A stretch of 64,000 nt of DNA from NCBI GenBank assembly GCA_023511295.1, contig JAIMBT010000003.1, positions 62,001 through 126,000 on the forward strand. Direction: 5' to 3'. Within the stretch, counting starts at the first letter, position 1, and every line of letters begins with the position of its first letter. Positions 1-64,000 of the stretch are shown here, one piece after another. Position numbers and translations under genes: made by a program. Origin of the DNA: Alicyclobacillus sp. GTDB lineage: Bacteria; Bacillota; Bacilli; Alicyclobacillales; Alicyclobacillaceae. A model generated the notes under the pieces. The model did no database searches and was not told the origin of the DNA. It saw only the letters and a program-made list of their open reading frames with translations.

Positions 1-283
1 ACAGGTCATTCAGGTCAATACGCTCGCCCCCGTCGTGGCTGTCGTCATCGCTCTCGCCCGAGGCGTCCCCCTCGTCGCGCTCGTTGACGATGTCTACTCC
101 CAGCTCCGACAGCTGGTCGAAGAACTCATCGAGCTGGTCGGGGTCCAAGTCGAACTTCGTGAGCCGGTTGACAATCTCTGTATAGGTCAACGTGCCCCGT
201 TTCTTGCCCAGTGCGGCCAGGGCGGCCTTTTCTTCTTGAAGGGTCAGCCCGTCTTCGCGGGCCTCTTCGGTTACGTCTTTCAT
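1..283 (-). CDS. rpoD: RNA polymerase sigma factor RpoD (SigA), N-terminal part only
   Basis: This is the start of the housekeeping sigma factor; the rest lies beyond the left edge. The 94 visible codons encode the acidic region 1.1, ending in an Asp/Ser/Glu-rich linker typical of Gram-positive primary sigma factors. The ATG at 281-283 overlaps the dnaG stop codon in an ATGA arrangement. A strong ribosome binding site (AAGGAGG, 294-300) sits inside the end of dnaG. The dnaG-rpoD order is the conserved macromolecular synthesis operon of Bacillota. Only region 1.1 is visible, so the identification rests on the N-terminal sequence together with this context. Confidence 0.93.
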   Translation of the reverse strand, partial: MKDVTEEAREDGLTLQEEKAALAALGKKRGTLTYTEIVNRLTKFDLDPDQLDEFFDQLSELGVDIVNERDEGDASGESDDDSHDGGERIDLNDL

Positions 284-2133
284 TCTATCCCCGCCTCCTT
301 AATCCGACCTGCGTCGGTTTGCGACCTCGACGCCTGGACCGCACGTATCTGCTGCTGAAGCAGAGCGGCCAGCTGGCGCTGCTGATTCACTTGGTCGGCC
401 CGCCCCTCCACCTGAGCTTCCACCAACGCTGTCAACACCTCGCGATAGCGCCCCTCCAATTCGCGCAAACGCAGGGTCCGGATGCAGTCGAGGACCATCG
501 CCCGGTCTGCAACCGGAGCGTCGTCTCTCATTGCGAGGGACGACGCGTACGCACGGAGCGCCTCGTCCTCCAAGCGGTCGATGAAGCTGCCTGCGGAGGC
601 CTCTGGGTACTGCAAGCGAAACTCGTACAACAGCGCAAGGAGCGCCGTCTGCTCGGGGGTCGCCAAAGCCATCACGCCCATCTCTTCCAGCCAGGGTGCA
701 CAGGTTCCGTCCTGGAGGAGACTGCGCAGGATGTATTCTCCGGCCCGAACCTCCGCGGCGACCACCGGTGGAACGGGGGCACGCGGTCCTGTGACCTGTG
801 CCCGAGCTCGCAGGGCTCGCTTTTCGACGCCCTGCGCGAGCAGCCGGTACTCTTGGTGCAAGGCCTCCGGGGCCACGTGGAACTCCTCAGCCAAACGCCG
901 GACTTCCGTGTCCCGCTCGATGGGCGTTGCTCGCTCGGCCAGCAGTCGTAGCACCGAACGGAGGTACGCCGTCCGACCGGCAGAACTCTCAAGCTGCGCC
1001 TCAGCCCGCAGGGATTGAATCAGAAACTGAACCGCCGTGACGGTCTGTGACTCCAGGTGGCGGCGAAACGCCTCCGCTCCCTTTCGCCGGATGAAATCAT
1101 CGGGGTCCATGCCGTCGGGAAAAACTGCGACGCGGCAATCGACGGCACCCTGCCGAGTCAGGTCCACAACGCGTCGCGTCGCCTTTTGACCCGCTGCATC
1201 CCCGTCATACGCCACCACAATTCGGTCTGTGTAGCGTTTGAGCGCCGCCATGTGTTCCTCGGTCAGGGCTGTGCCCATGCTGGCAACGGCGTTGGTGACT
1301 CCGGCCTGCCACGCAGACAGCACATCCATATAGCCCTCCAGGAGTACCGCATGCCCGGATTGACGGATCCCCCGCCGCGCACGGTTCAGGTTGAAGAGCA
1401 GGCGCCCTTTGTGAAACAGAGCCGACTCCGGCGAATTCAGGTACTTCACCTTCGCGTCGACGTCGAGTGCGCGGCCACCGAACCCCACAACCTGGCCTCT
1501 GTGGTCACAGATGGGAATCATCACGCGGTTCCGGAAGCGGTCGACGACGCGGGAGCCCACCGCAACCGCCAGTCCACAGTCGACCAACAGGTCGGGTGCG
1601 TACCCTCGCTTGCCGAGAAACTCGACCAGCCTCCGTTCCGCTGGCGGCGCATACCCGAGACGGAACTCGGCGATGGTCTCTCGCCGCAGACCGCGGTCCT
1701 CCAGATAGGTTAGGGCTTGCACACCGGCCGACGCATTCATTAAAATATATCCATAAAATTTCGCAGCCAATTCGTGTGCATTCCGCATCCGGACCAAGCG
1801 GTCGTCCGCGTTCGCCGCAGCTTCTCGCCCGCGCAGCGTCTCCGGTAACGGCAGATGGACCCGTTCGGCGAGCCGAACGACAGCCTCGGCAAATGTCAGG
1901 CCTTCGATGTCCATGACAAAGCGAATGACCGTGCCACCCGCACCGCATCCGAAACAGTGATAGAGACCCCTATCCTGCGATACGGTGAAGGATGGCGTTC
2001 GCTCGTTGTGAAACGGACAGAGCCCGACATAACCCCGACCCGACCGCCGGAGTGGAACGTATTCGCCAACCACTTCCACAATGTCGACGCTTCGTTGAAC
2101 CGTTTCGACAAAGTCCTGTGGTATTCGCCACAT
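280..2133 (-). CDS. dnaG: DNA primase DnaG
   Basis: The enzyme makes RNA primers for replication and works with the replicative helicase. The 617-residue protein has the CHC2 zinc-binding site at the N-terminus (Cys39, His42, Cys60, Cys63). A TOPRIM catalytic domain follows, recognisable by the LLEGYMDVLSA segment near residue 265 and the AYDGDAAG motif beyond residue 300. The C-terminal third is the helicase-binding domain. The length is normal for Bacilli. It overlaps rpoD downstream. Upstream lies a 469-bp gap with a SigH-like promoter about 90 bp before the start codon. Confidence 0.98.
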   Translation of the reverse strand: MWRIPQDFVETVQRSVDIVEVVGEYVPLRRSGRGYVGLCPFHNERTPSFTVSQDRGLYHCFGCGAGGTVIRFVMDIEGLTFAEAVVRLAERVHLPLPETLRGREAAANADDRLVRMRNAHELAAKFYGYILMNASAGVQALTYLEDRGLRRETIAEFRLGYAPPAERRLVEFLGKRGYAPDLLVDCGLAVAVGSRVVDRFRNRVMIPICDHRGQVVGFGGRALDVDAKVKYLNSPESALFHKGRLLFNLNRARRGIRQSGHAVLLEGYMDVLSAWQAGVTNAVASMGTALTEEHMAALKRYTDRIVVAYDGDAAGQKATRRVVDLTRQGAVDCRVAVFPDGMDPDDFIRRKGAEAFRRHLESQTVTAVQFLIQSLRAEAQLESSAGRTAYLRSVLRLLAERATPIERDTEVRRLAEEFHVAPEALHQEYRLLAQGVEKRALRARAQVTGPRAPVPPVVAAEVRAGEYILRSLLQDGTCAPWLEEMGVMALATPEQTALLALLYEFRLQYPEASAGSFIDRLEDEALRAYASSLAMRDDAPVADRAMVLDCIRTLRLRELEGRYREVLTALVEAQVEGRADQVNQQRQLAALLQQQIRAVQASRSQTDAGRIKEAGIE

Positions 2134-2602
2134 CCCATCACCTTCTACCCAAATGGACAGTGGAACTGCACTGGGATGCCGTCGAAGGACGGGTCGCGTA
2201 TTCCACGATGTATAAACACTATTCTACAAGAAAATGTACTTTCCTCCTCTGGTCCGAAATTTGGCGCGGAGGAGCGAGCCGCATCAGGCGTCCGCAGAGC
2301 GGTGCGTCCAACCGGCCACCGGTCCGGCGCAAAGCACGCGGGTCCGCACACCCGCGTTGCATCACTTGAAACAACCTCTAGTATCGACGCGCACAGGCAG
2401 AATTATCCTCGCCCTGTCAACCGCAACGCATGCCTGCACTTCATCTTATGGAGCCGGGAGATCCCTTATGATGTACAGATTATCATGGTCGCCCTTTACG
2501 CCGCTTCCAGAAATCCTGCGTAAAAGCCCACGTGGCACCGCAAGGTAGAGCGACTCGGTACGCGCGCGTCCAAGCGTCCCACGATGTTCGCCGTGTGCAG
2601 TG
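2134..2602. other. 469-bp intergenic region between ppsR and dnaG
   Basis: I find no convincing coding sequence here. On the minus strand the right half contains a TTGACA-like element near 2410-2420 without a well-spaced -10. The left half contains the SigH-like promoter listed separately. Short open frames in this stretch lack ribosome binding sites and recognisable sequence. It probably holds the main promoters of dnaG-rpoD. Confidence 0.6.
2221..2247 (-). promoter_or_regulatory. SigH-like promoter upstream of dnaG-rpoD
   Basis: Read on the minus strand, GGAGGAAAG (2239-2247) and GTAGAAT (2221-2227) are separated by exactly 11 bp. The SigH consensus is RnAGGAwwW, 11-12 bp, RnnGAAT; the first box fits at 8 of 9 positions and the second fits fully. 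It sits about 90 bp before the dnaG start. In B. subtilis the rpoD operon is known to have a SigH promoter, so the site makes sense. The assignment is by sequence only. Confidence 0.6.
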
Positions 2603-3460
2603 TTAAAGCAAGCGGTCGAGCGGGAACCGAATCCCGGCGGCTCGGGCGGTTTTGCCCATCCGCTCCAACACCAGGCCCGCGGTCTCCTCCACCGCTCGGT
2701 CGCTGACGTCGATACGGTAACACCCGAGGCGGTCGAAGATGCCGTTCGCGTACGCGAGCTCCTTCTCAATCCGCTCCTGGCTCGCATACGTCGCCTGACT
2801 GCTCAGTCCGAGCGCCTTCAGTCGCTCCACCCGAATCGTCGTCAACTTGTCCGGGCGGATGGTGAGACCGATGATACAATCCCGGTGCACACTTCGAAAC
2901 AACGGCTCGGGCGGCTGCACCTCCGGAACCAGCGGCACGTTGGCGACCCGGATGCCGCGGTGCGCGAGATACATGGACAAGGGCGTTTTCGACGTACGCG
3001 AAACGCCGAGCAAGACCAGGTCAGCCCGCTCGAGTCCGCGCGGGTCGCGTCCATCGTCGTATTTCACCGCAAACTCAATCGCCTCCACTCGCCGGAAGTA
3101 ATCCGCGTCCAACTGGTGCACCAACCCAGCCTTGTGCTGAGGCCGCTCACCGAGCACCCGTTCGAACGCGCTGAGAACGGGCCCCATGATGTCGACCGCC
3201 GCGACGCCCGCGCGGTTTGCGGCTTGGACCAAGTGCTCGCGCAGCTCTGGAACTACCACCGTGAACGCGATGATGCCGTCGTCTTCCGCCGCACTCGCCA
3301 CCGTTTCGTCAATCACAGCGACGTCCTGGACGTGGGACACCCGCCGCAGCTCCACACGGCCCGGCTCAAACTGACTCGCTGCCGCCCGCACGACGAACTC
3401 GGCTGTCTCGCCGACGGAATCCGACACAATATAAACGACCAATCCCCTCGTTTTCGCCAC
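2603..3460 (-). CDS. ppsR: Pyruvate, phosphate dikinase regulatory protein (DUF299 kinase/phosphorylase)
   Basis: This bifunctional ADP-dependent kinase and Pi-dependent phosphorylase switches pyruvate phosphate dikinase, or PEP synthetase, off and on by phosphorylating a threonine. The 285-residue protein has the family P-loop-like motif GVSRTSKTP at residues 152-160 and the N-terminal VSDSVGETAE segment. It starts with GTG preceded by GGGGGGAG. It follows ccpN, its partner in gluconeogenic control in B. subtilis (YqfL with CcpN), with a 45-bp gap. Which target enzyme it modifies cannot be told from this window. Confidence 0.95.
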   Translation of the reverse strand: MAKTRGLVVYIVSDSVGETAEFVVRAAASQFEPGRVELRRVSHVQDVAVIDETVASAAEDDGIIAFTVVVPELREHLVQAANRAGVAAVDIMGPVLSAFERVLGERPQHKAGLVHQLDADYFRRVEAIEFAVKYDDGRDPRGLERADLVLLGVSRTSKTPLSMYLAHRGIRVANVPLVPEVQPPEPLFRSVHRDCIIGLTIRPDKLTTIRVERLKALGLSSQATYASQERIEKELAYANGIFDRLGCYRIDVSDRAVEETAGLVLERMGKTARAAGIRFPLDRLL

Positions 3461-3505
3461 CTGGCTCCCCCCTGATGCCGTCGACGTGCTCGCCGATGCC
3501 GCTGG

Positions 3506-4144
3506 TCAGATTTCCAAATACTGTCCCAGCTCAACAAACGCCCGGACAATGGTCGTCTTACTCACGCGCCCGACGACCACCCAGCCTTTGGCTGCCGTAT
3601 CTTTGACCACTGGCAACGAGTCGATTTGATGCTGGACCATCAACGTGGCCGCTTCGTAAAGAGACTGTTCGGGTCGAATCACAATCACGTTCGGCAGGCG
3701 CGTCATCGCCAAGTTGACCGGAATCTGGTGGATATCGCCGCCCCCAATCGCGACTTTCAGCAGGTCCTTGCGCGACACCACGCCTTGCAGAAAGCCGTCG
3801 CGCACCGCCACCAGCGTGCCCACGTCCTCCATAAACAGGCTGACAATCGCGTCGTAGATGGACGCCGTTTCCTCTATCACCACCGGGACCGACTGGTAGT
3901 CTGCGACCTTCATGCGCCGCAAGGTGTCTCCGAACAGATCTGCGTTCTTCTTTCCGCTGTAGTAGTACCCCACGCGCGGGCGCGCCTCGAGGAACCCTGC
4001 CATCGTCAAGATCGACAGGTCCGGACGCAAGGTCGCCCGCGTCAAGCCGAGCCGTTCGGCAATCTGCTCTCCTGTGATAGGACCGTTGCGCTTGACGATC
4101 TCAATGATGGTTTCCTGGCGTTTGGTCAGATCGATCCGAACCAC
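3506..4144 (-). CDS. ccpN: Gluconeogenesis repressor CcpN (HTH plus CBS domains)
   Basis: CcpN represses gluconeogenic genes such as gapB and pckA. The protein has an N-terminal winged helix (TKRQETIIEIVKRNGPITGE onward) followed by two CBS domains that sense nucleotides. I chose the GTG at 4142-4144 because it gives 212 residues, the length of B. subtilis CcpN, and because family similarity begins at IDLTKRQ. The frame stays open to a TTG at 4190-4192 that overlaps the recO stop codon, and a second GTG lies at 4160-4162, so the true start is unsettled. It forms an operon with ppsR. Confidence 0.93.
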   Translation of the reverse strand: MVRIDLTKRQETIIEIVKRNGPITGEQIAERLGLTRATLRPDLSILTMAGFLEARPRVGYYYSGKKNADLFGDTLRRMKVADYQSVPVVIEETASIYDAIVSLFMEDVGTLVAVRDGFLQGVVSRKDLLKVAIGGGDIHQIPVNLAMTRLPNVIVIRPEQSLYEAATLMVQHQIDSLPVVKDTAAKGWVVVGRVSKTTIVRAFVELGQYLEI

Positions 4145-4188
4145 CCCCTGCCGCTTCGGCACGATGGCGAGATGTTGAGTTGAGTATA

Positions 4189-4983
4189 TCAAGACCCGCC
4201 GTCGGTATCTATGTCGAACAGCGCCTCCATCCGGTCTACAAAATCGCGAGATTTTGTGGAGAGGCCACCGAAGTCACGCAGTTGGATGCGCAGCACGGTG
4301 GCAACTTGCGAGAGCGTCTCGCCACGCAACTGAACCGCCCCGATTTTCTCCCACGGCACAGCGGCAAATTGATAGAGAACAGACGGAACCGCCCGCGCGA
4401 CCCGGACTGCGTCCGTCCAGCCGAATCTGCTCTGCTCAGCAGCGGCCGCGCATTCGCCGCAGACCATCCCACCGAGGCGCGGCACGTACACCGGGCGACT
4501 CGCCAGACGGGCGCCGCACTGCACGCAATGCTGCCAGTCGGGGCTTGCACCGATGAGGCGCAGCACCTTCGCCTCCCAGATCCGCGCGACCACGGCCGGG
4601 GGTTCGGATGAACGGGACAGGCGTGCCAGCGCGTCGCGAAACCATTCGAACACCACTCGACTGCCCCCGGGCCGCTCTTCGCTGCAGGCTGCGACCAACT
4701 CACAAAAATAGGCGGCATACGCCGCCAAGTCGATCCGCTCCCGAAGCGGACGGTGCGCGTCCACGAGCTCGAGTTGCGAGAGGTTCCCCATCCCACGCCC
4801 CTGCGAAATAGTGTAGATCCCGTGTACGCACAACTGCACGCCGCCGGCCAATCGGCTCTGGGGTCGCTTGGCGCCGCGCGCCATCGCAGCCACCGTCCCC
4901 TGCGGGGTCAACAGGGTGACAATCACGTGGGACTCCCCGTATGAAACCGTCCGTATCACAATCGCTTCCGTGTTGTACAGCAA
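4189..4983 (-). CDS. recO: DNA repair protein RecO
   Basis: RecO mediates RecA loading onto SSB-coated single-stranded DNA in the RecFOR pathway. The 264-residue protein starts with an OB-fold segment (EAIVIRTVSYGESHVIVTLL), followed by the helical domain and a zinc-binding pair of motifs, CVQC and CGEC, between about residues 150 and 180. The start is TTG with a purine-rich GGGGAGTGGGGA upstream. It lies between yqzL and ccpN, the expected order, although the glyQS genes that follow recO in B. subtilis are absent here. Confidence 0.96.
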   Translation of the reverse strand: MLYNTEAIVIRTVSYGESHVIVTLLTPQGTVAAMARGAKRPQSRLAGGVQLCVHGIYTISQGRGMGNLSQLELVDAHRPLRERIDLAAYAAYFCELVAACSEERPGGSRVVFEWFRDALARLSRSSEPPAVVARIWEAKVLRLIGASPDWQHCVQCGARLASRPVYVPRLGGMVCGECAAAAEQSRFGWTDAVRVARAVPSVLYQFAAVPWEKIGAVQLRGETLSQVATVLRIQLRDFGGLSTKSRDFVDRMEALFDIDTDGGS

Positions 4984-5078
4984 CCCGTTTCCCCACTCCC
5001 CTGCCAGGCGCCGGTCCCACCGCCTGTGCCGTCGCCGAGCACACGCGACTCACACGGCACAGCGCTCGTCGCCTCCTG

Positions 5079-5222
5079 TTACGGGACCGAATCTGGCTGC
5101 ACCGGCTCCGCCTCTGCCTCTTCCCGTGGCTCGGCCTGTAACAGCTCCTCGTGCCGCTTGTATAACAGATACGCCTGAATATCGCCGGTCATCGTGAAGT
5201 ACCGCCAAGAAAACTCCCGCAC
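5079..5222 (-). CDS. yqzL: YqzL family small protein
   Basis: This is a 47-residue protein of unknown function belonging to the YqzL family, which sits between era and recO in many Bacilli. The sequence begins (V/M)REFSWRYFTMTGDIQAYLLY, where the aromatic FSW, the TGDI turn and the AYLLY stretch are the family pattern. It ends in an acidic, proline-containing tail. I chose the GTG at 5222 because the AAGGGGG ribosome binding site is 9 nt upstream. An in-frame ATG three codons earlier (5229-5231) directly abuts that site. The length equals that of B. subtilis YqzL. Confidence 0.85.
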   Translation of the reverse strand: MREFSWRYFTMTGDIQAYLLYKRHEELLQAEPREEAEAEPVQPDSVP

Positions 5223-5356
5223 CGAAATCATCCCCCTTGTAAAGAAGAATTACCTTCCGTTGCGAAGTTCCTCTTGCCCCAAGCCGCAGTCGCCGCCGTC
5301 ACTAGGTAGCGTTCCGCAGCCGAGGGATGGCGATACGATGAAGAACCTGGTACGGG

Positions 5357-6271
5357 TTAGGACCGGTCTTCGCGAAAGCCAAACCGGTACAACGCGCTCG
5401 GGTCGTTCCGCCAGTCCTTCTTGACCTTGACCCACAGTTCCAGGTACACCTTGTTGCCGAGCAACGCTTCCAGCTCCTGTCGAGCCAACTGTCCGACCCG
5501 CTTCAGCATCGCCCCTCGCTTTCCAATCAAGATGCCCTTCTGGCTGTCGCGCTCCGTGTAGATGATGGCATGCGCGTAGAGGACCCCGGACGGCTCGCGT
5601 TCTTCCAACTGTTCGATGTCCACCATCACCGAGTGTGGGACCTCTTCTCTCGTCAGGTGCAGAACCTTCTCCCGGATGGTCTCCGCAATGAGGAAGCGTT
5701 CCGGGTGGTCGGTGACCATCCCCTCGGGGTAGTACTGCGGCCCCTCGGGCAGATACTGCGCCAATACCTCGCGCAACACGGTGACCTGTGTGCCTTCTTT
5801 CGCCGAGACCGGAACCATCTCCGAAAATGGATAGCGTTGGCGGAGCGCATCCATTGCAACAAGAACGGCAGGCTTGGCCACCGCATCCACCTTGTTGATG
5901 ACGCAGACCACGGGCGTCTCGACGCGTTGGAGCCGCTCGAGGATCGGTTGGTCACCGGGATCGTTCGGCTCTGTCGCATCGCACACCCAGGCAATCACGT
6001 CCACCTCCCGCAGCGTCCGCTCGGCGGTCTCTACCATGAACTCGCCCAACCGGTGGCGCGGCCGGTGGATGCCCGGCGTGTCGATAAACACCATTTGGGC
6101 GGCATCTGTGGTCAAAACGCCGCGAATCTGGTTGCGCGTCGTCTGCGGACGGTTGGACATGATGGCAATCTTCTGCCCGACCAGCGCGTTCAGCAACGTC
6201 GACTTCCCTACGTTGGGTCGGCCAATCAAGGCGACAAATCCCGAGTGGTATGTGCGGTCAGCGTCCGTCAT
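5357..6271 (-). CDS. era: GTPase Era
   Basis: Era is an essential GTPase that binds the 3' end of 16S rRNA and checks 30S assembly. With the ATG at 6269-6271 it has 304 residues. Motifs visible are G1 GRPNVGKS (17-24), G3 DTPG (64-67), G4 NKVD (126-129) and a SAKEGT G5. A C-terminal KH domain carries the GKRGAMLKRVG signature. The start is set by AGGAGG eight bases upstream; the frame stays open further but without a ribosome binding site. It overlaps the end of dgkA by 14 bp. Confidence 0.98.
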   Translation of the reverse strand: MTDADRTYHSGFVALIGRPNVGKSTLLNALVGQKIAIMSNRPQTTRNQIRGVLTTDAAQMVFIDTPGIHRPRHRLGEFMVETAERTLREVDVIAWVCDATEPNDPGDQPILERLQRVETPVVCVINKVDAVAKPAVLVAMDALRQRYPFSEMVPVSAKEGTQVTVLREVLAQYLPEGPQYYPEGMVTDHPERFLIAETIREKVLHLTREEVPHSVMVDIEQLEEREPSGVLYAHAIIYTERDSQKGILIGKRGAMLKRVGQLARQELEALLGNKVYLELWVKVKKDWRNDPSALYRFGFREDRS

Positions 6272-6905
6272 GCGTGTTCCTCCTGTCCCTGTCCGGCGGC
6301 ACATCCGCCGCCCGTTCGCGCCTGGTTCGGCTGTCCTCGTTCGCCCGGCTGCGGCCCCGACGACAGCTCTGAACGACCCACGCCACCAATGCAGCGAGCG
6401 CGAGACTGCTTTCCACGGCTCCTATCGGATGCACACTCGTCCAGAGGTTCCAGCGCCACGGCAGTGTGGCGACCAGCATCGAGATTCCAAACGCCGCCGC
6501 ACCGAAGCTGGACAACAGCACAGCCCCTGCCGCAGCGTCCTTGGCCAACCGGGCGAGTTCGTGGTACGTCCGTCCCGCCACAAGGTCCACGGCGTGTTCC
6601 ACCGCAGTGTTCAACAGCTCGAACGCCATCACGAGTGCACACACGCCGACCGTCGCCGACACCCAGCCGACGGCGGGCCGCACCACCAAGCACCAACACA
6701 ATATGGCCATCGCACCTGCCCACTGAATCTGCAGGTTGCGCTGGCGCGGCAAGCTCTCCCGCAGCCCGCTCCCGGCAAAGCGGAACGCGTGACCGATACT
6801 CTGTCGCCAGTAGGTTTCGCCAGGCGTTCCTTCCGCAAACGGACCCGTCCGGTCCGTGGCTGGTCGGTCTTCGTTCGGTGCGGCCGGCGGATGCCCGTCC
6901 ACCAT
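6258..6905 (-). CDS. dgkA: Diacylglycerol/undecaprenol kinase family protein
   Basis: This integral membrane kinase phosphorylates diacylglycerol or, in Gram-positive bacteria, undecaprenol, to recycle the cell-wall lipid carrier. The family signature ELLNTAVEHAVDL, with catalytic Glu and metal-binding residues, is followed by a third membrane segment (GAAAFGISMLVATL). At 215 residues it is longer than the usual 120-130. It has about 33 extra hydrophilic residues in front and about 65 behind, including a possible fourth membrane helix (SSLALAALVAWVV) and a basic tail. Position between ybeY and era is conserved; the cdd gene found there in B. subtilis is missing. Confidence 0.93.
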   Translation of the reverse strand: MVDGHPPAAPNEDRPATDRTGPFAEGTPGETYWRQSIGHAFRFAGSGLRESLPRQRNLQIQWAGAMAILCWCLVVRPAVGWVSATVGVCALVMAFELLNTAVEHAVDLVAGRTYHELARLAKDAAAGAVLLSSFGAAAFGISMLVATLPWRWNLWTSVHPIGAVESSLALAALVAWVVQSCRRGRSRANEDSRTRRERAADVPPDRDRRNTHDGR

Positions 6906-6936
6906 GGCGCGGCCCCCTCATCGCGGCGCAGCGGCT

Positions 6937-7407
6937 TCAGTCCCGCCGCAGCCCCAGGTCTGTCAGCACCGCCTCTTGCAAGCGCGTCATCTCGGCCTCC
7001 TCGGCCTCGGTCTGATGGTCGTAACCCAGCAGGTGCAGCATCCCGTGAACGAGCAAGAACCCGACTTCGCGCTGCAGCGAGTGGCCGTACTCAGCCGCCT
7101 GCCGAACCGCCGTCGGCACGCTGACGACGATGTCGCCGAGCGGTTCTGGCTGGTCCGGCACATCGGCCTGTGCTCCACCTTCGCGCAGCGGAAACGACAA
7201 CACGTCCGTTGGCCGGTCCACCTGGCGGTACGTTCGATTCAGATCATGAATCTCCTCGTCTGACACCAAAGACACCGAAACCTCGCCGGAGACGCCGAGC
7301 TGTCGCCCGGCCGCCATGAGGACACGCGTGCAAAAGGCTTCGTCGATCCCGCTGCCGGCCGGAACCTCGGTCCGTACATCCACATCCACTGCCATCTGTT
7401 CGTTCAC
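6937..7407 (-). CDS. ybeY: Endoribonuclease YbeY (16S rRNA maturation)
   Basis: YbeY is a zinc-dependent single-strand endoribonuclease involved in 16S rRNA 3' end maturation and ribosome quality control. The 156-residue protein contains the metal-binding signature HGMLHLLGYDH with His121, His125 and His131. The GTG start overlaps the pgpH stop codon (GTGA), implying translational coupling. The order phoH-ybeY-dgkA-era is the standard one in Bacilli, here with pgpH between phoH and ybeY as in B. subtilis. Confidence 0.97.
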   Translation of the reverse strand: MNEQMAVDVDVRTEVPAGSGIDEAFCTRVLMAAGRQLGVSGEVSVSLVSDEEIHDLNRTYRQVDRPTDVLSFPLREGGAQADVPDQPEPLGDIVVSVPTAVRQAAEYGHSLQREVGFLLVHGMLHLLGYDHQTEAEEAEMTRLQEAVLTDLGLRRD

Positions 7408-9518
7408 TTCGCGGTTTCCTTTCGAATTTTATCTAAGTCCGGATACTCGATGCGCGAATGGTAGATCCCTTTTAGTGTCTTCATAAATGCGCCGACCATG
7501 ACATCCAGGTCCTGCAGGGTCAGGTCGCACTCGTCCAGTTGCCCGTCCTGCAAGCGGTCGCGGATGATTTTGCGGATGACCCCTTCCACCCGCCCTGGTG
7601 TCGGCTTCGCCATGCTGCGCACCGCCGCCTCCACGGCATCGCAGATCATGAGGATGGCGTTCTCACGCGTCCGCGGGCGCGGTCCGGGGTAGCGGAAGTC
7701 GTCGACTTTGACCGACCCGTTTTTGTCCTGTTCCCGCGCCTTGTTGTAGAAGTACCACAGAATGGTGGTGCCGTGATGCGTCGCGCAGATGTCCCGAATC
7801 GGTTTCGGCAAGCCCGCTTTCTCGAGCATCTCCAGTCCGTCGGTGACGTGCGATGTGATGATGAGGTGGCTGAGACTCGGCGCAATCTTGTCGTGCGGGT
7901 TCTCCTTCGTCATCTGGTTTTCCACGAAGAACATCGGCCGCCGCATCTTGCCGACGTCGTGGTAGTACGCGCCCACCCGGCACAGCAGCGGGTCTGCCCC
8001 GACAATCTCCGCCGCCGCCTCCGCCAGGTTTCCGACAATCAAACTGTGGTGGTAGGTACCTGGCGCCTCCATCAACAATTTCTTTAAGAGCGGATTACTC
8101 GGGTTTGACAACTCCAGCAACCGGATGGGCGTCAGAAGGCCGAACGCGTTTTCGAAAAACGGCAGCACACCCATGGTGAGAATGGCACTCACGAGCCCGT
8201 TGAGCGCCCCGAGGCCCAGGTATAAGAGGGTCTCGTGCGCGTCCACCTGCCCTTCCGGTTGCAACAGCTCCATCGCGAGGACGACCACGATGTTCATGAG
8301 GGACACGAGAAACCCCGCCCGCATGAACGTGCCGCGGTGCGTGACGCGCTCCACGCTGTAGGCGCCAACGAGCGAAGTCACCGTCGCGATGATAGCGAAC
8401 CAATAATTGTAGCCCATCGCTGCACCGAACAGCAAGGACAGGTAGCACGAGGTGACGACGCCGAGCGACGCGTCCATCAGCACTGTCACCAGCATACCGC
8501 CCATCGCGATGGGCATCAGGTAGGCGACCGACGCAGGTCCGCCGGCATTGATGACGTCCTTGGTGAGCCAGATGAGCACAGCCATGAGGGTCATCACCAA
8601 GCCGAGGATGCCGACCATCAGGTTGTCAAGGCGGCGGCGCCGTGACCGGTGTTCGATATAGACCCGCAGGAGCCCGATGGCGAGTACCATGAAAATGGCA
8701 AATCCGAAGAGGATGGAGTAGTGCGGGTGGTTGCCGTACAGACCGACGTCCTTCAACTCGGAAATGACGGCGTTGGTGACGACGCCGTTTTTCGAGACAA
8801 TCACATCTCCCTGATGGATGTAGACGTCGGGTACCGCGGCGGCGGCTTGCTGTCGGAGCGCCTCCGTCGCATCCGCCTTATACACCATGTTCGGCTGGAG
8901 GACGCTGACCACCGCATCCTGGACAATCAGGCGCGACACGCGGTCCAGGTTGTAATTGAGCAGCTGGGACTCAACGAGCAGGTTGGCCTGTTGCATCGAC
9001 TCCTTGTAAAACGGCGCGCCGAGCAGGTTTTTGACGATGTCCTCCGCGGTGTTCTGAAGGATGCCAATCTGTTGCGGGTCCAGGCCGACGAGCGCTTGAA
9101 CGGTCGAGGGGGACAGTTTCTTCGGCGCCGCCGCCTGCAGTTGCTGCACGCGCTGCGACGTCGACAAGCTGCTGTCCGAGACCACTTGAACGGCCGTTTG
9201 GAACAGCTTGTCCACCTGGTCCAACGCCTGGGTCAGAACGGTGGTCGACTGCGCGTACTGCTTCGACACCTTGTCCATCGCAGCCTGGCGATTCTCCTGC
9301 GTCTTGACCGTGTCGACAGCCGTGATGGGAGAGCGGATGGTGACCGGGCTCGTCTGGCCGACGTGGAAATCATACCGCGGCGGCACCACAGTCCCAATCA
9401 GGATGATGTACAACACCACCCCGAGCCCCACGAAGATGCCGCGCCGAACCGACCGGCTTTGCCGGAAGCGCTCGTCGTCGAGAAACTTGCGAACAGCCAA
9501 CAACCACTTTGACCACAT
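7404..9518 (-). CDS. pgpH: Cyclic-di-AMP phosphodiesterase PgpH (7TMR-HD family)
   Basis: PgpH hydrolyses the second messenger c-di-AMP at the membrane. The 704-residue protein has one N-terminal membrane anchor, an extracellular 7TMR-HDED domain of about 240 residues, a block of seven membrane helices (about residues 275-460), and a cytoplasmic HD domain with YYHDVGKM and the later DAVEAAVRSM segment. I start it at the ATG at 9516-9518, with AGGGGA upstream; 25 further codons are open but not family-like. It is coupled to ybeY by a 4-bp overlap. Confidence 0.95.
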   Translation of the reverse strand: MWSKWLLAVRKFLDDERFRQSRSVRRGIFVGLGVVLYIILIGTVVPPRYDFHVGQTSPVTIRSPITAVDTVKTQENRQAAMDKVSKQYAQSTTVLTQALDQVDKLFQTAVQVVSDSSLSTSQRVQQLQAAAPKKLSPSTVQALVGLDPQQIGILQNTAEDIVKNLLGAPFYKESMQQANLLVESQLLNYNLDRVSRLIVQDAVVSVLQPNMVYKADATEALRQQAAAAVPDVYIHQGDVIVSKNGVVTNAVISELKDVGLYGNHPHYSILFGFAIFMVLAIGLLRVYIEHRSRRRRLDNLMVGILGLVMTLMAVLIWLTKDVINAGGPASVAYLMPIAMGGMLVTVLMDASLGVVTSCYLSLLFGAAMGYNYWFAIIATVTSLVGAYSVERVTHRGTFMRAGFLVSLMNIVVVLAMELLQPEGQVDAHETLLYLGLGALNGLVSAILTMGVLPFFENAFGLLTPIRLLELSNPSNPLLKKLLMEAPGTYHHSLIVGNLAEAAAEIVGADPLLCRVGAYYHDVGKMRRPMFFVENQMTKENPHDKIAPSLSHLIITSHVTDGLEMLEKAGLPKPIRDICATHHGTTILWYFYNKAREQDKNGSVKVDDFRYPGPRPRTRENAILMICDAVEAAVRSMAKPTPGRVEGVIRKIIRDRLQDGQLDECDLTLQDLDVMVGAFMKTLKGIYHSRIEYPDLDKIRKETAK

Positions 9519-9616
9519 GACACCCGTTCCCCTATCTGTAAACCGCTTCGCCTGCACCCCGCACGAGCCACCCAACGTCCGATGCAGGTGCACCCGGACG
9601 ACTCCAAGCGTTCTGT

Positions 9617-10591
9617 CTACCGTTCGGTGCGGTTGTCGTAGCGTTCGTACGCAGCGATGATTCTCTGGACGAGCTTGTGCCGAACCACGTCAGACCCGGA
9701 GAAGTAATGGAACAAGATGCCGGGAACGCCCTCCAAGATATGTATCGCTTGAACCAGGCCCGAAGGCCGCCCGCGCGGCAGGTCAATCTGCGTCACGTCC
9801 CCTGTGACCACCATCTTCGAGCCGAATCCAAGCCGTGTGAGGAACATCTTCATTTGCTCGGAGGTGGTGTTTTGCGCTTCGTCCAAGATGACAAAGGAAT
9901 CGTCCAGCGTCCGCCCGCGCATGTAGGCGAGGGGGGCAATCTCGATGTTCCCGCGCTCGAGCGCCCGCGCCACCTGCTCCGGGCCGTAGACGTCGTAGAG
10001 CGCGTCGTAGATGGGGCGCAGGTATGGGTTGACCTTCTCCTGCAGGTCCCCCGGTAGAAAGCCGAGACTCTCCCCGGCTTCCACCGCGGGTCGCGTCAGG
10101 ACAATCCGCTTCACGTCTCCGCGCTTCAGCGCCATCACGGCTTCCGCAACGGCCAAGTAGGTCTTGCCGGTTCCCGCCGGTCCAATGCCAAAGGTGATGT
10201 CGTGCGCATGAATCCCGTCGATGTACCGCCGCTGGCTGAGCGTCTTCGCCCGGATGGCCTTGCCCCGAACGGTCACGGCCACCTCCTGTGTGAACAGGGG
10301 GACGAGCTCCTGAATCTCTCCTGCCTTTGCCAACTCCACCGCATAGCGATAGTCGCCCTCAGACAAATGTACGCCGAGCTGCGAGAGTTGCGTAACTGCC
10401 CGCAAGATGGCGTACATCTGGTCGACTTCTTCTGGGGTACCACAGAGGCCGACTTCGGCGCCCCGCATCGTCACCTTCGCGTCGTAGGCCTGATCTAACA
10501 TCCGCAACAGCGCATCGTTCGGGCCGAGCACAGCCACCGCTTCGTCGTTGTTGGCAAACGTCCACTTGCGAACGATGATGTCTTGCGTCAA
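9617..10591 (-). CDS. phoH: PhoH family ATPase (YqfE/PhoL type)
   Basis: PhoH-like proteins are P-loop ATPases with a helicase-like core, linked by context to RNA metabolism together with YbeY. The 324-residue protein has an N-terminal KH-like segment, then the Walker A motif GPAGTGKT (about 136-143), the LTRPAVEAGESLGFLPGD signature and the Walker B region FVILDEAQNTT. The start is TTG, preceded by AGGAGAGGGTGG. It sits 50 bp after yqfD and 98 bp before pgpH. Confidence 0.95.
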   Translation of the reverse strand: MTQDIIVRKWTFANNDEAVAVLGPNDALLRMLDQAYDAKVTMRGAEVGLCGTPEEVDQMYAILRAVTQLSQLGVHLSEGDYRYAVELAKAGEIQELVPLFTQEVAVTVRGKAIRAKTLSQRRYIDGIHAHDITFGIGPAGTGKTYLAVAEAVMALKRGDVKRIVLTRPAVEAGESLGFLPGDLQEKVNPYLRPIYDALYDVYGPEQVARALERGNIEIAPLAYMRGRTLDDSFVILDEAQNTTSEQMKMFLTRLGFGSKMVVTGDVTQIDLPRGRPSGLVQAIHILEGVPGILFHYFSGSDVVRHKLVQRIIAAYERYDNRTER

Positions 10592-10641
10592 CAGGCCACC
10601 CTCTCCTTATCCGCGACGACCGCCGCACCGGCCCTCGGCCT

Positions 10642-11850
10642 TCAGTGCGCTGGTTTCTCCGTCTCGACGGGGGCTTTCGGAATCGGCGCCGGCATGCCGA
10701 TGTCCTCTTCGGTCCGCGTCAGTACAGTTGCATATAGCTTACCACGCGACACTTCCGTATGTAAAACGGTCTGGCCGAGGATCTGACGCGCCGATCCCGG
10801 TTGTGCAGCCACGTCCTGCGCAGCCAGCCGCAGGGCCTCTGCCAACGCTTGTTGCTCAGTGCGGCGGACCGCCGCGGGCGTCGCCTCGTACCGCGTGATG
10901 TGCCGGAGGACCAGCGGCAGTTGCCAGTGGCCGATGTGCCAGGTGGTGTCGGATTCGCGGTCGTCGTACGACGCGAACTTCGGATCCCGCCACCCCCACA
11001 CGCGCAGGTTCCAGTCGCCCATCTGCAGGACGTCAAACTGCACCGCTTCCCCGGTCAGCGCTTGTTGTGACACGTGGAGCGGAACGGAGACCTGCGTGCG
11101 ATACCACACTTCCGCCAGCACCTCGGCGTCCGCAGGGACCTCCGCGGCACCGCCGCCGAGAACGCCAGAGACGAGCAGCTGGCCGGGACTCACCGCTTGA
11201 CCCGGTTTCACTTCGACTTTGCCGCGCGATGCGAACACCTTGCGAATCACCGCTGGCCGGGCGGCCACAATGTTGTGCGGCTGCGCGGGCGCGGTGACCA
11301 CGCCCGGGATCTTCTCCAGGGCCTGAATCTCCACGTGCGTACCGGTGCGCGTCACACCCACCCACATCAAGTTCGGGACGCGCGCAATCAGGTCCGCCTG
11401 CAACTGGTCGGGATTCTTCACGGCTGCCACCGGCGCGCCGCGGTACACGCCGAGAGATCGCGCAGCCTGGAGAATGGCCGCGGCCTCCTCCGGATCGACC
11501 CCGACGACCGAAACCTGCCAGACCATCGACTGAAACAGGTACAGCAAGGCGGCGAATAGAGCCGCGCCGAACAGCATGGCTTTGCGACGACGGAGCTTCC
11601 GAATCAAGAACGGAAAACCCTCGCGTCGAACGAAGTGGATCTTCACGCGGTGAGCACGGGCGGCTCGACAGACGGGCCGGACGTCGGCGAGCGAAAAGCC
11701 GGCTGTGGCGTAGCCGTCGCGAACCCGGACTTGGTACAGCGAAATCCCCTGACGGGCCAGGGCGCGAACCACGCCGGTGACCCCCGGTCCGGTCAGTTCT
11801 ACGAAAACGTAACCGGACAGCAGATGTTCCAACCTCGGCCTGCGCGTCAC
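10642..11850 (-). CDS. yqfD: Sporulation protein YqfD
   Basis: YqfD is a mother-cell sporulation protein of the YqfD/SpoIV-associated family with a membrane anchor. The 402-residue protein has an N-terminal domain ending in the basic segment RKLRRRKAM, one membrane helix near residues 92-108 (LFGAALFAALLYLF), and a large outer domain containing the PxLMWVGV segment. The GTG start at 11848-11850 overlaps the yqfC stop codon as GTGA. Pairing with yqfC and the upstream SigE-like promoter fit known SigE control in B. subtilis. Confidence 0.94.
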   Translation of the reverse strand: MTRRPRLEHLLSGYVFVELTGPGVTGVVRALARQGISLYQVRVRDGYATAGFSLADVRPVCRAARAHRVKIHFVRREGFPFLIRKLRRRKAMLFGAALFAALLYLFQSMVWQVSVVGVDPEEAAAILQAARSLGVYRGAPVAAVKNPDQLQADLIARVPNLMWVGVTRTGTHVEIQALEKIPGVVTAPAQPHNIVAARPAVIRKVFASRGKVEVKPGQAVSPGQLLVSGVLGGGAAEVPADAEVLAEVWYRTQVSVPLHVSQQALTGEAVQFDVLQMGDWNLRVWGWRDPKFASYDDRESDTTWHIGHWQLPLVLRHITRYEATPAAVRRTEQQALAEALRLAAQDVAAQPGSARQILGQTVLHTEVSRGKLYATVLTRTEEDIGMPAPIPKAPVETEKPAH

Positions 11851-12152
11851 GAGATCACCCCGCCGCGCGCTTGATACCGGATGCACGAGACGGCACCTTC
11901 GATGTGGACCTCCCGGTCAGACACCAGGGTCACCGTGAACTCCCGGCCCTCCAGGACGAGGTCTTGGTAGGTCAGGGCGACCTCAATCCGCGTCTCGGAC
12001 ACGTGGAGCAGCTCGGTCGCGTTTTCGACAACCACCTTCTCTGCGCCGAGACACGTCACGCGCGATACGTCTCCCAGTGCGTCCGGCGGCAGCCCCAACA
12101 GATCGGTTGCCGCCTCTTGCAACCGCCGCTTCCATCCAGCCACACGCGTCAC
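11847..12152 (-). CDS. yqfC: Sporulation protein YqfC
   Basis: YqfC is a small sporulation protein whose domain belongs to the YabP/YqfC family. The 101-residue sequence contains the family-like stretches RVTCLGAEKVVVENATELLHVSE and the ending VEGAVSCIRYQA-type strand. It begins with GTG, preceded by AAGGGAAGGG. The 4-bp overlap with yqfD shows the two are made together. A SigE-like promoter lies 52-80 bp upstream, consistent with expression in the mother cell. Confidence 0.9.
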   Translation of the reverse strand: MTRVAGWKRRLQEAATDLLGLPPDALGDVSRVTCLGAEKVVVENATELLHVSETRIEVALTYQDLVLEGREFTVTLVSDREVHIEGAVSCIRYQARGGVIS

Positions 12153-12203
12153 CCCTTCCCTTCGGACACTTCCGGCCTTGGTCGTCCGGATTCATTCAGT
12201 CTC

Positions 12204-12232
12204 ATCCTATGAGGACAACCGCAGGGATAGTA
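12204..12232 (-). promoter_or_regulatory. SigE-like promoter of yqfC-yqfD
   Basis: On the minus strand TACTATC (12226-12232) and CATAGGAT (12204-12211) are separated by 14 bp. The SigE consensus is kmATATT, 13-15 bp, CATACAmT; the boxes fit at 5 of 7 and 6 of 8 positions. It sits between the rpsU-yqeY terminator and the yqfC start, where a promoter is needed, and yqfC is SigE-dependent in B. subtilis. Assignment is by sequence and context. Confidence 0.55.
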
Positions 12233-12319
12233 CGAGCCAGGGGAGGGGGCACGCCACCCACGCGGTGGGGTGGACCAGACGGCGCCGCTGGACCACGCGG
12301 AAACCGTCCCGCATGCGCC

Positions 12320-12365
12320 AAAAAGGGGCTGCGCCCGCTGCCGCTTGGCAACGGACACAGCCCCT
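12320..12365 (-). terminator. Rho-independent terminator of rpsU-yqeY
   Basis: On the minus strand GGGGCTG (12358-12364) pairs with CAGCCCC (12325-12331) around a loop that can itself fold, and the stem is followed by TTTTT. It lies 28 bp after the yqeY stop codon and separates this operon from yqfC. Confidence 0.85.
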
Positions 12366-12392
12366 GTCAACAGCCCTCTCGAAGGGCCGATG

Positions 12393-12833
12393 TTACAACA
12401 GCGATTGCACCATCTGAGAAACGCGTTTTCCGTCCGCTTGACCGCGCACCTTCGCCAGAACCGCCGACATGACCTTGCCCATGTCCGACTTGCCTGACGC
12501 GCCCGTCTCTTCGATGGCGGCGCGAATCACATCCGCCAGCGCTTCGTCGGACAGCTGCGCAGGAAGGTACGTTTGCAGGATGGCGATTTCCGCCTGAACG
12601 GCCTCTGTCAAATCGGTTCGTCCGGCACTCTCGAACGCCTGGAGGGAGTCTTGGCGCTGTTTGAGTTCCTTCTGAATGACCGCCACAATCGCTTCGTCGT
12701 TGAGGGGGGCCCCGACTTCAATTTCCTTGTTCTTGACCGCCGCTCGAACCATACGGACCACCGACAGCCGGACTTTGTCTTGCGCCTTCATCGCTGTCTT
12801 CAAATCGTCCGCGAGCCGTTGTGCCAGGTTCAT
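12393..12833 (-). CDS. yqeY: GatB/YqeY domain-containing protein
   Basis: YqeY is a helical protein related to the tRNA-binding tail domain of the GatB subunit of aspartyl/glutamyl-tRNA amidotransferase; its own role is unclear. The 146-residue protein begins MNLAQRLADDLKTAMKAQDK and ends with the DMGKVMSAVLAKVRGQADGK segment typical of the family. The ATG at 12831-12833 has AAGGAGG upstream. It lies 34 bp after rpsU, as in most Bacilli, and shares its promoter. Confidence 0.95.
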   Translation of the reverse strand: MNLAQRLADDLKTAMKAQDKVRLSVVRMVRAAVKNKEIEVGAPLNDEAIVAVIQKELKQRQDSLQAFESAGRTDLTEAVQAEIAILQTYLPAQLSDEALADVIRAAIEETGASGKSDMGKVMSAVLAKVRGQADGKRVSQMVQSLL

Positions 12834-12867
12834 CCGCGACTGCCTCCTTGGCCCCAAATTCCGACCA

Positions 12868-13047
12868 TCAATACTTGCTTCTCTTCTTCCGGGCGGCCTC
12901 TGACTTCTTCTTGCGAGCCACGCTCGGTTTCTCGTAATGCCGTCGCCGCTTGGCTTCGGCCAACACGCCGTCTCGCGCCGTCGCCCGCTTGAATCGACGG
13001 AGCGCACTCTCAAGAGACTCATTCTTGCGAACCTTGATTTCTGTCAT
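12868..13047 (-). CDS. rpsU: Small ribosomal subunit protein bS21
   Basis: This 59-residue, very basic protein of the 30S subunit begins [20 protein letters not shown] and ends in the lysine/arginine-rich tail [15 protein letters not shown]. The ATG at 13045-13047 follows a GGAGGGAGGGAGA ribosome binding site. A consensus SigA promoter lies just upstream. It is the first gene of the rpsU-yqeY unit. Confidence 0.98.
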
Positions 13048-13090
13048 GCTTCTCCCTCCCTCCGACACCTGCAAATCGTGAATCAGACGT

Positions 13091-13120
13091 ATTATAGTAT
13101 AGCAGAAAAATCGGTGTCAA
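13091..13120 (-). promoter_or_regulatory. SigA promoter of rpsU-yqeY
   Basis: On the minus strand a perfect -35 TTGACA (13115-13120) and a perfect -10 TATAAT (13091-13096) are separated by 18 bp. It is 43 bp upstream of the rpsU start codon, and the AT-rich spacer contrasts with the GC-rich surroundings. Confidence 0.92.
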
Positions 13121-13268
13121 ACGGGCGAAACCGTGCGGGATGGTCTGTCCGAGTCGCGGACGTCATACGCTGTGACAGAGGACAATCCGGCCCGAGCCGA
13201 CCGACGCTGGCGCAACTGCGCCGCGGTGCGGCCGGGACGGAGCAACTCGCCGCGCCCGGAGGTGCACC

Positions 13269-14207
13269 ATGATCTGGATTCACGTCGCCGCCGTTGGGCT
13301 CTCGCTTGCGGCGTTCCTCCTGTCTCTGCGCGTCATGCGCACAGGACTGGAAGGGCTGGGCCAAGCGCGATTGGCGAAACTGTTGCAGAGGTTTGTGCGA
13401 ACACCGACGCGCGGCATCCTCACGGGGACTGCCGTGACCGCCCTGCTCCAGAGCAGTGCAGCGGTAACGGCCATCGCCGTCGGACTCGTTGCCGCGGGCA
13501 CGATGACATTTCGCGACGCGGTCGGCCTCGTTCTCGGCGCCAACGTCGGTTCCACCGTGACACCGCAGCTGCTGACCCTAGACCTATGGGTGTTCGCCGT
13601 TCCCCTGCTCGTCCTCGGTGGAGTCGGCTTGTTCAGCCGAAGGCCGGGTGTGCGTCACGCGGCCATGGCGATGATTGGCTTCGCATCGATTTTCATTGCG
13701 CTGCAAGCGCTCTCCGCGGCGCTGGAGCCACTGACCGAACTGGGCCAGGTCGCCGCCGTGCTGCGCGCTGCCGGCAGCACGCCTGCTGTCGCCCTCCTGG
13801 CAGGGGTCCTGTGCAGCGCCGCGATGCAGTCGAGCACCGCGACGACTGTTTTGGCAATGGCGCTGACGAGCGACGGCGTGATTCCCCTGAGTGGCGCCAT
13901 CGCCATCGTGATTGGCGCGAACGTCGGGACGTGCCTGACCTCCGTCGTGGCCGCGCTCGGGCAGTCGCGCGAGGCACAGCAGGTCGCGCTGGCCCACGTG
14001 CTCCTGAACGTCGGCGGCGCCATGGCCTTCCTGCCTGCACTCGGCCCCTTCGCGAACTGGATGGCCGCGCTTTCGGCCGACCCGGGGCAACAGGTGGCCA
14101 ACGCCAACACCTGCTTCAACCTCATCTGCACCCTTGCCCTGTGGCCGTTCACGCGACCGTTTGCCGATTGCGTCCAGCGCCTCCTACCGAATCAGCGCCG
14201 GACCTGA
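13269..14207 (+). CDS. Na/Pi cotransporter family protein (YqeW-like)
   Basis: This 312-residue integral membrane protein belongs to the type II Na/phosphate cotransporter family. It shows the internal duplication of that family with the two QSS motifs LLQSSAAVTAI and AMQSSTATTVL, each followed by a GANVGxT/C motif. It is a short form without the C-terminal PhoU-like domain. The ATG has GGAGGTGCACC upstream. It stands alone on the plus strand between rpsU and mtaB, the place of yqeW in B. subtilis. Its last 24 bp overlap the end of the converging Nudix-DeoC gene. Confidence 0.9.
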   Translation: MIWIHVAAVGLSLAAFLLSLRVMRTGLEGLGQARLAKLLQRFVRTPTRGILTGTAVTALLQSSAAVTAIAVGLVAAGTMTFRDAVGLVLGANVGSTVTPQLLTLDLWVFAVPLLVLGGVGLFSRRPGVRHAAMAMIGFASIFIALQALSAALEPLTELGQVAAVLRAAGSTPAVALLAGVLCSAAMQSSTATTVLAMALTSDGVIPLSGAIAIVIGANVGTCLTSVVAALGQSREAQQVALAHVLLNVGGAMAFLPALGPFANWMAALSADPGQQVANANTCFNLICTLALWPFTRPFADCVQRLLPNQRRT

Positions 14208-15473
14208 ACTGGTGCCAAGCCGCGTGGCCCCGTAGCGCAGAAACTGCTCCGCCGCCCTGCGCGTGCGCACGCCACCCGCCGCCTTGACCCCACGGCCGCC
14301 CGCAAGGGATGCCATCAAGGCGACATCGGCCAGCTTGGCGCCGCTCGGTGCGAACCCCGTCGAGGTCTTGACGAAGTCTGCACCGGCTGACAGCGCGACG
14401 ACGCTCGCGACGGCCACTTGCGCGTACGTCAGGAAGTGGGTCTCGAGGATGACCTTCACCTGCACACCGCTCGTGCGGTGGGCGGACGCACAGACCGCCG
14501 CCACCCGCTCGTATACGCTCCAGATGTCGTCCTCCATCATCGATCCCACCGGGATCACCATATCGACCTCGCGCGCCCCAGCCCGGACGACGGCCTCTGT
14601 CTCGGCGGCCAGCGCCGCGGTGTCCGTCGCCCCGAGCGGGAATCCCACGACCACACACGGGATGACGTCGCTTCCGGCGAGGATGTCCGCCACGCGCCCG
14701 ATGTGTTGGGGGTTCACGCAAACCGCGCGAAACCGGTGCGCCAGCGCCTCGTGGGCCACCGCCTCAACGGCCAGCGCACTCGCCTCCGGTTTCAGGAGCG
14801 TGTGTTCCACGGCGGCACAGATCTGCGCTCGAGGGTCGGACAGCGGCCGCGGCCACTGTTCCGGGTGCACCTCCACGTCCGCCAAGGGCCACGCCGGCGC
14901 GACCGTACGAACCTCGTCCCGCACCGCGGACGCCAGTTGGCGGATGACCGGTGCCGCCTCCTGCCACAAATCGTCCCATGCGGCGGGGTCGTCGTCCGCC
15001 GCAACCGCGCGCAGGCGCCCCTCCAGGCCCCCTTCGTGCAGACGCCAGAGTACGTCCGCCTTGGCGAAGGCGAACCCCCAATTGGCGTACCCTGACGCCG
15101 CGTGCCGCTTGGCCGCTTCGTCCCAGGGAAGGAAGTACGCGGACCGCAGCTCCACCTCCTGCGGTACCGGGTCGACCGCGGCATCCACCGCCTCCATCAG
15201 GAACAGCCGAACCTGCTTGCGCACCGGTTGACCCGCGCGCGTTATCTCGTACTCGACCCGCGACAGCGGCTGCAAGATCCGCGCCTCGATACCGGTCTCC
15301 TCGGCAACCTCGCGAACGGCCGCCTGCTCCCACGACTCTCCCGGTTCGACATGGCCCTTCGGAAATGCCACGTGCCCGTAGGCATCGTCAATCATCAACA
15401 CTTCCCGAACGCCGCCTCGCTGTCGAACCACAAAGCCCCCGGCCGCGCGCTCCACGTTCCTGTTCATCGCCAT
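14184..15473 (-). CDS. Nudix hydrolase - deoxyribose-phosphate aldolase fusion protein
   Basis: A 429-residue two-domain protein. Residues 1-150 are a Nudix hydrolase with a complete Nudix box at 40-62 (G40, E46, R54-E55, E58-E59, G61), preceded by the HVAFPKGH segment typical of dinucleoside polyphosphate hydrolases. After a linker of about 55 residues, the C-terminal half is DeoC, which cleaves 2-deoxyribose 5-phosphate to acetaldehyde and glyceraldehyde 3-phosphate. It retains EHTLLKP, EVDMVIPVG, KVILET, the Schiff-base lysine in DFVKTSTGF and the second lysine in VKAAGGVRT. The ATG at 15471-15473 has GGAGGGGAA upstream. A separate deoC often follows mtaB in Bacilli, so the fusion is what is unusual. 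Confidence 0.92.
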   Translation of the reverse strand: MAMNRNVERAAGGFVVRQRGGVREVLMIDDAYGHVAFPKGHVEPGESWEQAAVREVAEETGIEARILQPLSRVEYEITRAGQPVRKQVRLFLMEAVDAAVDPVPQEVELRSAYFLPWDEAAKRHAASGYANWGFAFAKADVLWRLHEGGLEGRLRAVAADDDPAAWDDLWQEAAPVIRQLASAVRDEVRTVAPAWPLADVEVHPEQWPRPLSDPRAQICAAVEHTLLKPEASALAVEAVAHEALAHRFRAVCVNPQHIGRVADILAGSDVIPCVVVGFPLGATDTAALAAETEAVVRAGAREVDMVIPVGSMMEDDIWSVYERVAAVCASAHRTSGVQVKVILETHFLTYAQVAVASVVALSAGADFVKTSTGFAPSGAKLADVALMASLAGGRGVKAAGGVRTRRAAEQFLRYGATRLGTSSGPALIR

Positions 15474-15507
15474 CCCCGTTCCCCTCCAGTCCGCGTTGCA
15501 CGGCTCA

Positions 15508-16929
15508 TCACCCGTTCTGGCCCACCGCCAACGTGGGTGCCACATCCGCCCCGTCCGCGAACGTGACCTGACTGTCCAACGTGCCGTATTGAAATTCCGA
15601 TCCGGTCCGTTCCAACCGGACCCGCACCACTTCGCCCGTGAGTTGTTCCGGCGAAACCCCGGTTGGCACCGGAAACGCCACCTTCAGATAGGTATCCGTG
15701 TGCCCCATCAGCCAAAACCCAGCTGCACCGTCCGGCCCTTGCCCGGGCTCTGCGCCATGCTCCGGAAGGTGATACGGTTCCTCGGGAATCACCTCGACGA
15801 GACGACTGCGCCAGCCCGCAGCGTAGGCTGCGGTCAACTGTGCCGACAGGTCAATCATGCGCGCGGTGCGCGCCTCTTTCACCGCCGCATCCACCTGGTC
15901 CGGGAAACGCGCCGCAGGCGTGCCCGTGCGCGGCGAGTATGGGAACACGTGCAGCTGCGAAAACGCCAAATCCTGCACGAGGCGGTAGGTCGCTTCAAAC
16001 TGTTCATCCGTCTCCCCTGGAAAGCCGACGATGACGTCGCTCGTCACCGCCAGCCCAGGCAGGGCTTCCCGTAGCCGCCGCACCTTGTCGGCGTAATCCG
16101 CGACGCGGTAGTGTCGATTCATTCGCTTGAGCACGGCGTCGTGGCCCGCCTGCAGGGGGATGTGCAGGTGCGGGCAGACCTTTTTGGAGGCGTGCAGCAC
16201 CGCAATCAGCTCTTCGTCGATCTCACTCGCTTCGATGGAACTGATGCGCAGGCGGTACACTTCTTCTATCTGCTCCAGGTCCCGAATCAGGTGGGCGAGG
16301 CGGTAGCCGTCGAGGTCTGCGCCGTAACCGCCAGTGTGGATACCGGTGAGAATGATCTCCCGGTAGCCGGCCTTCGCAAGCTTGCGCGCTTGCGCCACGA
16401 CCTGTTCCGGCTTCCGGCTGCGGATGAGGCCGCGCGCGTACGGGATGATGCAGAACGTGCAGAAGTTGTTGCACCCGTCTTGAATCTTCAGGCTCGCTCG
16501 GGTCCGATCCGTAAACGACGGAACATCCATCTCTTCAAACGTGCGGGTCTTCAGGATGTTGCCGACCGAACGGATGGGATCCTGTTCCCGACGGACGGCC
16601 TCGACCAGTTCCACAATCTGCGTCTTTCGGTCGTTGCCCACGACCAGGTCGACGCCGGCGATGGCCGCCACTTCGTCTGGCCGAATCTGCGCGTAACACC
16701 CTGTCACCGCCACGGTGGCCTCCGGGTTCGTCCGGACGGCGCGGCGAATCATCTGCCGCGACTTCCGGTCTCCCGTGTTCGTGACGGTGCAGGTATTGAC
16801 CACGTACACGTCGGCCCGCTCTTCGAACGGAACCTGCTTGTACCCGGCCGCCTCAAACCGCCGCCAGATGGCCTCAGTATCGTAGAAGTTCACCTTGCAT
16901 CCCAAGGTGTGGAATGCCACGGTCGGCAT
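15508..16929 (-). CDS. mtaB: tRNA t6A37 methylthiotransferase MtaB
   Basis: MtaB is a radical-SAM enzyme that converts t6A37 to ms2t6A in tRNAs reading ANN codons. The 473-residue protein has an N-terminal domain with three cluster-binding cysteines (Cys11, Cys47, Cys78). The radical-SAM CxxxCxxC motif follows (Cys153, Cys157, Cys160 in DGCNNFCTFC), then a C-terminal TRAM domain. About 25 residues near 410-435 (a Pro/Gly-rich insertion) lengthen the TRAM region slightly. It follows rsmE by 3 bp, in the conserved dnaJ-prmA-rsmE-mtaB order. Confidence 0.97.
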   Translation of the reverse strand: MPTVAFHTLGCKVNFYDTEAIWRRFEAAGYKQVPFEERADVYVVNTCTVTNTGDRKSRQMIRRAVRTNPEATVAVTGCYAQIRPDEVAAIAGVDLVVGNDRKTQIVELVEAVRREQDPIRSVGNILKTRTFEEMDVPSFTDRTRASLKIQDGCNNFCTFCIIPYARGLIRSRKPEQVVAQARKLAKAGYREIILTGIHTGGYGADLDGYRLAHLIRDLEQIEEVYRLRISSIEASEIDEELIAVLHASKKVCPHLHIPLQAGHDAVLKRMNRHYRVADYADKVRRLREALPGLAVTSDVIVGFPGETDEQFEATYRLVQDLAFSQLHVFPYSPRTGTPAARFPDQVDAAVKEARTARMIDLSAQLTAAYAAGWRSRLVEVIPEEPYHLPEHGAEPGQGPDGAAGFWLMGHTDTYLKVAFPVPTGVSPEQLTGEVVRVRLERTGSEFQYGTLDSQVTFADGADVAPTLAVGQNG

Positions 16930-16932
16930 GGC

Positions 16933-17688
16933 TCATCCTCCCAACCCGCCAAAGTGATGCAACACGGCTGCCCCCGCCACGAGGCCAGCCGTTTCCGTGC
17001 GAAGGATGCGCGGCCCCAGTGTCACCGCACGGGCGCCCAGTTCGTTCCGCCAGAAGGTCCGCTCGGCGTCACTCCAGCCGCCCTCGGGCCCCACACACAA
17101 CACGACGCAGGACGGCGGATGCGCGGACGGTAAGGCGCTGCGCAAGGACAGTTCGCGTTCCTCTTCATCTAAAAACAAAATACAGTCCGGTGCAAGGCCT
17201 GCGATGGCCCGCGCCAGGTCAGACCGCCGCTCGACGTGCCGGACAAGCGGAACGAAGTCCCGCTGGGCTTGGGCGCTCGCCTCCGCCGCAATCTTCTGCC
17301 ACCGTTCGATACGCGCCGACCATTTGCGCGCATCCAGTTGCACCACGGACCGGTCCGACGCAACAACGAGGTATCCTGCGAACCCGAGTTCGGTGCCGTG
17401 CTGGACGATGTTCTCCATCTTGTCCGCCTTTGGCAGACCTTGTACGAGGTACAGGTGCAAAGGCGGTTCGTGCCCGGGGAGATCACGGTCGACGCGAACG
17501 TCGACGGTTGCGGCCGCCCCGTCGACGGCCGTGGCGACCCCCTCCCAAGCGCGCCCGGCACACGCGATGGCCACCCGCTCTCCCGGGCGCAGCCGGAGCA
17601 CCCGCGCCAGGTGATGGCCAGCAGGGCCGGAGACGGTCACGACCTCCCCCACGGAGACCGGGTGTTCCAGAAAGACGCGGGGATTCAT
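16933..17688 (-). CDS. rsmE: 16S rRNA m3U1498 methyltransferase RsmE
   Basis: RsmE is a SPOUT methyltransferase that methylates U1498 of 16S rRNA. The 251-residue protein has an N-terminal PUA-like domain (HHLARVLRLRPGE) and the C-terminal knotted domain with the VGPEGGWSDAE and LGPRILRTETA motifs that bind SAM. The ATG at 17686-17688 overlaps the prmA stop codon (ATGA), with GGAGCGG upstream. A longer reading of the same frame upstream is only a shadow of prmA. Confidence 0.97.
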   Translation of the reverse strand: MNPRVFLEHPVSVGEVVTVSGPAGHHLARVLRLRPGERVAIACAGRAWEGVATAVDGAAATVDVRVDRDLPGHEPPLHLYLVQGLPKADKMENIVQHGTELGFAGYLVVASDRSVVQLDARKWSARIERWQKIAAEASAQAQRDFVPLVRHVERRSDLARAIAGLAPDCILFLDEEERELSLRSALPSAHPPSCVVLCVGPEGGWSDAERTFWRNELGARAVTLGPRILRTETAGLVAGAAVLHHFGGLGG

Positions 17689-18659
17689 GGCAGCCGCTCC
17701 GCCACAACGACCGCCCAGTCTTCCTGCGCGAGCGTCTGGACCACCCGGTACCCGCCATCGCCGAGCGCACGGGCCACCGCGTCGGCGTGCGCCGTCACAA
17801 ATCCGGAGGCGATAAAGTGTCCGCCCGCCCGCAGGCGGCGCGCAACGATGGGTGCAAGCTGGAGCACCGCGTCCCGCAGGATGTTGGCGACCACCACGTC
17901 GAACGGTCCCGGTGCGAGACCCGCAGCTTCTTCGACCGGTGCCAGTAGATTGCCTTCCTGGACGGTCACGGTCCTCAACAAGTCGTTGCGCTGCACATTG
18001 TCCTCGGCCGCCCGGACCGCCACCGGGTCCAGGTCGAGCGCCGTTACTTGCGCGCCGAGGCGCGCCGAAGCGATGGCCAGGATGCCGGTTCCAGTTCCGA
18101 CGTCGAGCACCCGCATTCCCGGCGTCACAAGCGATTCCAAGGTCCGCAAGCAGAGCTGAGTGGTGGCGTGCGTCCCGGTACCGAACGCCATGCCCGGCTC
18201 TAGGACCACCGGCACGCGCCCATCCGCCAGCCCCTCGATGTCGTCCACGCGCCACGCCGGTACAATGAGGAACCGACGCCCGACGGGAATCGGATCGTAG
18301 GACTCCTTCCAGGCAGACGCCCAACTCTCCTCATCGACCACCTCCGCGCGCACGTCCGCGTCCGCAGCGCTGGGTCGGCCGATGTCGAGACCCGCTGCCT
18401 GCACCTGAGCCAGCGCGCGGCGTGCGCGGTCCACGGCCGTCTGTACCGTCGCAGGGTGCGGTAGGTAAAACCGGACCTGCACCGTGTCTGTCGCGAGCAG
18501 GCTTTCGTCAAACCACTCGCCGTACTCGGGATGGGGTGGTTGCAAGGACGCCACCCCTTCGACTGCGACCCCCTGCACGTCCGGCCATTCCAACAGGACG
18601 GCGCACAGCGCCTCGCTCGCCTCGTGCAACACGGTGCACGTCACCTCAACCCACTGCAT
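17685..18659 (-). CDS. prmA: Ribosomal protein L11 methyltransferase PrmA
   Basis: PrmA trimethylates several lysines of ribosomal protein L11. The 324-residue protein has the small N-terminal substrate-recognition domain, the interdomain EESWASAWKESYDPIPVG segment, and the SAM-binding core with GMAFGTGTHATT, VLDVGTGTGILAI and the VVANIL motif that replaces the usual NPPY-like motif. It lies 15 bp after dnaJ, with GAGGTGACAGC before the ATG, and overlaps rsmE. Confidence 0.97.
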   Translation of the reverse strand: MQWVEVTCTVLHEASEALCAVLLEWPDVQGVAVEGVASLQPPHPEYGEWFDESLLATDTVQVRFYLPHPATVQTAVDRARRALAQVQAAGLDIGRPSAADADVRAEVVDEESWASAWKESYDPIPVGRRFLIVPAWRVDDIEGLADGRVPVVLEPGMAFGTGTHATTQLCLRTLESLVTPGMRVLDVGTGTGILAIASARLGAQVTALDLDPVAVRAAEDNVQRNDLLRTVTVQEGNLLAPVEEAAGLAPGPFDVVVANILRDAVLQLAPIVARRLRAGGHFIASGFVTAHADAVARALGDGGYRVVQTLAQEDWAVVVAERLP

Positions 18660-18674
18660 GCTGTCACCTCAACC

Positions 18675-19802
18675 TCAACTGTCGCCGAGAAACGCGCTTT
18701 TCATCCGCTCCATGAAGGTACGCGTCTGTTCGGTTGTGTCTTCCCCCAGTTCCCGGCCCAGTTCGCGAAGCAACTCTTTCTGCCGCTCGGTGAGGCGGGT
18801 GGGCGTCATCACGTGGACCCGGACGTGCTGGTCGCCGCGCTGGTTAGAGCCCAAGCGCACAATCCCTTTGCCGCGCAGGCGGAACGACGTACCCGTCTGC
18901 GTTCCTTCGGGAATGCGGAGTTTCACCTTCCCATCGAGCGTCGGGACCTCAATTTCATCCCCGAGTGCCGCCTGCACGAAGGTCAGCGGGACGTTCACGT
19001 AGACGTTCGTTCCCTCGCGTTCAAACTGCTCGTGCGGCCGAACGCGGATGAGGATGTGCAGGTCGCCGGGCTGCCCACCGTTCGGGCTGCTCTCCCCCGC
19101 ACCCGGGATGCGCAGTCGCGTCCCGGTGTCAACCCCGGCAGGGACGCGGACCTTGACCTGCCGACGGACGCGCCGGCGCCCTTGTCCGTGACAATCCGGA
19201 CACGGATGACTGATGTGCACTCCGCGCCCTCGACAGGCGGTACACACCTTGCGGTTGACCATCCGGCCGAACGGCGTGTTCACCACCGTCTGTTGCTCTC
19301 CCGTACCGCCACAGGCCGAGCAAGGCTCCACTTTGGTTCCGGGTTTCGCGCCGTCGCCGTGGCAGGTGGAACACGTCTCAGTCCGCGGAATCTCAATTTC
19401 CTCTTCCGTCCCGAAGGCTGCCTCTTCGAAGTCGATGGCGAGTTCGTACTCGAGGTCCGCCCCGCGCTGCGGGCCGCGCCGGGCACCGCCCCCGCCAAAG
19501 AACATGTCAAAAATATCGCCGAAGCCCCCAAAGTCTCCGAAGCCGCTGTCGAACCCAGCGCCACCGCCCATCCCCTGCGTCGGATCTGCGTGCCCAAACT
19601 GGTCGTAGCGGGCGCGCTTATCCGGGTCGGACAGTACCTCGTACGCCTCTGCAATCTCCTTAAACCGTTCCGCCGCATTGGGGTCGTCCTTGTTGACGTC
19701 CGGGTGGTACTGGCGCGCCAACTTCCGGTAGGCCCGCTTGATGTCTTCCGGCGCAGCCGTCCGGTCGACGCCGAGCACCTCGTAGTAGTCCCGTTTGCTC
19801 AC
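18675..19802 (-). CDS. dnaJ: Chaperone protein DnaJ
   Basis: DnaJ delivers unfolded proteins to DnaK and stimulates its ATPase. With the GTG start (19800-19802, GGGAGG upstream) it has 375 residues. The domains in order are a J domain with the HPD motif in [10 protein letters not shown], a Gly/Phe-rich stretch ([12 protein letters not shown]), four CxxCxGxG zinc motifs beginning with CSTCHGDG, and the C-terminal substrate-binding domain. A strong hairpin separates it from dnaK, 166 bp upstream. Confidence 0.98.
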
Positions 19803-19929
19803 GCTTCTGCCTCCCCTCCCCAATGGCGGTATCTGCGCGGATGTCTGACGCGGACCTGCACCGGCAAGAACGCCGGCCTCGTCTGTGCGACCCGCGAAGC
19901 GGCATTGACAACCCGCGCGGACGTGGATA

Positions 19930-19955
19930 CGTGGCAGGCCGTTGGTCCTGCCACG
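19930..19955 (-). promoter_or_regulatory. Perfect hairpin between dnaK and dnaJ
   Basis: CGTGGCAGG (19930-19938) and CCTGCCACG (19947-19955) form a 9-bp GC-rich stem with an 8-nt loop, 14 nt after the dnaK stop codon. No T-run follows on the minus strand, so it is more likely an mRNA-processing or stabilising element, or a weak attenuator that lowers dnaJ relative to dnaK, than a full terminator. Confidence 0.6.
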
Positions 19956-19968
19956 CAGTCACACGGAT

Positions 19969-21804
19969 TTATTTCTTGTCGTCGTCAACGACATTGTATT
20001 CGGCGTCCACCACATTGTCGTCCGGTTTGCCTCCGCCGCCCGCAGCTCCCGCCGCGCCGGCGTTCGCCTGCGCCGCTTGCTCGTACAGCTTGGTCGACAG
20101 TTTATGCAACACTTCGGTGAGTTGCTCCGACGCCTGCTTGATGGTATCTGAATCCGTGCCGCCGAGCGCCTCGCGCAGTTTCGCCTGCTTCTCCTCGGCT
20201 TCCTTGCGCAGGTCCGCGTCGACCTTATCCCCCAAATCCTTGAGGGTCTTCTCCGTCTGGTACAGGAGTTGGTCGGCCTGGTTGCGAATCTCCACCTGCT
20301 CCTGCCGCTTCCGGTCTTCCTCCGCGTGCAGTTCCGCCTCTTTCATCATCCGGTCAATCTCCTCTTTGGACAGGCCGCTGGAGGAGGTGATGGTGATGCG
20401 CTGGCTCTTGCCTGTGCCGAGATCTTTCGCGGACACGTTCACAATGCCGTTCGCATCGATGTCGAACGTGACCTCAATCTGCGGTACCCCGCGCGGCGCC
20501 GGCGGAATGTCGCTCAGCGTGAATCGGCCCAGCGTCTTGTTACCCGCCGCCATCGGCCGCTCGCCCTGCAGCACGTGGATCTCCACCGACGTCTGGTTGT
20601 CCGCGGCGGTCGAGAAGACCTGCGACTTCGAGGTTGGGATGGTGGTGTTGCGCTCAATCAACTTCGTGAATACGCCACCCAAGGTCTCGATACCCAAGGA
20701 CAGCGGTGTCACGTCGAGCAGCACGATGTCTTTGACGTCGCCGGTCAGGACGCCCGCCTGAATCGCTGCACCCACGGCCACCACTTCGTCCGGGTTAACG
20801 CCCTTCGAGGGTTCCTTGCCAATCAGCTTCTTGATGGCTTCCTGCACCGCCGGAATTCTCGTCGATCCGCCAACTAAGATGACCCGGTCAATCTGCGAAG
20901 CACTGAGACCCGCGTCCTGGAGCGCTTGCCGCGTCGGCCCGAGGGTTGCCTCAATCAGGTCGCTGGTCAGCTCTTCGAACTTCGCCCGGGTCAGGTTGAC
21001 CTCCAAGTGTTTCGGACCCGTCGCGTCGGCGGAGATGAACGGCAGCGAAATGGTGGTCGTCAGCGTCGACGACAACTCTTTCTTGGCCTTCTCCGCGGCG
21101 TCCTTCAAGCGCTGCATCGCCATGCGGTCGTGACTCAGGTCAATCCCGGTATCCTTGCGGAAGGTCTGCACCAGGTAGTCCATAATCCGCTGGTCGAAAT
21201 CGTCACCGCCCAAGTGGTTGTTACCGCTCGTCGCCTTCACTTCAAATACGCCGTCCCCGAGCTCGAGGATGGACACGTCGAACGTGCCACCGCCGAGGTC
21301 GAAGACGAGGATGGTCTGCTCGCCTTCCTTGTCCAACCCGTAGGCGAGCGCGGCGGCGGTTGGCTCGTTGACGATGCGGAGCACGTCCAATCCGGCAATC
21401 TTCCCGGCGTCTTTCGTCGCCTGCCGCTGGCTGTCGCTGAAATAGGCAGGCACCGTGATGACGGCCTGCGTCACTTTCTCGCCGAGGAAGGCCTCGGCAT
21501 CCGCCTTCAGCTTCTGCAGAATCATCGCGGAAATCTCTTGCGGCGAGTAGCGCTTGTCGTCAATCGCGACCTTGTAGTCCGACCCCATGTGCCGCTTGAT
21601 GGAGATGATGGTCCGGTCGGGGTTGGTGATGGCCTGGCGCTTGGCAACGTCGCCAATCAGGCGCTCTCCGTCCTTGCTAAAGCCCACCACTGACGGTGTG
21701 GTCCGGTTTCCTTCAGCGTTCGGGATGACGACCGCTTCGCCCCCTTCCATCACCGCGACGCAAGAGTTGGTGGTTCCCAAGTCGATTCCAATCACCTTTG
21801 GCAT
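19969..21804 (-). CDS. dnaK: Molecular chaperone DnaK (Hsp70)
   Basis: The Hsp70 chaperone of 611 residues begins [20 protein letters not shown], with the ATPase signatures [12 protein letters not shown]-type ([12 protein letters not shown]) and [14 protein letters not shown]. The [12 protein letters not shown]-like linker leads into the substrate-binding domain, and the tail is Gly/Ala-rich ending in acidic residues. It lacks the insertion found in the nucleotide-binding domain of proteobacterial DnaK, as expected for Gram-positive forms. The ATG at 21802-21804 has GGGAGGCACGG upstream. It is the third gene of the CIRCE-controlled operon. Confidence 0.99.
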
Positions 21805-21868
21805 GGATACCGTGCCTCCCTGTGTGTTTCGGATGCAACACTGATAAACTTCCGCGCCGGCTCGGCGC

Positions 21869-22579
21869 TCACACGGACACCTTGACCATCGCCGGCCGCA
21901 GCACCTTGTCGTGCAGGCGGTAGCCCTTCTGGAACTCCGCCAACACCACACCGGAACCCGCCTCGGGGTTCGCCTCTTGGGCAACGGCCTCGTGGATGTT
22001 GGGGTCAAACGGCTTCCCGACGGCCTCCATCGGAACCACGCCGTACGCCTGCAGCACCGACAGCAGTTGGCGGTGTACCATTTCAACTCCGGTAAGGACA
22101 TCCGACGCTTCGCCGCCGGCCCCGTTCGCGCTCGCCAGCGCCCGCTCGAAGTTGTCCACAACCGGCAACAGGTCTGCGAGCAGCTTGCGGGTCGCGAACT
22201 GCTGGAGTTCTTCCTTCTCTTGGCGCGTCCGGCGGCGGAAGTTGTCGAAATCAGCGAGGGTACGCAACAGCTGATTCCGCAGTTCTTGAACCTCCGATGG
22301 CTCAGCGGCTTGCGGGGCTGTCGGGGTCTCCCCGCCGTCCGTCTGCGGCCCGGCGTCGACGTCTACAGCCGCTGCACCGTCCGCCGCGTCACCGAACGCG
22401 GTGGCGTCGGACGTCGGCGACGCGTCGGTCTCGGCCGCGCCCGCCTCACCGCGGTTCGCAGTCGCTGTCTCGTCGGGATGCCCCGGTCCCTCGCTGGGCG
22501 ATGCCGCGCCGGGGCGATTGGAAGCCGTTTCTGCCGCCGATGCTGCGTTCGCTGCCTCCCTGTCGCTTTGCGTCGTCAA
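21869..22579 (-). CDS. grpE: Nucleotide exchange factor GrpE
   Basis: GrpE releases ADP from DnaK. The 236-residue protein has an unusually long Ala/Asp/Glu/Thr-rich disordered N-terminus of about 90 residues. The coiled coil ([22 protein letters not shown]) follows, then the beta domain ending in [16 protein letters not shown]. The TTG start overlaps the hrcA stop codon and has GGGAGG nine bases upstream, so translation is coupled to hrcA. Confidence 0.97.
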
Positions 22580-23637
22580 TGTCCCATACCTCCCTCACGG
22601 CCGCTGCCCAGCCGCTCTGTGAACGCCTTCGTGAGTGCGGATGTCACGTAATCGATGATCTGTATCACCCGGCGGTACTGCATGCGCGTCGGCCCGATGA
22701 CGCCGATGCCGCCGACCGGCACTCCGTCCACCGTATAAACGGACGAGATGACGGTGCAATCCTGCAGGGTGGGGTTCTCGTTCTCCATCCCAATCTTCAC
22801 TTGAATTCCAGGTGTGTCCACCGTCAGCACCTGCTGCAACGTGCCCTCTCCCTGCTCGAGCATCTCCAGCAACGGCCGCACCTTGTCGATGTCCCGGAAC
22901 TCAGGCTGTGCCAGGATGTTGGTTGCACCGCCCACGAACACGCGCGCGTTTTCCTCCACGCCGACAGACCGCAGTTGGTCGACCAACGAGATGAGGTCTT
23001 CGTACTGTTCCATCGTCTGCGCCATCTCTGTCGCCATCTCGCGGTACATCGACGAGCGAAAGCGCGACATGGTCACGCCGTGAAGCCGTCGGTTCAGCAC
23101 CTCCACCATGTGCGATACGCCGTCGGGCGGGATGTTGGACGACAGCTGGACCTGTCGGTTGAACACGTGGCCCGTGTCGGTGACCAAGATGGCAACGGCC
23201 TTGTCGCTCCCAATTGGAATCAACTGGATGTGGTGAATCTTTTCATGGTGAACCTGCGGCCCGAGGGCAATCGCCGTGTACTGCGTCAGCTGCGACAACA
23301 CCAGCGAGGTCTGCTGTACAATTTCCTCCAACTCGTCCATCCGGCGCCGGAACACTTCTCGCAGCGCCGCGACGGCTTGCGGGTCCATCTCCGCACCCGC
23401 CCGCAGGTGGTCTACGTAGTATCGGTAGCCCTTTTGGGACGGTACGCGGCCCGCAGAGGTATGCGGTTGGTCAAGGTATCCGAGTTCTTCCAAATCCGCC
23501 ATCTCGTTGCGGATGGTTGCCGGGCTCAACTGCATCTCCTGGCGCTTCGAAAGGGTTCGTGAGCCCACGGGCTCCGCTGACAACACGTAGTTCTCCACTA
23601 TCGCACTCAGAATCAGGTTTTGTCTCGGCGTCAACAC
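22576..23637 (-). CDS. hrcA: Heat-inducible transcription repressor HrcA
   Basis: HrcA binds CIRCE and represses the class I heat-shock operons; its folding depends on GroEL. The 353-residue protein has the N-terminal winged helix (LSPATIRNEMADLEELGYLDQPHTSAGR) and the GAF-like C-terminal domain. It begins with GTG preceded by a run of G residues. It is the first gene of hrcA-grpE-dnaK-dnaJ, and the CIRCE site upstream shows it represses itself. Confidence 0.98.
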   Translation of the reverse strand: MLTPRQNLILSAIVENYVLSAEPVGSRTLSKRQEMQLSPATIRNEMADLEELGYLDQPHTSAGRVPSQKGYRYYVDHLRAGAEMDPQAVAALREVFRRRMDELEEIVQQTSLVLSQLTQYTAIALGPQVHHEKIHHIQLIPIGSDKAVAILVTDTGHVFNRQVQLSSNIPPDGVSHMVEVLNRRLHGVTMSRFRSSMYREMATEMAQTMEQYEDLISLVDQLRSVGVEENARVFVGGATNILAQPEFRDIDKVRPLLEMLEQGEGTLQQVLTVDTPGIQVKIGMENENPTLQDCTVISSVYTVDGVPVGGIGVIGPTRMQYRRVIQIIDYVTSALTKAFTERLGSGREGGMGH

Positions 23638-23795
23638 GACGTATCCCCCCCGACGGTGATGCGTCCATCAGACACACGCACTCCCCAGGCGATGGGCTCT
23701 GCTTCCTCACCCGAAGCGTCCGTGCTCGCGTCGACGATACGGAGCCGCGTACACCGCGTCACTGCGACCACCCTGGCGACCTTTCGCGCCGCTTG

Positions 23796-23822
23796 TTAGC
23801 ACTCGATGCACTCGAGTGCTAA
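23796..23822. promoter_or_regulatory. CIRCE operator (HrcA-binding site)
   Basis: TTAGCACTC, nine spacer bases, then GAGTGCTAA: a perfect match to the CIRCE inverted repeat. It lies immediately downstream of the -10 element of the hrcA promoter, covering the transcription start, and 159 bp before the hrcA start codon. Confidence 0.98.
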
Positions 23823-23834
23823 ATCCTCACCAAC

Positions 23835-23863
23835 AAATTAGCAATTCGCCCCGCCGTTGTCAA
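23835..23863 (-). promoter_or_regulatory. SigA promoter of hrcA-grpE-dnaK-dnaJ
   Basis: On the minus strand TTGACA (23858-23863) and TAATTT (23835-23840) are 17 bp apart. The -35 overlaps the last codons of hemW, and CIRCE begins 13 bp after the -10. This is the expected HrcA-repressed layout. Confidence 0.88.
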
Positions 23864-25095
23864 TGCGCGGCGTCGTCCGGCGCCGTCAGGGCCCCGACGA
23901 ACGCCTCGAACACGATGTTCGCCACGGGGTACGCGCGGTGGGTCAGTCGGACGTGCCCCGCGGTCGTCTCCACCAGTCCATGGGCCTCCAATCGCGCCAA
24001 CGCCTCGGGGAACAGTTCCGCCGGCAAGGCGCCGTGGCGGCGCCGGAACGTGTCGACGTGGACGCCTTCCCGCAGGCGCAGCCCCAACATCATCGTGTCC
24101 TCCGCAGCCTCCGCGGGCGACACGTCGTGCACCTCCGCGACGGGCAGCGCCCCGGAGGCGACGTGTTTGGCATAGTCGACGAGTGAGGTGACATTCGCCG
24201 TCCGCCGCCCGCGAACGTACCCGTGGGCGCCGACACCCGCGGCCCAGTATGGCTCGTTGCGCCAGTACACGAGGTTGTGGCGCGCCTCCTCGCCCGGACG
24301 GGCAAAGTTGCTGACCTCATACTGACGCAACCCGGCCGTCGCCAAGAGGTCGCGAACCAACTCGTACATCTCCGCTTCTGCGTCCTCTCCCGGAAGCGCC
24401 AGCAGGCCTTCGTCGTGCCAGCGGGCGAACGGGGTTCCAGGCTCCACTTTCAGCCAGTACGCCGATAGGTGCGGAACGTCCAGCGCCAGGCACGCCTCCA
24501 CCGCACGGCGGACGGCGTCCGTCGTCTGGTCTGGGAGGCCGAACATGAGATCTAGGTTGATGCGGGAGAAGCCGCTCTCCCGCGCCAGGCGGACACTCTC
24601 TTCAATCGCCGCGCGGTCGTGCGACCGCCCGATGGCGAGGAGCAGACTTTCGTCAAACGTCTGCGCGCCGAAGCTGATGCGGTTCACACCCGCCGCCGCC
24701 AGCCGCTCCAGCTTCTCCGGCGTCACCGTGCCAGGGTTTGCTTCGACCGTGACCTCCGCGTCCGAAACCAGCCGAAAGTTGTGGTGGATGGCTTGAAACA
24801 GGCGGTCTAGCTGCCCCGTGGTGAGAAACGTCGGCGTTCCGCCACCGACGAAGACCGTCTGCAGCGATGTGCGCGTCTTCGCGCCGAGCATCTCCAGTTC
24901 GCGTTCCAGGTGGTTCAGGTACGCGTCCACCTCCGGGCGCGGCGCCACGTACGTCGTGAAGTCGCAATAGAAGCAACGGCTCCGACAGAACGGGATGTGG
25001 ACGTACAACGATGTAGGATCTCGCTCTGCAAACGCGTCGACGAGCTCTGAGGCCGCGGCGCCGCCGATGGCTTGCACTCGCTCTGCCACACGCAT
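23860..25095 (-). CDS. hemW: Radical SAM heme chaperone HemW
   Basis: HemW (formerly called oxygen-independent coproporphyrinogen oxidase-like) binds heme and is thought to deliver it to target proteins. The 411-residue protein has the radical-SAM CxxxCxxC motif HIPFCRSRCFYCDF (Cys37, Cys41, Cys44), with no fourth cysteine as in true HemN, and the GGGTPT motif. The start is ATG at 25093-25095, with a GTG codon directly in front; both overlap the lepA stop. It lies between lepA and hrcA as in B. subtilis. Confidence 0.95.
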   Translation of the reverse strand: MRVAERVQAIGGAAASELVDAFAERDPTSLYVHIPFCRSRCFYCDFTTYVAPRPEVDAYLNHLERELEMLGAKTRTSLQTVFVGGGTPTFLTTGQLDRLFQAIHHNFRLVSDAEVTVEANPGTVTPEKLERLAAAGVNRISFGAQTFDESLLLAIGRSHDRAAIEESVRLARESGFSRINLDLMFGLPDQTTDAVRRAVEACLALDVPHLSAYWLKVEPGTPFARWHDEGLLALPGEDAEAEMYELVRDLLATAGLRQYEVSNFARPGEEARHNLVYWRNEPYWAAGVGAHGYVRGRRTANVTSLVDYAKHVASGALPVAEVHDVSPAEAAEDTMMLGLRLREGVHVDTFRRRHGALPAELFPEALARLEAHGLVETTAGHVRLTHRAYPVANIVFEAFVGALTAPDDAAH

Positions 25096-26909
25096 CACTC
25101 CATTTTCAGGACAGCCATGAACGCCTCCTGTGGCACCTCCACGCTGCCGACCTGTTTCATCCGCTTCTTGCCTTCCTTCTGTTTCTCGAGCAACTTGCGT
25201 TTACGCGTGATGTCGCCCCCGTAGCACTTGGCGAGGACGTTCTTGCGCATGGCCCGGATGGTCTCGCGGGCAATGACGCGGTTGCCGATGGCTGCCTGGA
25301 TGGGCACCTCGAACATCTGCCGCGGAATCAGCTCCTTCAGCTTCTCGCACAGCGCGCGCCCCCGCGGATACGCCTTGTCCCGGTGGACGATGAAGGACAG
25401 CGCGTCAATCACCTCGCCGTTCAGCAACACGTCCAGCTTGACGAGGTTCGACGGGCGGTATCCAACCAGTTCGTAGTCAAACGACGCGTAGCCGCGGGTG
25501 GACGACTTGAGTCGGTCGAAGAAGTCGTAGACAATCTCCGACAGCGGCAACTCGTACACCAGCGTCACGCGGCTTTGGTCGAGGTACTGCATGTTTTGAA
25601 ACACTCCGCGCTTCTCCTGACACAGTTCCATCACCGGGCCCACGTAGTCGTTCGGGACAATCACGTCCGCTTTGACGTAGGGTTCTTCGACGTGATCGAT
25701 CCGGTCCGCCGACGGCATCGCACTCGGGTTGTCAATCCGCAGCTCACTGCCGTCGGTCAAGAGGACGTGGTAGACGACGCTCGGTGCCGTGGTGATGAGC
25801 GTGAGGTTGTACTCGCGCTCCAACCGCTCTTGGACAATCTCCATGTGCAACAAGCCGAGGAAACCACAACGGAACCCGAAACCGAGCGCGCCGGAGGTCT
25901 CGGGCTCGTACGACAGGGCCGCGTCGTTGAGCGACAGCTTCTCCAGGGCGTCGCGCAGGTCGTGGTAGTCGTTGCTGTCCACGGGATACAGCCCGCAAAA
26001 CACCATCGGGTTGGCTTTGCGGTACCCGGGCAGTGGCTCGGCCGCCGGGTTCGCGACACTCGTCACGGTATCGCCAACGCGCGTGTCGCGCACGTTTTTG
26101 ATGTTTCCCCAGAAGTAGCCGACTTCACCGGCGGAGAGACTGTCCATCGCTGTCATGGCCGGTTTGAACGCGCCGACTTCAACCACTTCGACTTCCGCCT
26201 TCGTGGCCATCATCCGCACTTTCATGCCGGGCGAGAGCGTGCCGTTCACGACGCGAACGTAGACAATGACACCCCGGTACGCGTCGTAGTGGGAATCGAA
26301 CACGAGCGCCTGCAGCGGCGCGTCCGAATCGCCGCCGGGCGGCGGCACCTTCGTCACAATCTGCTCCAAGATCTCCTCGATGCCGATCCCGGTTTTCGCC
26401 GAAGCGAGCACCGCCTCACTCGCGTCGAGGCCAATCACCTCTTCAATCTCTTGCCGCACGCGGTCGGGATCTGCGCTCGGCAGGTCAATCTTATTGATGA
26501 CCGGAAGAATCTCCAAATCGTTATCGAGGGCGAGGTACACGTTGGCGAGGGTCTGCGCCTCAATCCCCTGCGCGGCGTCCACGACGAGCAGCGCACCTTC
26601 GCAGGCGGCGAGACTGCGCGACACCTCGTACGAAAAGTCTACGTGGCCGGGCGTGTCGATGAGGTTCAGGATGTACGTCTCCCCGTCCTTCGCGCGGTAC
26701 GCCAGCCGAACGGCCTGCAACTTGATGGTGATGCCGCGTTCGCGCTCGAGGTCCATCTGGTCGAGCAGTTGGTCCTGCATCTCTCGATCTGCCACCGCGC
26801 CGGTGAACTCCAGGATGCGGTCGGCCAAGGTCGACTTGCCGTGATCAATATGCGCGATGATGGAAAAGTTGCGTATGCGGGCCTGTTTTCCGTCCACGAT
26901 GTTCGACAT
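25095..26909 (-). CDS. lepA: Elongation factor 4 (LepA)
   Basis: LepA/EF4 is a ribosome-dependent GTPase involved in translation under stress and in 30S biogenesis. The protein has 604 residues from the ATG at 26907-26909. Motifs visible are [25 protein letters not shown] and NKIDLPSA; the LepA-specific C-terminal domain ends [26 protein letters not shown] directly abuts this ATG with no spacer, so a GTG four codons later (12-nt spacing) may be the true start. An extended -10 promoter precedes it. Confidence 0.97.
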
Positions 26910-26959
26910 CCTCCTAGGTGTGTGTTTGCATGACACACCCCGAACCTGAGCATCTGGTT

Positions 26960-26990
26960 ATTATACCATCGTCAGACAGATGTCGACAAC
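26960..26990 (-). promoter_or_regulatory. Extended -10 promoter of lepA-hemW
   Basis: On the minus strand TATAAT (26960-26965) is preceded by TGG, giving the extended TGn motif. A TTGTCG hexamer 18 bp upstream is a weak -35. It is 51 bp before the lepA start codon. Confidence 0.7.
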
Positions 26991-27036
26991 GCGCACCGCC
27001 GCCCTTCTCGGGCCCGGCCAGTTGGCCCGTCGCGCC

Positions 27037-27753
27037 TCATTCGTCATCCGGATGGCCCTCCGCGGCGTGGTGGTGCGCATCTGCATGCCGGCCCCCGTGA
27101 TGGTGCACGTGGGGGCCGCCGGTCCAGGCTGCCTCCGCGGACTCCCAGGCTTCGTGCAAGATGAAGTAGAGGATGCCGAGGGCGGCGACCGGATCGATCC
27201 ACCACAGGCCGAACAACCGCTGACCCACCAGCCCCGCGAGGAGCACCCACGCCATGTAACCGCACGTCATGCTGCAGGCGGCGTCCCCAATCAATGCGTG
27301 GCTGTGCAGGTGTTCGCCGACCCGCCGCTTGGCGACGGCGAGCAGGGGCGACACGACCGCCGCAACCGCGGCCACGAAGAGCCCGAGCAGGTTCTCTTGC
27401 ACCGGCTGGCGGGCAGCCAGAGCGGCGCCGGAGCGCCAGGCGATGAACCCGGCCAGCGTCAAGAGCGCGGCTGCGACGACGGCGGCGGAGATCCGCTCCG
27501 CACGCGCGACGAACGACGCGGAGGCATCGTCGGCGCCGGCTTGGTACTCCAGGCCGAGGCGAACCAACAGCACGAACCCGGAAACCAACTCGACGGCAGA
27601 GTCGACGCTGAACGCGGAGAGGGCGACGCTACCCGCGAGTCCTGCGGCGATGGAGCCAAGCACCGCCTCGAGCAGCGTCCAGAGGACCGAGAGCGCCTGA
27701 ACGCGAAGGCCAATCTGCAGCCAGCGGTGGCGTTTACGCGCGGTCAGTTCCAT
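27037..27753 (-). CDS. CDF-like cation transporter with atypical metal site and His-rich tail
   Basis: This 238-residue protein with six likely membrane helices resembles the transmembrane part of cation diffusion facilitators. By eye alignment, the helix-2 metal pair reads Asp-x3-Glu (DSAVE). The usual His-x3-Asp of helix 5 is replaced by Cys-x3-Cys (ACSMTCGYMAW). The helix-6 WWIDPVAAL segment is conserved. There is no cytoplasmic CTD; instead it ends in the His-rich tail HVHHHGGRHADAHHH. Its start overlaps the preceding gene by 10 bp, so the two are probably co-expressed. Substrate is unknown; the cysteines hint at a soft metal, which is inference. Confidence 0.8.
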   Translation of the reverse strand: MELTARKRHRWLQIGLRVQALSVLWTLLEAVLGSIAAGLAGSVALSAFSVDSAVELVSGFVLLVRLGLEYQAGADDASASFVARAERISAAVVAAALLTLAGFIAWRSGAALAARQPVQENLLGLFVAAVAAVVSPLLAVAKRRVGEHLHSHALIGDAACSMTCGYMAWVLLAGLVGQRLFGLWWIDPVAALGILYFILHEAWESAEAAWTGGPHVHHHGGRHADAHHHAAEGHPDDE

Positions 27754-28277
27754 GGCCCTTGTCCCGCTGTGGTGACCTGGCTCTGGACGGTTTGCGACGG
27801 CGCGCGCTCGACAAACAGGGTGTCGAGAAGCCCGGAGAGAAACTGCCCGAAGGCGTTCTGGACTTCGTCTCCGAGCGCCACGCCGCCCGCGTCGAGATGG
27901 GCCATCACCGGACTCTGCATATGGCTCAACTGCTGATTCAACCGGTCGACCACGCTCGGCGTGGTCTCAACGGGAATCTCCGGGAGTGCGGAGCTGCTGG
28001 TCGTGTACAATCCCGTCCCGGACGTCCCCACACCTTGGTCCGCTGGGGTGCTCCCTGCGGCGGTTGCCGGAGCAAGGCCATTCGTCCCACCGCCATCCGA
28101 TCCCGACGCGAGGGCTGGCACCGCCGGCGTGCCCACCTGGATGTTGCCGAGTGCAGTCACCCCGGCCGCAATGGCCGACAACACCGCTCCGCCTGAACCT
28201 ATCAATAACACCGTGAACAGTATCACCGCTGCCGCGCGCTTCGCGAAGGCGCGCGCTTGCGCCGACCAAGTCTGCAT
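27744..28277 (-). CDS. Membrane-anchored protein of unknown function at the spoIIP position
   Basis: I do not recognise this 177-residue protein. It has a short basic N-terminus and one membrane helix at about residues 15-37 (AAAVILFTVLLIGSGGAVL). A Gly/Ser/Thr/Pro-rich extracellular linker follows, then a predicted helical segment (SVVDRLNQQLSHMQ) and a C-terminal amphipathic stretch. The ATG has GGGGGAAG upstream. In B. subtilis the gene between gpr and lepA is spoIIP; this protein has neither the length nor the amidase motifs of SpoIIP. A sporulation role is suggested only by position, 105 bp after gpr. Confidence 0.75.
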   Translation of the reverse strand: MQTWSAQARAFAKRAAAVILFTVLLIGSGGAVLSAIAAGVTALGNIQVGTPAVPALASGSDGGGTNGLAPATAAGSTPADQGVGTSGTGLYTTSSSALPEIPVETTPSVVDRLNQQLSHMQSPVMAHLDAGGVALGDEVQNAFGQFLSGLLDTLFVERAPSQTVQSQVTTAGQGPWN

Positions 28278-28382
28278 CTGGCTTCCCCCGCTTCGGATGA
28301 AACAGTTTCCTATCTGCCAGATACATATGTCGCGACTTCATAGATTATCACTTGCGTAATAGACTTTTCACGGCCCGTGCCC

Positions 28383-29408
28383 TCAGTGCGTCGCCTGGGC
28401 TGCGGTGTCCTCGTTCATCACCGGGTGCAAGACCAGGTTCAGCCCTTTCGCCACCACCTCGGCCGTATCGTCGATGAACTCGTCCACTTCCTTCGGTGTC
28501 ACCATCAGATTGTGGCCGAGCGGCTCGAGGAGTTCCCGAATCAGCTGCCACTTCTCCTGCGAGCTGAATCGATCAAACAATTCTGTCGCCGCATTCCCCG
28601 GCGCGTTCTGTCGCAACTGACTCAGCACCAGGTCCATGGCGTCGTTCGCGATGGTCGCCGCGTCGACGACGGTTGGCACGCCGATGGCGTACACCTTGCA
28701 GCCCAGCGTCTTGGCATCAATGGCCTTACGCTTGTTGCCGACGCCCGACCCGGGCTGAATGCCGGTATCGGAAATCTGGATGCTCGCGTTCACGCGGTCC
28801 AGCGAGCGGGAGGCGAGCGCATCCACCACAATCACGACGTCCGGCTCGACGTGTTCGACAATCCCCTGGACAATTTCGCTCGTCTCAATCCCAGTGACGC
28901 CGAGCACACCCGGCGAAACGGCGGCCACCGTCCGGTAGCCGTCCCCCAACGCCCCTGGCACATAGCGGAATAGGTGGCGCGTCACGAACAGTCGCTCGAC
29001 CACCTTCGGTCCGAGCGCATCCGGGGTGACGTGCTCATTGCCGAGGCCCACCACCAGTACGCTGGCGCCCTCGGGCAAGTCCGCCAAGGCCCGGATCTCT
29101 GCGGCCAGCAGCCGCGACACCTCCGCCTGCAAGGCGGGGTCGCGCCGCCGAAGTTTCGGGACGTCCAGCGTCACATAGCGGCCCATCCGTTTTCCCAGCA
29201 AGCGCTCTCCAGCGCGCGTCTGCACGTGAATCCGTGACACCCGCACGTCGCCCACGTCCTCCACTTCCTCGCGGACACCGCGCAGACTCTGGCGTGCCGC
29301 CTCCGCAAGCTCTCGTGCCTCCACGGCCATGTCGGTGCGCGGACTGGCGCGCTCCCAAGACCACGGCGACAGCGAATCCGGCTCGGTTCTGTGATGGTCC
29401 ATCTGCAT
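28383..29408 (-). CDS. gpr: Germination protease GPR
   Basis: GPR is the aspartate-type protease that degrades small acid-soluble spore proteins during germination. It is made as a zymogen in the forespore. The 341-residue protein contains an N-terminal propeptide followed by the processing region SPRTDMAVEARE, then the core with VLVVGLGNEHVTPDALGPKV and IVVDALASRS. The ATG at 29406-29408 follows GAGGAGG; open frame further upstream has no family-like sequence. A SigG-like promoter lies 40 bp upstream. Confidence 0.97.
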   Translation of the reverse strand: MQMDHHRTEPDSLSPWSWERASPRTDMAVEARELAEAARQSLRGVREEVEDVGDVRVSRIHVQTRAGERLLGKRMGRYVTLDVPKLRRRDPALQAEVSRLLAAEIRALADLPEGASVLVVGLGNEHVTPDALGPKVVERLFVTRHLFRYVPGALGDGYRTVAAVSPGVLGVTGIETSEIVQGIVEHVEPDVVIVVDALASRSLDRVNASIQISDTGIQPGSGVGNKRKAIDAKTLGCKVYAIGVPTVVDAATIANDAMDLVLSQLRQNAPGNAATELFDRFSSQEKWQLIRELLEPLGHNLMVTPKEVDEFIDDTAEVVAKGLNLVLHPVMNEDTAAQATH

Positions 29409-29447
29409 GCGGTTTCCTCCTCGTCTCAGTCGAACTGGCCTTGCCCG

Positions 29448-29476
29448 TAGCGTGTACGGAAGCGGACCAGGTATGC
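29448..29476 (-). promoter_or_regulatory. SigG-like (forespore) promoter of gpr
   Basis: On the minus strand GCATA (29472-29476) and CACGCTA (29448-29454) are 17 bp apart. SigG consensus is GHATR and CATnnTA with a 17-18 bp spacer; only one position of the -10 deviates. It is 40 bp before the gpr start, and gpr is SigF/SigG-dependent in B. subtilis. Confidence 0.5.
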
Positions 29477-29506
29477 AGTGGCTTCTCCGGATGCTCGATA
29501 TCGTCG

Positions 29507-29536
29507 TTGCAGTCTCGCAGTGAACTGTGGTAAACT
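29507..29536 (+). promoter_or_regulatory. SigA promoter of rpsT
   Basis: TTGCAG (29507-29512) and TAAACT (29531-29536) are separated by 18 bp, with an extended TGG in front of the -10. It faces away from the gpr promoter in the 217-bp divergent region and leaves an 89-nt leader before rpsT. Confidence 0.75.
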
Positions 29537-29625
29537 CACCTTTGTCTGTATGGATGAGGGTGTGCGCTGGATGCCTGTGCGCGTTCGCGCCCCCCGCCAA
29601 TCGGGTGTTGTAAGGAGGTGAGACT

Positions 29626-29895
29626 GTGCCAAACATCAAATCGGCAGAGAAACGCGTTCGCACGTCCGCACGCCGTTCACTGCGCAATACTTCTCTGAAG
29701 TCCGCCCTGCGGACCACCATCAAGAAGTTTGAGACGGCGTTGGTGCAGAACGACGTTGAGCAGGCTCGCCTCGCGCTGAAGATTGCGACGCGTGCGCTGG
29801 ACAAGGCTGCGACCAAAGGCGTCATTCACCGGAATGCAGCCAGCCGGAAGAAGTCCCGGTTGACCCGGCGGTTCAACGCCGTCGCAAACCAGTAA
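29626..29895 (+). CDS. rpsT: Small ribosomal subunit protein bS20
   Basis: This 89-residue basic protein of the 30S subunit begins MPNIKSAEKRVRTSARRSLRN and carries the helix pair and the basic IHRNAASRKKSRLTRR tail of bS20. It starts with GTG after a near-perfect AAGGAGGTGA ribosome binding site. It is encoded divergently from gpr and convergently with holA, the same arrangement as in Bacillus. Confidence 0.98.
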   Translation: MPNIKSAEKRVRTSARRSLRNTSLKSALRTTIKKFETALVQNDVEQARLALKIATRALDKAATKGVIHRNAASRKKSRLTRRFNAVANQ

Positions 29896-29949
29896 CGCGA
29901 CGTTGCAAGCCGCGGCGCGGTCGGCGCCGAACTTGTCCGGATACAAACC

Positions 29950-29996
29950 ACGGGCCATGCCGCCTCCGCGAATCGCGGGGTGCCGACATGGCCCGT
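29950..29996. terminator. 10-bp inverted repeat between converging rpsT and holA
   Basis: ACGGGCCATG (29950-29959) and CATGGCCCGT (29987-29996) form a perfect 10-bp stem around a 27-nt loop that can also fold. It lies between two converging genes and could act on both strands. Neither side has a clear T-run, so its efficiency as an intrinsic terminator is uncertain. Confidence 0.5.
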
Positions 29997-30024
29997 CTCC
30001 GTGTCTGTGCTCGATATTCCCCAA

Positions 30025-31119
30025 CTACAGACGACCGTCCACAAACGGGCGCGCGCCACCCACAGCTCGGCCCGGGCCGCGTGACCGGCGCAGCCGCAGG
30101 GCACAGGTCGCGAGCACGCGCTCGAGGGCGTGCAACGGATCGGCTTGTCCCGATTTCACTGCGAACTCCGCGTCTGCAACGACCGTCAGAAGGTCCTCCA
30201 GCACACGCGGCGCAACCCCTTGCGCTTGTCGCGCCGCCACTTGGACCGCGTACGGGTGTGCGCGGGCGGCCGCTGCGATGTCCTTGGGACCGGCACCTTG
30301 ATCCCCCAGGGTCCGTGCGTACCACATCAGGCGCAGCTGGCGAACCAGCAATCCGTAGAGCGAAAACGGATCATGGCCGGCACGCTGCACGTCGGCCAGG
30401 GAACGGAACACGCGCGCCGCATCGCCCGTGACGACGCCGTCCATCCAGTGGAACACGTTGTCCTCCACCGGCAGCGGCGTGACGGCTTCCACAGCCGGCA
30501 GTTCGATGGTCTGGCCATCTGTGTACGTCCAGAGTTTGTCGAGTTCGACCGCTGCCTGCGTCACGGAGGGGCAGCGACGACAGAGTTCCGCCAGCGCGTC
30601 CGCATCGACCCGGATACCCGAATCTTCGGCCAATTGACGGACGGCCGCCCGCACCCCCGCCTCCTTCGGAGGTGTACAGTCGACCACCACGTGCGCCTTC
30701 AAGCGTTTCACCAACTTGCGGCGCTCGTCGAGTTTGTCGTAGGGGACACAGACGATGAGGACATTCTCTGGCTGGGGTTGTTCCAGGTAGCGCTCCAACG
30801 CCTCGGCGTCCGACGACGGGTTGCGCCCCCCCGCCGCCCGCGCGGCGGCGGCCGCGCTCACCTGCGTGAGCACGACGAGTTGCCGCGCGGCGAACAGCGA
30901 CAGGCTCTGGCAGGCCAAAAGCGCCGCGTCCAGCCCGCCGTCGTCAAACGAGAAGCGCACCGGCTGGATGGGTTCACCGACCTCGCGCGAGAGCTGTTCT
31001 GCCACCGCGCGGACGAATGCTTCGACCAGCATCCACTCCGTCCCGACGCACGTGTAGACGGCCTGAAGCGGTTGACTGCCGAGTGCACGCTTCGCCTTGG
31101 CCCAGTCCAGCATGGTCAT
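30025..31119 (-). CDS. holA: DNA polymerase III delta subunit HolA
   Basis: The delta subunit opens the beta clamp as part of the clamp loader. The 364-residue protein shows the family layout: an N-terminal AAA-like fold lacking a functional P-loop (YTCVGTEWMLVEAFVRAV), the FSFDDGGLDAALLACQSLSLFAARQLVVL clamp-binding region, and helical C-terminal domains. About 25 Ala/Gly/Arg-rich residues form a short insertion. The ATG overlaps the ndh stop codon. In B. subtilis holA (yqeN) directly follows comEC; here ndh intervenes. Confidence 0.93.
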   Translation of the reverse strand: MTMLDWAKAKRALGSQPLQAVYTCVGTEWMLVEAFVRAVAEQLSREVGEPIQPVRFSFDDGGLDAALLACQSLSLFAARQLVVLTQVSAAAAARAAGGRNPSSDAEALERYLEQPQPENVLIVCVPYDKLDERRKLVKRLKAHVVVDCTPPKEAGVRAAVRQLAEDSGIRVDADALAELCRRCPSVTQAAVELDKLWTYTDGQTIELPAVEAVTPLPVEDNVFHWMDGVVTGDAARVFRSLADVQRAGHDPFSLYGLLVRQLRLMWYARTLGDQGAGPKDIAAAARAHPYAVQVAARQAQGVAPRVLEDLLTVVADAEFAVKSGQADPLHALERVLATCALRLRRSRGPGRAVGGARPFVDGRL

Positions 31120-32297
31120 CAGATGTCGACGACGTCCGCCAGCTTATCGACCGCAAGCCGCAGACCACCCAACTGGTACAGGTACTTCAGCTTGGACCCT
31201 TCCTTCGCCAAGCCGCCGACAACCCCCTTGACGGGAACGTTCATCATGACGCCGACGCCGACGTCGGGACCGAGCGAAGCCAAGGTACCGAGGTTGTGGA
31301 AGTGGAACGGCTTCATCCGTTGGCCGTGAATCACCGATGTGACGTTGTGGGCGAGGAGCGGTCCCATCTGCGTGGCAGCCTGGGCGGTCGGGGGAATCGG
31401 CTTGCCGTCTTCCTCCGCCCACGCGCAGTCGCCGCCGATGAACACGTGGTCGTCGTCAACCGACTGCAGGAACTCGTTGACCTTCGCGCGGCCACGGCGG
31501 TCCACCGTGAACCCGGCTTCCGTCAGGATGGGGTTGGCCCGTACGCCGCCGGTCCAGATGATGGTGCCCGCTTCCACCTGTTCGTCGCCGTCGAGGTGCA
31601 CGACACCGGCTTCGACGCGCACCAACTTGGTGTTCGTGCGCAACTTCGCGCCCAGTTCGGTCAGTCGATTGTACGCCACAGCGCGCAGATCCTCCGAGAC
31701 CTGGGGCAGAATCGTCGGCATCGCTTCGATATTCTGAACGTCCACCAAGGAACGGTCAATCCCGTACTGCAAGCAGAGCTTCGGAATCCAGTCGAGCAGT
31801 TCGCCGAGGAGTTCAATCCCCGTCAGTCCGGCGCCGCCGACGACAATTCGCAGGTGTCTCACGTCGTGGTCCTGGACATACTGCTGGAACTGCTGTTCGA
31901 TGTGCTGCCGGATCTCGATGCAGGTATCGACGTTCCGGATGACCAGGCTGTGCTCCTGCATCCCGGGAATGCCGAAGTACTCGGGAACCCATCCAATGGT
32001 GCAGACGAGGTAGTCGTAGCTGTGGTCGCTCCCTTTGCAGTGAACGATCTTCTTCTCCCGGTCAATCGAGACCACTTCGTCCTGAACGAACGTCGACGTC
32101 GGTTTGCGCAGCACGTCCGCGATGGGCACGGTGTAGTACATCGGTGGCCGACGCCCCCCCGCGGCTTCGTGCAGCAGCGTGGTGAAGTAGTGATAGGCGT
32201 TGTTGTTGATGAGGGTGAAGGGCTCCGAATTCCGGTCGAGCGCGGCCGCTGCGGTCATACCGGAGTAGCCCGCGCCGAGAATGAGGATTTTCGCCAT
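31119..32297 (-). CDS. Type II NADH dehydrogenase (NDH-2)
   Basis: This membrane-associated flavoprotein transfers electrons from NADH to quinone without pumping protons. With the ATG at 32295-32297 (AAGGTAGAAATC upstream) it has 392 residues. It has two nucleotide-binding folds, an FAD site at KILILGAGYSGMTAA and an NADH site at VVGGAGLTGIELLGE, and the FIGGDCAW motif near residue 300. The C-terminal GGLRLAVDKL region probably touches the membrane. Its place between comEC and holA is unusual; it is coupled to holA. Two ATGCGCAT palindromes lie upstream. Confidence 0.9.
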   Translation of the reverse strand: MAKILILGAGYSGMTAAAALDRNSEPFTLINNNAYHYFTTLLHEAAGGRRPPMYYTVPIADVLRKPTSTFVQDEVVSIDREKKIVHCKGSDHSYDYLVCTIGWVPEYFGIPGMQEHSLVIRNVDTCIEIRQHIEQQFQQYVQDHDVRHLRIVVGGAGLTGIELLGELLDWIPKLCLQYGIDRSLVDVQNIEAMPTILPQVSEDLRAVAYNRLTELGAKLRTNTKLVRVEAGVVHLDGDEQVEAGTIIWTGGVRANPILTEAGFTVDRRGRAKVNEFLQSVDDDHVFIGGDCAWAEEDGKPIPPTAQAATQMGPLLAHNVTSVIHGQRMKPFHFHNLGTLASLGPDVGVGVMMNVPVKGVVGGLAKEGSKLKYLYQLGGLRLAVDKLADVVDI

Positions 32298-32495
32298 GAT
32301 TTCTACCTTCTTCCCAGCAGATGTTGGCAGGAGTCTTCTCTCCCGCGCGAATGCGCATGTCTGTCTATGTACAGTGTGCCAAACGGACACCGGGCATGCG
32401 CATGGGTCGGAGGCGGAGCCGCCCTGCGCCAGTTCGGCACGGCAACCCTTTCCCCGCCCGTTCCATCAGGCATTATAGCACAACCGGCCGAACCG
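32298..32495. other. Intergenic region between comEC and ndh with paired palindromes
   Basis: The 8-bp palindrome ATGCGCAT occurs at 32351-32358 and again at 32396-32403, 45 bp apart, upstream of ndh. No well-spaced SigA promoter was identified, although TTGGCA (about 32378-32383, minus strand) may be a -35. The pair could be operator sites; no regulator is known from the sequence. Confidence 0.4.
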
Positions 32496-34076
32496 TCACC
32501 CGCGTTCGCCCCGGTGCAGCCGACCTGCCACGCCAGCGCGTGACCGACGGCCTTGTGCGACCGCGGCCAATACCGCGTAGTAGGCGACGACGGCCCACGT
32601 CGGCACCGCAGAGAATTGCCACAGCGCGCCGGGCCAAGCGGCAATCCACGCCACCATCTCGGAGAGGGTATGGAGCCCCAACCGCACGACCCAGCCGAGG
32701 CCCACAGCGACGGGCGCCCCGAATCCGACCAGACCGGCCACGCCGGCGACCGCCATCCATGCAGCGACGAGCGGCAGCAATCCTGCCAACAGTGGCTCCA
32801 CCAACACGTTGGTCACGGTGGCGTACGGCGTGACCTGGTGGAACATCCAGAGCACCAGCGGGACCGTCCACAGTTCGACGGAGAGGGTGGCGCGAACGGT
32901 CGCCCACACCCGCAGCAGGATGCGGACGCCGGGGGCCCGGCCTGCCCGCGCTGGTTGCAGCGCGGCAGCCACGGCCGCCGTCGCCGCGAACGACAGCCAC
33001 GCGGAACGCGTTGTCATCGAGAGGGGGGACCAAACGGCCAGAACACCCGCTGCGATAGCGGTGGCATGGCCGACAGAACTCGTTCGTCCGACGGATCTCC
33101 CCACCCATCGGTAGGACGACATCGCAGCCGCGCGGACGATGGACGGCGCGTACCCGCAGAGGCCCGCATACGCCCAGTCGAGGGCCAGCATCGCGATGGC
33201 CAACACCGGGTCCGGAACCCGCAAGCGCCGGAACACCGGGAAAAGGAGACGTTCGACCGCCGTCTCCATCAGCACGAGGTTTGCGCCGCTCGCGGCAAGG
33301 AGGTGCGTCACGCCCGCCGCCAGAAAGGTCTGCTTCAAGTCCGCCGTGAGCCCGACGGAGCCGAACAGGAGGCTCTCCGCCAAGGCCCTGTCGGCTTCGT
33401 CCAGTGATGTTCCGCCGACGTGCGCGCACAGGTCCATCCAGCGGCTTCGCACGCGGCTCCACGCGCTGGGCGGGGGAGACGCGACAGCGACGACCCGACC
33501 CGCAAACGTGTACGTCGCCGGTTGCAGGCTGGGCCCGCCTGACGCCGCCTGGGGCAGCGACTGCGGCACGATGGTCCCTTGCAAACGCACCTCGTCGCCG
33601 GGCTGCAGCGTGGCCGTCTCCCGCGTTCGCCGAAGCTCCACGCGCACGTCGCAGCGGCCCCCAGCGCCGTCCGTCGTGCCCACACCGTGCAAGGTGATGG
33701 CGACCCAGCCGCCGGATGCGGTCGGATACACGGCGGAAACGGTCCCGGTTGCGGTCATCGCGCGCCCCGTCCACCCACCGGGCTCGGTCGGACAGACGGC
33801 GTAGCGCCAGACACCGTACAAGACCGCACCCGTGCACAACCCGACCAACAGCCACAGCGGCGGGCGGCGCCGTAGCCGCAGGGTGGACGCTGCCGCTGGG
33901 ACCTGCCTTCTCCCGCTACCGTGCGCGGCGGCCTGACCAAGTGTGACGGCGACGCACCCGACCCAACCGGCCAGCCACCACTTGGCCCCTGCCTGGGCTG
34001 CCATTGGCCACCCTTTCTCCGCGACGAGGTAACCGGTCACAATTGTAAATGCCACGGCCCAAGCCACCCGTGGCAC
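32496..34076 (-). CDS. comEC: ComEC/Rec2 family DNA-uptake channel lacking the metallo-beta-lactamase domain
   Basis: ComEC forms the channel that brings single-stranded DNA across the membrane in transformation. The 526-residue protein has N-terminal membrane helices, an OB-like domain (about residues 100-200, GDEVRLQGTIVPQ) and the competence domain with LLFGSVGLT and GVTHLLAASGANLVL. About seven further membrane helices follow. It stops soon after the last helix and lacks the C-terminal metallo-beta-lactamase domain that makes B. subtilis ComEC about 770 residues long; no such domain is encoded before ndh. The GTG start has no clear ribosome binding site and may instead be a nearby in-frame GTG. 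Confidence 0.9.
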   Translation of the reverse strand: MPRVAWAVAFTIVTGYLVAEKGWPMAAQAGAKWWLAGWVGCVAVTLGQAAAHGSGRRQVPAAASTLRLRRRPPLWLLVGLCTGAVLYGVWRYAVCPTEPGGWTGRAMTATGTVSAVYPTASGGWVAITLHGVGTTDGAGGRCDVRVELRRTRETATLQPGDEVRLQGTIVPQSLPQAASGGPSLQPATYTFAGRVVAVASPPPSAWSRVRSRWMDLCAHVGGTSLDEADRALAESLLFGSVGLTADLKQTFLAAGVTHLLAASGANLVLMETAVERLLFPVFRRLRVPDPVLAIAMLALDWAYAGLCGYAPSIVRAAAMSSYRWVGRSVGRTSSVGHATAIAAGVLAVWSPLSMTTRSAWLSFAATAAVAAALQPARAGRAPGVRILLRVWATVRATLSVELWTVPLVLWMFHQVTPYATVTNVLVEPLLAGLLPLVAAWMAVAGVAGLVGFGAPVAVGLGWVVRLGLHTLSEMVAWIAAWPGALWQFSAVPTWAVVAYYAVLAAVAQGRRSRAGVAGRLHRGERG

Positions 34077-34090
34077 CGTCGAGGTGCGAA

Positions 34091-35224
34091 TCAGCCTCGG
34101 CCCCCTGTGATGAGGATGGAGGTCTGCAAGTGGTGTGTGGCGTCGAAGTTCGGCGCATCAAACCACGCGTCCTGCGTCGCGCCCCAGGTGGTGTCAACCG
34201 GAATCCACCGACCGTGTTCGGCGTCCCACACCTCGTTCCACGCGTGCGGGCCGCTGTCCGACGGCGTCCCGCCGACCCCTTCGTCGATTTGCACAGTGAG
34301 CCCGGAAGCGTGTGCTAAATCCGCGTACAGTAAGGCGTAGTCCGCGCACACGCCCTTGCCAGTCTCCACAGTCTCAAGCGGCGATTGCGCGTCCCACTGG
34401 CCGCGGTCCACGTAATCCCAGTACTTGGTCCAATCATACCGGACATGGTGGATCTCCCATTCGTACAGCGCGTGTGCCTTGGCGACGTCGGTCGTGTCGC
34501 CGGCGGTGATCTGATGCGCCAGTGCGGCAATCTGCCGCGGAACCAAGAGCACACCCCGCTGGCTGTTCGCCTTTCCGGTCGGCACCGCGAACAGGCTGAT
34601 GTTCTGGGACAAGGTGGCCATGGCTCCATCGCCGAGGACCGGGAGTTCCTTCGTCAACACCGGGCCGAGGTAAGGTTGATAGAACCGAGCGGACGCGAAG
34701 CGGTACGGCGGAGACTGCAGGGCGGCCCGCTGCAGCGAGGGAAGCGCGAAATAGTGCAGCAGCCCGAAGCACACGGCGCCGAGCAAGGCGCAGCGGATGA
34801 GGCCCGCCGCGGCGCCGGCGACGGCACCGAACACGGCACTGTTCGAGATGGCTCTGGGAAGCGCCCGCACCAGCAACCGGGCCAACGGCCAGACCCCCGC
34901 TCGGAGCAGTGCAGAAACGGCAAAAAATAAAACCAAAAACGCAATCAGCCGCGCTGCCTGCGGGGCGCTCTGCCAGACGGAAACGGCGTGGTTCAGCCAA
35001 TCGGGCCACACGTGGGGGTCCCATCCCGCGATGCGCCGAGCAATGGCGGTCACCCAGCGCCACGCCAACCAGACCGCGAGGCCGGCGGCCACCAGATAGC
35101 CCACCTGCAACACGAGCGCCCCCAGCTGCGGCCCAAACCGGCGCCTTGCGCCAACGGCGGCACCGACCAGGATGAGCACCGCGAACAGTGCGGTGATGCC
35201 GTTTGCCTCCAACCACCCTGTCAT
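34091..35224 (-). CDS. CvpA-like membrane domain fused to a transglutaminase-like domain
   Basis: This 377-residue protein has four or five membrane helices in its first 170 residues, resembling the CvpA/colicin V production family. A C-terminal extracellular transglutaminase-like domain carries a full catalytic triad: Cys293 in GKGVCADYA, His327 in GPHAWNEV and Asp344 in WIPVDTTWG. The ATG at 35222-35224 has GGGGAGGGGACA upstream. Such domains act as cysteine proteases or crosslinking enzymes; the substrate is unknown. It lies between comEA and comEC, where B. subtilis has comEB, 133 bp after comEA and 14 bp before comEC. Confidence 0.88.
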   Translation of the reverse strand: MTGWLEANGITALFAVLILVGAAVGARRRFGPQLGALVLQVGYLVAAGLAVWLAWRWVTAIARRIAGWDPHVWPDWLNHAVSVWQSAPQAARLIAFLVLFFAVSALLRAGVWPLARLLVRALPRAISNSAVFGAVAGAAAGLIRCALLGAVCFGLLHYFALPSLQRAALQSPPYRFASARFYQPYLGPVLTKELPVLGDGAMATLSQNISLFAVPTGKANSQRGVLLVPRQIAALAHQITAGDTTDVAKAHALYEWEIHHVRYDWTKYWDYVDRGQWDAQSPLETVETGKGVCADYALLYADLAHASGLTVQIDEGVGGTPSDSGPHAWNEVWDAEHGRWIPVDTTWGATQDAWFDAPNFDATHHLQTSILITGGRG

Positions 35225-35357
35225 GCTGTCCCCTCCCCACGCGCACCTGCGCACGGATTGCCCATCGACGATAGACGTTGCCTTGATTGTAACGGATGAT
35301 GCCAGGTTCGAGCGGTTGGCAATCAGCGCCAGACGCAGACGCGCCGCCTGAGGACGT

Positions 35358-36263
35358 TCAAGGCCCGGACGGACCGGACACGATGACGACGTACGGCGCT
35401 ATCCGGTCCAGGGTCACCGGACCGATGCCGGGGACGTTGCCGACATCTTGCACCGTGCGAAACGGGCCGTGGGCGGAGCGATACGCCACGATGGCCGCGG
35501 CCTTCGCCGGACCAATCCCCGGAATCGTCTCCAACGTCGCCGCATCCGCTGTGTTCAAATCCACACGGCCACTGGCCGCCCGGGCCGGCGTGCCTTCGCG
35601 CGCGGAGTCCGCTGCCGTTCCCGCAGAACCTCCCTTTGCACCGCCGCTGCCGCTACCCTCCTCTGCAGTCGGCCCATTCGCGTTCTGCACGGCCGGCACC
35701 ACCACCTCGTCGCCGTCGTTCAGCGGAGCGGCAAGGTTCAAGAGGCCCGCATCCCCTGGGTGAAGGAACCCGCCCGCCGCAGTGATGGCGTCCTTCACGC
35801 GGGCATCCCACGGCACCGCGACCACGCCCGGATGGCGGACGTCCCCTTTTACATCCACCATCACCGTAGGGGGGACTGGGTCTGAACCCAGAGCCGTGTT
35901 GGCCGCCTGCACCGTCGGGCGCTGTGACGCCACCTCCCCCTTCGCCCACGCACCGGATGCCCAGCTGACGACCGACGCGAGTGCCGCCCCTGCGGCGAAG
36001 CTGAGAACGCGTTCCTGCCACTGAGCCCAGTATCGCAGGGGTCGCGCGACCGGCCCGCCCCCCCGTCCGGGAAATCTGCGGGACAGCCCCGGTCTGGCCC
36101 CCACTCCTTCCTCGCTTCTGCCGCAGTCAGCCGGCCGCGTCTGTCCCCCGGTCCGGCCCTGCTCGTCGGCCAAGGAAGCCGCCCCGTCCACCGCACCGCC
36201 AGCCGTTCCCTCTGGCGTGGAAACCGCCCCGCCGTGCCAGTCGTCCAACCAAGACGTCGACAT
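35358..36263 (-). CDS. comEA: Competence protein ComEA (DNA receptor)
   Basis: ComEA binds double-stranded DNA outside the membrane and hands it to ComEC. From the ATG at 36261-36263 (GGAGAGGTGA upstream) it has 301 residues. It has a long Gly/Arg-rich cytoplasmic start and one membrane helix near residues 85-105 (VLSFAAGAALASVVSWASG). A SLBB-type oligomerisation domain follows (VDVKGDVRHPGVVAVPWD), then a flexible linker and two helix-hairpin-helix motifs at the end (LETIPGIGPAKAAAIVAYR and NVPGIGPVTLDRI). The frame is open for 43 more codons to an ATG at 36390-36392 with a weak ribosome binding site, so a longer form is possible. Confidence 0.95.
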   Translation of the reverse strand: MSTSWLDDWHGGAVSTPEGTAGGAVDGAASLADEQGRTGGQTRPADCGRSEEGVGARPGLSRRFPGRGGGPVARPLRYWAQWQERVLSFAAGAALASVVSWASGAWAKGEVASQRPTVQAANTALGSDPVPPTVMVDVKGDVRHPGVVAVPWDARVKDAITAAGGFLHPGDAGLLNLAAPLNDGDEVVVPAVQNANGPTAEEGSGSGGAKGGSAGTAADSAREGTPARAASGRVDLNTADAATLETIPGIGPAKAAAIVAYRSAHGPFRTVQDVGNVPGIGPVTLDRIAPYVVIVSGPSGP

Positions 36264-36404
36264 CTCGGTCACCTCTCCGTCGTTCTCCGGAGTTGGTTCG
36301 CCGCAGTCCTCCGTCTTCCTCGATCCGCTTTGTATCTGTGACCGGATCGCTTTGTACAGTTCCGCCGCGGGCGTGACGTACCGTTTGGACATGGCCGCCC
36401 GAGT

Positions 36405-36434
36405 GTGACAAACGGTTTGGGCATCGTGTAAGAT
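36405..36434 (+). promoter_or_regulatory. Probable SigA promoter of mntR
   Basis: GTGACA (36405-36410) and TAAGAT (36429-36434) are 18 bp apart, 34 bp before the mntR start codon. The match is moderate; there is no other candidate in this short gap. Confidence 0.5.
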
Positions 36435-36467
36435 TGAGAAGCGTAGGATTCGGGGGTATGCTGCTGC

Positions 36468-36908
36468 ATGTTGACGCCGAGTATGGAGGATTACCTGGAG
36501 AAGATCTACGAACTGATGGCCGAAAAGGGCTACGCGCGCGTGTCGGACATCGCGTCCAGTCTGTCGGTTCAGCCGTCGTCCGTCACGAAGATGCTGCAAA
36601 AACTCGACGAGAACCAGTACGTCACCTACGAGAAGTACCGCGGCATCCTGCTGACACCGCGCGGGCAACGGCTGGGCAAGCTGATGAAGGAGCGACACCA
36701 CATGCTGGAGGCGTTCCTTCGCATTCTCGGCGTCAGCGAAGAAGTGATTCAGAAAGACGTGGAGGGCATCGAGCACCACGTCAGTCCGAGTACCCTCAGT
36801 TCCCTGCAGGCACTCGTGTTGTTTTTTGAAGACCAACCCCAAGCTTTGCTGGACTTCTGCCGCTTCCGCGCGGACGTGGAAGGCGACCCGGACAAGGCGG
36901 AGCCGTGA
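36468..36908 (+). CDS. mntR: Manganese-dependent transcriptional regulator MntR
   Basis: MntR is a DtxR-family repressor of Mn(II) uptake genes. The 146-residue protein begins MLTPSMEDYLEKIYELMAEK, and its winged helix (YARVSDIASSLSVQPSSVTK) and metal-site region (Asp8, Glu11 and the ERHHMLEAFL and VEGIEHHV segments) match B. subtilis MntR closely. It lacks the SH3-like third domain, as MntR does. It stands alone on the plus strand; no manganese transporter gene is in the window. Confidence 0.96.
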   Translation: MLTPSMEDYLEKIYELMAEKGYARVSDIASSLSVQPSSVTKMLQKLDENQYVTYEKYRGILLTPRGQRLGKLMKERHHMLEAFLRILGVSEEVIQKDVEGIEHHVSPSTLSSLQALVLFFEDQPQALLDFCRFRADVEGDPDKAEP

Positions 36909-36999
36909 GCGCCCCACTGCGACGCGACCGGAGACGGCCGTCGACCAACCTTCAGCACCCAGGCCAGGTCGCGAAAGACCAGCCGGACCGGTAAGATCA

Positions 37000-37013
37000 A
37001 CCCGTTTGCGGGT
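37000..37013 (+). terminator. Small hairpin after mntR
   Basis: ACCCG, TTTG loop, CGGGT forms a 5-bp stem followed by GCTTTGC, about 90 bp after the mntR stop codon and before the converging yqeM gene. It is a weak terminator candidate. Confidence 0.3.
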
Positions 37014-37038
37014 GCTTTGCGCGCGCCACGGCCCTGCC

Positions 37039-37779
37039 TCAGGCGCGTTTGGTCGCGACATACACGACCCGGTCTGCCTGCTCCACTGGGCGCGCTCCAA
37101 AGTCCCCTGCGACGCGGTCGACGGAGAACCCCGCATCACCGAGCATCGCGATGACCTGCTCGGGCGCCCAGTACTGCTGTACGTGCTGCTCCCACACCTT
37201 TTCGTATCGCTCCGCCACGGGGTCCGCGAGCACATAGGCGTGCACCTCGTAGCGAATGCGACCCGTTTCACTCAGGTCCGATGTGAACCAGAGATCTGCA
37301 TCCGGCTGCAGGTCGTACCAGCATCCCTGCCGCAGGGCGGTAAGCCTCGCGGGCCCGAGGGTGTCGAAGCAGAGCCTCCCCCCGCTCGTCAGGGCGGCCC
37401 GAAACGCAGCCAAGGTCTGCGCCCAGTCCGAGTCGGTCAACAGGTAGTTGACACTGTCACACGTCGCGAGCAGGACGTCGACCGCAGCGGGCAGCCGCAG
37501 CCATCGCATGTCTTGGCACAGCCATGCGACCTGAACGTGTGCCGCGTGCGCTCGCGCCGCCGCCTCTGCCAGCATCGACTCCGACACGTCCACGCCGAAC
37601 ACCTGGGCGGCATCGCGCGCCAACGACACGGTCAACCGCCCCGTCCCGCAGCCGACATCCGCCACGCGCCACCGGAACCGTTCCGGCTGACGGACGAACC
37701 ACGCTTGCCAGGCGCCATAGGGCGCATCGTGCATGAACTGGTCGTACACGCGGGCGAACCGCTCGTACGCCGCGTCCAT
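37039..37779 (-). CDS. yqeM: Class I SAM-dependent methyltransferase (YqeM-like)
   Basis: This 246-residue protein has a Rossmann methyltransferase fold with motif I VADVGCGTGRLT (about 40-51), the acidic residue in FGVDVSESML and the LLATCDSVNYL segment after strand 4. Its substrate is unknown; the family member YqeM sits at the end of the same cluster in B. subtilis. The ATG at 37777-37779 directly follows an in-frame GTG, and both overlap the rsfS stop codon. Confidence 0.9.
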   Translation of the reverse strand: MDAAYERFARVYDQFMHDAPYGAWQAWFVRQPERFRWRVADVGCGTGRLTVSLARDAAQVFGVDVSESMLAEAAARAHAAHVQVAWLCQDMRWLRLPAAVDVLLATCDSVNYLLTDSDWAQTLAAFRAALTSGGRLCFDTLGPARLTALRQGCWYDLQPDADLWFTSDLSETGRIRYEVHAYVLADPVAERYEKVWEQHVQQYWAPEQVIAMLGDAGFSVDRVAGDFGARPVEQADRVVYVATKRA

Positions 37780-38138
37780 CACAGCTCGGGTGCCTCGAAC
37801 GGGACGCGGACGGCGTCTCCCCAGAGCCGCTCCAGGTTATAGAAGTCGCGGTCTTCAGGGCGAAAGATATGGACCACCACGTCGCCGAAATCGAGCAAAA
37901 CCCACCGCGATTCGCCGAGACCCTCGCGGGCTCGGCAGCGACACCCGAGTTCGTCCAGCTTGTCCTCGACGGCGCGGGCGACCGCTTCCACCTGCGTCCC
38001 CGAGTTGGCCGAGGCCAACACGAAAAAGTCGGCCATCGGCGTAAGCTCGTGGATGTCCAGTACGACGATGTCCTTCGCCTTTTTGTCCGCTGCGGCTGCG
38101 GCTGCTGACAGGGCCAGTGACTGTATCGTTCGGCTCAT
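37779..38138 (-). CDS. rsfS: Ribosome silencing factor RsfS
   Basis: RsfS binds protein uL14 on the 50S subunit and blocks subunit joining in starvation. The 119-residue protein has the family core VVLDIHELTPMADFFVLASANSG and the ESRWVLLDFGDVVVHIF segment. The ATG at 38136-38138 has GGAGGGTGCAA upstream; a GTG two codons earlier is less well spaced. It is embedded in the nadD-yqeK-rsfS-yqeM unit. Confidence 0.96.
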   Translation of the reverse strand: MSRTIQSLALSAAAAAADKKAKDIVVLDIHELTPMADFFVLASANSGTQVEAVARAVEDKLDELGCRCRAREGLGESRWVLLDFGDVVVHIFRPEDRDFYNLERLWGDAVRVPFEAPEL

Positions 38139-38198
38139 TTGCACCCTCCACTTCAGATTCCAGACGTTTGCCGAGCCCCCGGTTCGGCAGTACCGCCG

Positions 38199-38774
38199 TT
38201 AACGGCTCGATCCGCTTTGAACCCGCTCCCACAAGTCGTTGCGCGCCATGACCGTGAGCGGAAAAATGGGTTGGTGCCGATCCAACAGGTAGCGCATGGT
38301 GCTGTCCAGCGATTCGGCCAGGGCGCGAACCAGGTCCTGGTGCGCCCACTTCCGAATCTCGTCGACACCTGGATAGTCCCGGTTCGGTTCAATCGCGTCG
38401 GCGAGACAGAGAATCATCTCCATCTTCGACATCCCAACCCGGCCGGTGGTATGGTAACGAATGGCGTTTTCGACATCCACGTGGTCGGGACCAAACCACC
38501 GGCGAAACAGCGACGCGGCAATCGGTCCGTGCAACAAAACGGGAATCACGGCAAACCCGCTTGGGATCTCCATCTGCTCCGCCGCCTGTTGCACCTGCTC
38601 CGGTGTCCACTCGCGGGCGATGTCGTGAATCCACGCACCTAGCCGCGCCCACTGCACACTCGCGCCGTGACGGGCGGCCAACTCCGCGGCCGTCGCGACA
38701 ACGCCCTCCACGTGGCGAAACCGCTCGGAGCTGAGGGCCGCCGCGACCCGCTCTTGCAACTCTTGTTCCGTCAC
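38199..38774 (-). CDS. yqeK: HD-domain Ap4A hydrolase YqeK
   Basis: YqeK is a symmetrical bis(5'-nucleosyl)-tetraphosphatase that splits Ap4A to two ADP, using an iron-bound HD domain. The 191-residue protein shows the HD signature: HVEGV, WIHDIAREW, HGPIAA and IRYHTTGRVGMSKMEMIL, plus ADAIEPNRDYPGVDEIR. The GTG start overlaps the nadD stop codon as GTGA with GGGAGAGA upstream. A second nucleoside-polyphosphate-type enzyme, the Nudix domain at 15.4 kb, is in the same window. Confidence 0.95.
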   Translation of the reverse strand: MTEQELQERVAAALSSERFRHVEGVVATAAELAARHGASVQWARLGAWIHDIAREWTPEQVQQAAEQMEIPSGFAVIPVLLHGPIAASLFRRWFGPDHVDVENAIRYHTTGRVGMSKMEMILCLADAIEPNRDYPGVDEIRKWAHQDLVRALAESLDSTMRYLLDRHQPIFPLTVMARNDLWERVQSGSSR

Positions 38775-39397
38775 CCGTCTTCTCTCCCATTTTCCTGCGA
38801 ACTCGCCGCGCCATGAAACGCCTGCCACAACTGAAGCACGCCCTCCGGGACCCACCCGCACGCGGGCAGGCCGCGTTGCAAGCGCTGGCGAATCTGTGAG
38901 GATGAGATGTCTAGCTGTGGACACTCCAACCGTTCCGCCCGAAGTTGAGGCAACTGCGCGCGGGCGGCGGCCAGCGTGTCCGCGAACGGATACCCGGACC
39001 GGGCCGCTACCAGAAAAGGCACCAGCGCGGCCAGGTCTACACTGCCGTGCCAAGTCGGCAGGTCGTGCAGACTGTCTGCGCCAATCAGCCACTGAAAGGC
39101 CACCTCCGGGTGGCGGTCACACAGGATGCGCACGGTGTCCAGGGTGAACGACGGCGCCTGGCGCTGCGCTTCGACGTCACACACGCAAAGGCCAGGGTAC
39201 CCCTGAATCAAGGTCTGCACCATCGCCCGCCGCACGGTGTACGGCGTCAGGCGCCGGCCCGTCTTGTGTGGCGGGTCCGCCGCTGGAATCAGCCAAACCT
39301 CGTCGCAGTCCGCGCGCTCCAGCGCAAACTGGGCCAGCGACAGGTGGGCGATGTGGGGCGGGTCAAACGTTCCGCCAAACAGGACAACCCGCTTCAT
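38771..39397 (-). CDS. nadD: Nicotinate-nucleotide adenylyltransferase NadD
   Basis: NadD makes deamido-NAD from nicotinate mononucleotide and ATP. The 208-residue protein has the nucleotidyltransferase motifs GGTFDPPHIAHL at the start and ISSSQIRQRL near residue 170. The ATG at 39395-39397 overlaps the yhbY stop codon (ATGA). There is no clear ribosome binding site, so translation probably depends on coupling. It overlaps yqeK downstream. Confidence 0.96.
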   Translation of the reverse strand: MKRVVLFGGTFDPPHIAHLSLAQFALERADCDEVWLIPAADPPHKTGRRLTPYTVRRAMVQTLIQGYPGLCVCDVEAQRQAPSFTLDTVRILCDRHPEVAFQWLIGADSLHDLPTWHGSVDLAALVPFLVAARSGYPFADTLAAARAQLPQLRAERLECPQLDISSSQIRQRLQRGLPACGWVPEGVLQLWQAFHGAASSQENGREDG

Positions 39398-39699
39398 TGC
39401 GGAAGTTCTATGCGCGGGCGCTCCTCTGAGCGGCGATACAGCACGACGGTCCGACCGATGGATTGCACCCATTCCGCTCCCGTTTCCTCTGTCAACCGTT
39501 CGGCGACTTCGTCCCGCGGTATAGGGCTGGTTTCCAACACGGACAGCTTCACCAGTTCGTGCGACTCCAACTCCAATTCCAACTGCTGTAACACGCCGCC
39601 CGTGACACCCGCCTTGCCTATCTGCATCGTGGGCTGTACGTGATGAGCCAGCGCGCGAAGCGCGCGGCGTTGACTACCCGTCAACACGAGTGCATCCAT
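39394..39699 (-). CDS. yhbY: Ribosome assembly RNA-binding protein YhbY (CRM domain)
   Basis: This single CRM-domain RNA-binding protein (YqeI in B. subtilis) associates with the pre-50S particle. The 101-residue sequence begins MDALVLTGSQRRALRALAHH, has the conserved GKAGVT motif (QIGKAGVTGGVLQQL) and continues with the HELVKLSVLE strand. The ATG at 39697-39699 has GGGGATGGAAGG upstream. It lies 98 bp after aroE and overlaps nadD. Confidence 0.94.
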   Translation of the reverse strand: MDALVLTGSQRRALRALAHHVQPTMQIGKAGVTGGVLQQLELELESHELVKLSVLETSPIPRDEVAERLTEETGAEWVQSIGRTVVLYRRSEERPRIELPQ

Positions 39700-39797
39700 C
39701 CTTCCATCCCCGCCAGGCGAACGCCCGTTGGAACAGTGAGAGTATACCACACCGCCGGACCCTCGGGCCGCCGTGCCGGCATCCGATGGGGGCTGGG

Positions 39798-40655
39798 TCA
39801 GGCAGGGGCCGCGTGTGAGCCGAGCGCCTGCAACGCCGCTTCCCGCATGGCGGCGACTGGAGCGGGCACGCCCGTCCACAACTCGAACGCGCGGGCTCCT
39901 TGCCCAACCAACATCCCGAGCCCGTCGACCACCGTCGCGCCGCAGCGTTCGGCCGCCGCGAGTAGACGCGTGCGAAGGGGCCGATAGACGACGTCCTGGA
40001 CCAGTTGACGCGGCGAGAGACAACTGTCGTCCTCCAGCACCGAAGCATCTCCAGCGGGCCACATGCCGACCGATGTGGTTTGAATCAGCCAGTCCGCCTC
40101 CGCTGCGGCCTGGTGGCGGGCGTCCCACGGAACGACCTCCACGGACAGCACGTCCGCAAAGGCGGCGGCGAGAGCTTGGGCCACATCGGCGCGGCGCGCC
40201 GTGACGGCGACGGCAACGTTCGCACAGTGGAGGGACAGCCCGACCAGCACGCCGCGGGCGGCGCCGCCCGCACCAAACACCAGGACTCGTTGCAGGTGGC
40301 GGGTTGCGAGGCAGGGGCGCACGCTCTGCCACCACCCGTCCACATCCGTATTGTGCCCGATATACCCGCCTGTCCCATCCGGCACGAGCGTGTTGACCGC
40401 CCCGGCCCGTTTCGCTTCGGGCGTCACGTCCGCGACCCAATCGAACACCGCCGTCTTGTGTGGAATGGTCACGTTCATACCGCTGACGCCGATGGCGGCC
40501 AGGCCGTCCAACGCGCGTCGCAAGTCGCGGGCATCCACCGCGAAGGGGAGGTACACCGCGTCCAACCCCACCGCCGCAAATGCGCGGTTCATCATCTGTG
40601 GCGACACGCTGTGTGCCACCGGGTAGCCGAGCAGGCCGAACAGTCGGGTGGTCAT
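39798..40655 (-). CDS. aroE: Shikimate dehydrogenase AroE
   Basis: AroE reduces 3-dehydroshikimate to shikimate with NADPH. The 285-residue protein has the substrate-binding N-terminal domain with YPVAHSVSPQMMNRAF and the catalytic lysine in NVTIPHKTAV, a GHNTDVDGW segment, and the NADP-binding GAGGAARGV motif. The ATG at 40653-40655 follows AGGAGGCGAACGC. A SigA-type promoter lies 60-90 bp upstream, making aroE the first gene of aroE-yhbY-nadD-yqeK-rsfS-yqeM. Confidence 0.97.
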   Translation of the reverse strand: MTTRLFGLLGYPVAHSVSPQMMNRAFAAVGLDAVYLPFAVDARDLRRALDGLAAIGVSGMNVTIPHKTAVFDWVADVTPEAKRAGAVNTLVPDGTGGYIGHNTDVDGWWQSVRPCLATRHLQRVLVFGAGGAARGVLVGLSLHCANVAVAVTARRADVAQALAAAFADVLSVEVVPWDARHQAAAEADWLIQTTSVGMWPAGDASVLEDDSCLSPRQLVQDVVYRPLRTRLLAAAERCGATVVDGLGMLVGQGARAFELWTGVPAPVAAMREAALQALGSHAAPA

Positions 40656-40716
40656 GCGTTCGCCTCCTAACGTCAAGTGCGGTTGCAACAGGGAACCTGC
40701 CTTCAGCTCTGACCCG

Positions 40717-40745
40717 ATTATACGGCATGTCTTTCCGGGTGCGAA
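40717..40745 (-). promoter_or_regulatory. SigA promoter of the aroE operon
   Basis: On the minus strand a perfect TATAAT (40717-40722) lies 17 bp after TTCGCA (40740-40745), which matches the -35 at 4 of 6 positions. It is 62 bp before the aroE start. Confidence 0.75.
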
Positions 40746-40822
40746 GGCAAACAAACAGCCGCCTCCACGCGCACGGCGCATGCGGGCGGCCGAAACTGTC
40801 CAGTCGGCGAGCCGACGGGGTG

Positions 40823-41035
40823 CTACTTGCGGAAGTCGAGCACGGCGCGCAGTTCGCCATCCTCCATCCGCAGCGCCACGTCGTGCAACCGGTAGTCTGT
40901 CAACTCCGGGTGATTGCGTCGTGTCACGGCCACCACCGTCTGCAACCGACCGAACAGCGCGTCGACCGACAGGGCTCGGTCTTCGTTCGGAGGCAACACG
41001 GGAACGACGACATGTTGACGGGTCACTTCAGCCAT
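40823..41035 (-). CDS. Small protein of unknown function (70 aa)
   Basis: I do not recognise this 70-residue protein. It starts MAEVTRQHVVVPVLPPNEDRA and reads as an alternating strand-helix-strand sequence with no membrane segment or metal motif; it ends LRMEDGELRAVLDFRK. The ATG has GGTGGAG seven bases upstream. It lies 167 bp after yqeH and 77 bp before the aroE promoter, so it could be the last gene of the yqeG-yqeH unit or stand alone. Confidence 0.7.
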   Translation of the reverse strand: MAEVTRQHVVVPVLPPNEDRALSVDALFGRLQTVVAVTRRNHPELTDYRLHDVALRMEDGELRAVLDFRK

Positions 41036-41202
41036 TCAGACTCCACCACCTGCCACATACTGGCTCCACCGAGTCGCCCCGCGCCCGCGGCATCTCGCCG
41101 GCAGCCGCGCGTTCACTCACTGGATGCGATGTTCTAGGTGTATTTGCAGATGGAGGAAAGTATGACCGGATGAGAGGCGAACGCCCGCTGGCTCGGGGCG
41201 CT

Positions 41203-42522
41203 CTATGCCCTGGTCCCCCGGCGCGGGCTGCGTCGGCCGGTGGGCCCGCCTCGCGCACCAGCGGCCCCATCCCGTCCGTCCGCGGATTGGCCGCGCCGGA
41301 CCGTCCATCCGCCCACGGTCCCTTGCGGGCGGTTCAAGTCCCCAATCAGCCGCGGGCGCGCCGTGACCGCCGCCATGGCTGGCACCTGCAGCCGACCCCT
41401 GAGCTCCGGGCCTGACAAGGCCAACCAGCCCAGGCCCGGCAGGACGATATCGCAGCCAGCGGCGCCCGCCCGTATGCCGGCCGCTGGATTGAAGGTTGGG
41501 GCGCTGTGGCGAACCGGATCGATCTGCACGGGATACGCCGCCAACTCCCCGAGAACGGCACGGCACGTCGCACACGGTACGCGGAGGATGTCGTCCGCGT
41601 GCGATACGACGAACGCGTCCGCGTTGTCCCGCTTGGTCCGGTGTACGACGAGGTCGTTGCTGACGTAACAGACCGCTGTCTGCGGCGGGCCGTCGTCCAG
41701 GTCGAGGCGCGCGAGGCCACCCAACAGCAGCGTCTGCGGCGGTGTGAGCTGAAACACCCGCGGGCGCAAGGGAGCGCTCGGCACCGCGGCGGCCAGGCAG
41801 TCTGCACAGAGCACATCTGTCAAACGCTGGTTCAACACCAGGCCCGGCGTATCCAACAAGGTCACGGTCTGATTCGGCGTCACTGAGAGGCGGATCTCGC
41901 TCAGCCCGAGCGTCGTACCCGGGATGCGAGACGCAGTGAAGGGAACCGCGCCCTTCCCGGAACGCGCCGTTGCAGCCGCGTCGAGCTCGACCAGGCGGTT
42001 GAGCAAACTGGACTTCCCGACATTCGCCATGCCGACGGCATACACGCGCGGCTCGCGGCGCTGGCCGAGGAGGCTCCAGAGCCTGTCGAGACCCGTGCGG
42101 CGGTGGGCGCTCACGAAACACACATCCACCGGCCGGATGCCCTGTATCGCCAGCCGCTCCACCACCCATCCGCGCAGCGCCTGTGCGGAGATGTCCTGCG
42201 GCAGCAGGTCGACCTTGTTGACGACGGCGACGACCGGGCTGTTCCCGATGTACTCCGTCAGGCCCGGCACCCATGAACCTTCCAAGTCAAACACGTCCAA
42301 CACGTACAACACCAGGCCCGGTCGCTCTAAAATCTGCGCGACCGCCTTCGCATACTGCTCGGGCCGCAGGCCCACCTTGGATACCTCTCCATAGTGGCGG
42401 ATGCGAAAGCAGCGCCGGCAGAGCGGCGCCTCTCGGTTGCGGGCGCTCTCCGGCAGAAAACCCGGCGCCTGCTCGTCTTCACTCTGCAGTCTCGCGCCAC
42501 AGCCCACACAGATGTCGGTCAT
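41203..42522 (-). CDS. yqeH: Ribosome biogenesis GTPase YqeH (circularly permuted)
   Basis: YqeH is required for 30S assembly. The 439-residue protein begins with a zinc finger (CVGCGARL and CRRCFRIRHY). A circularly permuted GTPase domain follows, in which G4 NKVD and G5 come before G1 MANVGKSSL, G2 and G3 DTPG. It then has a C-terminal domain with a second CxxC (CATC) and a long Arg/Gly-rich tail of about 40 residues. The ATG overlaps the yqeG stop codon, with GGAGAGGAG upstream. Confidence 0.96.
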   Translation of the reverse strand: MTDICVGCGARLQSEDEQAPGFLPESARNREAPLCRRCFRIRHYGEVSKVGLRPEQYAKAVAQILERPGLVLYVLDVFDLEGSWVPGLTEYIGNSPVVAVVNKVDLLPQDISAQALRGWVVERLAIQGIRPVDVCFVSAHRRTGLDRLWSLLGQRREPRVYAVGMANVGKSSLLNRLVELDAAATARSGKGAVPFTASRIPGTTLGLSEIRLSVTPNQTVTLLDTPGLVLNQRLTDVLCADCLAAAVPSAPLRPRVFQLTPPQTLLLGGLARLDLDDGPPQTAVCYVSNDLVVHRTKRDNADAFVVSHADDILRVPCATCRAVLGELAAYPVQIDPVRHSAPTFNPAAGIRAGAAGCDIVLPGLGWLALSGPELRGRLQVPAMAAVTARPRLIGDLNRPQGTVGGWTVRRGQSADGRDGAAGARGGPTGRRSPRRGTRA

Positions 42523-43124
42523 ACCTCGTGACTCCTCTCCCGCTGCGAATGGGCTTCCCCGGCTGGTGACCCGCAGCCATCCAGTCCGTCCCCTCGCGAC
42601 TTCGCCGGGTCCGGCGTTCGCCGCGGCGGCGGTATGAGCAGGCCGCGGCGGGCCAGCGTCCGCAGGGCGACGCGCTCCACTTGCCGGACGACCTTCGTTC
42701 CCCAGAACTCGCGCGGATGAATCGGCACGACGAGAATCGTATACAGCCCTGCGCGCTTGCCGCCGCGGATGTCGGTGAAGATCTGGTCGCCGACCATCAC
42801 GCCTTCGCGGGCTGTACAGTCGAATCGGCGAAGGGCGGCGAGGAAGCCGTGCGGCGAAGGCTTGCGTGCACCGGCGATGAACGGGAGTCCGGTCTGCTCG
42901 GCAAACGCCGCGACGCGCGGGCCGTGGTTGTTGGATACGATGCAGATATCGAACCCCCGCTCCCTGGCGCGGCCAATCCACCGCTGCAGGTGCACCGGTA
43001 CCTCCGGGTCGTTCCAGGGTACCAGGGTATTGTCGAGGTCCGTTAAGATCAGGCGCCGGCCATCGCGCCACAGCTTGTCCAAGTCAATGGCGTCGACGTC
43101 CGGCAGGTATTCATCTGGAATCAA
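42519..43124 (-). CDS. yqeG: YqeG family HAD IIIA-type phosphatase
   Basis: YqeG is a small HAD-superfamily phosphatase of unknown substrate, next to yqeH in Bacilli. HAD motifs visible are LTDLDNTLVPW with the two catalytic aspartates, IVSNNHG, the lysine in GARKPSP and VMVGDQIFTDIRGG. Family similarity starts at LIPDEYLPD, but there is no ATG there. I give the TTG at 43122-43124; a CTG three codons earlier is 12 nt from the GGGAGGGGGAGG site and may be used, and GTG codons lie about 110 bp upstream. The last 45 residues are longer than in B. subtilis and Arg/Pro-rich. Confidence 0.9.
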   Translation of the reverse strand: MIPDEYLPDVDAIDLDKLWRDGRRLILTDLDNTLVPWNDPEVPVHLQRWIGRARERGFDICIVSNNHGPRVAAFAEQTGLPFIAGARKPSPHGFLAALRRFDCTAREGVMVGDQIFTDIRGGKRAGLYTILVVPIHPREFWGTKVVRQVERVALRTLARRGLLIPPPRRTPDPAKSRGDGLDGCGSPAGEAHSQRERSHEV

Positions 43125-43170
43125 ACCGTCCAGCCAGCTCGTGCGCCTCCCCCTCCCATCGCAAGCACCG

Positions 43171-43215
43171 AGCGGCCGCAGTCGGCCTGGCCGTTGCCAG
43201 GTCCCCGCGGCCGCT
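43171..43215 (-). promoter_or_regulatory. Long two-tier hairpin in the yqeG leader
   Basis: The outer arms AGCGGCCGC (43171-43179) and GCGGCCGCT (43207-43215) pair over 9 bp. Inside, CCTGGC (43186-43191) and GCCAGG (43196-43201) pair with a CGTT loop. It lies between a possible extended -10 promoter (TGCTACAGT, minus strand, 43274-43282) and the yqeG ribosome binding site, about 130 bp after sigK. No T-run follows. It may be a leader structure or a factor-dependent end for sigK mRNA. Confidence 0.45.
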
Positions 43216-43345
43216 TCGGACGTTCGCACACGCACAGGTGGACCCGTCCCCGTTCGGCACGGATTTGGCATTTACTGTAGCACATCGAAGCGCGCGGTTC
43301 CAGCTTCCGACGCGGGCGATGCCTCGCACGCGGCGCGCGCCTGTC

Positions 43346-44044
43346 TCACGTTCCACGTCCAGACCGCATCTGCTGATACAGCTGGGTCAGCGCCTTTCGT
43401 TCAATGCGCGACACGTACGACCGGGAGATGCCGAGTTCCGCAGCAATTTCTCGCTGCGTCCGCTCCTCACCGTCGGGGATGCCAAATCGTCTGCACAGGA
43501 CCTCTCGTTCGCGGCTCGGCAGCCTCGGCAGGTGCTCGTACAGCTTTTGTCGCTCCCAACTCAAGTCGACCACCTGCTCAATCTCTTCCGGGTCTGTCCC
43601 CAACAGGTCCAGTAGCGTCATCTCATTGCCGTCCTTGTCGGTCCCGATGGGGTCGTACAACGACGTCTCCCGCTGACGCTTCTTGTTGCTACGGATGTAC
43701 ATCAAAATCTCGTTGTTGATACAGCGGGCCGCAAAGGTCGCGAGCTTGACGCCGTGCTCCGGCCGGTACCGTTCCACCGCCTTGATGAGGCCAATGGTGC
43801 CGATGGAGATGAGGTCGTCGTTCTCCTCCACTCCCTCAAACCGCTTCACCAGATGCGCCACCAGGCGGAGGTTGTGCTCAATCAACTGGTTGCGCGCTTC
43901 CACGTCGCCAGCCTGCATACGCAGGACACAGGCGGCCTCCTCCTCCGCCGACAGCGGCGCAGGAAACGCGCCATGCTTGACGTACGAGACAAAGACGGAT
44001 ACGTCCTTGAGGACGAGGGCGAGCAACGCGAGTAAACCAGGCAT
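43346..44044 (-). CDS. sigK: Pro-sigma-K, late mother-cell sigma factor
   Basis: SigK directs the last mother-cell transcription programme in sporulation. The 232-residue protein is complete and in one piece, with no skin-type element interrupting it. It keeps the hydrophobic pro-sequence (MPGLLALLALVLKDVSVFVS, then YVKHGAFPAPLS) that must be removed by the SpoIVFB protease. Regions 2 (NLRLVAHLVKRFE and DDLISIGTIGLIKAV) and 4 (TQREIAAELGISRSYVSRIE) are clear. The ATG has GGAGGTGGA upstream. A SigE-like promoter overlaps the end of the upstream PBP gene. Confidence 0.98.
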   Translation of the reverse strand: MPGLLALLALVLKDVSVFVSYVKHGAFPAPLSAEEEAACVLRMQAGDVEARNQLIEHNLRLVAHLVKRFEGVEENDDLISIGTIGLIKAVERYRPEHGVKLATFAARCINNEILMYIRSNKKRQRETSLYDPIGTDKDGNEMTLLDLLGTDPEEIEQVVDLSWERQKLYEHLPRLPSREREVLCRRFGIPDGEERTQREIAAELGISRSYVSRIERKALTQLYQQMRSGRGT

Positions 44045-44072
44045 GCGTCCACCTCCGTCTGACCCGCTGTTC

Positions 44073-45605
44073 CTATCGTATGACCGACGGAGGAGGAAAC
44101 TGCCTGTACGCTCGCAAAAGCGACTGAACCGCGCGATGCACCTGGTCGTGCGCGGACTGTGCGTCAACGTCCGCTACGAACACACAAAACGCAACCTGCG
44201 GATGGTCAAACGGCGCGTACCCAATCAGCCACCCGTTGTCGCGCCCGTCCGGCAGCTGGGCGGTACCGGTCTTCGCTGCGACCGAAACGTCCGCGCCGGC
44301 GAGGTCGTGTGCTGTCCCGTCGGGGGACGTGACCGCGCGGCGCATCGCGTCTCCGAGCGCCTGGGCCGTCAGTGGCGACAGGGCTCGCGCAGATCCGGTC
44401 GGGCCAAACCACCGAATCACCCGGCCCCTGCGCTCGACATCCTGCACCAGTTGGACATCGGAATACTGGCCAAGGGTGGCGATGGTTCGCGCCAGATTCG
44501 CCGCCTGCAGGGGCGTGATGCGGACATCCTCCTGACCAATGGCGGTGTTGGCGAGGAGACCGTTGTCGCGACCGGATCGCCGGAACAACTGCCCCGCCTG
44601 CGCCTCGGCGAGCACTGGTTTCCCATCCGTCCGCTGTAACTGGGAGCTGTCAAGGTGCAGTTGCCGCCAGGCGGTGCTGAGCCCGGCCCGACCCAGTCGA
44701 GCCCCGACCTCCGCCAGTGCCACGTCGCACGAGGTCGCAAGCGCCTCGGTCAGCGTCTCCGGTCCGTGAACGCGCCAGCAACGCATGTTCACCCCCTCGA
44801 GCAGGGAACGCCCCTTGCACACGAACCGCGACCAGGGCGCAAACTGAAACGACTCCAAGCCGGCCGCTGCGGTCACCAGTTTCATCACAGACCCTGGCGT
44901 TTCGGCCGTCACAGCCGGAAGGGCCGCGGGGTCTGGGGATACGTCCGCCATCGCCAACAGGTGATTGTTCGCTACGTCAAGGACGACGGCGGCGCCTTCG
45001 CGGATGCCGGCGTCCCGCAGCGCGTCGTCTGCAGCCCGTTGCCACGCCGGACGGAGCGTCGTCCGCACGTCCGCGCCGGGCGCCGGCTGCACGCGAACCG
45101 TCTGTGCCCCGGCAATCGGCGGGGCCTGCTCCGAGGCGAGCACGGTGACGCCGACGAACCCGGGCCGGTCTCCGCGCAACACGCGGTCGAACCGCGCCTC
45201 GAGGCCACTTCGACCTTGCTCCTCGACCACTCGGGCCGGGTCCGGCCAGGTATCGGGCAATCCGACCGTTCCTGCCACACGGCGTGCGCTCCCTGCGGCG
45301 GCGGGCCCGGCCGCCCGCTCGGTATGAACGACGAACGAGATGTTCGCACGGCCTGCTTCCATCGACCGCCGCACGCGGCGGCCGGTCACCGGAAGCCCGT
45401 TGTCAAACCGAATACGCCCGCGCGCATCGTCTGTGACGACACCGCGCAGGTGCTCCAGCAGTGCTCGGGTCCGCAGGTGGTCCTGCCAGCGGATGGCGCC
45501 CGCGTGAAACCCGTCTGGCAGGAACGCCAACACGAACAGCCGCCCCAAGAGGGCGGCGAACGCCGTCGCGATACACGTCCAAAGCCAAGTGATTCGCCGC
45601 CTCAT
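44073..45605 (-). CDS. Class B penicillin-binding protein (transpeptidase)
   Basis: This 510-residue single-pass membrane protein crosslinks peptidoglycan. It has an N-terminal membrane helix (WLWTCIATAFAALLGRLFVLAF) and a short, Arg-rich dimerisation-type domain. The transpeptidase domain has the active-site SVMK motif (TPGSVMKLV), SCD in place of SxN (LATSCDVALAEVG), and KTG (AAKTGTAQL). No PASTA domains are present. It is upstream of sigK by 28 bp, which suggests a sporulation or elongation role, but the exact type (SpoVD-like or PbpA-like) cannot be decided from sequence alone. The ATG has GGGGGAGAG upstream. Confidence 0.9.
   Translation of the reverse strand: MRRRITWLWTCIATAFAALLGRLFVLAFLPDGFHAGAIRWQDHLRTRALLEHLRGVVTDDARGRIRFDNGLPVTGRRVRRSMEAGRANISFVVHTERAAGPAAAGSARRVAGTVGLPDTWPDPARVVEEQGRSGLEARFDRVLRGDRPGFVGVTVLASEQAPPIAGAQTVRVQPAPGADVRTTLRPAWQRAADDALRDAGIREGAAVVLDVANNHLLAMADVSPDPAALPAVTAETPGSVMKLVTAAAGLESFQFAPWSRFVCKGRSLLEGVNMRCWRVHGPETLTEALATSCDVALAEVGARLGRAGLSTAWRQLHLDSSQLQRTDGKPVLAEAQAGQLFRRSGRDNGLLANTAIGQEDVRITPLQAANLARTIATLGQYSDVQLVQDVERRGRVIRWFGPTGSARALSPLTAQALGDAMRRAVTSPDGTAHDLAGADVSVAAKTGTAQLPDGRDNGWLIGYAPFDHPQVAFCVFVADVDAQSAHDQVHRAVQSLLRAYRQFPPPSVIR
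44075..44103 (-). promoter_or_regulatory. SigE-like promoter of sigK
   Basis: On the minus strand GCAGTTT (44097-44103) and CATACGAT (44075-44082) are 14 bp apart. The -10 matches the SigE consensus CATACAmT at 7 of 8 positions and the -35 matches kmATATT at 5 of 7. It overlaps the last codons of the PBP gene and lies 30 bp before the sigK ATG. sigK is SigE-dependent in B. subtilis. Confidence 0.65.
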
Positions 45606-45731
45606 GACTCTCCCCCGTCGCGGTCGCCCATCCCATATTCGCTGAGATCAGCGTCGCCGAATCGACCGGGGTTCATACCTCCACCGGGCCCTGTGGGCCT
45701 GCCCGTGGATTCGCTGCCCATGGCAACCCCC

Positions 45732-46820
45732 TCACTGCCCGCCGTGTGCGCGCAAGTTGGCCTGGCTCTTCTGGATGTCGAGCAGGTGTTGCGCCTCCGT
45801 CGCAGAGAAGTAGCTGCCGCCGCTGCCGTCGTACTTTGCGACGTAGTAGAGGTAGTCCGTCTTCGCCGGGTGCAGGGCTGCCAGGATAGACGCCATCCCC
45901 GGACTGCCGATGGGCCCCGGCGGCAATCCCGCGTGCAGGTAGGTGTTGTACGGGTCCTGCACCTGCAAATCCTTATCGGTCACGATGTCGACGTGTCCGA
46001 GAATGTACTGGATGGTCGCGTCAATCTGTAACTTCATGCCGAGGTGCAGCCGGTTGTAGATGACGCTCGCAATCAGCGGACGGTCGGATTGGATCTTCGC
46101 TTCCCGCTCCACCATCGAGGCGATGGTGATGAGTTCCGGCAGGCTCTCTCCCTGCTTCTGCAGCGCCTCGGGGATGCCTGCGGCGTCGATGTGGCGCTGA
46201 AAGTCCTGCAGCATGGTGTCAACCACTTCGTGCGCCGATTCCTGGCGGACGAAGTCGTACGTATCCGGGAACAGGTAACCCTCGAAGCGGTACTTGATGT
46301 CCGGATTCGACGGAAGCGTGTGGACGAACGGCTCGTCGAAGTGCCCGGTCTGGACCTGTTCCAGGAACGCGGACTTCGAACACACACCGGCTGCCTGCAG
46401 ACGGTCTGCAATCTCGATCACGGTGAAGCCCTCCGGCACGGTCACAGTGACCGTCTCTGGAACGACATCGCCGTGGGTCATCTGCGAAACGATTTCCGAT
46501 ACCCGACTACCGGGGGAGATAGCGTACGTTCCCGCCTGAAGGCGACTCCCCACGCCCTTCCAGCGAACGTACAGTTGGAACACGAAGGCGCTGCGAATCA
46601 GCCCACTGCGCTCCAGGTCCCCCGCCAACTGGGCGACGGACTCCCCGGAGCGCACCACGATGCGCGTCTGCCCCCGGCCCGCCGCCGTGGGCGGCTGATA
46701 CGCGCTGTACAGCCACACACCGCACACGGCGACCGCCAAAACCACCGCTGCGCCCACCGCGGCGACCCACCAGACCCACCGCCGCTTGCTCCGGGAAGTT
46801 TTGTCCTCGAGGTCATGCAC
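45732..46820 (-). CDS. mltG: Endolytic murein transglycosylase MltG
   Basis: MltG cuts nascent glycan strands and so sets their length. From the GTG at 46818-46820 (GGAGGTGAACCGC upstream) it has 362 residues. It has one membrane helix (WWVAAVGAAVVLAVAVCGVWLY) and a LysM-like domain (IVVRSGESVAQLAGDL). The YceG catalytic domain carries the glutamate in ITIASMVEREA and the conserved LPPGPIGSPGMASILAALHP motif. It overlaps ruvX by 8 bp and is followed by the PBP gene. Confidence 0.96.
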   Translation of the reverse strand: MHDLEDKTSRSKRRWVWWVAAVGAAVVLAVAVCGVWLYSAYQPPTAAGRGQTRIVVRSGESVAQLAGDLERSGLIRSAFVFQLYVRWKGVGSRLQAGTYAISPGSRVSEIVSQMTHGDVVPETVTVTVPEGFTVIEIADRLQAAGVCSKSAFLEQVQTGHFDEPFVHTLPSNPDIKYRFEGYLFPDTYDFVRQESAHEVVDTMLQDFQRHIDAAGIPEALQKQGESLPELITIASMVEREAKIQSDRPLIASVIYNRLHLGMKLQIDATIQYILGHVDIVTDKDLQVQDPYNTYLHAGLPPGPIGSPGMASILAALHPAKTDYLYYVAKYDGSGGSYFSATEAQHLLDIQKSQANLRAHGGQ

Positions 46821-47268
46821 GCGGTTCACCTCCGTTGTCGCCGCTGCCCGGACGACGGTTGCGGTGGTCGAGAAAGGACTGCAGTAAGACCTGCGCAGCC
46901 ACGGCATCCACAACCTGTCGACGCCGAGCGCGCGACACGTCCGCTGCGACCAGCATGCGCTGGGCCGCGACCGTGGTCAACCGCTCATCGTACAGCGTGA
47001 CCGGACAATCGACCACGTCCTGCAACCTCGCGGCAAACTGCCGGCAGGCCTGCGCCTTCTCTCCTTCCCGGCCGTCCATGTGCAGCGGCAGTCCCACGAC
47101 CACTTCCGCTGCTTCGTGCACCTGCGCCAACGACGCGACCTCCTGCACCGCCTGTTCGTCGCCGCGCCGCTTTATCACCGTCAAACTGCTCGCAATCAAC
47201 CCGGTGGGGTCAGAGAGCGCAATCCCGATGCGCACCGTCCCGTAGTCAACCCCGAGGATTCTCGCCAT
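46813..47268 (-). CDS. ruvX: Holliday junction resolvase-like protein RuvX/YqgF
   Basis: RuvX/YqgF is an RNase H-fold nuclease acting in pre-16S rRNA processing and possibly Holliday junction resolution. The 151-residue protein has the fold's signatures: GVDYGTVRIGIALSD at the start, VVVGLPLHMDG, and YDERLTTVAAQRML. The ATG at 47266-47268 has GGAG upstream. It overlaps the IreB-family gene by 23 bp and mltG by 8 bp, the usual compact alaS-yrzL-ruvX-mltG order. Confidence 0.95.
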   Translation of the reverse strand: MARILGVDYGTVRIGIALSDPTGLIASSLTVIKRRGDEQAVQEVASLAQVHEAAEVVVGLPLHMDGREGEKAQACRQFAARLQDVVDCPVTLYDERLTTVAAQRMLVAADVSRARRRQVVDAVAAQVLLQSFLDHRNRRPGSGDNGGEPRA

Positions 47269-47512
47269 TGCGCTCCGCGTACGCCCGCACCAGTTCCTCA
47301 ATCAATTCGTCCCGCTCAATCCGGCGGATGGTGTTGCGCGCATCCAGGTGGTTGGTGATGTAGGCCGGATCTCCCGAAATCAAGTAGCCCGCAATCTGAT
47401 ACACCGGGTTGTACCCTTTTTCCGCCAACGCCCGGTAGGCCAGTTGAAAGGCCTTCCGCGCCGATTCGTTCTCGGACCGGGCTTGGTACCGCATCGTCTC
47501 GTCAAATCCCAT
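47246..47512 (-). CDS. IreB family regulatory phosphoprotein (YrzL)
   Basis: Members of this DUF965 family are small phosphoproteins; IreB of Enterococcus is a target of the Ser/Thr kinase IreK and affects envelope stress. The 88-residue protein begins MGFDETMRYQ and contains NPVYQIAGYLISGDPAYITNH and ARNTIRRIERDELIEELV, both highly conserved. The ATG at 47510-47512 has GAGGTGG upstream. The length equals B. subtilis YrzL. Confidence 0.95.
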   Translation of the reverse strand: MGFDETMRYQARSENESARKAFQLAYRALAEKGYNPVYQIAGYLISGDPAYITNHLDARNTIRRIERDELIEELVRAYAERNGENPRG

Positions 47513-47599
47513 CGCGGCCACCTCGCTTCTCTCGTTGCCACGCGGCGTATCGGGGGGAGGCACGTAATCCCTTCGTCCGCCACGTGGACATTCATTCTC

Positions 47600-50242
47600 T
47601 TAAATCGACGGATCTCCTGCGAACTGCCGCACAATCGCAGGTACCTGGCCGATGGCCGCGTCCACGCGACCGGGGTCCCGCCCGCCCGCTTGCGCGAGGT
47701 CCGGACGTCCACCCCCGCCGCCCGACGCCAACTTCGCGACCTCTTTGACGATGTTTCCGGCGTGCAGCCCGCGGCGTTGCAGGTCCTGAGACACAGCCGC
47801 AACGAACTGGGCCTTCCCGTCGTGCGGACTGCCCAACACGACGACGTGGGACGTCAGCCGGTCCCGCAGCTGATCCACCATCTGCCGCAGTCCCTCCATG
47901 CTCGTGTCAGGTACCACGGCCGCGAGCACGGGAATGCCTTGCACCGAGGTCACCTGGCCCAGCAGGTCCGCAGCCTGGCCTTGGCGCAGTTTGCCGAGCG
48001 CCGACTCCAAACGCCGCTCCGTCTCCTGCAGTTCGTGCTGGAGGCGTTCGATGCGCAGGACGAGATCTGCCGGCTGGGTCTTCAACAGCGCCGCGGCCTG
48101 CTGAACGCGGTGGTCCTGCTCCACCACCGCTTGGTAGGCGTAGCGGCCGGTGACCGCCTCAATTCGGCGCACACCGGAACCGATGCCCGCCTCCGACACG
48201 ATACGGAACAGGCCAATCACACCGGTGCGCTCGACATGGCAGCCGCCGCACAACTCGATGCTGTAGTCGCCCGCTTGGACCACGCGCACGCGCTTGCCAT
48301 ACTTCTCGCCGAACAGGGCCATCGCCCCCATCGCCTGTGCTGCCTCGAGGTCCATCTCCTCAATGACGACAGGATAGTCCATCCAGATGGCGTGGTTCAC
48401 CTTCGCTTCCACCTGCTCGAGTTCCTCCGCCGTGAGGGCCCCGAAATGCGAGAAGTCAAAGCGCAGCCGCCGGTCTTCCACGAGCGACCCGGCCTGCGCG
48501 ACGTGCTCGCCCAGCACTTCGCGCAGCGCTTTGTGCAGGAGGTGGGTCGCCGTGTGGTTCTTCACGATATCGCGACGCCAGTCGGTGCGCACCTCGGCCT
48601 CCACGCGCGCACCCATCTGCAGGGTGCCCTCCGTCACCCGGACCGTGTGCAGGTGTTGCCCGTGCGGCGCCTTGTGGACATCCACCACGTCGGCTCGTCC
48701 ACCCGCGAACCGCAAAACGCCTTGGTCCGCCACCTGGCCGCCGCTCTCCGCGTAGAACGGAGTCACATCGAGAATCACTTGAGCCGTCTGCCCGGCGCCG
48801 GCCGCCGGCGCGGGTTGACCCTCCTGGAACAGTGCGGCGATCACGCTCTCCGTGCGGAGCTGTTCGTATCCGACGAACCGACTCGGGACCGTCGTGGTTT
48901 CGAGCGCGGTCCGATCCGCATTCATCCCCTCCGTTGTGAGCCGCGCTGCCCGCGCCCGTTCCCGCTGCAAAGCCAACTCCGCCTCAAACCCTGCGCGATC
49001 AACCGACACCCCCTGCTCCCGCGCGACCTCTTCGGTCAAGTCGAGCGGAAAGCCGAAGGTGTCGTACAGCCGAAACGCGTCGGCGCCCGAGAGGACCTGG
49101 CCCCCGCTGGCCTTGACGTCCTGCAGCGCGGATTGCAGCAGTTGCTCGCCCTCCGCCAGCGTTTCGAGGAAGCGCTCTTCCTCGGTACGGATGACCCGCT
49201 CAATAAACGCCTGCTTGTCCCGCACTTCCGGGTAGTCGTTGCCCATGATGTCTGCGACCACCGCGGTCAGCCGATACAGGAATGGTTTCTCGACCCCGAG
49301 TTTACGGCCGCTTCGCACGGCGCGGCGCAACAGGCGGCGGATGATGTAACTGCGACCCTCATTGCCGGGCAGAACGCCATCGCCAATCGCGAAGGCCACC
49401 GTCCGCACGTGATCCGCGATGATTTTGAGGGAGACGTCCACCGCCTCTTGTTCGCCAAAGCGTACGCCTGCGATGTCGGCCGCCGCCGCGATGATGGTGC
49501 GGAACAGGTCGGTTTCAAAATTGGTCGGGACGTCCTGCAGAATGCTCGAGATGCGCTCCAAGCCCATCCCGGTGTCGATGTTCTTTTTCGGCAGCGGCGT
49601 ATATTCCCCGTTCGCTTCTTTGTTGTACTGGGTGAACACCAGGTTCCACACTTCGAGGAAGCGGTCGCAGTCGCATCCGGGTCCACAGGTGGGCTGCCCG
49701 CAGCCGAACGCTTCACCGCGATCATAAAAGATCTCGGAACACGGACCGCACGGTCCTTCGCCAATCTCCCAGAAGTTGTCCTCGTCGCCGAGTACGATCC
49801 GCTCCTTTGGGATACCGACAACCTCATGCCAAATCTGAAACGCCTCGTCGTCGGAGTGATGCACCGTCACGGACAGCCTGTCTCCCGGCAGTTCCAGGAC
49901 CTGCGTCAAGAATTCCCACGCCCACGGGATGGCTTCCCGCTTGAAGTAGTCACCAAACGAGAAGTTGCCGAGCATCTCAAACATCGTGTGGTGGCGCGCG
50001 GTGTGACCGACGTTCTCGATGTCGTTGGTTCGGATGCACTTCTGTGCAGTCACGATACGCGGACACTCGGGAATCTCCCGCCCGTCGAAGTACGGCTTGA
50101 GCGGGGCCATGCCCGCGTTGATCCAGAGCAGCGTCGGGTCGTCGTGCGGCACCAGGCTGGCGCTCGGGAGCGCCAGGTGTCCTTTTTGCACGAAGAAGTC
50201 CTTGAAGGCGTTGCGAATTTGTTCTGCACTCCACGGTTTCAC
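47600..50242 (-). CDS. alaS: Alanyl-tRNA synthetase AlaS
   Basis: AlaS charges tRNA-Ala and edits Ser/Gly errors. The 880-residue protein has the class II catalytic core (FFVQKGHLALPSASLVP and GLERISSILQ), the tRNA-recognition domain, and the editing domain with zinc ligands HTATHLLH and CGGCHVERTG. It ends in a C-terminal DHHA1-type domain with a Gly-rich segment (LASGGGGGRPDLAQAGG). It starts with GTG after GGAGGAGGAG. A T-box riboswitch and consensus promoter precede it. Confidence 0.99.
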   Translation of the reverse strand: MKPWSAEQIRNAFKDFFVQKGHLALPSASLVPHDDPTLLWINAGMAPLKPYFDGREIPECPRIVTAQKCIRTNDIENVGHTARHHTMFEMLGNFSFGDYFKREAIPWAWEFLTQVLELPGDRLSVTVHHSDDEAFQIWHEVVGIPKERIVLGDEDNFWEIGEGPCGPCSEIFYDRGEAFGCGQPTCGPGCDCDRFLEVWNLVFTQYNKEANGEYTPLPKKNIDTGMGLERISSILQDVPTNFETDLFRTIIAAAADIAGVRFGEQEAVDVSLKIIADHVRTVAFAIGDGVLPGNEGRSYIIRRLLRRAVRSGRKLGVEKPFLYRLTAVVADIMGNDYPEVRDKQAFIERVIRTEEERFLETLAEGEQLLQSALQDVKASGGQVLSGADAFRLYDTFGFPLDLTEEVAREQGVSVDRAGFEAELALQRERARAARLTTEGMNADRTALETTTVPSRFVGYEQLRTESVIAALFQEGQPAPAAGAGQTAQVILDVTPFYAESGGQVADQGVLRFAGGRADVVDVHKAPHGQHLHTVRVTEGTLQMGARVEAEVRTDWRRDIVKNHTATHLLHKALREVLGEHVAQAGSLVEDRRLRFDFSHFGALTAEELEQVEAKVNHAIWMDYPVVIEEMDLEAAQAMGAMALFGEKYGKRVRVVQAGDYSIELCGGCHVERTGVIGLFRIVSEAGIGSGVRRIEAVTGRYAYQAVVEQDHRVQQAAALLKTQPADLVLRIERLQHELQETERRLESALGKLRQGQAADLLGQVTSVQGIPVLAAVVPDTSMEGLRQMVDQLRDRLTSHVVVLGSPHDGKAQFVAAVSQDLQRRGLHAGNIVKEVAKLASGGGGGRPDLAQAGGRDPGRVDAAIGQVPAIVRQFAGDPSI

Positions 50243-50290
50243 AGGTCTGTCTCCTCCTCCAAATCACCGCCGGATGCTGCGGAAACGACA

Positions 50291-50512
50291 AAAAAGCCCC
50301 CATCCCACCACAGGGACGAGAGCCTTTCTCGCGGTACCACCCTGGTTACGAGCACCGATGTGCGGGCTCGTCACTTCGTTGCCGCGATAACGGGCGGAAC
50401 CGGCGTTGTTCACGCACTTGGGACTGGCTTCGGTACGGCCTGACAGACGCCTTCCAGCCTCGGGCATCCTCTCTGCAGCCAGGGACCGCACCTACTCGTT
50501 TCCCGCATCGCA
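50291..50512 (-). ncRNA. T-box riboswitch, alanine-specific
   Basis: The T-box sequence AGGGTGGTACCGCG lies at 50330-50343 on the minus strand. It is followed by a GC-rich terminator stem and TTTTTT at 50291-50296. Stem I has the AGAGAGG and GCTGGAAG elements; 19 nt after the latter, GAAGCCA gives a GCC alanine codon at 50426-50428 as the likely specifier. Uncharged tRNA-Ala would bind and let transcription continue into alaS, which starts 49 nt downstream. Confidence 0.95.
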
Positions 50513-50529
50513 TTGAAATATCTTGGCAC

Positions 50530-50558
50530 ATTGTAATGAACGCGGCGCAACTTGTCAA
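50530..50558 (-). promoter_or_regulatory. SigA promoter of the alaS T-box leader
   Basis: On the minus strand TTGACA (50553-50558) and TACAAT (50530-50535) are 17 bp apart, directly upstream of the T-box and directly after the stop codon of the preceding small gene. Confidence 0.9.
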
Positions 50559-50861
50559 TCAGACGTGCACGCCGCCGACGGGGGTGCCGATGCGCGCCAG
50601 CACGGTGACCAACCCGACGCAGGCAGGCATCATCGCGAACAACACGCACGTCACGGAACGCTTCAGTTGACTGGCGCCGCCGCGCGTCAAGGCGAGGAAC
50701 CCGGCGACCGCGAGGACGACGCCGAGCCACACCGACAGCCAGTAGCCAACGCGGACCCCGCTCATCCAGGCCGGAGGCGCGTAGACCCGCCCCACATCCC
50801 CGGCCAGAAAGAGCAGGCAGTCGAAGAGCGCCACCCACGCGGTCCAACGCGGCAATTTCAC
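50559..50861 (-). CDS. Small membrane protein of unknown function (100 aa)
   Basis: I do not recognise this 100-residue protein. It has three likely membrane helices (WVALFDCLLFLAG, YWLSVWLGVVLAVAGFLAL and VTCVLFAMMPACVGLVTVL) with short loops and no catalytic motif. The GTG start has AGGAGGGG eight bases upstream, which supports it as real. It lies 95 bp after the AI-2E family permease gene, and its stop codon abuts the alaS promoter. Confidence 0.75.
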   Translation of the reverse strand: MKLPRWTAWVALFDCLLFLAGDVGRVYAPPAWMSGVRVGYWLSVWLGVVLAVAGFLALTRGGASQLKRSVTCVLFAMMPACVGLVTVLARIGTPVGGVHV

Positions 50862-50956
50862 GCGAATCCCCTCCTGCCACCACCGGTTGCAGCCGATCTA
50901 CACGACCGCTCTCCGTCCATTCTATCAGGAGAACCCCATCGATTGTCCACCCGCAT

Positions 50957-52018
50957 CTACGGTTCGGAATGCCGCATCTTTTTCAGGTTGGTGTAGGTCA
51001 CCTTCCCCAGGGCAAGCAACGGCACCGCGCAGAGCAGCCCGACGATACCGCCCAGTTCGCCGCCGATGAGGAGTGCCGCCACCACGGCCATCGGGTGAAG
51101 GTGCAAGCTGCGCCCCATGATCTGGGGCGAGATGAGGTTGCCCTCCAACTGCTGGACAATCAGGTTCACCAGCAGGACCTTCAGCGCCATTTGGGGGCTG
51201 ATGGACAACCCGAGGATGATGGCCGGAGCGGCTCCGAGGATGGGCCCGATGTAGGGAATGATGTCGACCAAGCCGAGGAACAGCGCCAACAGCAGCGCGT
51301 ACGGAAGGCGCACAATCAAAAACCCGGCATAGGTCAACACGAAGACCACCAACATCACCAGCAACTGCCCCCGCACGTAACTGCCGAGCGTGGTGTCGAT
51401 GCTGATGAGGATCACCTTCATGTGCCGGCGAAAGCGATGCGGCGTGAGCCGGAGTACGCCGCGGCCGATGGCGTCGGCATCCTTCAACATGTAAAACACG
51501 ATGAACGGAATCACGAAGGCCACGAAAAGGGCGTTGAGGGTGTTCGACAGCATCGAGAACATGCCGGCGATGAACCCTGCCACGCTCTGCTCGAGGCGTG
51601 CCAATGACGTCTCGATGCCCTGCCGTGCCGCGTCTGGCAGGTATTTCGTGTGTCGAGACAAACCGTCAAGCCAGCCGTTGGCCTGTTGCAGCAACGTCGG
51701 GACATGGTCTGCAAGCTGGGTGAACTGGCGTGTGACGGCCGGGATCGCCTGCAAGACCGCGACCACCAGCGCCAAGATGAACACGATGTAGATGAGCAGG
51801 ATCGCCATCCCGCGCGGGACGCGGCGGCGCACCAACAACTCGACGACCGGCTGCAGGATGTAACAGATGACCACGGAGATGAGGAACGGCAGGAGGACGA
51901 CGTAGACGACGTGCCAGACGTCCTGCAAAAATCCCCGTAAGAGTCCGACCGTGTACAGACAGGCGAGTGTGACCAGCACTGCGAGTGCGGTCTTGAGGTA
52001 CCGTGTGGTCTTGTCCAT
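50957..52018 (-). CDS. AI-2E family transporter (UPF0118)
   Basis: This 353-residue membrane protein belongs to the AI-2E/PerM permease family, whose members have been linked to autoinducer export, ion antiport or cell-wall roles. It has about eight helices, including the family segment FVIPFIVFYMLKD and the LGLVDIIPYIGPILGAAPAIILGL motif. The central region (residues 80-150) is amphipathic. The ATG at 52016-52018 has GGGGGGAGTGG upstream. In many Bacillota the same gene (yrrI) lies next to alaS, as here. Substrate not determinable. Confidence 0.92.
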   Translation of the reverse strand: MDKTTRYLKTALAVLVTLACLYTVGLLRGFLQDVWHVVYVVLLPFLISVVICYILQPVVELLVRRRVPRGMAILLIYIVFILALVVAVLQAIPAVTRQFTQLADHVPTLLQQANGWLDGLSRHTKYLPDAARQGIETSLARLEQSVAGFIAGMFSMLSNTLNALFVAFVIPFIVFYMLKDADAIGRGVLRLTPHRFRRHMKVILISIDTTLGSYVRGQLLVMLVVFVLTYAGFLIVRLPYALLLALFLGLVDIIPYIGPILGAAPAIILGLSISPQMALKVLLVNLIVQQLEGNLISPQIMGRSLHLHPMAVVAALLIGGELGGIVGLLCAVPLLALGKVTYTNLKKMRHSEP

Positions 52019-52163
52019 CGCCACTCCCCCCGCAGTGGATGCCTCTCCCCTCCATCGTTCCACAGTATATGCACGTCCATGCCGTAAAATCGCGCCTTCG
52101 CCCGACCGACCGGGGCGGCGCATAGCGAGGAAGTTTCGCGCATAGAGATGGCAGTGAACTTGT

Positions 52164-52203
52164 CCGGTTCCTCACACGGATGTCGGCGGTTCCTCACACA
52201 GGA
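52164..52203 (+). repeat. Short direct repeat upstream of crcB1
   Basis: The sequence CGGTTCCTCACAC followed by (A)GGAT occurs twice in tandem with a period of about 22 bp, just before crcB1. It may be an operator or a chance duplication. I saw no fluoride riboswitch in this gap. Confidence 0.5.
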
Positions 52204-52227
52204 TTTCAGAGGGGAGGCGAAGCCGTC

Positions 52228-52605
52228 TTGCGGGTCTGGCTGATTGGCTTCGCCGGTTTCGTCGGCGCGAACTTGCGCTTTGCCATCTCGGAGTGGGTGG
52301 GTCTGCAGCGCGGCTTCCCCATCTCGACCCTGCTCATCAATCTATCCGGATGCGCGTTTCTCGGTTGGTTCTATACGGCCACCACCGACCGGTGGCGAAT
52401 TCCCGCCGACCTTCGCACCGCCATCGGAACAGGACTGGTCGGCGCCTTCACGACGTTCTCCACCTTCGCAGTGGAATGGTGGAAACTTCTCGCATCCGGG
52501 CTCCGCCCGTACGCCTGGCTCTACTTCGGCGCGAGTCTCGGTGGGGGGTTGGCGTGCGCGTACCTCGGGATGAAGGTGGCCAAGCGGCGAGGGCGGTCGG
52601 GATGA
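52228..52605 (+). CDS. crcB1: Fluoride ion channel CrcB/Fluc, first copy
   Basis: Fluc proteins export fluoride passively as dual-topology dimers; two-gene pairs form heterodimers. The 125-residue protein has four helices, the conserved GFVGANLRFAIS and LLINLSGCAFLGW segments, and GLVGAFTTFSTF with the channel's phenylalanines. I chose the TTG at 52228 because GGGGAGG precedes it by 10 nt and the sequence then starts at helix 1. An in-frame ATG at 52180 would add 16 unrelated residues. It overlaps crcB2 by 4 bp. Confidence 0.92.
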   Translation: MRVWLIGFAGFVGANLRFAISEWVGLQRGFPISTLLINLSGCAFLGWFYTATTDRWRIPADLRTAIGTGLVGAFTTFSTFAVEWWKLLASGLRPYAWLYFGASLGGGLACAYLGMKVAKRRGRSG

Positions 52606-52985
52606 GCGTGCTGTTGGTGGGGGTGGGCGGAGGCTTGGGCGCCATCCTGCGCTACCTGTTGGGCCGAGCGCTCACGCGCTACATTGAAGACTGGCCGCTC
52701 GCAACGCTCCTCATCAACGTGAGTGGCGCGATGGCGTTCGGGTGCATCAGCATGTACCTTGGTCGATGGGTCCCGCACCTCGCGGCCAGCCTGACGCTGT
52801 TCTTCGGGGTGGGGATGTGCGGCGGATATACCACATTCTCCACGTTCGCCTATGAAACCTGGCAGTTGGTGCAGAGCAAAGGGGTCTGGAGCGGGGGGCT
52901 GTACGTCGCAGCAACCGCGGTATTCGGGCTCGCGGGGGCCGGCATCGGGATGTACGGGTGGCCGTCGCTCGGCCCCGTCCTCTGA
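52602..52985 (+). CDS. crcB2: Fluoride ion channel CrcB/Fluc, second copy
   Basis: The partner subunit, 127 residues, has GGGLGAILRYLLGR, LLINVSGAMAFG and MCGGYTTFSTFAYE in the same order as in crcB1. The ATG overlaps the crcB1 stop codon (ATGA), so both subunits are translated together, as needed for a heterodimeric channel. The last helix is Gly/Ala-rich. Confidence 0.94.
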   Translation: MSVLLVGVGGGLGAILRYLLGRALTRYIEDWPLATLLINVSGAMAFGCISMYLGRWVPHLAASLTLFFGVGMCGGYTTFSTFAYETWQLVQSKGVWSGGLYVAATAVFGLAGAGIGMYGWPSLGPVL

Positions 52986-53051
52986 CCCTCCTGCGCCGCG
53001 AGTCGGCGCCGCTGTCGAGGCGTCAGCCGGACCCCCTGCAATCGCCGGCGC

Positions 53052-53240
53052 TTACGCCGTGCCGGTTCCGTACTCCATCGACTCGGCCGCGTCGAGCGCG
53101 ACCAGAGAGCCGTCTTCCGCCACCTCGAACACGCGGAACTCCTCGCCAGTGACGCTGAACTCCATGAAACATCCCCAGCAGTAGAACTGGTTCGCACCGA
53201 TCTTTCCGTAATCGCGAGAGTTGCAATGTGGACACCGCAT
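53052..53240 (-). CDS. Small zinc-ribbon protein of unknown function
   Basis: The 62-residue protein begins MRCPHCNSRDYGKIGANQFYCWGC, a classic two-CxxC zinc ribbon, followed by one beta-strand-rich stretch and an acidic end. The ATG at 53238-53240 has AAAGGAGACGG upstream. It stands alone on the minus strand after the iscS operon, separated by 153 bp that include an AT-rich patch (53325-53350) likely to hold its promoter. Proteins of this kind are common in Bacilli, without known function. Confidence 0.8.
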   Translation of the reverse strand: MRCPHCNSRDYGKIGANQFYCWGCFMEFSVTGEEFRVFEVAEDGSLVALDAAESMEYGTGTA

Positions 53241-53393
53241 CTGGTCCGTCTCCTTTATCGGCAATAGAATTAGCCTGTCCGGTCCAGCGCAAACCTAAAC
53301 AGAGCGTATGCGTGCGCGAACCTCAGCAAAATTTATACATTAAAATATACGGGTAACGTACCAAATCCATAGTACAGGATATCGTCCAGACGG

Positions 53394-54575
53394 TCAATCC
53401 ACGCAAGGCCGGGCCGGAAATCCCGGACCCGACGAGGCGGGGTGAGGCCTGCGCAAGCTGGTCACCAACCGGGTCAAGACGGCCAACGTCGTATCGATCT
53501 CCGCCTCCGTCGTGCTGTCGGAGAGGCTGAAGCGGACGGACTCGCGCACCGCCTCCTCGGACATGCCGCAGGCCGTGAGCACGTGACTCGGTTCGAGACT
53601 GCCTGCGGTACAGGCCGATCCCGCCGACGCGCAGATCCCCTCCAAGTCGAGCCGCATCAGCAGGATGTCGGAGCGGATTCCCACAAAACGCGCGTTCACA
53701 ATCCCCGGCACCGCGTCCGGCGGACTGTTCACGACGACCCCGTCCATCCGCTCGAGTCCACGCCGCAACCGCAAGCCGCGCGACCGGAGCGCCGCTTCGT
53801 GCGCCTGCCAATGATCCGCCAGCCAGCCCACCGCGGCGCCGAAACCAGCGATGCCGGCGACGTTCTCCGTTCCGGCGCGCAACCCCCGCTCCTGCGCACC
53901 ACCTTTCAGTACCGACGTCCAGGGTGTGCCTGTCCGCACGTACAGCGCCCCAACACCGCTGGGCCCACCGACCTTGTGCGCGGAGAAACTGGCCAAATCC
54001 ACACCGAGTTCGCGCAGGTTCAACCGCTCGGCAGCGAGCGCCTGTACCATGTCACTGTGGACGAGGACGTGTGGGTCCGAACGGTGTACCGCGTCCGCGA
54101 GGGCCCCCGTGTCGGTCACGGTCCCAAGTTCGTTGTTCACCCGCATCACCGAGACAAGGAGCGTATCCGGGCGCAGCGCGCCGCAAACGGCGTCCACATC
54201 CACGCGTCCCGTCGGGTCCGTCGAGAGCACGGTGACGTCCACACCCAGCTGGCGCAACAGGTCGCACGTGTGCAGGACGGCGTGGTGTTCGGTCGCGGCC
54301 GTGACCACGTGGCGCCGCTCGGGTCTCGCCAGCCATGAACCGACCAGCGCGGCCTGCACGGATTCCGTGCCGCCGCTCGTGAACACCAGCTCCCGCGCGT
54401 GGCACCCGACAAACGCTGCCAAACGGGACCGCGCCGCCTCCACAGAGCCGCGCGCCGCGCGCCCAGCCTGGTGGATGCTCGACGGATTGCCCGCCTGCGA
54501 CTGCCAGCACGCCGCTGCAGCGGCGGCCGCCTCCGGCCGCACCGGCGTAGTGGCAGCGTGATCTAGGTAGATCAT
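53394..54575 (-). CDS. Cysteine desulfurase (IscS/NifS family)
   Basis: This PLP enzyme takes sulfur from cysteine for Fe-S clusters or tRNA thiolation. The 393-residue protein begins MIYLDHAATTPVRPEA. It has the PLP lysine in SFSAHKVGGPSGVGALYV, the histidine in TEHHAVL, and the catalytic cysteine in SAGSACTAGSLEPSHVL. It follows cymR by 41 bp, the order seen in B. subtilis (cymR-iscS-trmU). The thiouridyl transferase gene that usually follows is absent here, where the small zinc-ribbon gene lies instead. Confidence 0.95.
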   Translation of the reverse strand: MIYLDHAATTPVRPEAAAAAAACWQSQAGNPSSIHQAGRAARGSVEAARSRLAAFVGCHARELVFTSGGTESVQAALVGSWLARPERRHVVTAATEHHAVLHTCDLLRQLGVDVTVLSTDPTGRVDVDAVCGALRPDTLLVSVMRVNNELGTVTDTGALADAVHRSDPHVLVHSDMVQALAAERLNLRELGVDLASFSAHKVGGPSGVGALYVRTGTPWTSVLKGGAQERGLRAGTENVAGIAGFGAAVGWLADHWQAHEAALRSRGLRLRRGLERMDGVVVNSPPDAVPGIVNARFVGIRSDILLMRLDLEGICASAGSACTAGSLEPSHVLTACGMSEEAVRESVRFSLSDSTTEAEIDTTLAVLTRLVTSLRRPHPASSGPGFPARPCVD

Positions 54576-54616
54576 CCCGACCAGCCCTTCCTCGGAAGTC
54601 AACGCCCCTGACCCTG

Positions 54617-55027
54617 TCAGATGTAGTACATGTAGCTGCCCTCGCTGCGCTGCTTCATATCGAGCAAGTCCTGCAACGTGACAGACTCCAGCACCTGTAA
54701 GATCTGGCCGCGCAGGGTATCCCATAACTCCTCCAAGCCGTCGCTCACCTGCGCGTCGACCACCTCAATGGGTCCTTCCAAGGTGAGGATGACGTCTGCA
54801 GCCGTAATCTCTCGCTTCCCCTTCGCCAACACGTACCCGCCGTACGCGCCGCGCACGCTCTTCACAAAGCCTGCGTTCCGCAGCGGGGCAATCAACTGCT
54901 CCAGGTAGTGTTCGGAAAGCCCTTGGCGATCCGCGATCGACTTGAGCGGGATGGGCGATCCGCACTCGTTCGCAGCGAGGTCGACGAGCAACATCAGCCC
55001 GTAGCGGCCCTTCGTCGAGATCTTCAC
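54617..55027 (-). CDS. cymR: Rrf2-family regulator, CymR-like
   Basis: CymR is the master repressor of cysteine metabolism and works with CysK. The 136-residue protein starts [20 protein letters not shown] and has the winged helix with LSEHYLEQLIAPLRNAGFVKSVRGAYGGY, matching CymR almost residue for residue. It lacks the three cysteines of IscR, so it is not an iron-sulfur sensor. The GTG start overlaps the rarA stop codon. Ending YMYYI is also typical of CymR. Confidence 0.93.
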   Translation of the reverse strand: MKISTKGRYGLMLLVDLAANECGSPIPLKSIADRQGLSEHYLEQLIAPLRNAGFVKSVRGAYGGYVLAKGKREITAADVILTLEGPIEVVDAQVSDGLEELWDTLRGQILQVLESVTLQDLLDMKQRSEGSYMYYI

Positions 55028-56328
55028 CGGTCTTCCCTTCCTTCGCTCCCCGGCCAGTCGGGTTGATAGTACTGCCGACGCTGCGCTCCCGTCGGCCAGT
55101 AGTCCTGCTCTACAAAATGCCCCGGATAGTCGTGCGGATACAGGTAGCCGATACCGCTGCCGAGTTGCTCCGCTCCGGCGTAGCCCGTCCCCCGCAAGTG
55201 CGGCGGGACCCCGAGGGGCATTCCGGCCTCGATATCCGCGAGCGCCTCATTGATGGCCACATACGCGGCATTCGACTTCGGAGACGTCGCGAGGTAGGTG
55301 GTGACCTGCGCCAGGATGATGCGCGCCTCGGGCATGCCGATATGAGATACCGCCTGCAGCGCAGACGTCGCCAGCACCAGCCCGAGCGGATTCGCGTTGC
55401 CGATGTCTTCTGCCGCGGAGATCATCAGGCGCCGTGCGATGAAGCGGGGGTCCTCCCCAGCCTTCAGCATCTTCGCCAGCCAGAGGACCGCGGCATCCGG
55501 GTCCGAACCGCGTACGGACTTGATGAACGCGGAGATGACGTCGTAGTGTTCATCGCCCTGCGCGTCGTAGGCAAGTCCGCGCTCCTGCAAGGACGCGCGG
55601 ACGTCTGCCTCGGTCACCTGGACGCGCCCGTCCGAGCCAACCGGCGCCGAGAGGACGGCCAACTCCAGCGCGTTCAGAAGGCGCCGCGCGTCGCCTCCGG
55701 CCGCGCGCACGAGCACCTCCACAGCTGCTTCCGAGACCTGCGGGCGCATCCGGCCTAAGCCGCGCGTTTCATCCCGCAGGGCTCGGTTGACCAGCCGCCG
55801 CAAGTCTTCCGCGGAGAGCGGCTGCAGCCGGAACACGTGCGACCGCGAAACCAGGGCCGCGTTCACCTGGAAGAACGGGTTCTCCGTCGTCGCGCCGATG
55901 AGGCAGATGAGCCCGCTCTCCACATACGGTAGCAGCGCGTCCTGCTGAGCTTTGTTGAAGCGGTGAATCTCGTCGATAAACAGCACGGTTCGCCGACCGT
56001 ACAGGTTTCGCTCGTCGGTGGCGGCCCGCACCACCTCGCGGATGTCCGACACGCCGGAGGACACGGCGTTCAGCGTGGCGTACCGCGCCTTTGTGGTGTG
56101 GGCAATCACGTGGGCGAGCGTCGTCTTACCCGTACCGGGCGGGCCGAAGAAAATCACCGAGGACAGGCGATCCGCTTCGATGGCCCGCCGCAACAGCGTC
56201 CCGGGACCCACCACATCCTGCTGGCCGACCACCTCGTCGAGCGTTTGCGGACGCATGCGGTAGGCGAGCGGAGCCGCCTCCTCGGCGGCCGCCTGGTTTG
56301 CCAGCTCGAACAGGTCCATCTCAGGCAT
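55024..56328 (-). CDS. rarA: Replication-associated recombination protein RarA (MgsA)
   Basis: RarA is a clamp-loader-like AAA+ ATPase acting at stalled forks. The 434-residue protein has Walker [10 protein letters not shown], Walker [11 protein letters not shown], sensor 1 GATTENP and the C-terminal tetramerisation domain with [11 protein letters not shown] and [16 protein letters not shown]. It begins 7 bp inside ltaE and overlaps cymR at its end, so ltaE-rarA-cymR-iscS is one operon. Confidence 0.97.
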
Positions 56329-57370
56329 GCGCCCCCTGGAGCAAACCCGCCACCGCGGCGAACGCCGCCTCCACGTCCGCGCGGTCGACGTCGTGATGCG
56401 TCACGAAGCGGACGCGCGTGGGACCGAAGGCGCTGCAGAGCACCCCCGCCTCGCCCAAGCGGTTCACAAACGCGTTCGCCGTGAGACCTGTACCCGCGAC
56501 GTCGACAATCACGATGTTGGTCTGAACGGTCTCCAGGTCCACGTCCATCCCCGGCAGCTCGGCGACGGCCTCCGCGAACCACCGAGCATTCGCGTGATCC
56601 TCCGCGAGCCGGTCCACCATCGTCTCCAGCGCCACCAAACCGGGTGCCGCAATCACGCCTGCCTGGCGCATACCGCCACCGAGGCGTTTGCGCCAGACCC
56701 GAGCGCGTTCGATGAACGCCCGCGAACCGGCCAGGACGGACCCAACCGGTGCGCACAGGCCCTTTGAGAGGCAGACCTGAACGGTGTCGACGTACTGCGC
56801 GATGTCGCGCGGTGCCACACCGAGGGCCACCGCGGCATTGAACAACCGCGCCCCGTCCATGTGCACCGGGACACCAGCGGCTCGTCCCACCGCCTGCACC
56901 TCCGCCAGTGCGTGCAGCGGCCACACGGTGCCACCTGCGCGGTTGTGCGTATTCTCCAGAGAGATGAGGGCGGTGTGCGGGTGATGCGGGTTCGGCTCCT
57001 CGCGAATCGCCGCCCGCACATCGGCGCCCGACAGCACCCCGCGCACGCCGGGCACTTGTCGGATTTGAGCTCCGGCGATGGCGGCGACCGCCGCAGCCTC
57101 GTAATAGAAGATGTGGCTCTCCGCCTCCGCAATCACTTCGTCGCCGCCGTGCACGTGCGCAGCGATGGCCACCTGATTGCCCTGGGTGCCGCTGGTGACG
57201 AAAAGCGCCGCCTCTTTGCCAAGGACCTCGGCCGTCCGTTCCTCCAGACGTCGGACGGTCGGGTCTTCCCCGTACACGTCGTCGCCGACCTCCGCGTGCG
57301 CCATCGCCTCGCGCATCGCCTGGGTCGGCTGGGTCACTGTATCACTGCGCAGATCAATCCGCTTTGTCAA
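56321..57370 (-). CDS. ltaE: Low-specificity L-threonine aldolase
   Basis: This PLP enzyme splits L-threonine and L-allo-threonine to glycine and acetaldehyde. The 349-residue protein has the N-terminal [12 protein letters not shown] signature, the [12 protein letters not shown] segment, the [11 protein letters not shown] strand, and the PLP lysine in [15 protein letters not shown]. The TTG at 57370 has AGGAG eight bases upstream; a GTG three codons earlier is too close to that site. It makes acetaldehyde, as does the DeoC domain at 14 kb, but nothing links the two genes. Confidence 0.93.
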
Positions 57371-57413
57371 CCGAGCCACTCCTCATCCCATCTCGTTGTT
57401 CTCGTACCGAACC

Positions 57414-57443
57414 AGTATAAATCCGAGTAAAAAACTCGGTCAA
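57414..57443 (-). promoter_or_regulatory. SigA promoter of ltaE-rarA-cymR-iscS with palindromic spacer
   Basis: On the minus strand TTGACC (57438-57443) and TATACT (57414-57419) are 18 bp apart. Part of the -35 and the spacer form the inverted repeat CCGAG-N7-CTCGG, whose T-run loop stands out in this GC-rich region. A repressor bound there would block RNA polymerase; CymR itself is a possible candidate but this is inference. Confidence 0.75.
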
Positions 57444-57502
57444 GGGCGGTGTCACGAGACCTCAGCCGGACCGGGACGGCCCTCGCGATGGACGGCCTGA
57501 CG

Positions 57503-57555
57503 CGACGAAAGTCGGGCTGTTCCGCCTCCCCACCCGGGGCGCGACCCAGCCCGAC
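57503..57555 (-). terminator. Probable terminator downstream of aspS
   Basis: GTCGGGCTG (57511-57519) and CAGCCCGAC (57547-57555) pair over 9 bp around a GC-rich loop. Read on the minus strand the stem is followed by TTTCGTCG. It would stop readthrough from aspS before the ltaE promoter. Confidence 0.55.
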
Positions 57556-57585
57556 ATTCCATCCCATCCATTGAATCCTATGTAG

Positions 57586-57800
57586 GCCAACCCCGCCCTG
57601 CCGTGAAACCCGCCGTTTTGAACCTGCTCTCGCAGGTGGGTGCCCTGCGCGGCCGCTTGCAAGTCCACACGAAGTGGCATGTGCGCACGGCCTGCGACGT
57701 CGAGCTCCCGTTCAAACTGGTGTTGGCTCAAAACACCAAGGCTTACACCAACAGCGCAGGGGATCCGATGACCCGGACGGTCACGCCGTCCGTTTGGTTG
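57586..57800 (+). ncRNA. ssrS: Candidate 6S RNA with terminator
   Basis: The plus strand can fold into the 6S layout. There is a closing stem (CCCTGC 57596-57601 with GCAGGG 57756-57761, continued by TG/CA) and a large central bubble. The 3' strand of the bubble carries a short hairpin (GGTGTT with AACACC). A long interrupted arm begins GTTTGAAC/GTTCAAAC (one bulged T), continues GCTC/GAGC, CGCAGG/CCTGCG and GGCCG/CGGCC, and ends in CCAC-ACGAA-GTGG. A terminator follows (CGGACGG, TCACG, CCGTCCG, TTTGG; 57774-57797). B. subtilis bsrA (6S-1) also lies beside aspS. The exact ends and promoter are unclear, and the strand is inferred from the hairpin and terminator. Confidence 0.6.
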
Positions 57801-57838
57801 ATTCGATGGTACCACCGACCGCCGATTCGAGCAAGGTC

Positions 57839-59698
57839 TCAATCTGTGGAAGCTAAGCCAATCGCGCGATCCGCCGGGTCGGGAGACGCGGCCGTCTGCG
57901 CCGGTTTGACATCCTTCGGGCGGTTTGGGCGAACCGACAGGTGCAGCACGTCGAGCTGCGCGTCACTCACGGGGCTCGGCGCCGCAGTCAGGAGGTCGGT
58001 GCCGCTGGATGTCTTCGGGAACGCGATGCAGTCGCGAAGCGATTGGCCACCCCCCATCAGCATGACGATGCGGTCAATCCCGAAGGCAATCCCACCGTGC
58101 GGCGGCGTCCCGTACTCGAAGGCGTCGAGCAGGAACCCGAACTGTCTGTACGCCTCCTCCATCGTGAACCCGAGCGTGCGGAACATGCGTTCTTGAACGG
58201 CGCGCTGGAAGATGCGCATGCTCCCGCCGCCAATCTCGTAGCCGTTCAGCACCATGTCGTACGCCTGGGCGCGCACGCTTTGGGGGTCCGTCTCCAACTT
58301 GTCGAGGTCCTCCCACTTCGGCATCGTGAATGGGTGGTGCTCCGCCACGAAGCGGCCTTCCTCCTCATCGTAACTGAGCAGGGGAAAATCGACGACCCAG
58401 AGGAATTTGAACACATTCGGATCTGCCAATTGCAACACGTGCCCGAGGTGCACGCGCAGTGCGCCAAGGCCCGCGCGGACCTGGGCGAGCGACCCCGCCG
58501 CCAGGAGGACGAGGTCTCCCTCCGCAGCCCCCGCCGCCGCGGCGAGTGCCCGCAACTGCGCTTCATCGAGGAACTTTTTCATCGACGACTTCACTTCCTG
58601 CGGCTGCAGTGCAATCGTCGCGAGTCCCCCGAGTCCGTACGCCTGGACGAACCGGACCAGTTCGTCTGTCTGCTTCCGGGAATACCCCGCCGCACCAGGG
58701 ACCGCAATCGCCCGCACGACCCCCCCGTCGGCCAACGCGGCCTGGAAGAGAGGAACCGCCATCCCACCCGCCATCTCGGACAGGTCGCAGATCTCCAAGC
58801 CATAGCGCAAATCGGGTTTGTCCGATCCGTAGCGGTCCATCGCCTCGTCGTAGGTCAGACGTAGAAACGGTGTCTCCACCCGAACCCCGAGCACCTCTTC
58901 AAACAACCGCGCCATCATCTCTTCCATCATGGCCTGAAACTTGGGCAGGGGAATGAACGACTGCTCGATGTCGAGTTGCGTAAACTCGGGTTGCCGGTCG
59001 GCCCGCAGGTCCTCGTCGCGGAAGCAGCGGGCGAACTGGTAGTACCGTTCCATGCCGGCCACCATCAGCAACTGCTTGAACAGCTGCGGCGACTGCGGCA
59101 GCGCGTAGAACGACCCGGGCTGCAACCGACTCGGCACCAGGTAGTCGCGCGCGCCTTCTGGTGTGCTCTTCGTCAGAACCGGCGTCTCCACCTCCACAAA
59201 TTGCGCATCGTTGAGGTAGCGGCGTAGACTCTGATAGACCTGGTGGCGAAGGCGCAACATCCGCTGCATTTCCGGTCGGCGCAGATCAAGATAGCGGTAG
59301 CGCAGGCGCACCGCCTCGTCGACATCCACCCCGTCCTGGATGTAAAAGGGTGGCGTCTTGGCCGCGTTCAACAAGGTCACGTCCTGTACCAAGACCTCGA
59401 CGCGGCCGGTGACCAGCTTCGGGTTCACAGACTTCTCATCACGCGCCACGACGTGCCCTCGCACCTGCACCACGTATTCGCTGCGCAGAGAGGACGCCGT
59501 TTCCATTGCGGACGGTATCGTCCCGCGCTCGGTGTCAAACACGAGCTGGACAATCCCACTCCGGTCCCGAAGGTCAATGAAAATCAAGCTCCCCAAGTCT
59601 CGCCGTCGGCTGACCCAGCCGGCCAAAACCACCTCAGTCCCAGGTGCGCTACCGGCGGTCTCGACCGCCAAATGGGTCCGCTCCAACAACTCACTCAC
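57839..59698 (-). CDS. aspS: Aspartyl-tRNA synthetase AspS
   Basis: AspS charges tRNA-Asp. The 619-residue protein has the N-terminal OB-fold anticodon-binding domain (VVLAGWVSRRRDLGSLIFIDLRD), the class II motifs (motif 2 FRDEDLRADRQPEFTQLD, motif 3 GIAFGIDRIVMLM) and the GAD insertion domain of bacterial-type AspRS between them. It is about 30 residues longer than usual, from a Pro/Ala-rich C-terminal tail. The GTG start overlaps the hisS stop codon and has AGGAGG nine bases upstream. Whether it is discriminating or also charges tRNA-Asn cannot be told here. Confidence 0.98.
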   Translation of the reverse strand: MSELLERTHLAVETAGSAPGTEVVLAGWVSRRRDLGSLIFIDLRDRSGIVQLVFDTERGTIPSAMETASSLRSEYVVQVRGHVVARDEKSVNPKLVTGRVEVLVQDVTLLNAAKTPPFYIQDGVDVDEAVRLRYRYLDLRRPEMQRMLRLRHQVYQSLRRYLNDAQFVEVETPVLTKSTPEGARDYLVPSRLQPGSFYALPQSPQLFKQLLMVAGMERYYQFARCFRDEDLRADRQPEFTQLDIEQSFIPLPKFQAMMEEMMARLFEEVLGVRVETPFLRLTYDEAMDRYGSDKPDLRYGLEICDLSEMAGGMAVPLFQAALADGGVVRAIAVPGAAGYSRKQTDELVRFVQAYGLGGLATIALQPQEVKSSMKKFLDEAQLRALAAAAGAAEGDLVLLAAGSLAQVRAGLGALRVHLGHVLQLADPNVFKFLWVVDFPLLSYDEEEGRFVAEHHPFTMPKWEDLDKLETDPQSVRAQAYDMVLNGYEIGGGSMRIFQRAVQERMFRTLGFTMEEAYRQFGFLLDAFEYGTPPHGGIAFGIDRIVMLMGGGQSLRDCIAFPKTSSGTDLLTAAPSPVSDAQLDVLHLSVRPNRPKDVKPAQTAASPDPADRAIGLASTD

Positions 59699-61017
59699 TG
59701 GATGTCGCCTCCTGTTTCCTCACCATCAAGCGATGGCCTTGTTCCGGCCTGCCGACCGTCCGCCGTCCGGCTCTGCACCTCGCTGAGCGCGGCCGACCAG
59801 TCGAGGACCCGCTGCTCACCGCTGTCCAAGTCGCGCAGCGTGACAGTCCCATCCGCCGCCTCTGCCGCGCCGAGGATGGCGACAAAGTGAGCCCGCAGGC
59901 GATCAGCCGCCTTAAACTGGGCTTTCACGCTGCGTTCGAGATAGTCGAGGTCGGCCGCGAGTCCGCGTCGCCGCGCCGCCTGCACCAGTCGCGGTGCCAG
60001 ATCCCTGCCGCAGGCGTCCGCAGCCACCACGTACAGGTCCAGCAGGCGAGGTGGCGCATCTGCCTGCCGTTGTGCTTCCCAGACCATCAGGACGCGCTCC
60101 ATCCCAGCCGCGAAGCCGATACCGGGGACGTCCGGTCCGCCAACCTGCTCGACCAGGCCGTTGTACCGGCCGCCGCCCCCGATGGAGCTGTAACCCGGCA
60201 CCACGTACTCCCAGGCGGTTCGCGTGTAATAGTCGAGCCCCCGCACCAAGCGCGGGTTCAACTCGTACGGGATTCCGAGCTCGTCCAGTCGCGCTCGCAC
60301 GCGAGCGAAGTGGGCGCTGCAGTCGTCACACAGAGACTCCACGATGGTCGGCGCTCCAACCTCCGCCAAGAGCGCTTGACAGTGCTCGTTCTTGCAATCG
60401 AAGATGCGCAGCGGGTTGCGTTCCAGGCGGCTCTGGCAATCGCTGCACAGTTCGTTCGCGACGGGCGTGAGACGGCGGATCATCTCCGACTTGTGCAGAG
60501 GACGACAGACGGGGCAACCGACGCTGTTCAACTCCACATGGACGTCCTGAATGCCGAGGGTGGACAGGATGTCTAAGTTCAGCCCAATCACCTCCGCATC
60601 GACCAGAGGGCTGTCCACGCCGAACACCTCCACGCCGTACTGGTGGAACTGCCGTTCCCTTCCTTTCTGCGGCTTCTCGTAGCGAAACATCGGGCCGATG
60701 TAGAACACTTTCACCGGGTCCGCCTGTCCGAACAACTTGTTCTCGACGTAGGCGCGCACCACCCCAGCCGTTCCTTCGGGGCGCAGCGTCAAGCTTCGCT
60801 CTGCCCGGTCTAAAAACGTGTACATCTCCTTCTCCACGATGTCCGTGGTCTCCCCGACACCGCGAGCGAACAACTCCGTGTGCTCGAACATCGGCGTGCG
60901 AATCTCTTGGTAGTGGTACCGGCGGCACACCTCTCGGACGGTGCGTTCCAACTCGCTCCACCAATAGGCAGCTTCCGGCAGGATGTCCGACGTCCCCCGC
61001 GGGCGCTGTGTCAACAT
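59695..61017 (-). CDS. hisS: Histidyl-tRNA synthetase HisS
   Basis: HisS charges tRNA-His. The 440-residue protein begins MLTQRPRGTSDILPEAAYWW and has class II motifs (motif 2 FRYEKPQKGRERQFHQ, motif 3 GIGFAAGMERVLM), the histidine-A signature LVRGLDYYTRTAWEY, a zinc-ribbon-like insertion with CPVC, CSDC and CDDC pairs, and the anticodon-binding domain. The ATG at 61015-61017 follows AAAGGAG. It is first in the hisS-aspS operon, under a T-box. Confidence 0.98.
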   Translation of the reverse strand: MLTQRPRGTSDILPEAAYWWSELERTVREVCRRYHYQEIRTPMFEHTELFARGVGETTDIVEKEMYTFLDRAERSLTLRPEGTAGVVRAYVENKLFGQADPVKVFYIGPMFRYEKPQKGRERQFHQYGVEVFGVDSPLVDAEVIGLNLDILSTLGIQDVHVELNSVGCPVCRPLHKSEMIRRLTPVANELCSDCQSRLERNPLRIFDCKNEHCQALLAEVGAPTIVESLCDDCSAHFARVRARLDELGIPYELNPRLVRGLDYYTRTAWEYVVPGYSSIGGGGRYNGLVEQVGGPDVPGIGFAAGMERVLMVWEAQRQADAPPRLLDLYVVAADACGRDLAPRLVQAARRRGLAADLDYLERSVKAQFKAADRLRAHFVAILGAAEAADGTVTLRDLDSGEQRVLDWSAALSEVQSRTADGRQAGTRPSLDGEETGGDIQ

Positions 61018-61029
61018 GGGCAGGACTCC

Positions 61030-61077
61030 TTTCTGCAACGTCCACTTTCTGCAATGTCCACTTTCTGCAATGTCCAC
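61030..61077 (-). repeat. Three tandem 16-bp repeats in the hisS leader
   Basis: Three head-to-tail copies of TTTCTGCAATGTCCAC (plus-strand reading) fill 61030-61045, 61046-61061 and 61062-61077; one copy differs by one base. On the mRNA strand each copy is GTGGACATTGCAGAAA, and the last runs straight into the hisS ribosome binding site AAAGGAG. The array lies between the T-box terminator and the start codon. Confidence 0.97.
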
Positions 61078-61102
61078 ATATATTCCGAACACTATGGCGG
61101 AC

Positions 61103-61390
61103 ACAAAAGGCGCTCCCCCGTCCTGCCGAATCCGACAGGGACGAAGGAGCGCTCCGCGGTGCCACCCTGATTGGGTTGCCTCGCAACCCCACTTGTCCGC
61201 GCGTAACGTGCGCAACACGCCTGCGCTTTGGGCGATGGGGTCCTCGTGCCGAGCGCAGAGGATGCGGTCATCGCCGTTTACGCAAGTTCTTGAAGGTGTC
61301 GTTCCCGAACGCGGCGGGGCCTGCTTCCAGCCCATGGCAAGACCTCTCTGGACCGCCGGATGAACGGTACTGTCCTTCGCATCGAATCTA
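61103..61390 (-). ncRNA. T-box riboswitch of hisS-aspS (Asp and/or His)
   Basis: The T-box sequence AGGGTGGCACCGCG lies at 61155-61168 on the minus strand. It is followed by a long terminator stem (GGCGCTCC with GGAGCGCC) and TTTT at 61105-61108. Stem I has AGTA, AGAGAGG and GCTGGAAG. About 20 nt after GCTGGAAG the specifier region reads GAACGACACC. GACAC (61296-61300) contains both GAC (Asp) and CAC (His) in overlapping frames, so either or both tRNAs could be sensed. Confidence 0.95.
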
Positions 61391-61410
61391 GTCACAGATT
61401 GTTACACGTC

Positions 61411-61439
61411 AGTATACGTGCCGACCGGAGCCCCGTCAA
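61411..61439 (-). promoter_or_regulatory. SigA promoter of hisS-aspS
   Basis: On the minus strand TTGACG (61434-61439) and TATACT (61411-61416) are separated by 17 bp, about 25 bp before the T-box begins. The -35 overlaps the stop codon of the small gene at 61436. Confidence 0.9.
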
Positions 61440-61606
61440 GCGAACCGCCGTGCCTGTTTGCGCTGCGTGGCCCAACTCGACCGGTCCACGCCGAAGACCA
61501 GTGCCAAGTCCGGGTCCCGCAACAGACAGGCGAGCGGATTCCAGCGGGTGTCCAGCACATCCCAGGTCAGGTTTCGACGCTGCAGGTCCGCTTCTGACAT
61601 GCGCAT
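61436..61606 (-). CDS. Possible 56-residue small protein upstream of hisS
   Basis: An open frame of 56 codons begins ATG (61604-61606), with a second ATG two codons later. An excellent AAGGAGG lies 13 nt before the first ATG. The sequence [20 protein letters not shown] onward is mixed hydrophilic with tryptophans and no membrane segment or known motif. Its TGA stop codon falls inside the hisS -35 element. The rather long spacing and absence of a known family leave it uncertain. Confidence 0.45.
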
Positions 61607-61756
61607 GGGACTGGGGTCGCCTCCTTGCCGGTAGTTGTGTCACCCTCTCTTAGGCTTACCGGTGGCAGGCCGCACTATGCCCTCTTGACGTCGGCGGTAG
61701 GCGTAATGTGGTACCATGAATCCGTTTCAAAACGACGGAAAAGGAGCGTGGAGCCG

Positions 61757-63097
61757 ATGCAGTTTCCGCCTCGGGACATCAGCGATGCGGAACAGTCTGG
61801 CCGCCTTTGCACCACTCAGTCGCAACTGTGGACCGCCCGAGCGGAGGCGGTGATCCTCGGGGGCGTGAACAGTCCGTCGCGGTCGTTTAAGGCGGTCGGC
61901 GGCGGTGCGCCGATTGTCATGTCCCGCGCGGAAGGGGCCCGGATGTACGACGTGGACGGCAACGCGTACATCGACTACCTGGCCGCGTACGGTCCGCTTG
62001 TGTTGGGACACGCCCACCCGCACGTCATGGCAGCGATTCGGGAAGCCACCGAGGCCGGAATCCTCTACGGCACGCCGACGCCATGGGAAGTGGAGTTCGC
62101 GGAGATGCTGCGCCAGGCGGTGCCGGATTTGGAGCGGATCCGCTTCGTGAACTCCGGGACCGAGGCCGTCATGACCACCATTCGGGTGGCCCGCGGGGTC
62201 ACCCAGCGGACCAAGGTGATCAAATTCGAGGGGTGTTACCACGGGCACTCCGACGCGATGCTCGTCGCCGCAGGGTCCGGCCCCTCCTCCATCGGGGTGC
62301 CAGACAGCGCCGGCGTCACACCGTCCACGGCGGCGGACGTCGTGACGGTCCCGTTCAACGACCTGAACGCCCTCGACGCCGCCCTCCGAGCGCACGGCCC
62401 GGACGTGGCGGCGGTCCTGGTGGAGCCGATTGTCGGGAACTTCGGCATCGTCGCGCCACACCACCCGGACTACCTGCAGCAGGTGATTGAGCGGGCGCAC
62501 GCCAACGGATCGCTCGTGATTTTCGACGAAGTCATCACGGCGTTCCGGTTCCACTACGGAACCGCCGCGCAGCGCTACGGCGTCCACCCAGACTTGTTCG
62601 CACTCGGCAAAATCATCGGAGGTGGGCTACCGATTGGGGCTTACGGTGGCCGACGCGATGTCATGGAGCGCGTGGCGCCGCTCGGGCCGGTGTACCAGGC
62701 TGGTACTATGGCCGGCAACCCGGCATCCGTTCGAGCTGGTATCGCGTGTCTGGAGGTCCTGCGCCAGCCCGGCGTATACGAGCGGATGGACGCCCTCGGC
62801 GCGAGACTGGAAGCCGGGTTGTGGGAAGCGGCGGAGCGCGCTGGGCAGGTGGTTCAGATCAACCGCGTCGGCGGGGCGCTGACGGTGTTCTTCACGGACC
62901 GGCCCGTCGTGCAGTACCAGGACGCCGCTGCATCCGACGGGTCGCGGTTTGCTCGGTTTTTCCGGGAAATGCTGCATCGCGGCGTGTTTCTCGCTCCATC
63001 CAAATACGAAGCTTGGTTCGTCTCGGCCGCGCACACCGAATCGGACATCGAACAGACCTTGGCGGCAGCCCGGGCGGCGTTTGCCGCCCTGGATTGA
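61757..63097 (+). CDS. hemL: Glutamate-1-semialdehyde 2,1-aminomutase HemL
   Basis: HemL makes 5-aminolevulinate, the first committed heme and B12 precursor, from glutamate-1-semialdehyde. The 446-residue PLP enzyme has the substrate segment [35 protein letters not shown], the DEV motif in [12 protein letters not shown], and the PLP lysine in [17 protein letters not shown]. The ATG at 61757 has AAGGAG ten bases upstream. A TTGACG (61685-61690) and an extended TGG-TACCAT (61712-61717) lie upstream as weak promoter elements. No other heme biosynthesis genes are nearby, apart from hemW at 24 kb. Confidence 0.97.
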
Positions 63098-63123
63098 GGG
63101 TCGGCGGGGGTGGTGTGCGAAGA

Positions 63124-64000
63124 TCAGGCCGCGCGGGCGACGCGCGTGGCTCGAAGGGTGAGCAACGCGGCCAACGCCAACAGGCCGGCGCTGACGCCGT
63201 GGAGCGAGACCAAGTGATACCGGGTGGCGAGGGTCTGCAGCGGCAACAGCCAGTACAGCAGGGAGGCCGCCAGCAAGATCCCCGGCAGCAAGGCCCCGCG
63301 CAGCCGGTACACGCCGAAGATGAGCGCGCCGGCGCACAGGGTCAGCCCGCCCGCCAGCATGGCCTCTGGGTACAGCCGCCACGGCGTCAGCCAGATGCCA
63401 ATCGCCGGTACGACCGTACTCTGGAACACCATCGCGCCCGTAATGTTCCCGAGGGCCAAGCCGTCCTTTCCCTGGCGAATCCACACCACGCTGTTCAGCG
63501 TCTCGGGTAGTTCCGTCGCGATGGGGATGAGGATGGCGGAGAGCACGAACGGCGGGATGTTCCACGCCAGTGCGACCGTTTCCACGCCGCGCGACAACAG
63601 GTGGGCACCGCCGACGATGGCGCCGAGCGAGACGACGAGCTGGAGGGCGACCACGGCCGTGGACGGTCGGTCGGCCTTCCACTGAAGGTAAAGTGGGTGC
63701 AGGTCGTCCGTATCCTCGACGGGCGCCTTGCTGACGAGGGTGCGCGTGATGAACGCGGCGTAGGCAGCCACGAGCAACCATGGCGCCAGCGCGTGTAACG
63801 CAGCATTCGGGATGACGCCCACCACCAGAACGAAGGCGTAGGCGCAGAGAAATGCGCTCATGTCGCGTTCAAACGACCGGCGTTCGATGTGCAGCTGCGC
63901 GGACCCACGGTGACGACCGCGAGTCAAGAACAGGGCGACCGCAATCACGAGAGAGCCGAGCGTGACGAGCAGAAAGGGGGCACCGAGGATGCCGCCGATG
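63124..64000 (-). CDS. Sodium/calcium exchanger family protein, N-terminus outside the window
   Basis: This membrane protein of the Ca/cation antiporter superfamily enters from the right edge; 291 codons are visible. The right-hand part encodes the first alpha repeat (IGGILGAPFLLVTLGSLVI). A hydrophilic loop follows (TDDLHPLYLQWKADRP), then the second alpha repeat (IPIATELPETLNSV and GNITGAMVFQSTVVPAIG), and further helices. An ATG at 63946-63948 exists but lies inside the first repeat, so the true start is beyond 64000. It converges with hemL, 26 bp apart. Confidence 0.85.
   Translation of the reverse strand, partial: IGGILGAPFLLVTLGSLVIAVALFLTRGRHRGSAQLHIERRSFERDMSAFLCAYAFVLVVGVIPNAALHALAPWLLVAAYAAFITRTLVSKAPVEDTDDLHPLYLQWKADRPSTAVVALQLVVSLGAIVGGAHLLSRGVETVALAWNIPPFVLSAILIPIATELPETLNSVVWIRQGKDGLALGNITGAMVFQSTVVPAIGIWLTPWRLYPEAMLAGGLTLCAGALIFGVYRLRGALLPGILLAASLLYWLLPLQTLATRYHLVSLHGVSAGLLALAALLTLRATRVARAA

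Follow-up and report, generated by a model that had tools for sequence, protein, structure and literature searches.

The closest described relatives of the protein considered here are, for its C-terminal half, the class I deoxyribose-phosphate aldolases (DeoC; NCBIfam TIGR00126; PDB 8qps, 3r12 and 5dbu) and, for its N-terminal half, two Nudix hydrolases, Aquifex aq_158 (PDB 3i7u) and Thermus Ndx1 (PDB 1vc8), the solved chains of which comprise 126–134 residues and consist of the Nudix domain alone. A second domain behind the Nudix domain is found in the mycobacterial MutT1 and Rv2985, where it is presumably a histidine-phosphatase acting on the nucleotide products. The present protein shares this arrangement, whereas its second domain is an aldolase, which has no evident substrate in common with the Nudix domain. 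The title of one reference cited by PMC5389931 calls Ndx1 an Ap6A hydrolase, and the main text of PMC5389931 contains none of the words "aldolase", "deoC" or "fused". In L. sakei, the locus numbers of two Nudix genes and of deoC lie far apart, according to PMC3146418. A description of the Nudix–DeoC architecture was not found in the open-access literature searched. The sequences of such fused proteins are, we assume, surely already in protein databases, and the architecture is apparently undescribed but unspectacular, being built of known domains and of modest novelty.

The window analysed here, i.e., the whole stretch of 64,000 nucleotides from Alicyclobacillus sp. (genome G000), was compared with 41 genomes of its own family (f1), 18 genomes of a sister family (f2) and regions from other families. 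The family f1 is probably Alicyclobacillaceae, since a squalene-hopene cyclase fragment of one of its genomes, G151, is almost identical over 319 residues to the sequence of PDB 1gsz, the enzyme of Alicyclobacillus acidocaldarius. The locus has the following features, numbered from the first letter of the window.

14184..15473, minus strand: nudix-deoC fusion gene, 429 aa (open reading frame and domain matches; homologues in 41 of 41 f1 genomes, over the whole length in 40)
15481..15487, minus strand: GGAGGGG, resembling a ribosome-binding site, 7 bases 5' of the ATG at 15473 (putative, from the sequence)
15508..16929, minus strand: mtaB (tRNA methylthiotransferase), the upstream neighbour on the same strand as the fusion gene (Pfam Radical_SAM and UPF0004)
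13269..14207, plus strand: Na/Pi cotransporter family gene, convergent with the fusion gene (Pfam)
15099..15449, minus strand: Nudix hydrolase domain, residues 9–125 (Pfam PF00293, E 1.3e-18; AF2 model of residues 5–216 against 3i7u, Z 22.5)
15288..15356, minus strand: complete Nudix box, residues 40–62 (sequence; pattern Gx5Ex7REUxEExGU)
14823..15071, minus strand: long linker, residues 135–217, with predicted helices to about residue 191 and then a loose stretch (linker lengths; AF2)
14187..14822, minus strand: DeoC (deoxyribose-phosphate aldolase) domain, residues 218–429 (TIGR00126, E 5.1e-57; PDB 8qps_A, E 1.9e-46)
14805..14807, minus strand: E223 of EHTLLKP (D in all 132 separate DeoC rows compared, a biased control)
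14367..14369, minus strand: K369 (VKTSTGF), position of the Schiff-base lysine (alignments)
14283..14285, minus strand: K397 (GVKAAGG), position of the second active-site lysine (alignments)

The first-pass annotation had described this open reading frame as a single protein of 429 residues that carries a complete Nudix box and both aldolase lysines, all of which is borne out, and the frame is confirmed to be one intact, genuine fusion gene. As read from the sequence, the start codon is the ATG at 15473; a second in-frame ATG is reachable at 15545, within mtaB. The 3' ends of the fusion gene and the Na/Pi cotransporter gene share 24 bases (14184–14207).

All 41 f1 genomes have a match to the fusion, 40 of them essentially at full length and one (G010) only to residue 367, and 15 of the 18 f2 genomes carry it as well, with the mtaB motif upstream of most of the fused loci in both families. 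Together with fusions in other Bacilli families, this gives the architecture the spread that the first-pass annotation had proposed to look for. A frameshift or assembly error as the source of the fusion, the concern attached to the original reading, is ruled out by the open frame in all 41 f1 genomes, and a fusion peculiar to the window genome is ruled out by its presence across f1 and f2. The three remaining f2 genomes are G038 (81% complete), in which mtaB is followed only by the Nudix gene and a genome search found no DeoC, and G025 and G031, in which neither a Nudix nor a DeoC of this kind was found at the search level used. Outside Bacilli, no DeoC match was present in 11 regions examined among the Nudix matches listed (long-frame G591, G421, G787, G639, G685, G550 and G483; short-frame G616, G683, G662 and G769), a selection to which other listed long-frame matches, e.g., G726, G682 and G551, do not belong. 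In three of these regions from other Bacillota classes (L191, L192 and L193, from G787, G639 and G685, respectively), the related Nudix domain lies at about residues 385–505 of proteins of ~516–524 aa, behind a long N-terminal part without an identified domain. A further related Nudix match, G467:C1:1500208-1500519, contains one in-frame TGA, and the frame is open in G421, G505 and G591 of the same genus, the three others listed.

In other Bacilli, the same two domains are often encoded by neighbouring genes. Seven regions of other families, chosen partly for long open frames, include separate nudix and deoC genes in G041, G365, G269 and G158 and fusions in G111, G095 and G188. A further 40 DeoC regions were hand-picked among the matches listed, partly for long frames, so that their counts are not population rates; a Nudix gene lies directly upstream in 21 (gaps of -167 to +67 bases as called), three are fused (G076, G227 and G146) and 16 are without a Nudix gene there. 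The pairing occurs in 15 coded families beside the order of the window. Of the 24 paired or fused regions of 6.6 kb, 16 contain the mtaB motif, and mtaB is found 0.7 to 2 kb upstream in G041, G365 and G269, not always as the next gene. Kroppenstedtia guangzhouensis (L109) has a separate pair rather than a fusion, the two frames overlapping as called, with mtaB 1.6 kb upstream. The separate pairs are like the window in having related Nudix and DeoC proteins in the same order on the same strand, often with mtaB upstream, and unlike it in having two genes where the window has one. We also observed mtaB followed by a Nudix gene with no adjoining deoC in L230 (G038), L194 (G113) and L195 (G098), in which the Nudix gene looks like the more persistent neighbour of mtaB, as well as the reverse case, mtaB followed by deoC without a Nudix match, in L149, L151, L161 and L182.

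Trees of the Nudix domain (77 rows and 132 columns, with 35 of the 74 inner branches open) and of the DeoC domain (94 rows, with the degenerate row of G010 excluded) place the fused proteins relative to these pairs. The f1 proteins form one group in the Nudix and DeoC trees (96 and 100, both starred), as do those of f2 (88, and 100 starred). The G095 fusion and the separate pair from G237 form a group (96 in the Nudix tree and 97 in the DeoC tree, both starred) that lies within a starred set of separate pairs. The fused proteins of G076 and G227 likewise fall together (98 and 97, respectively, both starred), with separate pairs nearby, on unresolved forks. Parsimony requires seven changes between fused and separate states in each tree; the starred branches by themselves force only two changes for the fusions outside the order of the window. 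Because, in both trees, fusions from other families lie close to separate pairs, the merger of neighbouring genes probably occurred more than once, as judged from these alignments. An appearance of several origins could also arise if fused genes were split again later. That all fusions go back to one origin was considered and judged unlikely, given the grouping of G095 with G237 and the seven parsimony changes, with many forks unresolved.

For the N-terminal half, the nearest relatives are the same two proteins by sequence and by fold. A Nudix-profile search of the PDB returned first the Aquifex AP4A hydrolase (E 1.9e-27) and second Thermus Ndx1 (E 3.1e-23), followed by a mycobacterial 8-oxo-(d)GTP phosphatase and further Ap4A hydrolases. 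An AF2 model of residues 5–216 contains the Nudix fold, with block pLDDT of 90–98 over model residues 1–120, and in the fold comparison of this model 3i7u_A (Aquifex aq_158) ranks at the top (Z 22.5, rmsd 1.4 over 133 residues) and Ndx1 (1vc8) second (Z 20.7, rmsd 1.5 over 126 residues), ahead of the C. elegans Ap4A hydrolase (Z 19.3) and MutT1 (Z 18.7–19.5). Fold, complete Nudix box and best PDB sequence matches are shared with the Aquifex and Thermus enzymes, to which the fusion adds a helical linker and an aldolase. The Nudix box pattern is intact in all 62 distinct fused proteins (41 f1, 15 f2 and 6 other), the 79 fused rows collected including re-fetched copies of these. None of the NCBIfam Nudix equivalogs among those listed reaches its own cut-off on the fusion protein. 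These resemblances support, but do not prove, a Nudix half of the Ap4A/Ap6A-hydrolase type with a dinucleoside polyphosphate as substrate, and predicting a Nudix substrate from resemblance is unreliable. The first-pass annotation had suggested a dinucleoside-polyphosphate or an ADP-sugar hydrolase; the former agrees with the nearest relatives, whereas Nudix proteins that bind ADP-ribose come lower in the fold ranking (NrtR, Z 16.4; AtNUDT7, Z 16.2).

The C-terminal half scores above the curated cut-off of the deoC equivalog TIGR00126 (192.7 bits vs. 117.3, at residues 221–427), and Pfam DeoC (PF01791) matches residues 229–413. Like class I DeoC, this half has the complete domain, the two lysines (K369 and K397) and the aspartate D304 (REVDMV); K369 and K397 correspond to K167 and K201, respectively, of the E. 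coli enzyme. It is unlike class I DeoC in its position behind a Nudix domain, in the absence of the active-site lysines from 4 of the 62 fused genes, and in the first residue of the (D/E)HTLLKP motif. The EHTLLKP noticed in the first pass in place of DHTLLKP is real and is a family trait: this residue is E in 38 of the 41 f1 genes (two have D and one a gap) and D in 132 of 132 separate DeoC rows, which form a biased control since they were partly chosen by the aldolase lysine motif and include at least five re-fetched copies. The adjacent H is replaced by S in 11 of 41 f1 and 6 of 15 f2 genes. To judge from the alignments, these changes may alter the active site. Long open frames ending in DeoC were also seen in Candidatus Ozemobacter (495 aa, L138:3161-4648), a Chloroflexi MAG (515 aa, L084:3200-4747) and a Clostridiales MAG (345 aa, L131:3605-4642), the N-terminal parts of which are putative.

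Between the two halves, the linker was first put at about 55 residues, which is too short. The gap between the domain models has a median of 80 residues in f1 (74–98, n = 41; 83 in the window protein), compared with 17 in f2 (16–18, n = 15) and 21 in the other fusions (11–26, n = 6). The AF2 model of residues 5–216 shows, next to a confident Nudix domain, helices at 130–147, 150–160 and 163–191, with linker block means of 66–86 that drop to 48 where the last helix ends; the fold comparison of this model scarcely reaches past model residue 144. A model of the whole protein has helices at 130–159 and 163–191, with block means of 83–92 for residues 151–190, and a poor Nudix part, because its alignment was without Nudix rows. 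The extra linker of f1 is thus predicted to be mostly helical. Among the three parts, the linker has the highest pN/pS in nine of nine intact pairs, the f2 linkers being only 16–18 codons long.

The two active sites are not conserved together. Both DeoC lysines are kept in 58 of the 62 distinct fused genes. In the other four, the two positions hold I and M in G001, S and R in G032, T and Q in G036, and a gap and V in G010, while the Nudix box is kept in all four of these proteins. The losses in G032 and G036 may share one event, which would make about three events. The dead DeoC domains remain in long open frames, the total length of which is either normal or somewhat reduced; in G010 (L198), a fused frame of 403 aa is retained with a DeoC half that is barely recognisable.

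The lysines have been lost mostly in genomes that carry a second deoC. In the window genome, deoB and pdp are present on other contigs and the fusion is the only DeoC match, so the fused DeoC is most likely a working deoxyribose-phosphate aldolase, as far as gene content can tell. With the caveat that some genomes are incomplete and copies may be missed, a second deoC was found in 5 of 41 f1 genomes (G001, G016, G023, G241 and G322) and in three fused f2 genomes (G026, G032 and G036). By coordinates, it adjoins deoB and pdp in G016, G032 and G036; in G001, it consists of two pieces at contig ends, one of which adjoins pdp. A dead fused DeoC occurs in three of the eight order members with a second deoC vs. 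one of the 48 without (Fisher p 0.0075, relatedness ignored). The exception among the 48 is G010 (94% complete), in which deoB and pdp gave only weak sub-threshold matches and genome searches found no working DeoC. Such a pattern would be seen if the fused DeoC were an ordinary aldolase serving deoxynucleoside catabolism, free to decay once it is replaced or no longer needed. However, the fused DeoC is intact beside a second copy in five of the eight (G016, G023, G241, G322 and G026). In G025 and G031, deoB-like and pdp genes are present and no deoC was found, showing that the pathway does not always demand a DeoC.

The first-pass annotation had taken the fusion to suggest a coupled step, in which the Nudix half might clean up or generate a phosphorylated (deoxy)sugar for the aldolase; a compound resembling deoxy-ADP-ribose would be one possible source. 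The pairing of the two genes in many Bacilli families, the probable occurrence of more than one fusion and the 58 of 62 proteins with both halves intact are what such a coupling would lead one to see. However, the Nudix half persists where the aldolase active site has been lost and, in G010, where deoB and pdp are missing as well, which disfavours a coupled step. In addition, G038 retains the Nudix gene with no DeoC found, and two f5 genomes (G113 and G098) have mtaB followed by nudix and no deoC in the 9-kb region, though a DeoC lies elsewhere. With a Nudix fold nearest to Ap4A/Ap6A hydrolases rather than to the ADP-ribose-binding proteins, we give the coupled step very little credence.

A looser partnership, without channelling, would have the Nudix half clear damaged or excess deoxynucleotides and the aldolase clear deoxyribose phosphate from their breakdown or from DNA repair, the two being expressed jointly. 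The location of the pairing outside a deo operon and the presence of MutT1 enzymes among the fold neighbours are consistent with this proposal. However, dinucleoside-polyphosphate hydrolases match best, MutT1 trailing them by about 1 Z unit or more, and the Nudix half outlives DeoC in G010 and G038, so that we consider this partnership unlikely.

The persistence of the four dead domains as open frames raises a different proposal, namely, that the DeoC half serves the Nudix half structurally or as a sensor and that its catalysis is dispensable, the dead domains being a scaffold or a deoxyribose-5-phosphate sensor. The rates of the two halves, in comparisons in which most synonymous sites are saturated, bear on this proposal in both directions. 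Comparison of G016 (intact) with G001 (dead) gives a dN/dS of 0.12 in DeoC and 0.08 in Nudix, the former within the range of intact f1 pairs (0.04–0.15) despite the loss of the lysines; the branches of G001 and G016 are 0.33 vs. 0.039 in the DeoC tree and 0.31 vs. 0.21 in the Nudix tree. Most of the G001 DeoC domain is thus conserved with its lysines gone, which leaves room for a scaffold or a sensor. In contrast, the two dead proteins of G036 and G032 differ with a pN/pS of 0.56 in DeoC and 0.24 in Nudix, the reverse of all four intact f2 pairs, in which DeoC is slower (DeoC/Nudix 0.14/0.28, 0.20/0.23, 0.07/0.17 and 0.32/0.39). This contrast holds for f2 only: DeoC is the slower half in just one of the five intact pairs from f1 (0.07/0.14) and the faster half in the other four (0.28/0.18, 0.07/0.02, 0.27/0.25 and 0.37/0.25). 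For G010 vs. G007, the values are 0.63/0.32, over 125 aligned DeoC codons. Since the lysines are kept in nearly all fused proteins and the Nudix gene of G038 manages without a DeoC, we regard a DeoC half with dispensable catalysis as distinctly improbable. A more speculative version, which we hold to be highly improbable, is that the aldolase half doubles as a sensor or scaffold, binding deoxyribose 5-phosphate or holding an oligomer together and tuning the Nudix half, and that only this role is left in G001, G010, G032 and G036. If this were true, these four proteins would be pseudo-aldolases regulating a nucleotide hydrolase.

The explanation that we prefer, and think probable though far from certain, is that the fusion carries two independent enzymes on one chain, derived from the merger of neighbouring, probably co-translated genes. 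Pdp and DeoB would make 2-deoxyribose 5-phosphate from deoxynucleosides, and the C-terminal half would cleave it to acetaldehyde and glyceraldehyde 3-phosphate, with K369 forming the Schiff base and K397 assisting. For its part, the N-terminal half would act as a metal-dependent Nudix hydrolase that cleaves a dinucleoside polyphosphate or a related nucleotide. The halves would have common expression and perhaps common assembly, with no intermediate passed between them. We note four observations that count against two independent enzymes. First, a functional link would also produce the pairing in 15 coded families. Second, the fused frame is present in all 41 f1 genomes and the four dead DeoC domains have not been deleted. 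Third, the DeoC half of G001 still has a dN/dS like that of intact f1 proteins. Fourth, the fused DeoC stays intact in five of the eight genomes that have a second deoC, and G025 and G031 do without any deoC found.

The fusion is fixed in all 41 f1 genomes examined, and automatic annotation could label the protein as the hydrolase only or the aldolase only. Lineages with one dead half amount to a natural experiment on whether fused genes have a metabolic step in common, an assumption which is often used for function prediction and which appears not to hold here.
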